From Onchocerca volvulus (lineage: Eukaryota; Nematoda; Chromadorea; Rhabditida; Onchocercidae), in contig HG738138.1 in NCBI GenBank assembly GCA_000499405.2, positions 11,959,208-12,023,207 on the forward strand: a stretch of DNA of 64,000 nucleotides, read 5' to 3'. Positions 1 to 64,000 of the stretch are shown in pieces (position 1 is the first letter of the stretch; each line of letters opens with the position of its first letter). Both the position numbers and the translations under genes were made by a program. The notes below the pieces were generated by a model. It searched no databases. It was not told the origin of the DNA and saw only the letters and a list, made by a program, of their open reading frames with translations.

Positions 1-315
1 CTTAGAATTCATAGTTTGGCCCATAATCAATAATATGAATTTTTAAAAAATGAATTAAATGAACCGATTAGTCCAGTGAATTAAAGTTCGACGATTAAAA
101 AATAGAAACCCAATCAGATTTTGCATTCTGATGGCCAATTATGTTAAAGGAATAACTGTTTGTTGAGAAAATGAACCGAAAACATTATATGAAGGCTCTT
201 TCAATCTTTTATAAAAATAAAGTTAAGAAGTTTGCATATTTCATGCTCTGGAGGAAAGATTCATTACTACAGTATCACCCGCTAAGAGTCCAGTAACATT
301 CTAAATCTATGATAC

Positions 316-7196
<6,881 letters not shown>

Positions 7197-7656
7197 TGGA
7201 CCATTCGTTCCTTGCTTCTGGCTTGATCGAATGGCTCTGATCTAGAATTCGATTTTTCAGCAAGCATTGGAGAACTAACCTCACATATATTCGTCATTCA
7301 GTCATGTACATCTATATTATATATCCTTTACAATTATATAGATGTACGTCTTTTGCCATTATTTCCAGCTGATTATAAATCAAGAAAAGATTTTTAAAAA
7401 AAAGAGAAGACAAAAAAAAAGTAGATGAAAACTAAAACAAATATATACATATACAACACATATAAAGAAACACTCGGTATTTACTGTTTGTTCTTTCGTT
7501 TTTATTACATTGGTCATAATGATACGTTTCAATTGATAATCTGCAATACAATGATAAAAAAAAAAAGAAATAACACCTTAAATTTATAGAAATTTCAGCA
7601 AATGTAGTAACGCATTTTGATGAAAACCAGTGGGCTGCTTATCGGTAACACTTCAG

Positions 7657-10600
7657 GGCCGCGAAAAATGGAAGCACAAGGAAGAGCGCCGTCGTGATCG
7701 TCGCCCGACAGATGATGACACATCCGGGGAAGAGAGCATTGGCGGAGAAGGGTCGATTCCTGATTTCAGTGCCGATGTGAGGCATATTATTCACATTCTT
7801 GCATTATGTTGCCAACAAATAGCACTAAACGACCTACCCAATTCTTCACTTCAGATCCTCCTTTCCTGTGTCCATATAAGGAAAGGTAACCTTTGATTGA
7901 TTATTTACCCAGCAATTATCAGGGGAGCAATATTTATCAAACTGATATGTGTCTGACAAATAAATTGCCAAAATATTCCAATAGCACTTTTTTGCTATTT
8001 AAAGAAGTGCAATATGTAAACGGTATAAGCAGTATATACTGGAAATAGAATAATCAATAGATTTAATTAGCAACAATTAAGATATAATAGCCAAAGAAAT
8101 ACTTATCTTGTTTAACAAAAAATAGAAATAAATGACTTATCAATTTGTAGTTTATTCCATAATCAAAGAAGTGTAGATTTGCAATTTTAAGATGATTTGT
8201 ATAGCATTTAAGATATCTTAAATGCGGCTAAATATTCAGATGATACTTGTTCGGCAGATATGAATAATGCGTAATACGTAGAAATGATGTATTTTTATAA
8301 GGAACAAGAAGCACAGACAACCTTTAATTCAATTTTAAATTGTTAAGACAAAATTCTCAAACCGACAACATGAAAACGATGAAATGCTATGGAATTTTAT
8401 CGTTCTAATGCTAGTGTTTTAAATGTCTCATTGTCTTAGAAATTAAAACTGAACTGATATGCTTTTAGGAATTTCATTGCTTTAGCAATTTTTTTGTTTC
8501 AAGACTCATTACCTAGCACTTTTTGCTTTATATGAAAGATATGGCGAGATGGGAAAAGATAGTTAAACACGAATTTAACATCATTTGGTTCAAAAAACTG
8601 AAGTTAATTTAAATCTTTTATTCCTGACACGTTCACTTCCTGACTAATTCAGTCAAATTTCGAATAGGAAAAAAATGGGGAAATTCTTTATCATTGAATT
8701 ACAAATATCTTAAAACATCATAAATTATATACTAAATATTCATATACTGTTGCCTTTATAAATATCAATAAATCAAATTCCACTTATTCTATGCGAATTG
8801 ACTTATTTACTTTTTGTTGATTGCAAGTTGAAATAATCCAAATTCGATAACATCACTGTTCGACAAGTTAATCAAACTTGAAAATGACAACTTCTGGCGA
8901 TATCTAGAAATATATTTCGTTCCTTACATTTCTTTTTTTTTTTCAGTTTTGTAAGATTAGTTTGAGAAAAAAAAAAAAAAAATTGAAAAATGATTAAACA
9001 GTTGAAGAAAAAAATGCGGGAAAGAAAAATCAGAAAAAATTAAAGAAAAAAAAAGAATGAAAAAGGAATAGTTCATCCATTTTAATGTAACTTCATTACT
9101 TTTTCAGCCTCCTTTTTTCTTTTTTGTCCGCTTCCAACTTTTAGCATCATTTAAAAAATAAGACAGTTTATCGGAGGGAAAATCTTCAAAAAAAAAAAAA
9201 GACAAAAAAAAAAACGTAGAAGAGAGGTTGAGGAAAGGGAAAAAGAGAAAAAAATGATGATATTGATGGATGACTGCGAAAAAGGAATTGAAATGATTTT
9301 TTTGGAATGATCGAACGGGGTGAATAGGTGAGAAAAGTAGCGGGGACAAATTCAAAAAAACATTTCCATTAGTATATTTTTTAATGGAGAAAAAAAGGAA
9401 TGAAAATTTAATTAGTATCTAGGAAGGTTTAAGATTCAAAGTCTGTCAATGTATCGAAAAAAAAAAAGAAAAGATAACAGTTGATATCAGTTCAAACTGA
9501 TAAAACACTTGACAGCTCTACTTTTTCTCTAATCATAATATCCAACTAAACATATATTTCATTATTATACATAGATAATTGTATTGTGTAAATCATGAAA
9601 TTAAAAACGTAGAATATTATTCATAAAGTATTTCTTGTAGATTTTTAACAATAATAATGTGCAAATATCTCAGGGTCAAAAGTTATTAATATAGAAAATT
9701 TCTGTCAAAACAAAAATTAGGATTGGATTGCATTCAGAAATAAGAAAAAGATTTACTCGACCATAATTTGTCAATTCACTGCTTTGTAGACTACTAAATA
9801 CTGTCATTAAAAAGTGTCGACAGATCAACAATAAGCTTTCGGCAAAGTCTCTGTTAAGCAAAGGATTCCAGTGTAGTGCATCAGAAAAATTATCATCCGA
9901 GAATAGAACCTAGATCAAGTAAATGACAACTATACGACTTTTTTTTCTCTTCCTCGCTCTCTCTCGTCAAATTTTGGAACAGATATGCATGGATAAATAC
10001 AGTGGTCAGCTAGCCTGCGATGGGAAATATATGGATAAAGGATATCATAGAGTGCTGATTTCACAATTAAATGTCAAACAAATAATTTACTCAAAAATGG
10101 AAAGCTATTCCTTCCACTTCTTTCTGGAAAATAGTGTTGCAAATGAAAAAGACAAATTTCAAGGCCGAGAATTAATGATGTAAAAGTTCATTCAAATACT
10201 GTGTGTTACGGTAGGAAGTGGTGTGAAATCGGTGGGAGTTCCGGAAATTTTGTGACCAAAACTGGATTACTCAACTATTTGACATGGCACAATTTTAATT
10301 TGCATTGATGACATTAATGGTGTATAGAGGTGTATATCTGAACACTTGAAAAGATTACACGCCGGATGTTATTGGAATGCGCACGCTAGACAAGATGATT
10401 AAAGAAGTATGCGGAACATATGAGCGGATGCATACCGAATTCGGTAGAAGTAAGTATTCGTTTTATGCAACTTGAAGGAATTTAATAAATATTCATTATA
10501 AACGTAAAATTAGTAGCGAGTTAGATTTAAAATTTACAATGTTAAGCGGAAAACGGAAAATTGAATATTTATAAAGTTCCTTCATGTTGCATAAAATTAC

Positions 10601-10886
10601 CACTTTAACATAGACTAGGAGCATTATGTGATGCAAAGACTTATGTAACGAAATAAAATTGACTTCAGTCAATCTAACTGCACTGCTTAGCTCTTTTTTT
10701 TTAAACATCAACGAAAATGGTTCAGGAGCTGCAACATTTGCTTCATCTCATAGCGCGCAAGTTCCGCTCACCAAAAATAGCCCTTGGAGTACACACTCAA
10801 TGTCTATTTTCATTCGAGCAAGCAAGATGTCGTACTCGGTTGGAGACGTTTCTTCTCACAATTCCTCTAATCTTCACCAAATATAA
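7657..10886 (+). CDS. Unrecognised multi-exon gene, fragmentary exon evidence
   Basis: Three segments look like real exons, but I do not recognise the family. Segment 7657-7776 follows ttcag, reads GREKWKHKEERRRDRRPTDD then an acidic GEESIGGEGSIPDFSAD, and ends GAT|gtgagg in phase 0. Segment 10354-10448 follows gaaaag, reads YTPDVIGMRTLDKMIKEVCG then TYERMHTEFGR, and ends A|gtaagt in phase 1. Segment 10726-10886 follows ttcag, joins in matching phase and gives a Ser-rich tail ending SSHNSSNLHQI and a stop. A fourth possible exon begins at 9966 (ICMDKYSGQLACDGKYMDKG), but its end is unclear. No start codon was found; it should lie between 7200 and 7656. The gene may be divergent from the myosin gene. 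It could also be two genes or a decayed one. Confidence 0.35.
7897..9922. other. Non-coding AT-rich stretch with homopolymer runs
   Basis: No convincing exon was found here. From about 8930 to 9480 the DNA is dominated by A runs and purine-rich blocks (poly-A tracts of 10-15 nt separated by AGAAAG-type sequence), which generate spurious lysine- or phenylalanine-rich reading frames on opposite strands. Confidence 0.5.
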
Positions 10887-11454
10887 CAGCTTCATTGCGT
10901 ACTCCAGTAATCAATTCCTGCATTCACGGAATACTCACTCATGCATCATTCCAGAAACGTTGCTAGTGAACTGTTTCAAATTATTATGTCCTTTACAGGT
11001 AGGGTTCCGGTAATTCAAATGTTTTAAGACGCGATGATAACTTGACGCTTCTCTTCGTAAGAGAGATCTCTCTAGAAGTCAATGAAATCCAAAATCCGGA
11101 AGATATCGAACTTTGGAAATGAATAATTGCATGGGTTTGACCGGAAAGTTAACAAAAAACTTGTTTAAAACCGTGCATATTTTCCCTAAATAATTCATCA
11201 CAATTATCTTTTGATGATACGAAAATTCGATGTCTTCAAAGTAATTTATAAATTAAGAAATCTTATTTTTTTCAATTAAATTGATTAATGCGTAAATTTA
11301 TTTACTGAAGCCATTTTTTTTCTCGCCCTTTCTTATATTCTTTTATCATTATTATTATTGCTATTGTCGAGAAAAAAAGAAAAAAAAACGAACTTTTAAA
11401 ATATTCGCTCACTTCCTTATCAATTTCATTTTATTTTCCTTAATTTACATAAAT

Positions 11455-11777
11455 ATCACAAAACCAAAACTGGAAAAAAAACATTAGCAAAAATCTCTGA
11501 AAACTTTCAGAAAATTATGAAAATATTCTGTACATATTATTCCCATCCAGCATTTCTCTATATCCTAAACTTATTTCTCGATCCCCTAGTTTATTATAAC
11601 TTCAATATGTATAGTATCACAAAACCAAAACTGGAAAAAAAAACATTAGCAAAAATCTCTGAAAACTTTCAGAAAATTATGAAAATATTCTGTACATATT
11701 ACTCCCATCCAGCATTTCTCTATATCCTAAACTTATTTCTCGATCCCCTAGTTTATTATAACTTCAATATGTATAGT
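11455..11777. repeat. Near-identical tandem duplication, 161-162 bp unit, two copies
   Basis: Copy 1 is 11455-11615 and copy 2 is 11616-11777. By eye they differ only by one A in a poly-A run (8 versus 9) and one T-to-C change (tattattccc versus tattactccc). The copies abut with no spacer. The near identity implies a recent event. A reading frame crosses both copies, but its repeated peptide has no recognisable family, and the frame is probably a by-product of the duplication. Confidence 0.95.
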
Positions 11778-12909
11778 AATACTTGAACTAAATCAGGTAG
11801 TTTATGCTAATAATATCTGGGAAATTCGTTTGATGTAAGCCATATATCTATTTAATTCAATTTCTCGGGATCTCAGTATTGATCAATGTCTAACAATTTT
11901 TCGAATCTTTTGTTTCTTATTCGTTTTATGAAGTGGAAGTAAATATTTATAAAGCTGTTCCAACAATTAGCTGCAGCATAGAATTGCAAAATTACAACTT
12001 TAGCTAATTATTAGAAAAAAAAAGGACAACCAATAATTAAAATCCAAATAAAATCTCCAACATCAGTGACAATTCTTTCTTCATAGCACATTTCAACCAT
12101 AAATGGATTTTCAACATGTTTAAATTATCGTTTAGATTTTTTTCGGGAAATTCGAATAAAATAGTAAAATTAGGATTCATTATCAGTAATATTATTCAAA
12201 TCAAAATTATAATAATATATCCAACAAATACTGAAAGTGAAAAAAATTTATTTTTCGAATCAATTACATAACATCAACAATTTACAATTTTTTTTTTTAA
12301 ATTAAATTTTTGAAGGTTGAATTTTTCTTTCCAATTAAATTATTGAAAGTCTTCTTCTGATTGTTTTGTTTTCTCTTATAACGAAAAAGAAAAAGAAAGA
12401 AACATAAAAAATTTAATGAAACTTGCTGAAAATCAATAAAGTAAGCAGAAATTTTTGACAAATCTTTGTTCAAAAAAAGAAGCAAAAAAATGGAGAAGAA
12501 AGGAAAGGAGAAGGAAAGAATAATGGTTTATAGCAGAAAGGAAGAAGATAGATGCTACAATGAATAAGATTTTCCTCTTCTTACTTTCTTTTTCCCTTTC
12601 CCTCTCTTTTTCTCTTTCCCTTTTAATTGATGAAATAAATTATGAAAAGGGATGGAAAATTGTCAAATAAGCTTCTGAATGAACAAAGCCAAAGGGAGAA
12701 AGGTTACAATGATTCAACAAATACACACACACACACACATACGTATTAACAACAATAATAACAACTGAAAGTCCGTATATTCTCATAATTTCATGTTTGG
12801 AATGCTTCGAAATATTTAAAAAGGGAATGAGGAAAAGGAATCAAATTGTCAGGAATGGCTATGACATTCCTGAGAATAATCAAATTTCTGATTAGTCTGA
12901 AATGTACAA

Positions 12910-13240
12910 CAATGAATACAATATTTTATCACCATTTTGGTATCTATTTTCATTTACGTAAATAAAAGTTATAGGCTATTTCGCCTTATTTAGGGATTCC
13001 CATATCAAAATATTTACGTAAAAAAAAGCTATTTATCTTGTTCGGAATTCTTATACCAAAATTTTGACATGTTATGAATTATATATGACATAAGTACAAC
13101 ATTTTATCACCATTTTGATTGTTTACGTAAAAAAGAGAAAGTGCTATTTTATCTTGTCAGGAATTTTCATATCATCAAAATGTTTACGTAAGGAAGAACT
13201 ATTTCACTTAGGAATTTTAATATCAAAATTTTGGCGTTCA
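12910..13240. repeat. Degenerate tandem repeat built on a tttacgtaaa core
   Basis: A block made of a core tttacgtaaa, then an A/G-rich spacer, then ctattt, atcttg, ggaatt and catatcaaaat recurs at about 12954, 13013, 13125 and 13185. The preceding motif acattttatcaccatttt(g) also recurs at about 12921 and 13098, so there is a higher-order duplication of about 175 bp over the shorter units. The palindromic core tacgta is kept while the spacers diverge. Confidence 0.7.
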
Positions 13241-13249
13241 CGAATTCCT

Positions 13250-16200
13250 TTCTTTTTTTTTTTTTTTTTTTCGAAATTTCTGATTTCCTTCAGTATTAAA
13301 TATTTCCTTTCGGTAATTTAAAGCTTTATTGTCAGTATCTTTTTAAAATCTTTTTTTCCCCTCTTTCAATCTTGCCTTTTTTACCTCTTCCTACCCTATT
13401 ATCTCATACTATCTCATCCATCAAAATTAAAAACTTTTCTCCAATAACAAATTCACAGCAGGTAGCACAGTCGGATGGTATGATGATATGCCATCGGTTG
13501 CAAAATTATTTTAAAATTACTTTTTTCTTTTCCATCACAATGTATCAGTGATAGCTAGTTAGAATTAAGGAGTAAAAATCAAAATTCCATCAAAATTTCC
13601 TTTTCTTACTCATTCTTAATATCCCACCAAAAAATTACTACAAATCCTCGCTCATTTTTTCCCAAAGAATTGTTTGTTGTTTGCGCGGAGGACAAGAAAT
13701 GGATGAAAAGAAATGGTCGAAGAGAAAAGAATGGGCATAGCATTTTTGCTAATTTTCAAAATTGTTCAAAAAGTTATTGGACCAGTTGCTGAGATGCGAA
13801 CAATTACCATTTACCAAGTGTAATGTCACAATACAGGTTCTCGCAACAAACAAATTAAATTTACTCGAAAAATCTTTTAAATATTACCTTGTTAAAAAAT
13901 TATCATCCTGTCAATTTGCTTCGGGAAATAAAAATTAAAGGAATCCTCTTTTTTCCTTCCTTTTTCTCTCTTTTTCCTTTTTTTTTTCTCCAAAAATTTT
14001 CAGAATTATATTTTAGCATTCATCTGGAAAATTTCACAAAATTTTGCAAAAACCATTTTATCTCGAAATAACTATTTTTTTTTTTCAAGCGTCAAAATGG
14101 AGAAAGAGAGAAAGAAAAAATGAAAGCAAAAATTAAAAAGTAATACCTAAGCTGATATAATGATTTCTCATCTATTATCTAATTGCATAAGTCAGTTGTT
14201 TTAGGTCGGGGAGGAGAAAAAAATGCATAGTATTTTGGAAAAATTTTTAAAACTTCAAAAATTTCTTTATATTCTACCTATCTTTGTCTCTCATTTTTTT
14301 CAAATGGATAACCAATGAACAATACTATATTAATCCTAAAGAGCAAAGCATTTCAGTATGAAATTGTTCATTTCAATGATTGAGCAATAAAGGCATACTT
14401 TTGTGGAATGCTCTCTAGTACAATTTTGGAAATGGATGAAAATGAAGTTTCAACAAATCCATCAGTTTGGAAAGTTTTAGATTCGGGAGATGAAGAATAA
14501 ATTTTGGAGAAGGGAAATGGGAAAAGTTGGAGATGGGGAAAAAAAAGGGAATACGATGGAAACATATGATGACCACATATAAATAAATAGCACTTTAAAA
14601 AAAGCTTTATGTATGCATAATGGGAATGAATATATACATATACTGAACTTTTGAACGAATTACATAATTTATAGAAAAAGCAGGTTTGTTTTCAGTAAAA
14701 ATTCGTCATATTTCTTTGTCACAATTATTTTTGAGTAAACTTTTTTTTTATTATTTCTAAATATATTCCTATACATATGTTGATTATAAAATTTATAATA
14801 TTTTTTCTTCCTTTCCTTCTGTTAACTAAAATTGAAAATTAAATGCATGTATGAATAATTTAGTTTCAATCGTATCATTTTAATGAAATATAATTACGAA
14901 AAGTAATCAAAGCTACCTAAACTACTTTTCCGTTCTTTTCAACTTAATATTACATAATCTGAGAAATCAATAATTCGCTTGTGCTAACCCGTTCCCTCAA
15001 ATGATTATATTAACATAATCAATCATTGATCTATCTATACATACATATCTTTTTCAATTGCATCATTTTAATAAAATATTGTTATGAAAAGTCATTAAGA
15101 TTATCTACTACTTCTCCGTTCTTCTTTTCAACTTAATAACGTCATATAATCTGAATAAATCAATAATTTGCTTATGATAATCCGTTGTCTCAACTGATTT
15201 GTGTTAACATAATCAATTACTGATCTACTTATCTGTACGTATTTCTTGAACTACAAATAAGTTAAAAAAAAAAAAAAAGAGACAGAAACAAAAAAAGAAA
15301 AACAGGAACGAGAAAATAAGTAACAATAAAGATCGTTAATTTCTCAACAAATTGGAACATTTGCCGGGAGAGAGAACTGGTTTTTTTTTTTTCTAGGATA
15401 AATATTTAATAATGAATATTTTTGAGAATGATAAGAAGCTGAGGAAAAAAAAAATTATCTAGCTAACAGAAGTTTTTTTGTCCAAATTTTTTAGTCCTTG
15501 AGAATAAGAACGAGTGAATGAATAATCAGTCAAACAAGTAAAACGTTTTGAATCAACAAAAATTGTTTGTTTAGTGAAAGTACCAGTAAACAACACAAAA
15601 ATGTCTACATTGAGAGTTAAGAATTACGAAAAGGCGAACAAAAGGAATTCAGCTAACAGCATAAATTGTTGAAAAAAAGCAATAAATACTTCATCAAATA
15701 TATCGTCGTTTAGTTGTCATCATATCGTTACATGAAGAATTTACCAAAGTAATGGAATGAAGTTTTGAAAGTAGCATTCGTGTATGATGAAGTGATGATG
15801 AAATGGAGGATATAATTTCGACAGGAAAGCAAGACGGGGAAGAGGTTTCGGAAATGTTGGAATGTGCTTTGGAGAATTCTACAAAAGGCCAAGGGGTAAA
15901 AGGAATAGGTAGTTGATGATGGAAGAGGAGGAGAAGAATGAAATACAGGTGCAGGAATGCCATCATCATCATGCGATGATACATATGTCATCGTCCACCT
16001 TTACCCTTACCTTCCCCCATCTTTCCAAGTTTCTCATCTCTTTCACCCCTTCACACACGTCCTTACAATGGCCAACTGAAACGAAGTGAGATGATGTGAC
16101 GGATGGACGATACGGCAAAAATCTTCTGAATTGGGCCGTGACCAATGACCACCACATCGGAAGACAGAGTCAGTTCGAATCTTTTGATGATGCATACGTA

Positions 16201-18596
16201 GTACTATCGCTCTCCTTCCTCTTCATTTCCTTCAACTCTTCCTCTCCTCCTCCTCCTTCTTCAACATTCCCGGATAAGGCGAAATACCCGCTCCCTCCAA
16301 GTTGGGCAAATCTTTCCCTGCTCAGCACATGACCCAAACTACAATCACTCGCTCAGCCTTCTTTTTTCCTTTCGTCTCCTATCTTCTCGATGAGAGTTTA
16401 GTTCAAATTTCATTTCTCCCGATACTCCTCGTTCCCTTGTCGTCTCCTTGTAATCGTACCATATATCCTAACCTTTCACATCATCATTTGAGTTTATTGT
16501 CAACCTCCTTCCTTCTCCCGCCTGTTCTTCTCATTCCTTTTCAATTCTTGTCCTCTCTTTGTCACCCCTTCTTATCTTTCCCTATTGACAATAAATTCTC
16601 TTCAGCTGCATTGCTGTATGATAAGGCTATTTACCAAATGAAAATTTCGAGGTTATATACTTTGAAATTGTCCTTTCATCTTCATTCCCATTGCTTGCTG
16701 ATATTTCCGGTTATTTCTTCTCCCAATGATTTGGGATATTTCATAGCGGATAATATGTATTATTATTGTAATCCGAAAATCGATGTCCAAGGAGCGTACC
16801 GAGAATTGCTGATAATTCCAGCGTATGGCTATGATCCGAAATACTACTATCACAAGATATGCGTCAGTACTGTTTATTATTATCAATTAATCTTGTAGGA
16901 TAAAAGGAAGCCGAATGAATAACCAGTAGCTCAAAGATTCAACAAACAATTTCACAACAATTTAGCATTTCAGTAATTTTTAACGAAAGTCACGCAATTG
17001 ACACAACATATTCGAAACATTGATAACCTGACAAGCCATTCCACGGAATAAATCATCAAAATTGTCATTTATTCATTTAATACACCATGTCATTTGGTAT
17101 AATTATACGTCAAATACTATCGTTTAATTATTCCACTGAAATAGATTGCCAATGGCAACCGAATGATGCTTCTTTATAATCCATCCGGTAATTAAGATTA
17201 TCCAGTTAATCTCGGATCATTTAATTTAGAAATAATTGAACATTACCATCAAAACATCAACACATCCATTGAATTTGATTGAAACATACAGGAATAATTC
17301 ATTCATCCCGGTAAATAGCATTAAGCACTCTCTCACTATATCATCCATCAAATTTGCAATTTTGTAATGTGAATAATAATGGAACAGTTGCTTAGAGAAG
17401 TGCTGATGAATACATTCAAATTTATTGGACGTTTTTAAAATAATTGACGAGAATTTTATTATATACGAAACTTCTCATATAATTTTCATCGATATAACTA
17501 TCATTATCATCATTGTTATTATTACTTGGATAATCATCACTATTATTACTACTATCACCTGTTATTGTTCAGCTTAGCACCACGATCACTATAATCATCA
17601 TCACCACTGCTTATTATCATTACTTCTGTCTCGAAATTTCTGCAACTTTCTTTTAACTGCAAATTTCTCGAAAATATCATCATGAATATATGCGAAGATA
17701 GTAACAGCTAGTACAGAATATTTTAAATAAATCTTCAAGAAAGCGGCAAAATAGATTTGATCAAGACACTCACTGAATATGAAAACGTTCATTGCTATAT
17801 GATATCTGATATAATGACACAACCTTATCTCTTAATGGAAAATTTGGACAAAATGATGACAGTCAACGTCATGAATCGTTTTTTTTTTTTTTTCGGGAAA
17901 ATAATATGTAATTATATCTGGTTGTTATTAACTATTCGGAGAGACGTTATTCTTACTGACTGCTTGGCCGAAAAAACTGGTGGTACCATTAGTTTCACAC
18001 TTTGTTAGGTTTAAAAAGGAGCAAATTCTTAATATTCCAATTGAAATAGTTCCAAAATCGAATTATTTTCTTTGTGTCAATAGAGTTTAACATTGACAAT
18101 CAAAAGAGAAATCAGTCTATGAAAGAAAAAAAATCTATAAAAAGGAAAAGCCATCCAAGATTCATTAAGTCTAAAGTAAATCGTAATTTCTTTGCTGTTT
18201 TCTGATTTTGTTAGATTTCAAAATTCAACTTATGAGAGAAAGGGACGTTAGAAGCTCATACGAAGCATAGCCTATTTTGTTGTACACCTAATGTAGCACA
18301 ATTCTGCGTCAGAAATATTCATATTTTATCGAATTTCTTCGTGGGATACAAAAAGTTCACAGATGTCACCTTCGGATGGGATGCGACGTATGGCGTATGC
18401 TGTACGAAGAAAATAACGAACAAATAGTTTCATATTTGAATAAGATCCGCATTTTTTGTGCGTGTATTGTTTGTTTCTTGCTGTCTACGTTGGCGTTAGG
18501 AAGGGAAACGTGTGAGGACGTATACGTCTCTCTATATTTACATGAATATTTTGGTATTGATTAATGTGCTACTATTTATGGAAAGAATTTAAGCGT
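13250..18596. other. Gene-poor region with simple-sequence DNA
   Basis: Apart from the duplication at 14.9-15.2 kb, I see no supported gene. Long polypyrimidine/polypurine stretches (about 15780-15960 and 16200-16600) and ATC/ATT trinucleotide-rich DNA (about 17490-17630) create long but compositionally biased reading frames. The longest, at 16302-16898 plus, opens at TTG rather than ATG and is rich in F, S, L and P, with no recognisable domain. Confidence 0.5.
14866..15245. repeat. Diverged direct duplication, about 185-bp unit, two copies
   Basis: Copy 1 (about 14866-15050) and copy 2 (about 15051-15245) share the same order of landmarks: a tttcaat...catttta...aaatat block, acttttccgttcttttcaac (copy 2: acttctccgttcttcttttc), ataatctga, aatcaataat, taacataatcaat and tgatctat. 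Substitutions and small indels are frequent, so the event is older than the 11.5-kb duplication. Confidence 0.75.
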
Positions 18597-21404
18597 ATGA
18601 AAGTGGCAGGGATGAATAAGAAACGTAAACAGCCTTGTAAGAATACGGCCGCGCCAGCCAACGAGAACAGCCATTTTGATGATGTATGTGCTCTATTTGA
18701 ATTGCATTCGAAAATCAACAATTTTGGCTTAAAGTGCAATATTTAATTTTAGACGAAATACGTATCCCAAATTTCTGCAAAGAATATTTGAAAATAAAAA
18801 CAATCCAATTTAAAATTTGACACAATGAACAACTGAAATGAAATATATGCAACCTTAAATGAACTACGTAAGTTGATTTCCTTTTTTTTCCAGACTAGAT
18901 CTTCTCTGCATCGTGTACAGTCAGAGGAAATCAAGCCGAAACGTGTTACGTTCGAATCAGATGTCCTAAGGGAAGACCTGCAAACGAAGTTTCTATGCTT
19001 GTTTCCTGACGAGTTTTTCAGTTTCTGGAAGCATACCCAAATGTTAGCTGGGAAAGACGACGATCCATGTGGCAAGTTTTTGCAACCAGAAACATCCATG
19101 GAGTAATCTTGTTGTTTATTATAGGAACAGTTGTAGCAGTTCAGTTAATAATACCCTTTATCGATATTAAAGTTCATACTGCGATCTGAGGATGCGTTTT
19201 TTTGATCTTCATAGAAAAAGTATGCAAACATATTTAAAATTATCACCCCGAATCACTTAATGTTTATATTATTGGTTTAGTTTCTGCTCCTTTCCAATAT
19301 TCCTAGACATGCTTGTGTATGCAACTTCTTGAACAATCCTTATATTAAGAAAAAGTTTTGTGAACAATTAACTTAATTTTTTCCGATGAAATTTGAAATG
19401 AAATCTATTTCTCCTGTTTTGTGACCAGAGAAGATGGATACTGAATTAAATCATTTGTCCAAAAATTTTTATGGTTTTTCCTTAGTATTATATTCAGTCA
19501 GTGACTCAAAGGGAAAGGGATAGTTATCAAATTTAGGATTGGCGGAATCATCAAAATTGTTTGTTCCGTTGTTTCAACAATCAAATCATGCAGTAATTAA
19601 TGTTTTGATTATATGCTGTGCATTATTATAAGTATATTTTTTTTGCAAAAATATTTCTAGCCACCAAATCATTTTTTGAAGTTTCTTATTATTTAGACTC
19701 TTGCTGATTCGTACCACTGATACCAATGGTAGTGTCCACTCCATTTATTGTTAACGTATCCACCCTCAGTAAGGTACCAATCTGATTCTGTAGATAATTA
19801 TTTGAAAAGTAATTGGAAATATATATAAAATATATTTTCCAGCGTTCTGTCAAATTTGTAAGTATCAGTTATCTATAAACAGTAGTAAAGTATAAATATA
19901 AATCATATGTTTGTTACTGTTTCAACCCGTAATTAATAGTCAGGGTGATCTTTTACTCTATCCAGGTTTCATTTAAATGTTTTTTCTATCAGATATTTGG
20001 TCCAAATTAGTCAGGAAATGCTATTGAACTGTGCGATTTAAGAAACTTGTGTATGCGGTTTCATACTGTTGAAGTTTTCAGGTGTTTTTGGAAGTTTGAA
20101 ATTTTTGCGACTTTGTGGAGTATTCGATTACCTTGCTGGACATTTAAAAGATGCAGATACAGAAAAATGTTTGGTGTACGATAGATTTGCTACCGACTTG
20201 CCAGAAATGCAAACATTAGCAGTTTACAATGCTGGGCGATTCGTCTATTGGAGGTATGTTATTTATTTTCTGCATTGTTTATCATTACAGATTGTTTGAT
20301 AACTTTAACGATTCAAATCAGTCCGGCATGATATCGTGACTGTATTAAGAAACTTATCAACAATAAATAAAATAAATAGATGATGCTGGTCCTGTTCTTA
20401 GCATAGATTATGCTTTGGATTAAATGGGATATATTCAAGTGCCTTTCACCATTTATTTCGGTCACAAAATTTCTGTTCAGGTAAGGAAATTTTGATTTTT
20501 AGAGATGAACCTAATACTGAAAAACCACTTATTGTTCATGTGGACAACGCTGAACATTTCCCAAAATGCTCCATTGTTGGTGCTGTTGATCCTTTTTACA
20601 TGATTGCATATCTGGTTGGGAAGGCTTTGCCAATTAAATACCGAACCTTATTTTCGAAAGATTGGATTGGTGAGTTAATATTACAGAAGTTTTTGAAAGA
20701 ATTATGAAGATTTTATTTTTTATGAATTTATTGAAATTTATGTTTAGAACACTATAAAATGTTCATTGCCAACGTAAAAACGGTTGTTAAATCACGCAAA
20801 AAGGAGACATGTGGTTTTCCATTTCATGGTATTGGGATACACGTTAAGATTGTTAACAATATTGGATACAGGCCATTAAAGGAAAAGACAGGTTTCTTAT
20901 TCGACCATTATGAGAGCATAATGAGGATGATAGTTGTGAAATGAAATCCGATTTTGTTTACAGCTTTAAATTATTTCTGTTAAATATAATATTTTTATCT
21001 TTGTTTAGAAAAACTGAAGGACTTGATCACTTCGGTGGCTACTACGAACAATGAAGCTATAAAGCAGAAAAAGCTGGAGAAAATAATGGAAATCATCAGC
21101 TGTGTTCAGGTAATGCTGCAAGAATCATATTTATATTGTTGAGTTTGCGAATTTTCCTTTCATTTACAAAATAAAAAGGAATTAAACCCTAATGAAAATA
21201 ACTGCTTGTTTTAAAAAATTTTAGTTTGCAAATGACGAAAAAGATTTTGGAATGGGTTTAGAATTTGGACATGATATATTTTGGTCTAATTATGGTTTCT
21301 TCGATAAGATGACGGAGAGACTTTTGACAATGGCTTACAAGTTGCTAAATCGTGAAGCATTTGCTCGCATTCTAAAGGTACATATGCCACTTCGTCGTTG
21401 CTAA
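18597..21404 (+). CDS. HPF1: HPF1-like histone PARylation factor
   Basis: HPF1 completes the active site of PARP1/PARP2 and directs ADP-ribosylation to serine on histones at DNA breaks. Seven exons join in phase: 18597-18683, 18894-19071, 20082-20253, 20503-20669, 20748-20891, 21009-21109 and 21225-21404. They total 342 aa, against about 346 for the human protein. Signatures are a basic N-terminus (NKKRKQ), FLCLFPDEFFSFWKH, a FDYLAGHLK-type motif matching the family's YDILAG, a TCGFPFHGIGIHVKI segment matching TFHGAGL, and the hallmark QFANDEKDFGMGLEFGHDIF. That motif keeps the adjacent Asp-Glu pair known in human HPF1 to supply the catalytic Glu and the PARP contact. The stop is taken by reading through a possible donor after ARILK, because that gives the family length. 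The second intron uses a GC donor (see the separate entry). The start is the ATG at 18597; a longer in-frame upstream peptide looks non-conserved. Confidence 0.9.
19072..20081 (+). other. GC-AG intron of the HPF1-like gene
   Basis: The exon ending GATCCATGTG at 19071 is followed by gcaagttt, and the next exon starts after gttttcag at 20081. Joined, the codons read through in phase 1 into GVFGSLKF and align with the family at the expected place. No GT donor near by keeps the frame and the conserved residues. GC donors are a known minor class and are usually flanked by strong context, as here (G|gcaagt). Confidence 0.7.
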
Positions 21405-23646
21405 AATGTAAAATGACTTGCAGTTTTTTTTTTTTTGTCTCAGTCTTAGAATTTGTTTGGTCTCATAAGCACTGATTATGTCATTCGGCGATTTACCGTC
21501 ACTTTGTATTCGATCCCTATATGTGCTGCTAATGCCACTATGATATGAAATGTAACATTTTTCTTAACGTTAATTTAGCTTGTAGCTCTGGAATCTATTA
21601 TTTGTCCTAATTTAATTATTATTCAGTTGTGTAATGTTGAGTCATAAAATGGTACAATATGATTTGATTTTTGTAGTTGTTTGCACACTTTTTAGGATAA
21701 GTAATTGTTATATTTAAAAATTTTTTTTTTTGGAATCATTTGGTGCTTGTTCTTAAGGTAACTTGAAAATTTACCTATAAAGAGCTGTTATTCCATCTTT
21801 AGAAAGGAAACTTTGTAGTTTTGCAACACGTGAAGAATATTTTGATCGAATATTAATTCTTGTGTCAGGAGAAAGTTGGTGTTTATTAGTTCGTGCCTAT
21901 TTACTTTTTTGGACTTTGTTTCTATCAGGTAGAAATCATTGATGTTGTTTGATATTATTCTTCCTCTCTCATCCTGATTTCGAAATATACCTAAACCTGG
22001 GTTTCGCTTCACCCTAACTTTCCACTTCAACACTACTTTAAACACGTTCATTGATCTCCAATTTTATCCGCCTTGTATAATAGTTCATTATTATATTTGT
22101 CGAATTGCTGAAAAATGAGATGAGTAAATTTTTATTATTTATCATGTTGTTAGGCAGTCATAATAACGAAAAGCCCTTCATCATCGAATAGAAATAACTG
22201 GTGTTAGATCTGAAATAAGAAACAATGATCATCTTCACCAGGAAATGACGAGATTCGATGACTAAATCCGGAATGATCAGAAGTGTGAAAATTGTGGACT
22301 AACATCCTGAAATGTTGTGTAAATCGATGCGATGTTTGGATTACACAAATGGTTTGTTTTGTAATGCGGAAATGATATGATCGAACAGTGAAAAGAGAGT
22401 GAGAGAACGACTTGTGCAAGATGGTAACTTTCATTTCAGTAAGTGGTTGAATAAACTGGGTCAAGGAGTAGCCTAATTCGGTGGTAGATTAATTACCAAC
22501 GGGAAACAGTCGTTTTAACACCTTTATGGGGATAATTACATAAACAAATAGGCACAGATTTTAACTGTCAGTTACTGGTTGGATGAAATGAAATTCTCCA
22601 AGGAAAATAAGCGATGAGATTCAAGAAATCCGGGACACAAAACACATAATTTTTCATTTATATTGGTAAAAAAATATCCGTTTTGTCAGTCCAATTCCTA
22701 TGTTGAGTTACTGATATCGATGTAATTATGATATGATAGCTACAAATTGTTGATATGTAGCTATATAATTCTTAATCAAATGGGACAAATAGTGCTTTGT
22801 TCCAGAGACTTAGATGGAATGTCGCCTCGTCTAGTGATTTCATTAGTCAAAGTTTTAAAACCCTTTAAATATGGAGTAAGGAAGAGCGGTGCCAAAAATA
22901 TCCGTAGAGATTCGTGATTCCTCTGTAAATTGGTCTTCTATTCTTTGAACTAAATGATTTATGAATAGAAAATTTAACCTTATAATAACTACTTTAAAGA
23001 GTAAAGTGTTTGAAGTATCGTATCACGAGACGTTTTCTAAAGTAGATGCCTCTAACTCAAATTATGAGCTTCTAAGAAATAAGTTTTACTAATTGTTCAG
23101 GACTGCAACTTGTGACTTCTACTACGCGTTGTTGAATATTGTAATATCATGTTTGTTGATCCCATGCTGCGTTTTAACTTGTAACACCTGATCAGTACTA
23201 GCAATCGAAAGATTTTCAACTAACATTAATTATTACAGCTCCATACGTGACTCGTATCAGCATGAGAAGATATGAATAATATGTTTGAGAGAGTAAGGTA
23301 TATGCGGGTCGTTCTCAAATAACGGAACGGATGGATGAAATAGGAATATGAGTGATGCGAGGATTGATACGTTACGTTAATAGCAGAAATGATATCAGTG
23401 GTATCAATAGAAATTGCGATGAGAGCAAAATTTTCTTTTTTTTTTTTGAAATAATGTCTATAAAAGTAGTTGGCAGGAGTTGATTTGGGCGTTAATGAAT
23501 GCTCGAGGGGAGAGAGGACGGGGGATGAGAAGGAAACTGAGGGGGAGGGGAAGAAGGTGGAAGGTATCATCAGCGGAAGACCTTGAAAGGGCGGCCAACC
23601 TGTGTTTGCTTTCCCGGTGTAGAAAGATTGTCCCCCAATTGTTCAC
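21405..23646. other. Intergenic region, no gene seen
   Basis: This lies between the HPF1-like gene and the Ig/FN3 gene. No splice-bounded coding segment was found on either strand. The sequence is AT-rich with a short T tract near 21720. The last 200 bases (about 23450-23646) turn purine- and G-rich (gaggggagagaggacggggg) just before the next start codon and probably hold its 5' untranslated region or promoter. Confidence 0.45.
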
Positions 23647-25305
23647 ATGTGGTTGTCGCTGTTTCTGTTCGTGTATAACGTTTGCAACGGTGTAGGCGCA
23701 ATTGTCGTTGGACAGTGCTGTCGGAAGCGTGGCGTAACAGAAACATGTACACGAATGCTATGTAATCCTCAGAATCCACCCAATGATTTCGATGTTTACA
23801 ATATTTTCGAACGAAAATTGAATTGTCAACCGTATATGAATGCAATCTCGGAATGCCTAGCTGATGGCCGTGATCATATTCATTGCTGTATGAGTGAAGC
23901 GAAGGATCGTGATGAAAATGCTTGTTTTGGAATGTGTCGTGGTGAAGGTATCGATGGTATTGCAGCTTGGGATAAGTATCAAACATGTTTAGCCATCAAT
24001 TTGCATCCCATGTTTCGTTGCTTCGAACGTGGCTATTTGAATATTCCTACGTCACCACTATCGTTACATATCGTTTCTAAAAGCACGGATAGTGTTGTAC
24101 TCTCCTGGTCACCACCAGCAGTTAATTCAAATCTCGCTGAATCCTATCAAGTTATCTGTAAAGAAGCTGATAGCGGTTTTATCGAAAAGACCATCAATAC
24201 TCGAAGCTATAAAGTCACACTTACAAGTTTACGCGCTGATAGTAAATATTCGGTACATGTAGTTGCAGTAACTCGTGATGGACACCATCGATCGTTACCT
24301 TCCGAGACAATCCATTTTTACACAGCTGGAGTGGCACCCAGAGTTATCGCATATCGTGAAACTGTTTCGATTCCGGTTGATGCATCTTCAGTGACAATTG
24401 CTTGCCGAATGGAAATGTCTGGTATCACTCACAAAAGTGCTCATTTTGAATGGAAGAAAATGCAGGAAAAAACGAGTCATTATGAAAAAGTTGGAGGAGA
24501 CAAGTACAGTTTCATCAATTATATTTCATCCCATGAACATCCACGGCATTATGTTTCTGCTCTCCAAATCAGATTCCTAAAACCATCGGATTTCGGCACT
24601 TATCGTTGTACTGCAACCAACGATGTCGGTAGTTCCAGTGCCGATATTCGAGTGGTGCAGCGTATGCTAACCTCAGCAACGCCAATACCACCGGAACCAC
24701 CATACATATGTTGTCAACGTTTGGGAATTCGATCACCGTGTATTGCCGTCTGTGGTTCTGAATTCGGTAAGCATGCCTCTCTACGAGCCGAATCATTCAT
24801 CAACAGTCACTGTGAAGACGAAATAAGCAAATTCCTTACTTGTACAACAGCAGGTGTTGATGAAGGTGCTTGTTGTTTACGAAAAAAGGTCCCTGGTATT
24901 TGTTTACCACTTTGCGATGGCTTTCAAATGAACAAATTGGATACTATCCCACACGCATGCGCTATACATACATTCTCTATTTTCCAATGTCGAATGGAAA
25001 ATGCAGAAAGTCGACCAGCTACCGTATCTGGATTAAAGGCTATTGCAGATTCGGATGGTGATCTATTATTACGCTGGGATTTAACACCACGCGCGGATAT
25101 GTATCATGTCTATTGGAAGCGTAAATTTTCAACAACTTGGGAATTGAGTTCTGTTGGAACAACCAGCAAACGTATTTATGGTAACGTTGCGAATGATATC
25201 GATGAAATTGTCGTGGTAGCATCAAACAGTTTCGGTAATGCTCATCCAGTACGGTTAATTCATAGTGATGATAAATGGATCGCCTCCTACAATTTCCAGT
25301 TCTGA
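23647..25305 (+). CDS. Secreted DB-module / fibronectin III / immunoglobulin protein (nematode IGDB type), single exon
   Basis: 552 aa in one uninterrupted frame. Residues 1-18 are a signal peptide (MWLSLFLFVYNVCNGVGA). A cysteine-rich DB module spans about 24-130 (QCCRKRG, CCMSEAKD, CFGMCRG, CLAINLHPMFRCF). FN3 spans about 135-228 (SWSPPA). An Ig-like domain spans about 232-338 (VTIACRMEM...SDFGTYRCTATNDVG). A second DB module spans about 354-447 (YICCQRLGI, CCLRKKVPGICLPLCDGF), and a second FN3 spans about 457-540 (LLLRWDLTPRADMYHVYW). DB modules are nematode-specific in my knowledge, and C. elegans has IG/FN3/DB (igdb) genes of this make-up, of unknown molecular role. No transmembrane segment or GPI tail is evident, so it is probably secreted. 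The absence of introns over 1.66 kb is unlike every other multi-domain gene in the window. Confidence 0.88.
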   Translation: MWLSLFLFVYNVCNGVGAIVVGQCCRKRGVTETCTRMLCNPQNPPNDFDVYNIFERKLNCQPYMNAISECLADGRDHIHCCMSEAKDRDENACFGMCRGEGIDGIAAWDKYQTCLAINLHPMFRCFERGYLNIPTSPLSLHIVSKSTDSVVLSWSPPAVNSNLAESYQVICKEADSGFIEKTINTRSYKVTLTSLRADSKYSVHVVAVTRDGHHRSLPSETIHFYTAGVAPRVIAYRETVSIPVDASSVTIACRMEMSGITHKSAHFEWKKMQEKTSHYEKVGGDKYSFINYISSHEHPRHYVSALQIRFLKPSDFGTYRCTATNDVGSSSADIRVVQRMLTSATPIPPEPPYICCQRLGIRSPCIAVCGSEFGKHASLRAESFINSHCEDEISKFLTCTTAGVDEGACCLRKKVPGICLPLCDGFQMNKLDTIPHACAIHTFSIFQCRMENAESRPATVSGLKAIADSDGDLLLRWDLTPRADMYHVYWKRKFSTTWELSSVGTTSKRIYGNVANDIDEIVVVASNSFGNAHPVRLIHSDDKWIASYNFQF

Positions 25306-26740
25306 TCTCAACGTCCAAAATTATCATTCATTTCCAAAAATTTGTTATGGTTTTGATGAATTGGAATTAAGTATAATTAAATTTCACTATAATTGAAATT
25401 TCATAAAATATTTTCTATATTTAGAATCATTTTCATTCTTATCCTATTGAAATATTTATTTTCTTATCTTCACTACTTTGCTTTTCTTTCCTTTTCTTGC
25501 AGCACTTGATACTGTCGAAATTGATCTCGCATTTTTATGTACTGATGCTTGCCTAAATCATTATATGCAAGTGACAACAAGCTAATCTTAGCTGTAAAGC
25601 ATTTTCCATTAAAAAATATGCAAGAAAAAGCGATACATAAGATATTTATAATTTGTCGCCATCTCTCTGTCTTTCTTATTCCGTACAACATGTGAACCTC
25701 TCATAGTTTCTACATTTGACCTTCATCTGTAAAGATTATGGGTTGATATGAAAGCAAATTGGTAAACGTGGCGTAAATATTACTTAACATATATATAATA
25801 AGAAGAATGATAAGCACATTTTTGCTCCTACTTATCAAATTCAGCTGAATCAATCCAAAATATCCTACTATCAATTGAATCTTGTTTTCTGGTAATTCAG
25901 ATTATCTTCCGAATTTTCCAATTATCATTTTTACATTGTTTTGTTATAATGACAGCCTTTTTTATGAGACATCAAAGCAGCATCGTCCAATAATCATTCC
26001 ATTTATTCTAATACTCGGTTAAGTTATGACTTTGATTATCAACATATGAGTTATCATTCCATCTTATGTTTCGATATTGCTTAATCCATGCAAAGTTCCA
26101 TATCATAATAATGTAATCATGCTGATTTTAAATGAAGAAATTTACTCAATTCTTTTCTATTTTTGATAATTAACAGAGAATGTATTGTTGCTATTATCAT
26201 TTGCTGGTATGTACAGTGGTTTATAAATCGATATATATTTCGATAGAAGATAATGCTTGTATTATGTGAAGCGAAATGCGAAATAAATCTTCATGTAATA
26301 TACATTGCAAGTACTACAAAAGATATAAATGCAATTGCAAATTATTCAGCTCCATGCGTTTGTAAATTAATTGATGTTCGAAATTTAAAGCATTTAGTTT
26401 GAAATTAAAATTAGTTAACCTGTAGAGAACAACAATTGATTTCTTCATCTTCTTTCGTTCCCATGTTTATTTTCAAGCAATGTAAAAACTTGAACCTGAT
26501 GTTACGTATCTGATTACTTCTTTCAAAAATGCATGATAATACATAAGTTCCGGATCAACACTAAATCATCATCAAAAGAAACATGATTTATTTCCGATAC
26601 ATATTGTTTATTTTCTTGAAAGTTAGGTTACGGAAAAGTCTATGTCGGGAAAGTTGATTTGTAGCACGAACGAATCTCAAACTTGAATTCTGGTGCAGCG
26701 GTAATAATGCAACTGTCGAGAAATTTGTTAGTGACACAAC

Positions 26741-26762
26741 CTCAAACTTGGGTAATTAAACC
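26741..26762 (-). other. Exact copy of nematode SL1 spliced-leader sequence
   Basis: On the minus strand these 22 bases match the canonical SL1 leader from its GGTTTAATTACC start to its CAAGTTTGAG end with no mismatch, and are followed by GTTGTG, which would serve as an SL donor. Chance occurrence is negligible. SL1 is trans-spliced onto many nematode mRNAs. I do not see a clear Sm-binding site (AATTTTTGG-like) in the next 100 bases, nor an adjacent 5S rRNA gene. It may therefore be an orphan or variant SL RNA gene, a pseudogene, or the 5' end of a retro-inserted trans-spliced mRNA. A second 10-nt match to the SL1 3' half (CAAGTTTGAG) lies 65 bases downstream on the same strand (26676-26685). 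Confidence 0.75.
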
Positions 26763-27494
26763 GTTTATCACGAAACTTTGATAACACGAAAACGAATACG
26801 ACCATTACAATGTCAATCAAATCAACAAAACAATTCTAATGATGATACCAGAACCCAAAAGGGAGTCTAAAGCGATTCTGACCTATTAAACCGCCCTTGT
26901 GATAACAACCCTTAAAAATGATCCTATACTCAGAACTACTCTTATTTATAGGGAGAGGACAATGATAGAGTTTGATCTAAAAGAAAGCGCCATCATTAGC
27001 AATGAGATCGCGCGAATAAAGACGCGTGACCTAGACTATAATATCTGAATTATTGATAGCACATCAAAACAATTCAAAACGACAAAAATGATTGAATTAT
27101 AAAATTGATTTTACGAAGTTTCTCGGAATTTCCGACACTTCAATCATGCCAACATATCTGAGATTTCTACCATCCTGTCCCTTTTATACAACGAATGCAT
27201 AAGCGTGCTTTACTTTTCCATAAGTTAAAGATGAAATTCGCATAATTGTTTATTCATAATGTTCAAAAAAGAAAAAAAGAAATTATTTAGTTTCATTCAA
27301 TTTCATTAAATTTTCTCATTTATATCAAACGAATCACGTCGACTAATAAATAATTCTTTCAACTATAGTAATCTACCGAAATAGTACACCTCATTATGAC
27401 TTGTGGTAGGAAAGCTATAATAAATCAGAATCAATTGCATTTGATCGGATGATCATGCGCGAATTAGTAAAAATGCGCGAAAAACTGGTGCATT

Positions 27495-27670
27495 GGGTAG
27501 ATTGAGAGCATTCGAGAATTTATCTACCAGACTGAGAACATTGAGTAGACTAGGGACATTGGATAGTCAAAGAACAATGGATGGATCTGAGAACACTGAG
27601 TAACTAAGAACATTAAACAGACTACGAATATTGAGTAGACTGAGAACAATGGTCGATTTAAGAATATCGG
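27495..27670. repeat. Degenerate minisatellite, unit near 18-20 bp
   Basis: About eight to ten diverged units of a sequence close to agtagactgagaacattg recur in direct orientation (for example gactgagaacattgagtaga, ctagggacattggatag, tctgagaacactgagtaa, ctacgaatattgagtaga, ctgagaacaatggt). The unit length varies, and several copies have 3-5 changes. Confidence 0.75.
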
Positions 27671-30256
27671 ATACAGCTGGGGTTTATTGTACGATGTTGG
27701 GAGTGAGGGAGGCGGTGATGGTAAAAGATTAACAGTGGTGAAGGGAATGATTGGTAGTAATTATACGCGGGTTTGACTAGTTAGTACGTGAGATTGTTTT
27801 AACTGCGCATAATCGATATATGTTCACGCAATTTGTAATAAATGTGATCATTTATAAAATATTTTGTATCATCAAAATTTAAAGCGCAATATTTTTAAAT
27901 TCCACAATCTGGATGCAAAAGCTATGAATGCGCATTTAAAAATCATCAACCACGTTATGAAATTTCTAAAAGAAGGACATCCATGTCAACCATGATTTTT
28001 CAAGCAGCGATGGTAAGCATATTTTTGGGCCGAAAGAGCCAGTTTGGGCCGGAGTTGCCGAAGATGGCGGATTTGGTGAGGTTTCTATGAGATTACCCAA
28101 AGTAGCTCAAGCTATTGTTTGTCTACTACATGCGTAAGGCAAAAGTTTTTCTTCACGTTTTGTTGCCATGCCGGATATAAACTTTGGAACAGTTGGAGCT
28201 CTGAAAATTTTTGCATTTGATTTTCTACGCTTGATATTAACCAATCAGTTATAAATCTTGTTATTCATCTTCGGCAACTTTTATTTTCTCTATAAATTTT
28301 GGTGGCTCTTGAACTTTGTGAATTATTTGACCAATTATGGTAATGGAAACTTTTAACATAGCGATATGGCAGCGGAAGATTACTGATGGACTCGTCGAGA
28401 TAGCGACAACCATGAAGAAGTAGAAGACCGGCTGCCTATTCCCTAGTCAGCTGATGACGAAGATAACGAAGCACTTGTAAGCGAGGAGAATGAAGACTAG
28501 CCATCCTCACTCATAGATTCAACCGGCTCCGGATCCATGATGAGGAGAAAAAAGAAACAGAAAAGATGCCGGTATCACAAGTGCTATCAGCAGCACCAGT
28601 AGCCGGTGCAGAACTTGGGGAGACACAGCCGGTATATCGATTTGCTGCTACAAATTCAATTATCATTTTTTTGCACATTCAAGTACGTGTTTTTTTGTTA
28701 GTGCAGAAAAAATGCTTGGATTCTGATGCAATATTTTGCTAAATTCTATATCAGATTCTTGATTTCAGATATGTAGAATTATTATTCCAAAATCTGTTGA
28801 GGTTTGAGCTTTGTAGGCGATCATGAATCATAATGGTGCCGATACCGGCGACACTGGCACAGAGCCGGAAAGTTAGGAGGCCTTCACCTTGCTATGTATT
28901 CAAAGGCCTTCCAGACGAATTTGAAGACCAGTTTCGGGCACCGGAAGTGGAATCTTACACAGTTGTACGAAATGTGGAAGAGTTGATGTGAATTTCTCAA
29001 TTGGTATGTATTTCTTCATTCAACATGCAGAAGATCCATATTATAAGTATTTTCCATAAAAATTTCTGCCGATATCTGCAAATATGGAAAGGATAGTTGC
29101 AGCTTCTTTTTCAACTATTCAAAATTGATCGAATTCTAAACAGAATATTCATTCATTATTTTACTTTACTTCAATCATGTATCCGGCTCCGATAGCAGCT
29201 TCATTGCATGCTGCGCAATTGCTCGTAAAAACGGTAAGGATTTAAAGGATTTTTGGAATTTTTTCTTAATAAGTAACCTTTTTTATTTGCTTATATATAC
29301 ATATATTTTTTTTAACTTCTGTTTCAGCATTATAACTCAGGTTGCTATTTTCAGATTTTTGTCTACGGTGTTGCCGTTATATCCGCATGCCGCTACAATA
29401 GGAAGCGGCACACCGTTTGGTAGTAATGAAACAATATGACCTCGAATGTTCGAATGAGTGCGAATGCACGAGCTATGCAAATAAAATCTCGTTAAAAAGA
29501 GACATTTGGCGTTATTAGACCATTGTGAAGAGAGATTATGTGTTTATATAAAAGATCGCTGTTTCAAATATTGTGAATCTCCGGAATATAGTACTTGAAA
29601 CTACAATGAATTTCTTTGTGTTTTTTTCAGTATCATATCAGAGCAGGTTACAGCGATGCCACTCCTCATCAGCCTCTTGATTCTGCTCGTCCATGACCAA
29701 ATCCGCCTATCTTTAGCGAAGTTGGTAAAATTTTAAAGAAAATGGAAAAATTAGAGTAAAAAAGTAAAAAAAAAAAAAAAAAAAAACAGAAAAATGAAGG
29801 AAAAAGTACAGAAACAAAAAAGACAAGAAGATATGAAAAACTTTACGAAAAAAAATTAAGGAATAGAACATTTTTTTTTAATTTTTTTAACTCATGAAGC
29901 AGTTAAATTTTGGAGGAGTTCAGGAAGGATGGAATGCAAATAACTTTAAATTAATTTTTAGTATGCTAAATAAGGCGAAGAAGTATTGGAAATTTTTGGT
30001 AAAAGTCTCAGCTCGAAAGATTTTTTCCATATCGTTTAAAGCTTAGATTGTAGTCTTCTCCAGAATTTAACTATTTTTGTTTCAGTAAATATTTTGTTTG
30101 ACTGTTTTTTTTTTTTGATTAATAATTTTTTGAGTTTTCTACTATACGTAATTTATATTTTATTTGCTTATAATTCTAAATAATTCCCGTTTATTATTGC
30201 TCGTATTTCCTTTTTTTTTTTTTTTATTTTTGAATTTTCTCCAAAAGTTTTTACCT

Positions 30257-31010
30257 ATTGCTTTGAAATTTTGACAAAACGTTACACTGGAATATGCGCA
30301 TACTTTACCGAGCGCACTGAGCATTGCATACTGAAGGCCACGTCCACTTTGCAGAAAATAAGCGTGATTAATAGATTTTTAGTCCGCTCACTTACTTTTA
30401 TTTGTCAGAAATGTGACAGGTAAAAATGAAGTAGGTAAATCTATATAAAACGTGCCTATTCGAATGCAACGTTATGTCAAAATTTCAAATCAATGGGTAA
30501 AAGTTTGAAACGTTGTGTCAAAATGAACAACGAAATTTACGACAAAGAGGCAATCCAAAACACGACCTAATATTAGAAGTCAAAAGGTAATCCGTAAATT
30601 GCTTGAACGAAAGATTTTATTATACACTATCATGACCTCGACATTTCTGCCACGCAACTACATGCTCCACAAATCAAAAAATAAGCGAACTAAATTCCCC
30701 AAAAAATAAACAAAAAAAAAAAAAAAAACTCAAATTACGCGCCTATTCGAATGAAGCGTTATATGAAAATTTCAGATCAGTCGGTGACAACTTGAAATGT
30801 TGCAGGAAGTCGATGCAGAAAGTGGGCGGAGTCAAAAAAATCCAATCTGCTCAGTGGCTTGACTTGTGAAAAAAAAGTATGTCTATATAAAAAAAACACG
30901 CGCCTATTCGAATGCAAGGTTGTGTCAAAATTTGGAAGCAATTGGTGAACTTCCAGAGATTTATCATTTATAGCAGCGAACATTTTCATTTTTATTTATA
31001 TAGATATGCA
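30257..31010. repeat. Dispersed repeat with direct and inverted copies of one about 50-100 bp module
   Basis: A module reading cgcctattcgaatgcaacgt, then tgtgtcaaaatttnaa and tcantnggtgaa, occurs in plus orientation at about 30448, 30740 and 30902, and inverted at about 30257-30303 (ttgacaaaacgtta). The inverted copy's homology continues for about another 50 bases, to match the cagaaagtgggcggagtc...ctcagtgg part of the copy near 30815. The plus copies at 30448 and 30902 are both preceded by tctatataaaa. The right end finishes in tttttatttatatagat, a tail seen in several transposon families. No protein remains, so this is probably a non-autonomous DNA-transposon relic or nested insertions. Confidence 0.55.
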
Positions 31011-31502
31011 GTTTGTATTTTATCCGTTAATTATTATCAGTAATTTCTATAAGTAGTTTTTTTCTATTAACTGTATTATTTCTGTATCAATTTGTTTTGA
31101 ATTACATTTTTATATGTCTAGTATGGTTGAGGATTTTTTTAAATTTTTATTTATAATTTGTCTTATTAGTTATCATTTTTATTAATAACCAAATATTAAG
31201 GTAATAAGATGGTTAGGTAAAGTATTTTATTTTGTTTAAGATTTTTGTATGTTTATTTGTTGCATAATTGTAGGTTACCTAATTGAATTTATTAAGTCCC
31301 ATAATACTTAACAATTTCATGTTAATTTATACTACTGTTTTTCCTTTTTCATAGGTTGATACGAACAAGTTGGCACTAGTTTTTAGCCATTTTTTAGTCT
31401 TGCAGCATTTCTGGTTATATGGAAAGTTTAAATTTGAATTCACACTGTTAAGAGCTTGTAATTCTTAAAAAATGATCTCAAATAGTGACCTGACGGACTT
31501 TC

Positions 31503-31615
31503 TACTCCTATGAAAAATCAAATTAATAGGACATTTGAATGAAGTCTGGAATAAATCTAATAATCTAGCGAAATTCCGATTTTTAAGATTTTGAGATAAA
31601 AGAAAAAAGATGGAG
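31503..31615. repeat. Partial third copy of the foldback-element arm
   Basis: This stretch (gaaaaatcaaattaatagga, then gaatgaagtc, ctagcgaaattccgattttt, gagataaaagaaaaaagat) matches the right arm of the element at 31833-32470 in the same orientation. It covers only the middle of the arm and ends about 40 bases before the exon-like segment at 31654. Confidence 0.7.
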
Positions 31616-31832
31616 GAGAGAAGAAAAAAAGAAAACATACGCAATCGTTTCAGATTCCCTTAAAGTCATCGCTGGTTCTGTGACGACATTTGTCGGTTTC
31701 ATCTTATTTTCCCTCATGCTATCACTTCCATTATCTTACATCACGTTCGGTATTATTGAAGGTAAGTGTATGTGTGACGGGTTTCAAATTGTCTTCATAA
31801 AAACAAATATTCTAGAAATGAAGCAGCTGAAG

Positions 31833-32470
31833 TTTTTTGATATATGATTCTAACTTATTTATGAAAAAAAGGTGGTTACCCGAAATTTCACCAGAGAGCT
31901 GGACGATGAATTCCTTTTTGTCTCTCTTCCGTCTTAATTGTCTCAATTTCTTAAAAATCGGGATTTCGCTAGATTACTAAATGTATTTCATATAGACTTC
32001 ATCCTAATGTGTCTATTAATTTGATTTTTCTTTTTTAGGAAATATGGAACGTGATTTCGCACAGAAAGTTTCTGCAGAAAATTATTTTTTTTTGTAAGCT
32101 AAATTCATTTTTCCTCTTGCAATTTTTTTGTTCATTGGATCTGTACTCAGCATGATTTTCATTTTTTATATAATTTTCTGTAGAAAATTTCCCATGCGGA
32201 ATCACGTTCCATATTCCCCCCTCTCCAAAAAAAAAAAAGAAAGATCGAAATGTATCTATTGAAATGAAATGTATCTATTAAAAATACATTCGAATGAAGT
32301 CGATATGAAATATATCTAGTAATTTAGCGAAATCCCGGTTTTTAAGAAACTGAGAGAAAAAAGAAAGAAGATGCAGAATGAGAAAAAAGGAACCATCATC
32401 CAGCTCTTTGGTGAAACTTCAGGCAATCTTTTTATCATAAATAAGTCAGAATCATATAGCAAATGAAATC
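31833..32470. mobile_element. Foldback element (long terminal inverted repeat, MITE-like), about 640 bp
   Basis: The left arm (about 31833-32090) is the reverse complement of the right arm (about 32170-32470), with roughly 15-20% divergence by eye, around a short AT-rich centre. Shared blocks in order: atatgattct(a/g)acttattt, tttcacca(g/a)agagctgga, tttcttaaaaa(t/c)cgggattt, cgcta(g/a)attacta, tttcatat(a/c)gacttcat, atatggaacgtgatt(t/c)cgca and acagaaaattat. No open reading frame was found. An insertion into an intron or former intron is possible, because an exon-like segment ends 72 bases upstream. Confidence 0.8.
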
Positions 32471-32474
32471 AAAT

Positions 32475-32640
32475 ATTTATTAATCGGCACCCAAAGGCTT
32501 GAGAATTTCATTGTATCGTCGATTTTTTTCTTCCATGCCTCTGAAGCATCATCCAGATTCTAGTGAAATTTCTGAATCGCTCCTCCAGATGTTCCAAATT
32601 CTTGTACTCGTATTGCGGATCAAAATCAAAAAAGTGACAA
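32475..32640 (-). pseudogene. Possible decayed coding fragment next to the foldback element
   Basis: On the minus strand one frame reads FDFDPQYEYKNLEHLEERF, and a shifted frame just after a possible ctag acceptor reads NLDDASEAWKKKIDDTMKF then SSLWVP. The residue mix (acidic, aromatic, Lys-rich) looks protein-like in both, but the frames do not join and I recognise no family. It could be two exons without visible donors, a frameshifted relic, or chance. Confidence 0.2.
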
Positions 32641-33443
32641 AAAATTTAATAAAAGTTTATTGAAAAACGAAGTCGAAATTTTCCAGTGCAAAATTTTCAA
32701 TTTTTTATATCCATCTGTTCCCAATGCAATTATTGGCATAAGCTTGAAAATTGCCGTGGCAACATGCAGTCGTCCAGCTAGTCGTAAATGTAATTTTCAC
32801 TCATCATAACCAGTTTAATTAATTTTGGAATTCAAACCATATTCTGAGATGTTAGCTTTTTAATTCTTGTCGGAAAAGTCCGAAAATTATAATAATCAAG
32901 AAGTAATAGAGTTCAAAAAGTGCAGGTAAACATTTTTGCCTCCAAACACTAAACAAAGAAACAAACTTGCTTCTTGCTAAAAAGGTAACATGTTAACCAC
33001 CAAAAGAGGAAATATGTTTAATAACGAGGGATAAATATGTTTCCCGCCGAAATGATAGACATCTTTACCATCAAGATGCTCCGATTCACACAGAAACAAA
33101 GCGAAGTCGACCGATCATGAGACGACAAATTGGAGATCAGGAAAGAAAAAGGAACTTCGGAAGGATATATAAGGGTCGGATTTTGAAGAATCATTCTTGC
33201 CTGAAAATTCTCTAGAGCATTATCAGCCTCTACAACGATGCAGAAGGCTACAGCGACGGTTTCTACAACAATCAATAAGTCGATAATCTTCGCTATTGTC
33301 AGCAAGAATGATCCTGTGATCAATTATCTTGAATATTCTTCAACAAATTTTTATATTATATAGGAAGATAAACTTTTCCATTATCAATAAAATCTTTTCT
33401 CATCAAAAATTCGTTTGCGCTACAAAAACCAACTTTCCAAAAA

Positions 33444-34100
33444 TACTAGCATTCCAATAAACGATAGTTTACCGTTATACTCAGTGATGCGTGAATCTTT
33501 TAATGAGATATATTTCGATTCCAAAAATGTCAGCATTTAAAGGTCATACGATTCCATATCAGAAATCAACATTGTTAAATTAAAATACGGTATGTTACCG
33601 TATTTCAATGATAGGAAAATACTGACGTAAACTATAATTAAATGCGCTATGCTTCCATATCTAAAGTAGTACAGAAAGTAAAAATCTATCAGATGAGACG
33701 AAGGACATGTTTGATAAGATCGATGGATATTAGCAAAGCAGTAGATAGTATAACATAGAAATATTATGGCGCTTAATTTACTACAATTTTTCCGGAATTT
33801 TCATACAAGTTATGATATACATGGTAAAATGATGCATAATACCAGAATTTTAATTTTTTACTAAAGTGTGAATTTATATCATCGAATGGCATCAAAATAT
33901 TTTCTGACATTTTAGTTTCATTTTAGTGTGACAATGTTGATTCCTGATATGGAATTGTATGACATTTAAATATTGATATTTTTAAAATCGAAATATATCG
34001 TAAAAAGATTAACACGTATCACTAATAAGTAACAAGGTATGAGTAACAAGTTATCATTAAAATGTAACAAGTTAAACTGTCATTTATTGGAATGCTAATA
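33444..34100. mobile_element. Second inverted-repeat (MITE-like) element, about 657 bp
   Basis: The left terminal arm begins tactagcattccaataaacg (33444) and the right arm ends with its complement, catttattggaatgctaata (34100). Inner homologous blocks are the acggta/gtaac part, tga(t/c)acgtg-like sequence, tcgatttcgatatat complements, the aaatgtcatacgattccata family (left about 33540, right about 33965), and atcagaaatcaacattgt (left) against acaatgttgattcctgat (right). Arms are about 130-170 bp and diverged. The interior holds no open frame, so mobilisation would have depended on a transposase from elsewhere. Confidence 0.75.
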
Positions 34101-34624
34101 TGAAAAGGCTAAAATTCATTAAAATTATTTATGATGAGTAAATTCTATATTTATAATTAGCTAGACGGATACGCGTTGCCACGGTGATGAGTGTAAATTT
34201 AATGTTCAGATTCTGTTTTTGTTTTGATGGTATATTTTGGATAAGTATTTTTTTTTCAAAATATCTTGTATGAACTTTTTTTTCTGATTGATTTTAGCTG
34301 GGCATTATCCTGCGGATTATTCTTTTAACTTTTTAAATTTATTGTTTAGTTGTATTTTTAGCATAACAAGTGTAGCAAATTTATTGGTGCCGGAAAAATA
34401 AATTTGCTAAAGTTTCGTAAGTATCAAAGATGGTGTATAGTTATTGTTTATTTTACACAACATTTGACGCAACTTTTACGGGGTTTGATGTTAGTTTGGT
34501 TTTGTTTATAAATATAGGTATATTGCATCTAATTAGTGAAGAATGAAAATCATGCTGAATGCAATTCCACTGTGAATCGACTTGGATGAAGTTTCGCTGC
34601 AAGTCGATTGCGAATCGACGTCAA

Positions 34625-34672
34625 AACAACTTAGAAATTCAACAAAGCTTTTTGTTGAATTTCTGAGTTGTT
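34625..34672. repeat. Perfect-stem hairpin, 22-bp stem with 4-nt loop
   Basis: Bases 34625-34646 pair with 34651-34672 around the loop gctt; the single non-Watson-Crick position would be a G-U pair in RNA. The stem is longer than expected by chance but shorter than a typical microRNA precursor. It sits in transposon-rich DNA, so it may be the remnant of a very small palindromic element. Confidence 0.7.
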
Positions 34673-34794
34673 TGGAGTGATTTCGTTGATCTTTTTGCAT
34701 AAAGTATGATTCGCTCAACTTTTTTGAATTCCTTTTCAGTTTTTGAATTTGCTATACATTTCGAATCTAATTTTTTCTTTCTTGGTCCATCAAT

Positions 34795-35091
34795 TTATGA
34801 GCCATTCTTATATTTGATTCTGCACAACGCTGTGTTATGAGAATCTTCGCAAGAGAAACATAAACTTTTTTTCTTTCCCAGTGCAGCTATTGTTAATATG
34901 CCATTTTTCGAGGCAGTTACTACGTGAGGTGACCACTGAAGGTTGCTAATGATAGTTGTGGCAAATTTATAATTGCATGATTGGTGGAGGATTTCTCCTT
35001 TTGTAATGTTGGCTCTCTGGCTGGTTTTCCGATATCTGATTTGACTTAAATATTGTAGCTTTACTTCATAATCATTCATATGCATTTTCAA
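34795..35091 (-). mobile_element. Possible BEL/Pao-type retroelement gag relic with zinc knuckle
   Basis: A 98-aa frame opening at ATG ends ...ILTIAALGKKKSLCFSCEDS then HNTALCRIKYKNGS. The spacing C-X2-C-X3-H-X4-C fits the zinc knuckle of BEL/Pao gag proteins, and the basic run before it (GKKK) fits that context. No protease, reverse transcriptase or long terminal repeats were seen near by, and reading upstream and downstream (35.1-35.5 kb) gives only broken frames. If correct, this is a short decayed piece. Confidence 0.3.
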
Positions 35092-38000
35092 AGTAATAAC
35101 AGCTTTTTTCCGCTAGTTATTAAATTTAAGATACCTGGTGTGTCGTCGACCATTTCAGTATATATTTTTTTCTTTCTTCTTTTGATTGCTCGCAAATATA
35201 TTCCAACATTTTTCGTTGGCTGATTTGGAAGTACCAATATATAGTTCGAAGTGTCTTTTTCTTCGATGATTTGTGACTTAATTTGATGTAACTGTTTTAA
35301 TTCTCGCGGAAATTTTCAATCTGGTGGTGTTAAATCGAGTTCCTTAACTTCGTTGGAAAGTTTTAAGATCTTCTCTTTCTTGGGCTCCTTTAATCAGACT
35401 TGAAGACATACCTCACAACAAAATCAATTGTGCCAAGTTCCAATTCTCAACAAAAATTTTGTCGCCTGGATATAAATCTTTTTCAGTACTAATCGCTTCA
35501 TTCCCAGAGGTTCCTTATATCGCAAATATACTGACTGAATTAACGTATCTATCTGCTCCAGCATTATGATTAATCGAATCATCAATGGATGGCATTTAGT
35601 CAGTTATGCTGTTCATTGGCAAATTAAAATGCATGAGCGGAATTTCAAAACAGAATTGAAGAAATGACATAAATAGAAGACAATGAATAAAAAAAGTTTG
35701 TTTGATATGATTTAGTAACATATGCTTAGCAATTATTCGAAGTATGCTACTTTTTACTTAGCAAATATTAAATATTACCACATGTTGTGTGTGCTAGAAT
35801 TTTACCATCATAGATCTTTAACTCAATTTTTGAATTTTAGAGGAAGAAAAGAGCCGTTAGAAAGAGAATGAGTTCATAATTGACTAAAATCGTTTTTATT
35901 AAAATATGTACAACAGTTAAATAAGATTAGTTTAACAAAAGATGCCTGTGAAGATTGTGCGTATAAATGAATCAACCATTTTGATACAGCAAAAGTATGA
36001 ATGAAGGGAAAGTTGTGCGGAAAGCAAAAACATCAATATGAAATATGGAAGTGATATCATGGAATAAAATATTATGGATATCATCCGAAGCATTTACATA
36101 AAAAATAACACACTGTGCTAAATCACCTTTTTTCTCTGTAAAAATTATCATGTGATTTTAATTGTATCAGAAATTATGAATCTAACGATCTTGGCATCTG
36201 CTTGATGAAAAATAAACAGTCCAAATACAAATTTTGACAAAGTATTACCACTTTTTGTAGCATCGGCAAGTAGGTGAAGTGTGCCAAATGACTTCGGTCA
36301 AGAATTGCTTGAAAAATCGTAACTTTTGGTTATGATTTTCCTAACCAAAGGAAAACAATAAAGTTGTCTTAACAGTGCAATGAATTTTCAGAAAAATTGA
36401 ATTAACTACGGAGTGACATCGCAGGTCAAGAAATGATACATTAAAGTTTGAAATCATTCCGCCGCTTCGGATTTTATTTTCAGAATCGTCGAAATTATTG
36501 GGATAGATCAAAACGTCGCCTTAACGAATTCAATTTTGCTTGTTAAACACATAAAATCTTTATTAAACATACGAAACCATGAGTCCAAAAACCTGAAGAC
36601 AGTGAAGCATAAAGATATGATTCGCGAATGTATGTATTCAGAAATAATTTAAAGGTAGCGAGATGAGATTCTATATTTTGTTAAGGATTATTATGCAAAT
36701 GTCTCTTTATACGAAAACTACATAAAAACATTGAAAGCATCGAACAATTCAAAAGAATAAATAATTTTTCAAAAAAAGGAAGCAGAGAGTTTCGACTGGA
36801 GTTTTTGATTAACAGCTTTTAATTGAATAAAATTCAGGATTGTCCCACTCATCTCTTCATTTAGTTTTTATTACTACTATTTTGTTCCTTGGCAAAAAAC
36901 AAAATATTTATCCTTTACAAAATATTACCGAAAACTCAAATATATAGACTTTCTACGGTTTGTTATGAGTAAAGGAGACCATGTTAGTGATAACTAAAAA
37001 AAAAAATAGCTATTAATCCTATAGAAATTCATAATTTTACAGGATAATTATCATCATAACTTGAATTTGCTACATATCATATAGTGATAATAAATAATAA
37101 TAGTTGGATGCAAGCAGCGGTTATAAACTGATAACATAACAAAAAAATAAAACTAAATTATTATCATTGGATAATGAACAATACCATTTGTTAATTGTTG
37201 TCATTTTAATTATTTTTTTTTCTTTTATATTAATATTTAAAGTAATGGATATCAAAAAAAAGAAAAAATTAATCCTTTTAGTAGTGATTATTATATGAAC
37301 ATTATTGATATTCCAAATAGATAGTTAGTCTTTCTTGTATTTCAGAATCTTTCTTTGAAAAAAAAAAAAAAACCTTTTAAAAATAGGATAACTTATTTTT
37401 AAAATTACCTAGCAGGTTAAATTGAACTATTTATTAGCCTTAAGCGAATTTTTTGGCATATTTTTCTCTTGTTTAAAAATTTTGAAGTATTCTTAACATT
37501 TCATGCCATAAATCATCCATAAATTCACTATTAAACTATTATTGGCCTATTAAGATTATAAATAATTATTAAATAAAACTTGAAAGTTTCAGAAAAAAAG
37601 AACATTCATAGTTTTCTACCATTTAATTATTTTCTGAAAACTTTTTTTTTTCTTAGGTAAATCTCCAATTCCAGGAAATTTTATGATTTCATTTATTTAA
37701 GCAAATGGTTTTCATTCTTTAGTTTTTTTCCTTTCTTTTTTTTTCAGGGAGAGAGAGAGAAAAAAAACGAAAGAATTGAAAAGTATTATTGGTGAGAATA
37801 TTTTATGGCACAAATATTACTTTCAAAAAATAATTGTTGAAAACTACTGAAGCATACTATCATGGCTCAAACAATTGTTTATTAGAAAATTTTCTTTTTT
37901 TTTTTTTTTTTTTGTTGCTATTGCTTCTAATATTATCGTTATTTTTAAATACGTTATGATTCCTCGCTGTGATTTTTCTTTCTTTTTTAAATAATTTGAT

Positions 38001-38829
38001 TTATATTGTGAAGTTGAATTTTAATGAATTTATGGAAAAAAATGATGCAAAGACCAAAAATAAGCAGACAAAATTGAAAAGAAAAGCAACAATTATCTAA
38101 GAGGTTACACAGATTTAAAGTTTTGCTGATATTTGCATCCTTTTTTTTCTTTTTTCTTTGTATTTCAAGATAGCGATGGATCTTATGAAAAGAAGAGAAG
38201 GTGAGAAGTACACCGAATTTTATGATACCTTTTCCGGAATTATGTAGCGTATGGGGTCTTTTTTTATTGCTGTTTTTTATTTTTCAGACTAATCGTTTTG
38301 AAGAAAGTTATAAAATCTGCAAAATCTCTTTGTTATTTTATGAGGAATTTTATCCAAATTATTATCCTCATTTTATGATACCAATCATTCCTTATGTTTC
38401 AATGTTTCAAGTTTGCATTTTTCAGCATGTAATCTTTAAAAAGATCACATTATATGTAGACCTAATTAATTTTTGAAATGTTTTGTGATCTGATTTCAAA
38501 TTCGATTGAATTGGAAATATTAACTCAAACGTAGATTTAATGAATCATGAATTTATTGACATACGGCGTTGAAGTTTCTGAGATTTCATTTATTGTGAAA
38601 TGGTCTCACTGAACATTGTAAGTACAAAATAGGTTTTAAATTAAAAATTGGAATGACTATTTTAAAAGAAAAAGGATACGCGTGTATCGTTTTTCTCGAT
38701 TCAGAAAATAGCCCATGAATTTCATTTAAAATTGTCAAATCTTCTGCTAATGTATAAAGCAATCAATTGTCCGAAAAAGAAACAAATGAAATAGTTTGTA
38801 GCTATTTTGGATAGGAAAAAGTTGTTAAA
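35092..38829. other. Gene-free AT-rich stretch upstream of the Stum-like gene
   Basis: No exon or repeat structure stood out apart from T and A homopolymers (for example near 37890). The last few hundred bases before 38830 are the likely promoter and 5' untranslated region of the Stum-like gene. Confidence 0.45.
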
Positions 38830-41630
38830 ATGGATGAATCACGACCGGCACAAGCACCAAAAAAAGAAATTGGTAAGTTTATCAAGAAAGACAAAATTTT
38901 TATTCCATGCATAATTTTCATTCCTGTGAAATTATACAGCTTCATAAAATTAATGTTCGACAACTTTTAGAGCGTACTTAATAATTAAAATTTCCGGTAC
39001 TCTTTAAAAATTCGACTAAAAAACATCTCGTAGCTGATAAATGAAAATGAAAATTATTTTCTAGAAGTGTTGACCTTTGCTTCAAGAAAATGTAAGAAAT
39101 TCTTATAGCTGAAGTTTCGAAAAAATGGAAGAAGGTGCAAACAATGCTACCGGATGTGATTGAATATGGTATTGAGCAGGGGATCATTCCAAAACGTCAA
39201 GATAAGGTGATGTGTCTTGGGAAGATTGTTATTCATAACACTTTAATTTCAGATAATCTGAACGCTTTGTCTTACAGTATCTTAATTTTATAGTTTTTGA
39301 AAGGATTCTCCCAGAATGACGGAGACATGCCAAAGTTTTCATTTAGAAATTTGAACTTAATCCAATAAATTAACGAATTATCGACTTGAGAAAAGCATTC
39401 CATCAAACGAATTTCAGATGTCAATCTATTAAGAAATAGACAGCATTCGAAAAGATTTTATAATTTGTGTTATTTTATGATTTATATATTTTCCGTGTCA
39501 TGATTATCTTATTCATTTTACGACCCTAAAATTCCCTTTTTCTGTATCATTTCATGTCTTCTGATACTTATAGAAAAGCATTTTTTAATTCAGACTCTTG
39601 CATAAATTGTCACCCCACCGTTTTTCTTTCTTCATTTCACTTTTTTTTCTTTTTTTTTTTTCCGTCTATTATAATTGAAATTCAATTGGAAAAAGAAGAT
39701 AAGAATGAAGCGAAAAAAATATAGCATCTCGATCCGAATCTGGAGAATTATTAAAATTAAAATTGGGATTATATGTTAAACAAAACTGACTACAAAATAT
39801 CTGGAACAAATCAATGAGAATGTTTCCAAAAGTTCACAAAAAGACATTTCAAACCAAATAGTTTAATCTTGAGGAAAATAAATATGTGGCTTAACATTTT
39901 TACAGCCCATTTCTGCTTAATGAGGTCACAATATTACAATGAAAAATGAAAATTTTATAGATAAAATTGCAAGTATTGCAGAAATGATGGAATTAAAAAA
40001 CAATAATTACAAAATCATTCATTTTACAAAATTTGCAGAAAATTTACAAAATCCCATATAATTTGCTCGAAATCTACAATTCTCTGCAATGTTTGTGAAA
40101 AAAATGCTGAACCCTGCTATATTATCTATGATTAACTCATGCTTCTTGTCATTGCAGGGAGGTGAGAAAGGATTCAGTCTGACAAGTTTGATAAAAGCAG
40201 CTGAGGCCGATCAGAATGATAAACGTCCTGGCGATACACGAATCCATCTTCCAACTAATGATATTACTCTGATGCATTCTGCAGTACCGTTCCTTCCCTT
40301 ACCGATTGCCATATTTTGTGCTATACTTAATTTTATTATGCCTGGCTTAGGTATGTGAATTATATTTTATATTTGTATTCTATACTTATATTTCATATCC
40401 GAATTATTTTTACCCATCTTATAATACCTTATAACTATGGAAATGGTAAATTCAGATGCGTAAATTAGCAGAAATGTAAACGGATGCATCAAGAATTCGC
40501 CGCTCCTACTTTTATAATACTTGGACCATAAGTTCAAGTATCATGGATTAGATTCTGCTTATATTCGCAAGAACTAAAAGACTAACAATCATCATGCAAT
40601 TTATCTTACGAGATTTACATTTTGTTCAGATTAAATGTAATCACCAACAGATATTTCAAGGAAAAGTACGGTAAAACAGGAACAGTTCCATTCATTGTTT
40701 GACCACTGTCGACTATTTTTCAAATAGTTTTACATCCTTTGATTATTAGTAAATTTAAGATTACTTGAAGCATTGGGAGTAGTTTACTGCATGTCCCGAT
40801 AATCATAAATATGATAGGATGTTCAGGTTTGATTTTTTGAAAATTGATCGATAAAGTAATTTTTTCCCAACTTTATAATAAATTTGCAAAAAGTGATGAT
40901 TGGCCAAGTGTTATTTCAGGAACAATAATGAGTGGATTTTTTGCCTTATGTCTTGGGCAAACGCGTGTGAATTATCGTGAAGGCCAAAAATTGATGACCC
41001 TACTTATTAATTCCTTGGTTGGTCTTAGTCAATTTTTCACCATTACATTCTTGTTTGTTGGATGGTTTTGGTCAATGGCTTGGGGCGGTCTACTAATTAT
41101 TTATTCAGGTAAGTTGACTTTTTCTTCAAGCTTTTCAAAAATTTCGCAGTTTCAAAGTCGAAATAGTACACGCGCAATGAATGTAATTAAAATAGGGATC
41201 TTCCTTAAACTTTACTTTCTTTTTTGAACCATTTCCTTTTCAAATGGAAAGACTGCAATAGAGTCGATGATTCACTGCAAATGCAAGCTTTAATAAAAAC
41301 CTGCAAAACTTCTATAACAAATTCCTGACGTGAATACGACAATATAATCATACAGTAACTAAAAGAAATCTGCATCTCGAGTAAACATTCGAAGTATTAA
41401 TTAAACTGCAGCTTGAAAGCCAATCAGTAGTTTTTGTTGCACTAAGAACAGATATTATAGTACAATATCGTGATGCATTACGTCAACGACGTCAAGAAGC
41501 AATCGCAACAGCAGCACTGGAAGCACTAACTCGAGATTCAATTTTGCATCGTCGTGACGTCAAAACACTTGTTATCGAACATAAAGAAAAAACCGAAACG
41601 AAGAAAGAATTAGGCGGACAAAATGCATAG
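38830..41630 (+). CDS. stum: Stum/SPEC3-family membrane protein
   Basis: The family includes Drosophila Stum, needed for mechanosensory transduction in proprioceptive neurons, and the sea urchin ciliary protein SPEC3. Five exons join in phase: 38830-38872 (MDESRPAQAPKKEI), 39109-39206, 40158-40350, 40920-41108 and 41452-41630, giving 233 aa. The conserved core is two hydrophobic segments: PFLPLPIAIFCAILNFIMPG followed by LGTIMSGFF, then QTRVNYREGQKLMTLLINSL and FLFVGWFWSMAWGGLLIIYS. The last exon adds a cytosolic, Arg/Lys-rich, coiled-coil-prone tail (QYRDALRQRRQEAIATAALE) ending GGQNA. The acceptor ctaagaacag at 41451 was chosen because only it keeps the frame. An alternative last exon lies 3 kb downstream (44611). 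Which C. elegans gene is the orthologue is not known to me. Confidence 0.85.
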
Positions 41631-43229
41631 GTCATTACTCATCTTGCATGATAATAATTCTACTTCCTTCACGTATATCTCAAAATACAGTATCTTAGCC
41701 AAGGAAGTAATTTCTGAATTTCTTCTTTATTCAAGTTAACAAAATCAGCATAAACACTTATGCATATGTTTGTTTGACCTTTGTTTAGACAATAAAGTGA
41801 ATGATGAAATGGCACAAAAGGTCAAATATATGATAACAAATGAATGAATGTAACACCTCAGATATTTCAGAAATTATCAAATATTTTCTGCAAACACCAC
41901 TCTATAGATTTACATGTATATGCTATGTGCATCATGAATTTTCCCATGTCTTGCAATTCTGATTTTGTCATTGCTACATTTAGAAACATTTCTGCAAACG
42001 TTTAAGAGAACTTTGATATCTCATCAATTACCTCTCAAAAGTTCAGTTCTTCATCGATACTGATATATCTTCATTTATATATTCCATTCATCCATATATT
42101 AAAAAGAATAGATTAATTAAGCAAAAAAAATGTCAGGTACAACATGATATATCATTAACAAAAAAAGTCAGGTGCACTATGATATCACCACTGATAATAT
42201 AAAAATTTAATTTATAATGATTCATAAGGAACATCGAGGCAATCTTGGATGACATATCAGAATATGAAACAGGGATGAACATCCATCATGAAACTTTTTA
42301 ATCAGTACAACTTATTCGTTCTGATCAAATGCATAAGATATGTTATGAATAGAAAAGAGGAAGACCTTTAATTACTGCTGATTAATAATTCATACTGCAT
42401 ATTTGCTGTTTCTTTATGAATTGTGAAAACAAAATTCACCATTAAAAATGTGAAAATGAAAAATTTTTTTTGTACCTAATTCAAACATTCTATATAGAAG
42501 TATCTGATCCAACGAGAGTTTCAAAAAATAATAAGATCTGATCGTAACAAAAGAAAAACCCATCGCTACTGAAATTTTAACAAAATAACATGAATTTTTT
42601 TTCTCATTCTTATAATTAGTCTGTATTCATCGGAACTCACAAATGACTGATTTCAGAATTCTTCTCTTCCTTAGCAATCCTATCTATTCCAATGATTTAT
42701 TCAAAAAATACAATCAATGATAAACTGCAAATAGTTAAAAGGAAAAATTAGTTCCTCCTCCATCATATAACAATTAATATTCATTGTCAATTAGACAAAT
42801 CTCATGAACAGAAGCGATTTGCATAGATTAGGCGATAGTATGAATACTTCAGACAGCAAAGTTCAATGTTGCATGAAATCTGATCATAATTCTCTGTGAA
42901 GCATAAAGATGTCGATAGTATTGGTGAAAATAAACATCACACAATATATATCAATTTCATCTTCTTCAATAAGTTTGAAAACTCAAAGTTAATTGCTTAA
43001 TACTGCAAGTTATTAGTTTACCCTTTTTCCAAAACTATTATTATTGCATTGCAAAATTCGCAGATCCTTATCAAACGTCCAGTAGGTTTCTATTTTCTTC
43101 CTTAAAAGTTTCTCACATAATATTGGATTTATGGAAAGTTAATCGACACATAAATCGATCAATTCCTTACAAATTAAATGATATCTACGCATATCGCTTA
43201 GTCAATGGTCCGAGATAACAGTATTAACG

Positions 43230-43293
43230 ATAGTAATAATACAGAGATTTTGGAATCAAAAATAGTAATAATACAGAGATTTTGGAATCAAAA
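43230..43293. repeat. Short perfect tandem duplication, 32-bp unit
   Basis: The segment starting atagtaataatacagagatt at 43230 is repeated immediately at 43262. The two copies look identical through ggaatcaaaa. This lies within the long intron that would link the two Stum last exons. Confidence 0.9.
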
Positions 43294-44610
43294 AGGAAAT
43301 AAACATGGATTCAACCTGCCAAAATAATTGATTAAGAATTAACAATGATGAGAAATTAAACCTTCTAGAAATCAGGAATCAGTGAATAATTTGTAATTAG
43401 AATCTGCGAAGCAGTATCACTACAATAATCAATTCAGTACTAATAATGATGATCTCATCCTTCTCGGAATCAAAAATCATAGAGTAAATAAATTATTCAT
43501 TAAGTTCCATCCCTTCTTAAACTGGAATCTGCGAAGCAATAGCTATTTTGATATTCTTAAAATTATATTTGTATGTGCTCGAGAACATTTCATAAGGATC
43601 AATCACATGTGAAATTTTACACGGACTACTGCCGATAATCCATCAAGTAAATAGTTAAACATGACGTATAGCTATGCTCGTACACCGCCTTATCGATATA
43701 GTGAACGACCGAAAAATCGTGAAAATCTTAGATGTGTAGCAGGAAAAATTGTTGATTGTGCCTGACTTAAAATTTGGATCCATAAAATTTATGAATACTC
43801 TGTTGTCAGGTTATTTTATAGGATCACATTAAGATCAACTCTGCAACTTTTGCAACTTTCAAAACTGGTTTTACAAAGGGTGTAAACGAGTAGTTGGTTG
43901 CTGATGGAACAATGGAAGCAATAAGCTGAATGACCATAGGTCGAATGTCGATTCGAATTTCTCTGGCTAATTAACACAGACATCCGATTCGACGATTCGT
44001 TCTTTGGTCACTCTGTCCGACAAATGATATTAGTGCCAATATGAATATGTAGATAGTTGTTATTTATCCGTTCAAATGATAGCAGCGTTTACTTTAGGGA
44101 AATCAAAAGTTCCAAGATCATCCTGAAAATCTCTGTTAAAGTAGGAGTGACAACAGAAAGTTATAACATGAAGATTACTCTTATATCAAATTAGGCAAAC
44201 AAATCAATGAAATATTCAAGTTTTTAAAAAAAGAAAAGAAAATGCTGCAGGGAATGACACAACTACATCCGGATAAATTAATCTTAAGCTAAAATAAAAT
44301 ATCAAGAATTTCCTCACTATACTTCATCATGTCCAAGTTTATAATACGACAGTTTCACACGATTTGGCTACAAATAGATATCATTAGATTGAAGAAATAA
44401 GGCCGGTAATAATTCGTCAATTGATATTCAGCGAGAGGAAAAAAAAAAAAGGAATCTAATTTTGCATCACTTTACAATATCTGACATTCGATTTTTATAC
44501 CAACATGTAAAATTTAAGTAATTATCGGCAAAATAATAAAAACATCGTAATTACCGGCAAATCAATAATTTCCGAAGTTATTATTGTCTAATCTATTTCA
44601 TATTTTTCAG

Positions 44611-44666
44611 GGCGTGTGTTTATTGAAGACTTCTTTTCCGAAAAAGATATCGAGAAATTTGATTGA
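44611..44666 (+). other. Alternative last exon of the Stum-like gene
   Basis: After tatttttcag, 56 bases read (G)RVFIEDFFSEKDIEKFD then TGA. Two bases complete the split codon left by the donor at 41108, so splicing 41108 to 44611 gives YSGRVFIEDFF... and a 192-aa protein with a short acidic tail instead of the long basic one. No other gene near by could use it. Both ends are phase-compatible; use in the animal is inference. Confidence 0.5.
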
Positions 44667-47266
44667 GGATGACATAGTATCATTTCATAAGTTTGGCTAA
44701 CCGTAATCAGCAAATAATCTGAGTCAGTAGTAAGTTCTAATCGAATAATGGTACTGTAATACTATAGCAAATAACCAATCAAACATTATTAATACTTCAA
44801 ACTGAAGTATTTCCGAATCGTATTTATTGACTTGTTTTTTTTTAGATACAATACTTTAAACAGTAATGTTACAAACCACAATCGTAATCACAGTCACAAT
44901 GATAATCATCGTAACCCTAATCACAATCATAGCCGTAATCATAATTTACCAATATGAATTACCAGCAAGAGAATCTATGAATCAACAAAGCAACGATGGC
45001 ACTCAACCAAATCACAGTCGACACATTGCGCGGCCAGTCAATTCCTCTTTTTGCTCAGATTTTTTTTTCAATTTTTTTCCTTTTTTTTTATTTATAAATA
45101 ACAGAAGAAAGAAGCAGAGATAGGTGAAAAGATAAACAAAGATCGGGGTTATGGGATACCTGGGATAGGAAGTGGTAGAAGGAAGGAGGAGGAAGGGTAG
45201 GAGATAGAAAGTTAATGATAGAATCTGGTCGATTGGAAGAAATGAATGAAAAAAAAGAGGGAAATGGGACGATTGTTGAGAGGAATGGTAATAGGTAGAG
45301 AGATTTCGCCTTCTCTTTCCTTCTTCTTTTTCATCTTTAATCTTCTATTTCAATCCATTCACTATCACCATTAGTGCCATGTCATAAACCCCCTTGATTT
45401 ATTTTTTGGGTTAGATAAAATTTGGGTTTGGGTTAAGGATGAATTTAAGGCTTCAGCGCCTATGTATTATGGTTGCATATCGATTTGAAATTGTTGACCA
45501 TAGCGCACCGTATCGAACGACCCGGTTACCCGTCCAATCGCAAACTGTTTGCTTTGTTCATTGGCGGGAGAAAACGGTCTTTGTTCCGTTCCTTTCTTCC
45601 TTTTTTTTTCCGTTCCGTCCCTTTGTTCAACGGTAGGAAGGAGTAGGAGGAGGATGAGGAGATGAAGAAGGAAAGAAGAGGAAGAGGAAGAGATGGACAT
45701 GGGATGAAATAGATAGTAAATGGTAGTAGTAGTAGTAATGGTAGAGAGGCGATGAGGACGATCGGCGAAAAGGTCGCTTCTCATCCTTTCCTGTTCTTTT
45801 TTCGCTCAACCGGATCTGATCTCTGCTAGCGACCTTCACCATCGATATCAACATCAGAATGATACCACTCTCGCGCGGCCTTTTTTTCCTCCTTCTTCTG
45901 TCCTCTCTCTTCCTCCAGAACACCGATGTAATGACAATTCAACCTACGCGCCTCTAAAAGAAACAGCTGGAATTTGAAAAGCTTATTTGTTGTAATATAT
46001 TGGATGGAATGCCCGTTATGGAAGAATCTAAAAATACCATGAATAGAATCAGCAAAAGCTATAAAGAGAGAAAAAAAAGGCAGAAGATATTGATTCATTC
46101 CATTATTGGAAAATTTGGATAAAATATGGAAAGATGAATGAATGATCAGAAAATATCGAATAAATATACGATTATACAAAATTCGATTCATTTCGTAAAA
46201 AATTACAAATTCACATTTTTGGAACTTTTTTGTTTTCAGTGAAGCATGCAAAGTTTCAAAAAGTAGAGTGTGACGATTAATAAAAATAACTAATGGCTAT
46301 TAGTTGAAGGATTTTGAAAATCTTGAAGGTCGGAGACCATATTTCGCCTAAGTCGGCAAACTTCCCTTCCCCTTGGAAAGGAAGAAGGACGACGTGACAC
46401 GGTTTGATTACCAAGACACGACAGACCGACACACACACATACGCTCATTCATTTGGTATCCTCAAGACTGTGAAATTTAAATGATTGAATTAATATAAGA
46501 CAACACTTGGTAAATCCTTTGTGTGATATAACAATCCAACCAGCGCGGTAAGTCTATAATTTGCATAAAAACAATTCGAAAAAAAAAAGAAAAACGGAGA
46601 ATCTTGGAGAAAAGAAGAAAGCGTCGGTAAATGGATTCTTTGTATGAAAGGTTTTCTCCCGCTCATTCTGATTCGAGACGAAGAAAAAGGAAATTTTAAA
46701 AATTGCTGTTTGGAAAAGGTAAGTTTCACAATTTGCAAATTATTCTAAATTTTCGAAACAAAAAAAAGTCTAACTTTAGCAGTTATTACAATCAGGTAAC
46801 TTCCATAATTCACACTTCTACAGTGACGAAATATTGTCCTTATCGGAATCAACTGTAAGCACGAATCCGAATTTCCAAGTAAGGAAAAAAGAAGGGGAAT
46901 CGTTGTAGTACTTGTGATCGAATTCAACCGAAAAAAGTACTTTAACTTTTCCTGTACTCAAATGATAATGGATTATTCGCTAAAATGAACTAAAAATATG
47001 TTTGAGAAACGAAAATCCAAGCAAGAACAGCAAAGTGGAACATACTAAATGAATGAATAATAATGAGACAAGATTTAGACCAGATCAAAATCCTAATGAA
47101 TCCTACAACAAAAAACTATGCCTTCAGGATAAATAAAGGCATGTTAGTGAAAAGAAAAGTTCAAGGAAGGAAAGATTTAAGAAATGGGGAAAAGTGAGGA
47201 AATCGTATTACTAATACAAATTAATAAAATGTTTAATTCGCAAAAAAAAAAAAGGTAAAAATCAAA

Positions 47267-47302
<36 letters not shown>

Positions 47303-48165
47303 GAGAAAAAAGGATTCCCGTGCTATTTTACGTCCTTTATTCGATGAATATCATTTAAAAGATTTTTTCCCTCAGAAAAGTTGAACACTTCTTGTTTTGA
47401 AATTCAAAATAGAAACACATTTTTTTTTTTGTTTTGAGGGGACAAAAGAATAGGAAGGGACATTTCAGGATAGAAAAAAGAAAATGACATACAATGGAAG
47501 AATGAGGAATAATTCATTCCTCTTGCCCTGATCGTTATCTGTTTGGGATGAATGCATGATGGCAAAGTGGTGCTACAGAACCACCTCTTCAACCGAGGTC
47601 ATCTTAAGATCTTTTCTCTTTTTTTTTTTTTATTTTTATTTTAGTATCAATGGGGAAGATTTTTCTCTTCTTTCCTCATTGATTGATGGGAATTGTTAAC
47701 TGATTAGAGAATAAACGCGGTATTAGACAATATCATAAACCTAGGATACCAAATAATATCATAATTTTAACCGCTAAGAAAATGAGATACATATGAATAT
47801 ACTTAATTGTACAAATAAAAAAGGATAAGACTATGTGCTAAGATTTAGATTAATTGATGAGTAGATGAAAAATCATAGTTGTTAATCTTCACCGAACACT
47901 GACATTAAAACATATATATGTGATTAAGCAATTTTTTTTAATTTAACAGTAGATATGAGTGCAAATTGGAATCTTAGTTAATTTTCTTTTCATTGTTAAT
48001 CTGTTTCCATTCTTATTTTGTTTTTAATTTGTATATTTGATTTAGAAACATAATAACGAGTAAACAATAAAGTGAATGACATTATTAAACTTTTTACCGG
48101 AAATGCCATTTTGGACATGCATTAGCACTATACACGGAATAATCTGATGATATGAATGAAAATTA

Positions 48166-48897
48166 TCAGCACACAGCAATTATCACAAATAGGTGAAGGA
48201 TTCCAACTTGTGTCAATTTAACGATCCATAAAAATCTTAAAACTGTCTCATCTCTATCCAGTCTTTGATTTTCTTTCTCCTCAACTTTCGTAGTGCCACG
48301 AAGAAATAGCAATAAGTTCATCTGGGTGAAGAGAAGAGGGAAAAGAATGGGAGAAAAGGGAGTAACTGAAAGTTTCATCTAATAATTTTGTGCGTACTGT
48401 AGGACTTGAAAATGTCCTGCAATATGCATGAAGGTATGGATATTTTGATTGTAATTGCCGCTAGCTTTACCCTGGCTATCATTCCATTCACTGAAAAGTT
48501 ATGAAGGAAATGTGGATATGATCATTGATGATAATGATAAACAATGAAACATCTTTCTCACCGTTTACAGACGTCAGAGAGGCCACTGGAACATCACCAA
48601 ACTTAATCTTGGTTATCATTATCAATCGACAGTCCCGAAAATACTCTAGACCAGAATTAGTAATTCTGAATCCATAAAAAGGAACAATGTCGTAGTTACA
48701 ATCGGTAACATAGACTTTACTTCATCAACAATGCATTTACTATCTTGAAAAACAAATATATAGGTGGAAAGAATGCTAAGCCTCATCTGATTTTTCAAGT
48801 ATGCTCTGGCATATATTTTGTTTACACCAAAAAGTAAGATACTCAGCAAAGTTGAAATCCGCAATAGCCAATAGGTGTACTCCGCAGAACTCAACAT
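48166..48897 (-). CDS. Unrecognised small membrane-associated protein, four exons
   Basis: Exons on the minus strand are 48897-48721, 48643-48562, 48490-48471 (20-nt microexon) and 48321-48166. All junctions have GT and AG, phases agree, and the sum is exactly 144 codons plus stop. The start MLSSAEYTYWLLRISTLLSI is followed by LLFGVNKIYA, a signal peptide or anchor. The middle reads DEYFRDCRLIMITKIKFGDV then PVASLTSVN, and the end is KVEEKENQRLDRDETVLRFL then a hydrophobic tail, HLFVIIAVC. I do not recognise the family. The microexon and the mRNA ends are uncertain. It lies 670 bases downstream of nud-2 on the same strand, wider than a typical nematode operon gap. Confidence 0.4.
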
Positions 48898-49318
48898 ATT
48901 ACTGTTTTTCTTTGTTTTTCTTAACTCGACTCAAGATGTGACAGAAAGGACGTTATGAAAATGATTTTATATACAGAATACATAGCAATTATACGCTCGT
49001 ATATATAAGTACAGAGGATTGTAATGAAGAATTATTATTATTTTTTTTAAAGATTTGATGACATAACAACAAATACACACCGATAATTACGCAGTAATAA
49101 AAATCAATGGATATGCATATACTAGCTTATATTTCATAACCTTACAGCATAAAACGCAGTGAACAGAGTAAAACAGCAGCAGCTCAAACAGATTTTCGGA
49201 ACTGCCTTCATTCTAGGTTTACACGGCAGCATGCTAATCAAATTTTATAAAACCGCAATTAAATAGCGACAGTAAATGTATACTGCTGCCGTTCGTAACT
49301 TTTTTTTCTTCGAATGAA

Positions 49319-49528
49319 TTAACTGTAAAAATCATGCCATATTTTGGACCAATCGAAAAGCGTTATAACACAACACAATCGAGAAAACTGAGCAAACAAA
49401 GTCGATAAAACAAGTATCCATTCTGGATAAACAAAAGCTTCAATTATCCCTGGCTCTATGAGATTCCAAATCTGCAAAGCACGGCTTCCGGAACTGTTCG
49501 GAGAAGCAACATGCATTGTTAATTCCAT
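49319..49528 (-). CDS. Short open reading frame just downstream of nud-2
   Basis: A 69-aa ATG frame (MELTMHVASPNSSGSRALQI then WNLIEPGIIEAFVYPEWILV, with a hydrophobic segment) starts 39 bases past the nud-2 stop on the same strand. I see no splice acceptor for trans-splicing immediately before it and recognise no family. It may be a 3' untranslated chance frame. Confidence 0.15.
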   Translation of the reverse strand: MELTMHVASPNSSGSRALQIWNLIEPGIIEAFVYPEWILVLSTLFAQFSRLCCVITLFDWSKIWHDFYS

Positions 49529-49566
49529 GAATTACAGGTAGGTTTATGTAATACATATACTTGTTT

Positions 49567-52005
49567 TCAATGTCGACTTGCTGTTCCAAATCCATTTTCC
49601 ACGTTTGTCCTTCGTTCTGGATGTATCAAAAGCAGCTTTTCTTCAAGAGCCTGTAAGCTTCACATTTCGTAACAATCTTTGCACAGAATTAAAAATGGCA
49701 CTGAAGTTTCGTAAATTTGAATTAAGAAACACCTGAATCGTTTCAAGAAGATTGACAATGACCGGTGAAACACTACTAGCTAATGAAGGCGGTAAGGCAC
49801 TCACACGTGACCCAATGGCCTTCGAATTTGCATCGGTGAATAACCTTTTTTTGTTAACATCTTGTGCACAAACGTCATCTGTAACAGAATGAACCTAATT
49901 AAGCGAAGAAAAATAAGAAAATCCGGAATATTCCAACAGTTACCCCTTTCTTTCATCGGACAAAATTCTGTGAACGAAAAAATTTTTTGACTTACTGAAG
50001 AATAAATTAATATCACTAATAAAAATTGACTGGAAAAGCATAAAAGAAATAAAAGAAATTACAAACAAATGTACTTTCATAGGAAGTGAGACCATTTCTT
50101 ACTGATTTCGCCGGCTGTAATGTCCCATTATTCTGTCGTCCTAAAATTTTAATCCACTAATGTCCCCCACTTTATACCAGTTGTTCGACTGAACAAATTA
50201 CGAGCCGTATAATACAATTTTAGGACTTTCAGGATATAATTTCAAAAAAAAAAAGACAATTAATTAAGTGCAGTTGGTTGCTTGCGACTGCAAAACTGAA
50301 TATTTTCCCGAAAAAGTACCAAACGCAAGCATCAAACCAAACTGGTTAACTATCGCTGGCATACAAATCCTCTACCAAAGTATTAGCTTTGATTACAGGA
50401 AAATATATTCCACTGCGCTTTGAAGCTAACCAAATGATTTTTTCTCCACATCATAACGAAACTTTTGGATCAAATTTCATTGGATCTTAGGAAAATTGTA
50501 ATAATTATGGTAATCAGAATACCGCCAAGATAAAATGAAATTTTTACCACTTTTCATCTGAATTAAACTTCCAGAACTGCGTTTGTCCTGAATAATAGAC
50601 ACTCCATTAGACTGATTAGAAATTAAACAATTCGATAGCTTCGTATCTTTTACCATACCATCTAATTTTAAATCTCGAACTTCATCTTCTAGTCTCTGGC
50701 AACGGACCTGCAAAGACGAGTACATATTATGCAATTAGCGAGGCACCTTTCCGTGAGATTATTAATCGATCATAGTTCACAGTAGAACTAGAGCATGAAC
50801 TTTCAATCTACTCCTGATAACGCGATTAGTAATTTGAAACATCTTATTCTGTCGAATCAGCATGCAGAATATTTTCTTAGCTTATTGAATATATTTCTCG
50901 CCATGCTTATACAATATTCAAGCATTGTGACTCTCATGCTCAATTAGTCTAAGCTTTTGACAAATAACTCACCTTTAGATCTTCTTTATTGTCAAGTTCT
51001 GTAGTGAGCAAGGCTCGCAACTCCAATTCTTCATTTAACCTTTTTTCAGTGTCTTTAAGAGTCTCGCATGTTATCCTAAAAAAAAGAACTGATACTAAAA
51101 TGCCAGATAAGTATCTGACTAGAAAAATTCGAATTTAATTTAGAGGATTTCAACAAAATGGGAAGTAGAAACCATTTCCATTACTAAATGATCCACTAAT
51201 AATGAAATAAATCCGAGATATCAGGAATGAATTACATAACTTAATTCTCTCTCTAAATCATCGTTTTTTTGTTCAAGTCTATGGACAGTATTCATCAAAT
51301 TTTCCTTTTCAACTCTCAATTCTTGCAATTCGTCGTTAAGTTTCATATCCCTGCTATACTGTTCCGCACGGAAGCGCTGAGCTTCCTCCTGAAAAAGAGT
51401 GTAATTTCCTCAGAAAGGAACAAAGACAATAATTTCAATCATTAAATCCTCCAGGAGTAACACCTGTATAAGAATATTACAGCTGCATTCAAAATCTCGC
51501 GAATTACATGATTCCTGCATTACCGGAAGGCATCTTAGCAAGACAGACACAATACTATAGTACGACCTCAATATGAATGAAACTTTAAGCACAAATGCGG
51601 TATAACAAGCCTGACCGACTCTTAGGCGAGCTTTTTCATTTCAGAACCTGCTATATCTATCATGTAAATCCATCTTAATCAAAAACAAACCTTATACCGA
51701 TCTCGTTCTTGTGTCAAAATTGCAATTTCCTTTTCACGTTTACTTAACGTTAAATTAGCTGCATTCAGTTCTTTATCCAGTTCATTTTCAATCTGCTGAC
51801 TAAATGTTACAAAGTCTTTCAATTCGTTTTTTGCTTCGTTCGTTCTGAAATTCTATTTTAGCTATGCTACATGGCATCAATATCCAGACTTTAATATTCA
51901 AATTGACCTCTATTATTTCATTTATCTTTGAAAATGAATAGTTTACTCTTGTTTGTATCGTTCCGCTTCTGCGCGATACTGTTCGACTAACATCTCCCAA
52001 TCCAT
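49567..52005 (-). CDS. nud-2: NudE/NDEL1 homologue, dynein-Lis1 cofactor
   Basis: NudE proteins bind Lis1 and cytoplasmic dynein and act in nuclear migration, centrosome and kinetochore function. The start codon is at 52005 (MDWEMLVEQYRAEAERYKQE; exon 52005-51947). Exon 51844-51691 reads TNEAKNELKDFVTFSQQIEN then ELDKELNAANLTLSKREKEI. The following exons give EEAQRFRAEQYSRDMKLNDE, RVEKENLMNTVHRLEQKNDD, CETLKDTEKRLNEELELRAL and VRCQRLEDEVRDLKLD: one long heptad coiled coil with the Lis1/dynein-binding character of the family. After a Ser-rich linker, a small exon near 50110 and an exon near 49870-49750 end LASSVSPVIVNLLETIQ. This joins over a short intron to ALEEKLLLIHPERRTN, matching the short C-terminal ALEAKL helix of vertebrate NDE1/NDEL1. 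The stop is at 49567. The donor of the small exon (gtctca) was chosen by phase and is less sure. Confidence 0.85.
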
Positions 52006-54211
52006 TTTTGAAATATAACTTCTTCTTCACGCCTGTATCTACAATCGCGCTTGTACCTACAATAAAAATAAAATTCATTTGTACTTTCTAGTAATTAAAC
52101 CTATCATTCGCAATCACCGAAAAGTCTACGTTCTTTTATTATCGAACTGTTAATCTGTCTGGAATGATGGGAAAAAACTCCTGACTTACTAACTGAAATC
52201 ACAAAAGATTTCCGCATTCATATCTTCACCAACTGATCATTTGCTCATTATTATATGTCGACATTTTGATCAATAGGAATTAAAATCAATACTACGTCTT
52301 TTTCTTGCACTGACATGTCAATAAGTGCCAACCATCTGATGCTTCAATTTCAAAGATTGGAAACTGAGGACTAAAGCAATTGCCAGCAACTACGGTTACC
52401 TGAAGCTGTCCATAGACGATGTCACAATACTAATCATCTGATGCATGAATATTTTATAACAATAAAATAATTCTGAAACCAATCAGGGATTTCCGCTCAC
52501 TAATTAACAATCTTCCAATGTATTATGAAATCGAAGACTCAGAAACTCGGCTATAATAGCTTGCATGAGAATGTGATATATTGCACTTCACGTGAGATAT
52601 CCATATAAGCAATATTTAATATGTGATATATGATGAGCCAGTTTAGCCTATGGCGCCTTTAGAATCAGACTATAAATAAGACCTCCGTTGATCTATCTCG
52701 ACGATTTCGCAACTCTAAAAAACCATGACGTGCGAGACTCAAAAGAGTCCAACGTTAGCACACGTAACCCAACTGCCTCTGTCTACTAGCTACAAACTAC
52801 TAACGTGAACCGATCTCAGCAGATGAAACGCTGAGTCACCAACCAACGGATCAAACCAACGGTTATGTCACTCTTTCATTCGGACGCAAGGTCGGGCATA
52901 GAGCGGAAGTTCGTTTTCATTTATTGGTTTGTTTGGAATTGTTTTGGAATTTTCTCTGAGGCGGAGCGGGGAGAAGTGAGATGACTTGGTTTCTCAACTA
53001 TGTTCTGAATCCAGATATGCAGAAATCTGCAGTTCTCGAATGTTTAATTAGTTTAAGCGTTGCGGAAATATCATTCGAGAATGACGTCAGCTCTGATTCA
53101 AATACCTCCAGAGACAGTACTGCAACTTTCACCTCTTTATGTCTAGACTTGTTTCTTAATTTATATTCTTTTTGTAAAACCTTATTTTAGTCATTATTTA
53201 CCCATTTGTGCTTGAGTCAGTGAATTCTTTACCCTTTAAAAATTATTTTTATAATAGAAAAGTTATGTGGAGTATCGCTGAATGATGCTTGCAAAATTAA
53301 TGGATCAGAGGATTGACCGTTATCATTTGCAACGAGCCCTCCTCATTGAAGCCCAAATGAAATATTCTAAGCTTAAATGTAAACTTTAGTAGGTTCAGAA
53401 TATATCATAGACTTTTTCGATTTGTTGTTAATACAAAGTTAAGCGGAGGGCAGAGAGCAAAACTTCCTCTTCTTTATTTCTTCTTTCTCTTGTTTTTTAC
53501 TGATTTAACGATTAGCATCATTATTTTTTGCTTTTGCAATTTAGAAATACCGTGTTAATTGCCAGCGTAATGTCCTAAGATATCGTGAGATTTAGATCAA
53601 ATGTATCTTAATTTTCGACAGAAAATCATTATTGATGATTATTTTCTTCTTTAAATAAGAAAAAAAAATTGACTAGAATGAGAATTCTTACAAAGATTCA
53701 GCCTTGAAGCTGATAGCAAAGGCATATTGCTTTGTTCTTTTAGAGCATTTACCAGTACTATTATTAAAATAATACTGGTGAGTCAGATATTTGTGTATGA
53801 TTGTTAGTATGATTTAATTGTTGATTAATAAAATTGGAAAATATCACCAGCGATGCAGTCTTATTTCAGCATAATTCGTGCAGTAAATTCGAAGATAATT
53901 TAAGATATTTTTTAAATTCATTTCGTCAAGATTGTATACCTCGTCTATTCTCTCCTGTTTTTCTACCAGCACTTTTTTTTTTTTGTCGCCATCAGTTGCA
54001 AGAGAGATATCAGTAATGATAAACGGTATGATACATCAGTATTAAAATCAGTATTGTTGCTAATAAAAAGAAAGTTACTATTGCCAATAAAAAGTACCAT
54101 TCGTAAATGAAGAGAGTCGATACAACGTCATTAAGCGCGTTTATTCGTTGCTATTTTAAACATGTTAGGCTTCTTTTTTCAGATTTTATTGGGAGCTCTT
54201 TTTACGGCGGC
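52006..54211. promoter_or_regulatory. Intergenic region between divergent nud-2 and Rac genes
   Basis: The two flanking genes are transcribed away from each other, so both promoters lie here. A GC-richer patch (about 52640-52980), containing acgtgcgagactc, tgagtcacc and repeated ccaacg(g/t) motifs, contrasts with AT-rich flanks and is the best candidate core. A 69-aa frame at 52981-53190 (plus) shows no family resemblance and may be untranslated leader. Confidence 0.35.
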
Positions 54212-55631
<1,420 letters not shown>

Positions 55632-57493
55632 CGATGAAAAAGTGCCGAGCTTGCAGAGCGATTTTTATTCATGTTCATCGGTGGCCAATTACTTATCATA
55701 CATAAAGAGCGAATGATTTTACATGTACTAACTAATAATATCGTGTAAAAGATTATTATGATGCTTTATCAATTATAACATTTACGTTGTGTATGTCATA
55801 CGGTAACTATTCTCTTGAAATTGATAGAAGGAAGACTATATTGCAAAATATCAGCATTTATTGAATATTTTGAATATGTATTTCATTTTTCCATCTAAAA
55901 AGTTATCTTCTTTATCCACTTCTTTCTTGGTTGTTTGTTTTTGCTCAAGATTCTTGAGTTTTGTAAAATTGCGTCTTTTTCGTATTAGGTAAAGAATTTT
56001 GTTCAAAAATTAGCTTAAGTGACTTCCATACACGATATGATCTAGTTTCCAAAATTTAGATAGTATTAATGTGCAGAAATCAGTGGAGATTCGGCCGCCC
56101 GATGTGCAGTTGTGCTACACCAGGATACGGTTTTTTCTTTTTTTTTTTTTATAAATTCAAATTCTTTTCATAGAACTTTTTATCGTGCTGCATTCATTTA
56201 ATTTATTGTAACAAGTAACAAAAAGTATATTTTATTGCTAAGGTCTCTAGATAATTTTATTTTCAATTTATCTTTTTTAAAATTATGTTAGGGTTTTTAT
56301 TCATTGTTTTTCTGTCTTTTGTAATCTTTTTTTTGAAGGGAAGTGGACTGAAATGATAAGTATTTTTTACTTGCTGACTCTTCTAAAAGTTAATAGAAAT
56401 ATAATTAAATTCTGTAAAAGGAATGGAGACAAAGCTTTAATTGGCACTCCTTCCAAAACTCTAATTTGATGAATTAGATTTTAAATTTCGATTTTAAAAA
56501 GAAAGTGAGTAATATTCTTCCTGAGCAGAATAGTTGTTGGTTTTTCCATTTTGCCTACAGTTATTTTACCGTTTATTATTGGTTGTGGAGGTATACTGGT
56601 GGCAACTGACTTGATAGTGTGTTTGCTTGTATGTGTATGGCATTTTTGCGTCCGTATCTGTGTTCGATTTATCCATAATTTGGCTTGTTTATTATGGATG
56701 TACGTACACTCTTCATATGTGTTATCATTCATTATCATAAAATTAGTAAATTATTCCTGGAATTTACTCTATCATTGTTTCTTGTCTCTTGCTGCCAAAT
56801 TAACCAAATAGCATCATGACTGTACGTAGTCACATGTTTTGCTCTTAACTTCGCAGTTACTGTTTTTCCCTTTTCATTTCATGGAAAGTAAATTTACTTA
56901 ATTTTAGGTGAAAATCCTCTCTCTCCCTCTTTCTCATCTGTGAAAGTTTTCGAAAGATAATTCTTGTTTTTTTCGGATTCTATTTTCTAATCCATAATTG
57001 TATCAGACACATAGTGCCTCTATTTCCAACACATCTCGTCGACAAAGAAGCAAAAGAAATGCTTTGTTTCAAGTTTAAGATGCTTATTCTTGCTGTTTAT
57101 TCCATTGTTTTCCTTTCCGTTTGTTTGAAATCCAATTGTATATTATATTTTGTCATGTTTTAAAGATGCATCCATTCTTTGTTCTTTTTTTTTTCCGCGT
57201 TTTAAAGCAAAAATTTGGATCAAATGGCTGTTTGTAATCAGCATGATTTTCTATTGAAAATAGAGACAGTTTGATGCAACTTGTATTCTGTCAGAGCATC
57301 GAAATGAAAATATGTGTGAAGATACAATTGTTGTTCATCAGGAAATGATGGTGATAGAAATCCAGAAGGAGGCTTCATTTGCAAGCATTTTGTCAATCAT
57401 CATTGTTATCTATTATCATAGATCTACTAAATCGTAAAGGAAGTGATTTCCGGAACTGGGATTGAACAAATTGTAAAATTTGGCAAAGAAGTG
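55632..57493. other. Intergenic region between the Rac and C2CD5-like genes
   Basis: No gene was supported. A plus-strand open frame at 56551-56811 is hydrophobic (VILPFIIGCGGILVATDLIV) but lacks an ATG at its start and resembles no family. A polypyrimidine tract sits near 56135. The last part carries the leader of the C2CD5-like gene. Confidence 0.45.
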
Positions 57494-60400
57494 ATGTTAG
57501 TTCCGTGCAGTGCTAAAAATCTTCCGGCGAAACTTTCCGTTCGTGTCATAGCTGCTCGGGGGTTGCCCGTCATGGATAAGTCCAATGTCACCACGGATGC
57601 TTTCGTTGAAGTTCATTTCGATAATGAGGTAAAGAATTTTCTCGTTATTCTCTTACTAGAATAAACATTGCACACCGTAAATTCATTCATTTAATTCTTA
57701 TTTTTTGAAACTTCTGCTTGTAATCTTTCCCCTTTAAGCCTCAAGCATTTATTACGTAATTACTAAACTACTTGAATATGGAGTTTTGAAGGTTTGATAG
57801 TGTAGAAATATTTGGAAAAACTTTCACATTGCTCAAGGGGATGTTTGCCAGCGAAGATTAAGTGATCCAAAATATCAGTAGTTCAGGCACAGGATGAATT
57901 CATCCAAATATTTATTGTTATCAGCTTCTTTCAACAGATCCCTATTCCATTATTCATCACAGCCGATGTACGAGTGATATGTTGTACTGAATGATTGGAT
58001 AAGTTAGGCCTACTTTTTCAGGTCTACAAAACCGATGTCTGTAGCAAAAGCTTGTCACCGGTGTGGAATTCCGATGTGTTTGTTTTTGAGACTAATGAAC
58101 AACAGTTATTTGACAATTCCATCCAGTTTCGGTAAGCTTCGGAAAATGAATATTCAGTACGAGATGGACTCAAAGAATGAAAAACTGGGATCGCACGGAA
58201 AAATTGTTCCCGTTGCAAAGAACTGGTGCCAAGATTTTAATAAATAATTGTTAAATTTAGGGTAATGGATCATGACACATACAGCGCAAATGATGCCATC
58301 GGACGTGTCTTTTACGATGCCAGTTTGTTGGTTTCTAAAATACGATTCAGCAAAGCTGATAGTAATAGTATGGAATTCACAAATTGGCTGCCAATTTATG
58401 ATTCGGTTTACGGTAAGTTTATCCCTGTTTTATTTTTATTTATTTTGTTTTTTTCCTTGACATAATTTTTTGGAGTTTAGAGAGTCTTATTATGTACCAC
58501 TTTTTTTCTACCTTATATTTGCAGGAATAAGGGGTGAGATTCAGATATCCATCTCGCTTAAGTTGCTATTATCAAGTGATTACGGATATGTGCGCATAAT
58601 TTCAGGTAGGTTGTATGCGAAGTATGTCACGTTAGACCTAATTTAAAAGCAGTGTAAATCTTATGAAAATTATTTTATTAGCCATCATCGTTCGCCGTTC
58701 GTCGCTTGCTTATTCATTGCATTGCCGAGCTCATTCGAATTAGTTTTGAAAGACTTGTTTATTTGTTATTGTGCAACTTCTCATCTCTTTGAAGATAGCT
58801 TAACATTGATAACTTCTTAAAGTTGCATTAGATAATGCTGGAAAGCTGAGTCTCCTAGGTTTCTTTAATTTGGATGTAAAATGCTTGTCAAAAATCCTGT
58901 GAATGAGTTATTATTTTTTATTTTGCTTTAATATATTTATTCTTTTATTATACCGAAATATACCGATAGAATTTAAGCAAGTACCATCTCAACATTGTTA
59001 ATTGACGATATTATTGGATTGGTTTCCGACATTTCTACCGTAACTGATCCGGAATACGAATGGATTGACCGAATTCGTTCGCCACGTGCTTCAAATGAGG
59101 CTCGACAAAGCATAATTCGGAAATCGTTGCGCGAATTAGCTAGGAATATTGCACAGAAAGCGCATTCTCTTGGATCGAATGCAGTGCTTGGGTAAAAGAT
59201 TAATTTTATCTCTATTTATGAAACTGTCATTTACTAACTGCGAGTAGAAAAATTTGTCAGAAATGTTCCTCATCTGTTATTAATTTAAGGTATCATGAAT
59301 TTGTTGATATCGAAAATGATGCTACCGAACTGATTACATTTCGAGCTTTTGGAACAGCAGTCAGGTTGTCGCAAACGGATGGAAAAGCTGCGGCTGATGA
59401 AAGAATAATGCAACATGTATTATCATTGAAGGTTTTACCGAAAATATACAGTTATAAATGTGGTGTTGTCGTGTGCGCTCGTTCTGCTCAGATGCTGACA
59501 AATGACAATGATGCTGTTGCGACCAGAAAAAAGTTTTGCTTTATGGTATTCAGCTAAGAAATGCAATCTAGAAACTTCATTGCTGTTTTGGAATGGTAAT
59601 AATAGTTAGATATTATAGAAGTGCATCAGAACGTATTTATGGAAGTTTTTTATGTTTTTACTTTTTTGAACCACTGATAGTCTAATAAATGGTAGATGTG
59701 AAAAAAAGCTGTTGATTTGAGCTGTTGATTCTCCTTACAGTAAACCTATCCACTTTTTATCGACGTGTTATCAGTTCCACGCATTATAATGACATATATT
59801 GAATATAGAATGAAATTTTTATTTCTTTACTACATTGCATCTTTTATTTCAGATGGTGGGATGATTTGAAGACCGAACTTATTCGTCAAGCACTGAACTT
59901 ACACTGTAATTTAATCATTGGCTATACTGAACAAATTAGCATATGTAAGAAATTAGCATTGTTGAGTTCTACAGGGACTGCTGTATCTCTGATTTTAACA
60001 GGAACTGAACATATTCCGGATTGTACTATATTCCATGCTGCGTATTTTACTGGTTATGCATTGCCCAATAAAAACGTTAATCTATGTTCCTGTTGCAAAT
60101 CACAGTATGTTTACTTTCGAAAACTTTTCCACTTTTATCTTATTCAGCTAAATTTACCAATACTACTGGACATTCAGTTCCTGCTCGTCCCTAACATATC
60201 CGAGGAACTTTTCCAATAGATACTGTAACATTCTATCCTTTTAATCCTTTTAATTCATCTGCTAGTCTTTATGCTGCTTCAGTTGCTAATAATTTATTAA
60301 GTTTGGAAAAAATTCTGAGTATTTTTCATCTATTTTCTTCTATCTTTAATTGACTTTAATACTGTTCAATATATCTAGGAAAATCTCTCAGTGATTTTTC

Positions 60401-62143
60401 TTTTTTAGTGATGCAGTTTGCCCTCATATCATCCTGAGCAATTGTTCATTACCTGCATCAGATTATCTATATGATACCGTTCGACCATTGCAAATTTATG
60501 TTAAGCGTGAAGTGAATTCTTCAGAAAGCGACGATCAGTTGGCTTATACTATTATTCATGTAATTTTTTCAATAGATTCTGTGATTTTGGTTGTCAAAAA
60601 AAGTTTCAAGTGGAATATCTTTCACAATTTTTATCTTCAGTCACTACCATTTTTGGAGTACGAACTTTACAATAAATTAATGGGTGAAATGCGAAGCGGA
60701 AATACAAAATACAATGCTGTTTTCGACTTCAAATCCGTCATGGTTGTCCAGGAAGGTGCTTTGTTTGCTGTTGTAATGGGTGCGTTATGTACCCTAAAAG
60801 CATTACTGGTGGGTTCCAGCAGTATTTTTATATCTCTAAATTTACTACTTAAATTGTTTATTAGTCCCATTTGTGGCAACTATCATGATTGCATGCTAGA
60901 AAAAACTAATGTATGATTTTTGAAAAAGATTCAGAATGGCAAACTTTTGAAACAATTCGCATAGTTCATCTGCTGATCAGATTATCGATTGTTCCATCTG
61001 CACATTTTGCCTAATTTTAAATTACTATAACAGCTTTCTTGCTTCTTTTTATAAATCCTCATTTAAACAAAAAAAAAAAAAAAAAAATGCTGGGAATTCG
61101 AACTAATGTTCCATTCAGAAAACCGATGGTTCTCACATATTAAGTCCCCCCGATTCTTTTCATCAGAATGACGACATGCGGTCAACGTCTCGAGTAGGAT
61201 TATTGGACGCAGCTCGCATTTTGCGCGTACCCAAATTTTCCGATAAAGTTGCATTACACTTACAGCCGTTGCACATCCGGTTGGTCTTCACATGTTTAGT
61301 GATTCTTATTTTTCATGACAAGTAATTATATTATATTCCAATGTCGAGTACCATTCTATAAGAAATGAAGTGCTAAGCTGTCAGTTTTCTCATGTCAGAA
61401 GTATACATTTCAAGGCATAAGAAAGTTTTTTTGTATTTGCAAAAATAGATGGAACAATAGACTTCGCATTTATCAATAGACTTCGCATTTATCATTTTTC
61501 TTCTAAAGAAAAGTGAGGTTTTCATAAGAACAATGGATTAATGTGTATATGAACTTTCAGGGAACATACAGATGACTCCATCAAAAAACCGCCACAGTCG
61601 AATTACAAAAAGGTGATTAAATGTTTCCGAAAAAAAGTTGTTGACCGTGAGCGTCTAGCAAAGATGATTTCGGAACGCGAAATTAGCTTACAGCTTGGTG
61701 CATTTGATGATATGAAATCGACTACTTCGCCTGCCTCACATTCTGGTATCAGAGTGAACAATAGTTCGAAATTTAATATTAGCGCAAAGCCTGCCAAATC
61801 TTCAAATATTCCACAAAGGTAAGCATTAAGTATTTCATTGCTAATCTCTTAATGACTGTAAAATTGATATAAATCCTAAATTATAATTTCTCATTTTTAA
61901 AGATATGCTGGAGTTTTAATTCGTGAAGTGACGAGAACAATAGAAGACATTGCTGATTTGGATACATTCTTGGATGGAGCTTTACGTGACTTAGTAAATT
62001 TAGCAACTAGTAATGTAGAAACCGTCGGTGCTACATCATTTTCTATTTTTAAAATACCTTCAGTGAATCTTTCGATCTCCCGTGATCAAGCATCAATCTT
62101 ATTATTTATTACTACAGACTTTGATTATCCAATCAGCTTGTAG
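57494..62143 (+). CDS. C2CD5: C2CD5/CDP138-like C2-domain protein
   Basis: In mammals C2CD5 is an Akt substrate with a calcium-dependent phospholipid-binding C2 domain and acts in insulin-driven GLUT4 vesicle fusion. About twelve exons give roughly 700 aa. The C2 domain spans exons at 57494-57628 (KLSVRVIAARGLPVMDKSN), 58022-58131 (VYKTDVCSKSLSPVWNSDVF) and 58261-58412 (VMDHDTYSANDAIGRVFYDA). Then come PEYEWIDRIRSPRASNEARQ (58978-59191), HEFVDIENDATELITFRAFG, GVVVCARSAQM, WWDDLKTELIRQALNLHCNL, a CSCCKS cysteine pair, FLEYELYNKLMGEMRSGN, exon 61167-61279 (VGLLDAARILRVPKFSDKVA), a linker exon (61561-61818) and the conserved C-terminal module YAGVLIREVTRTIEDIADLD to the stop at 62141. The start is the ATG at 57494, a few residues before the C2 core; a longer frame to 57443 begins with GTG. 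The protein is shorter than the human one (about 1000 aa), mainly through loss of low-complexity linkers. Confidence 0.85.
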
Positions 62144-62501
62144 AATTGCTGTTAACAACAAATAGTAATTTAAAAGATGGGAGAATTCTCATTCTCCAAT
62201 CATGTGAAATTTATAGCTATTAATCTGTTTAGGAATTTATTAGTCATTTTTGTTTGTTTCAATCCGTCATGTTTATTATTCATATGTTTACTTATTCACG
62301 GCAAGTGCAGAAATCTCTGAATTTTGCTCCAAAATGCAGTTGAAAGATTTTTTCAATATCAAAATAAAGATTAACTTGCAAAATTCATGCTTCAAAATTT
62401 ATCCGAAATTCGTGTGAAATGATTCTATGTTACTTGCACAATCTTTTTATCCAAAAATATTAATGCTTATGAATACCAAGCCTTCACTAGTTACTAAGCA
62501 T

Positions 62502-62697
62502 TCAGAACGCGTGGACAGACGGGAAATGATGTGACTTCATCAGTGAAATTAGAACAAGACATGATGAGCATTTGTAAGCGTGTAGAATATCGAAGAATGC
62601 TTTCACATTACGAACATATTGATAGGAAACCTGGATTAAAATTAATATCAAGATATGTTAAACATTCCAAAAATGGTGCAGATGAAATATTACATAC
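62502..62697 (+). CDS. Isolated candidate exon after the C2CD5-like gene
   Basis: After an acceptor-like ttactaag, a frame reads FRTRGQTGNDVTSSVKLEQD, MMSICKRVEYRRMLSHYEHI, DRKPGLKLISRYVKHSKNGA, then DEILHT and a gtaaca donor at 62698. Lys/Arg/Glu content and the clean donor look coding, but I found no partner exon in the last 1.3 kb and recognise no family. It may be the first exon of a gene beyond the right edge, or an alternative C-terminal exon of the C2CD5-like gene. Confidence 0.3.
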
Positions 62698-64000
62698 GTA
62701 ACATTATTAAGTCGATATCAAGTAATGGGATTATAAGCACTGTTTGAAATTCTACATTCGTCATATTTATTATGCCATCCCTTAAATTCTTCGAAAAAAA
62801 TTTATGATACTTCGAAACATTAACCTTTAATCTAATATATATTCCGATATCCTTGTGTATTTACAATAATTTTAAAGACACAATTTGAATTGCAATGTAA
62901 GAAAAGAAATGAAATGCGTAATAGGTAACATTTGGGAATTCAGTGCAATATTCACACCTTTGCAAAAAGTGAAAAGGATTCCTCAGAAAAAAAAATGCAG
63001 AAAATCGGAAATAGGAAGAAAAAAAGTGTCATGCAGTATTTGAGAAAAAAAAAAACCTTACTTTATAATCAAATAAACTCGGTAGTTTCAATTCTACTAT
63101 ATTGCTAATAGATTTAAAAAACATATGTTCTTACCCATTTATTATTTAAATCGAAATATTGCAATAATATATGTTTGGGTACATTAAATACTAAGACATT
63201 AATTACTGATATTAGACATGATATTATTCATAAAATTTTCGAGAAAAAAGAATTGGCTGCAAAATATTCATTGCATAATTAAATAATTTGAAATATTTAT
63301 AGAAATGTATTTTTATGCATCTTAGTCTCATACATGACATCATTTGAAACACTTCAATCTTTTTCATTCATTTGGTGATTTCGACGTACAAAAATTTTAC
63401 CCACGTAGAATGATATTTAAAAAGGAAGTTTACTTCGGAAAAAAAGCATATAATATGTTGAGGGTTTTCATTTATGCTTGAATATCTGTTTATTCATTCG
63501 TTGTTTGCACGGTATGATAATTTTTTGCGTCAAAAAGCATGATTTTTATTAAATTAATTTGATTAATTTAACTTAATTTCTGCTTCTTTATATTCCCAAT
63601 TAATATTATGAATAATAAAGAATTATATCGAAATGGAATAATCTGTTGTTTTTTTTCGCAAAATTTGATTCCGTATGCCACTCATAATTTTTTCTTTTGA
63701 AGTAGCATTGACTTAGATACCATATGTAATTTGTTGCGAACCATATGTTATTCAAACTAAAAAACATTTCAGTTCACATCTGAAAGAAGTTAGTAGCTAC
63801 TATCATCAGAATACATTAGATATGTTAAAAAATTATTTTGAAATTGAAATTTAACGAAAAAATCGACATTTCAAAAATTGTTTCCACAACAAATATTAAT
63901 TTAGCATTTTAAGAGGTTATGCTAATAGCAAAGATGTTATCATTTGTTGAAAATAACTTATAATTAATCAAACAAGTGCATAAACAAAAGTAAGGATTAA
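62698..64000. other. AT-rich sequence to the right edge, no gene seen
   Basis: Homopolymer runs and no splice-bounded frame on either strand. Confidence 0.45.

What the first reader, a model, noticed from the sequence alone, without database searches (positions are those of the whole stretch)
26741..26762. Exact SL1 spliced-leader sequence in an isolated, non-5S context
All 22 bases of nematode SL1 occur on the minus strand, followed by a GT that could act as the SL donor. SL1 genes are usually repeated, often interspersed with 5S rRNA genes; neither is seen here, and no obvious Sm site follows. Either this is an orphan SL RNA locus with a divergent body, or the 5' end of a trans-spliced mRNA that was reverse-transcribed and inserted. 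The second possibility would make it a visible footprint of retroposition. The 10-nt partial repeat of the SL1 3' half 65 bases on is unexplained.
Basis: partly seen in the sequence, partly recalled or inferred. Interest (0 to 1): 0.75.

Follow-up and report, generated by a model that had tools for sequence, protein, structure and literature searches.

The report
Spliced-leader copy inside retrotransposon LTR
The isolated 22-base spliced-leader sequence is part of an old solo LTR left by a BEL/Pao retrotransposon, one of a large group in this roundworm genome that carries the host's spliced leader inside its terminal repeats, probably because its RNA is trans-spliced before it is copied back into DNA.

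Summary
In detail: exact SL1 lies at 26741-26762 (minus), with a 10-nt partial copy 65 nt on. It is neither an orphan SL RNA gene nor a retrocopied host mRNA. It lies inside a 495-bp solo LTR (26643-27137, minus; TGTCGG...CCGACA) of a BEL/Pao retrotransposon family in a filarial nematode. True SL RNA genes form a 313-bp tandem array elsewhere. 366 sites match AATAAA+SL1 with up to 2 mismatches (reversed control 0). Of 30 dispersed copies read, 28 have a poly(A)-type hexamer just before SL1 and 10 sit in LTR-like units with exact 5-bp repeats. Two related elements with LTR pairs over 99% identical carry exact SL1 in all four LTRs. SL1 stays the same where U3 no longer aligns, across deep protease clades; some BEL elements lack it. 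The partial copy belongs to a tandem SL1-U5 duplication. Likely mechanism: SL1 serves as the R region. The genomic RNA is trans-spliced, and SL1 at both RNA ends allows first-strand transfer, so the leader is refreshed each cycle. This is inferred; no RNA was examined. SL1 beside PAO elements was already reported in Brugia malayi (PMC7181701). The LTR position, conservation and R-region model are what is added.

The parts
26643..27137 (-). Solo LTR of a BEL/Pao retrotransposon, 495 bp, TGTCGG...CCGACA
   Evidence: 48 other matching pieces in the genome (40 of 245 candidates scored, so a lower bound); nine fetched relatives 78-87% identical; exact 5-bp TSDs in 5 of 11 family members and 4/5 in 3 more
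26763..27137 (-). U3 part of the LTR (375 nt)
   Evidence: 72.5% identical to U3 of an element with a near-identical LTR pair
26764..26769 (-). Poly(A)-signal-like hexamer GATAAA, 1 nt before SL1
   Evidence: read; an NNTRAA hexamer ends 0-2 nt before SL1 in 28 of 30 dispersed copies
26741..26762 (-). Exact SL1 (22 nt), proposed R region
   Evidence: same place in the LTRs of related elements
26714..26740 (-). First U5 copy (U5a, 27 nt), ending CGACA like the LTR end
   Evidence: aligns with U5b above all 500 shuffles for the window copy; in the 10 family members that have U5a, at most 1 of 500 shuffles reaches the observed score
26690..26713 (-). 24-nt linker between the two SL1-U5 units (perhaps an old primer-binding region; not shown)
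   Evidence: alignment; interpretation is inference
26676..26685 (-).
   Evidence: in L057 and L059 the same ATTCGTTCG follows a full SL1
26643..26675 (-). Second U5 copy (U5b, 33 nt), end of the LTR
27138..27142 (-). 5' flank TGAAG; does not match the 3' flank TAGAC at 26638-26642 (2 of 5), so no target-site duplication is visible for this copy

Best explanation
The SL1 copy is a built-in segment of a BEL/Pao retrotransposon LTR; the window holds an old solo LTR. (Identity: shown; I would put it at about 0.95.) Mechanism, inferred, about 0.5: the element's transcript starts in U3, a short AU-rich outron precedes the 'TTTGAG|R' end of SL1, and host SL RNA is trans-spliced there. The genomic RNA then begins SL1-U5-PBS-gag. 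The 3' end is cleaved a little after the poly(A) signal, that is within or just after the SL1 of the 3' LTR. SL1 is therefore present at both RNA ends and serves as the short R repeat for minus-strand strong-stop transfer. Each cycle copies the leader afresh from the host's SL RNA, which keeps it exact while U3 and U5 drift. Misplaced splicing or template switching leaves footprints such as SL1+TTTGAG and the tandem SL1-U5 units.
For: LTR nature: exact 5-bp repeats around TGTCG...CGACA-type units holding SL1 (10 of 30; 5 of 11 in the window family, cross-control 0 of 110 with 4 or more matches). L072 has two LTRs (89%) with exact SL1 in both, TSD GACTA and a PBS-like TTTTTTGGTGCC, and matches to Peptidase_A17, RVT_1, DUF1759, DUF1758, DUF5641 and integrase zinc-binding models in 4 of 5 open stretches. 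C3:11023327 and C2:22592564, found by A17 and LTR similarity (the LTR query included SL1, as 22 of about 400 matched bases), have LTR pairs over 99% identical, TSDs TTTGC and ACATT, and exact SL1 in all four LTRs. Position: a poly(A)-type hexamer ends 0-2 nt before SL1 in 28 of 30; AATAAA+SL1 with up to 2 mismatches occurs 366 times, reversed control 0. Exactness: among 79 SL1+U5 sites with up to 3 mismatches, SL1 has 1.8% substitutions per base and the adjacent 9 nt 21.5%, while U3 identity between families is mostly at shuffle level. Depth: SL1-bearing LTR pairs belong to both main A17 clades (in the deeper one by a short protease fragment of C5:8375217). Splice-like edge: the base after exact SL1 at the 80 non-G sites is A in 73, T in 7, C in 0, and all 7 T cases read SL1+TTTGAG, as expected if CCCAAG| inside SL1 was once used as acceptor. 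ATG lies about 60 nt after SL1 in L072.
Against: No RNA evidence was available. Two BEL elements with LTR pairs lack SL1 within 6 mismatches in the stretches read (for C4:1294581 the right-hand ~366 nt of the LTR). One of them, C4:8996576, is 83% identical in A17 to an SL1-bearing element, so SL1 is not needed for mobility in this group. Only 16 of 112 merged A17 loci have one of the 180 listed exact SL1 sites within 6 kb on the same strand, and 7 have one on the opposite strand; the list omits exact SL1 followed by G without AATAAA, so it undercounts. Within the window's own old family only 4 of 11 LTRs keep SL1 exact, and SL1 is hardly better kept (0.90) than some other parts of the LTR (up to 0.95), as expected for dead copies but no support. 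TTTGAG is a weak nematode acceptor (recalled). The 8-kb genomic RNA of C. elegans Cer1 was not SL1-trans-spliced (PMC3315495, passages). The comparison is biased towards SL1 because the U5 bases are family-specific. Common descent could explain part of the shared AATAAA-SL1 block. SL1+TTTGAG could be simple slippage.
Confidence: 0.6

Rival explanations
1. SL1 in the LTR is a promoter or translation feature: transcription starts at SL1 and gives an RNA that resembles a trans-spliced mRNA without splicing.
For: In Ascaris the SL sequence is itself part of the SL RNA gene promoter (recalled). A start at SL1 base 1 would also explain exactness and the place after U3.
Against: No significant similarity of the 120 nt upstream of SL1 to the SL RNA gene upstream region in any of 11 LTRs tested (shuffle p 0.13 to 0.98). 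It does not explain SL1+TTTGAG footprints. A poly(A)-type hexamer abuts SL1.
Confidence: 0.22
2. Passive tag: an SL was occasionally added to expressed PAO RNA and carried into DNA, with no role afterwards (close to the reading published for Brugia malayi).
For: PMC7181701 (passages) infers addition to expressed PAO elements and integration. A sister element without SL1 exists.
Against: SL1 sits at one place in the LTR, in both LTRs of elements with near-identical pairs, and is kept exact across families with unalignable U3.
Confidence: 0.15
3. One reading: a host mRNA with SL1 at its 5' end was reverse-transcribed and inserted.
For: Exact leader with no SL RNA gene body.
Against: The sequence downstream of SL1 is LTR U5 shared by dispersed copies, and U3 lies upstream. 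Among the 30 other copies read I saw, by eye, none of the form SL1 plus coding sequence without the upstream hexamer context (not tested systematically).
Confidence: 0.02
4. Orphan SL RNA gene with a divergent body.
For: SL1 followed by GT.
Against: No RF00198 hit in the window or in L062, no Sm site seen, an LTR context, and a normal SL RNA array elsewhere.
Confidence: 0.01

Closest known systems
Integral SL1 sequences near PAO retrotransposons in Brugia malayi (PMC7181701; passages read)
   Same: Dispersed SL1 outside SL RNA arrays, beside Pao elements, some flanking an element on the same strand; inferred addition to expressed elements
   Different: That text reports 120 integral copies, 60 within 1 kb of PAO. 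The passages read do not place SL1 within the LTR after a poly(A) signal, do not identify it as R, and do not mention tandem or TTTGAG footprints; its supplements were not read
BEL/Pao LTR retrotransposons of filariae, such as the Loa loa RF4 LTR (PMC4586141; passages read)
   Same: ~600-bp LTRs of Bel/Pao elements dispersed in a filarial genome
   Different: No spliced leader mentioned ('spliced leader' and 'SL1' 0 occurrences)
[quoted passage not shown]
   Same: Tandem R-type repeats within a BEL/Pao LTR, as in the window copy's SL1-U5 duplication
   Different: Paper not held; a silkworm element, with no SL1 to my knowledge
Relict spliced leaders on dinoflagellate retrogenes (PMC6050394, PMC12014239; search listing only)
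   Same: SL on an RNA becomes DNA-encoded after retroposition
   Different: Host retrogenes, not LTR elements
Cer1 of C. elegans (PMC3315495; passages read)
   Same: A nematode LTR element with SL1 trans-splicing of an RNA
   Different: Gypsy/Ty3; the spliced 2.4-kb RNA was found with and without SL1, the 8-kb genomic RNA without
Zeng, Alarcon and Donelson 1990 on SL sequence in many transcribed regions of Onchocerca volvulus (recalled), and Felder 1994 on Ascaris Tas (reference only); not held
   Same: Possibly the same phenomenon
   Different: Could not be read; may lower the novelty further

Membership tests
BEL/Pao LTR retrotransposon (solo LTR) | LTR with TG...CA ends and short target-site duplication | tested here: met
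   TGTCGG...CCGACA; in the family TSDs exact in 5 of 11, 4/5 in 3 more, control 0 of 110 (the start of L066 was moved by one base after inspection). The window copy itself shows no TSD (2 of 5)
BEL/Pao LTR retrotransposon (solo LTR) | Related full-length element with two LTRs of this family and Pao-type pol | tested here: met
   C3:11023327 and C2:22592564: PF05380 between two LTRs; U3 of C2:22592564 is 72.5% identical to the window U3
BEL/Pao LTR retrotransposon (solo LTR) | Internal coding region and second LTR at the window locus | tested here: not met
   No second LTR of this family in the window. Hence solo LTR, not an element
SL1 RNA gene (RF00198) | Rfam covariance model match with Sm site | tested here: not met
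   No hit in the window or L062; array copies in L001 score 129.7 bits
Retrocopied trans-spliced host mRNA | SL1 followed by mRNA sequence, no repeat family upstream | tested here: not met
   Both sides belong to the LTR family
SL1 as R region | SL1 at both ends of the genomic RNA | not testable with these tools
   No RNA data; the DNA arrangement (poly(A) hexamer, SL1, U5, PBS, ATG) fits

The most novel reading that the evidence does not exclude
A large group of BEL/Pao retrotransposons has replaced its own R region by the host's spliced leader: the trans-splicing machinery supplies the 5' terminal repeat in each cycle, so the RNA end needed for strand transfer is encoded by the host's SL RNA genes, and the leader in the LTR is continually rewritten from them.
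Probability: 0.45. Interest if true: 0.82.

Novelty: new variant of a known kind. Interest (0 to 1): 0.58.

Why it matters
Trans-splicing should harm an LTR element by cutting off its 5' R. An element that carries the leader in its LTR would turn this threat into a dependable terminal repeat. It would also explain integral SL1 sequences of filarial genomes, warn against calling trans-spliced genes or SL RNA genes from a genomic SL1 match alone, and give a natural marker of retroelement reverse transcription in nematodes.

Tried and rejected
Orphan SL RNA gene and host retrocopy were rejected (see rivals). SL RNA gene promoter capture: no significant upstream similarity in any of 11 LTRs. L047/L048 as an LTR pair: rejected, they share a 2738-bp stretch 99.96% alike. 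C2:14405879 was labelled SL1-bearing in the tree, but its neighbour L038 is a solo LTR with its own TSD. C3:1964031, C60:19741 and C5:7030135, also so labelled there, could not be confirmed by LTR pairs. The tree therefore labels only three elements with SL1 in LTR pairs and two without; 13 rows are unlabelled. Viral and prokaryote contig collections hold no exact ATAAA+SL1 and TAAA+SL1 match respectively; no other nematode genome could be searched. Ten paper searches were made. In the listings and passages I saw, only PMC7181701 joins SL1 in the genome to PAO elements; many subscription papers are not in the library. A search for poly(A)-tailed copies did not complete.

Full report
Observation. 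The 22-nt SL1 is exact on the minus strand at 26741-26762, the only match in the window with up to 3 mismatches, and none was found in 100 shuffles. The partial copy CAAGTTTGAG lies at 26676-26685. Rfam shows no SL RNA or 5S gene in the window; the only hit is a mir-5360 precursor. A neighbouring protein (23653-25302, plus) is 92% identical to a cluster represented by Loa loa, so the host is most likely a filarial nematode. The contig sizes recall Onchocerca volvulus from memory, which I did not test.

The genome. The window's assembly (94.7 Mb) has 603 SL1 sites with up to 1 mismatch, 0 in the reversed control. Many are a tandem array of 313-bp units of SL1 RNA genes with an AATTTTGG Sm site (RF00198 at 129.7 bits and no 5S hit in L001). 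Others are dispersed: 80 exact SL1 not followed by G, 100 exact AATAAA-SL1-G, and 366 AATAAA-SL1 sites with up to 2 mismatches, reversed control 0 (only the first 100 places are listed).

What the window copy is. A 1-kb query around the SL1 gave 49 matching pieces including itself (40 of 245 candidates scored, so a lower bound); 31 of the other 48 begin within query positions 158-168. The repeated unit is 26643-27137, TGTCGG...CCGACA. Nine relatives (the best-scoring after the window itself) plus L045 were compared with the window copy. Of the 11, 5 have exact 5-bp direct repeats at the ends (for L066 after moving the start by one base), 3 have 4 of 5, and 3 fail (window 2 of 5, L063 0, L068 1). 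L063 is followed by a PBS-like sequence and so is probably a 5' LTR. Among 110 mismatched pairings none reached 4. SL1 is exact in 4 of the 11 and within 1-3 edits in the other 7. The window copy is therefore a solo LTR that has lost its TSD, or arose by recombination between elements.

The other dispersed copies. I read the first 30 of the 80 sites. A poly(A)-type hexamer (AATAAA 21, GATAAA 3, AGTAAA 2, TATGAA 1, AATGAA 1) ends 0-2 nt before SL1 in 28 of 30; the base after SL1 is A in 27 and T in 3. A mechanical scan for TGTCG...ACA units with flanking 5-mers found an exact repeat in 10 of 30, one of them (L043) of doubtful length, and only a one-mismatch repeat in 3 more; 17 gave none. Families whose LTR does not begin TGTCG, such as that of L072 (L052/L053), cannot be found by this scan.

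The elements. L072 (C3:4506100-4513900), chosen for its two SL1 sites flanking an A17 hit, has LTRs 89% alike with exact SL1 in both, TSD GACTA, LTR end CACTACA followed by TTTTTTGGTGCC, and a start codon about 60 nt after SL1. Four of its five open stretches match DUF1759, DUF1758, RVT_1 plus Peptidase_A17, and integrase zinc-binding plus DUF5641 models, as in BEL/Pao. I then took five A17 loci chosen by protease match or by flanking LTR matches, whose query included SL1. C3:11023327 and C2:22592564 have LTR pairs over 99% identical, with exact SL1 in all four LTRs and TSDs TTTGC and ACATT. C4:8996576 (TSD ACAGG) and C4:1294581 have LTR pairs without SL1 within 6 mismatches in the stretches read; in the latter only the right-hand ~366 nt of the LTR were compared, up to its CGCGACA end and a PBS-like sequence. 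For C6:807164 no pair was found. A further element chosen for nearby SL1, C5:8375217, has LTRs 92.8% alike; the 3' LTR has exact SL1 and the 5' LTR a copy shortened by a deletion at the same place. C3:1964031, C60:19741 and C5:7030135 have SL1 nearby but no confirmed LTR pair.

Association and depth. Of 112 merged A17 loci, 16 have one of the 180 listed SL1 sites within 6 kb on the same strand and 7 on the opposite strand. On contigs C1-C5 the numbers are 11 and 3 of 75, against a same-strand mean of 0.6 and maximum of 5 in 1000 random placements (contig lengths approximate). So most A17 loci, many of them fragments, have no listed exact SL1 near; the list also omits exact SL1 followed by G without AATAAA, for example those of C3:11023327 and C2:22592564. 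In the A17 tree, SL1-bearing L072 and the C3/C2 pair are 54% identical, and C4:8996576 without SL1 is sister to the latter at 83-84%. The short A17 fragment of C5:8375217 is closest (82% over 39 residues) to C5:7030135, which is 34-44% identical to the other rows except C76:3829 (52%). SL1 was thus gained more than once, or gained once and lost.

Conservation. U3 identity between families is mostly 45-60%, where shuffled sequences give 50% (max 56), yet SL1 is identical in those compared, most of which were found through SL1. Among 79 sites with up to 3 mismatches to SL1 plus 9 U5 bases, SL1 has 31 substitutions in 1738 positions (1.8%) and U5 has 153 in 711 (21.5%); on the 38 distinct strings it is 3.7% against 17.3%. 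This comparison leans towards SL1, since U5 is family-specific. Among old copies of the window family SL1 is only as well kept as the better-kept parts of the LTR (0.90, where other 22-nt stretches range from 0.49 to 0.95).

Footprints. All 7 exact SL1 copies followed by T read SL1+TTTGAG, in at least two LTR families (L034/L035 and L045). If CCCAAG| inside an older SL1 served as acceptor, trans-splicing would yield exactly this; simple slippage is the alternative. In the window family the LTR reads SL1-U5a-linker-partial SL1-U5b. U5a and U5b are homologous: in the 10 members with U5a (L067 has none) at most 1 of 500 shuffles reaches the observed score. Tandem R copies are named in the title of the original Bombyx Pao paper (reference list; the paper was not held).

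Mechanism. Shown: in these elements SL1 is a segment of the LTR, between a poly(A)-type signal and U5. Inferred: the transcript is trans-spliced at the SL1 3' edge; cleavage after the signal leaves SL1 sequence at the RNA 3' end; SL1 therefore acts as R in first-strand transfer. The promoter rival finds no support in upstream similarity to SL RNA genes but is not excluded.

Prior work. PMC7181701 (passages; supplements not read) reports 120 integral SL1 in Brugia malayi, 60 within 1 kb of PAO elements, and infers that leaders were added to expressed elements and integrated. The window feature is thus of a known kind. In the passages read, and in the listings of my ten paper searches, I did not find the placement inside the LTR after the poly(A) signal, the R-region model, the footprints or the spread over protease clades. 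Two older papers that may bear on this (Onchocerca 1990, recalled; Tas 1994, seen as a reference) could not be read.

Noticed in passing
window 43930-44010 (-): mir-5360 microRNA precursor, 105.1 bits against a gathering score of 79.
   Followed up: no
window 23653-25302 (+): 550-aa open stretch for a DB-module, FN3 and Ig-domain protein, 92% identical to a Loa loa cluster.
   Followed up: partly
window 30238-31006 and 32925-33382: Stretches 70-88% similar to parts of several fetched loci, probably other dispersed repeats.
   Followed up: no
window 26463-26420 (-): Possible first exon (ATGGGAACG... ending CAG|GTTAAC) about 180 nt downstream of the solo LTR on the same strand; the LTR could act as its promoter. 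By eye only.
   Followed up: no
G000 C1:212246-242943: SL1 RNA genes in 313-bp tandem units; the stretch scanned (L001) has no 5S hit.
   Followed up: partly
L040 after the LTR end: Primer-binding-like stretch TTTTGGTCCAGCCAGCCGGATTCGAACC that resembles the complement of a tRNA 3' half (by eye), unlike the GGTGCC type of L072.
   Followed up: no
G000 C5:15610007-15613377: Three SL1 copies spaced 1674 bp on one strand.
   Followed up: no
L047 and L048: A 2738-bp stretch with SL1 present twice 4.5 kb apart at 99.96% identity: recent duplication or assembly artefact.
   Followed up: no
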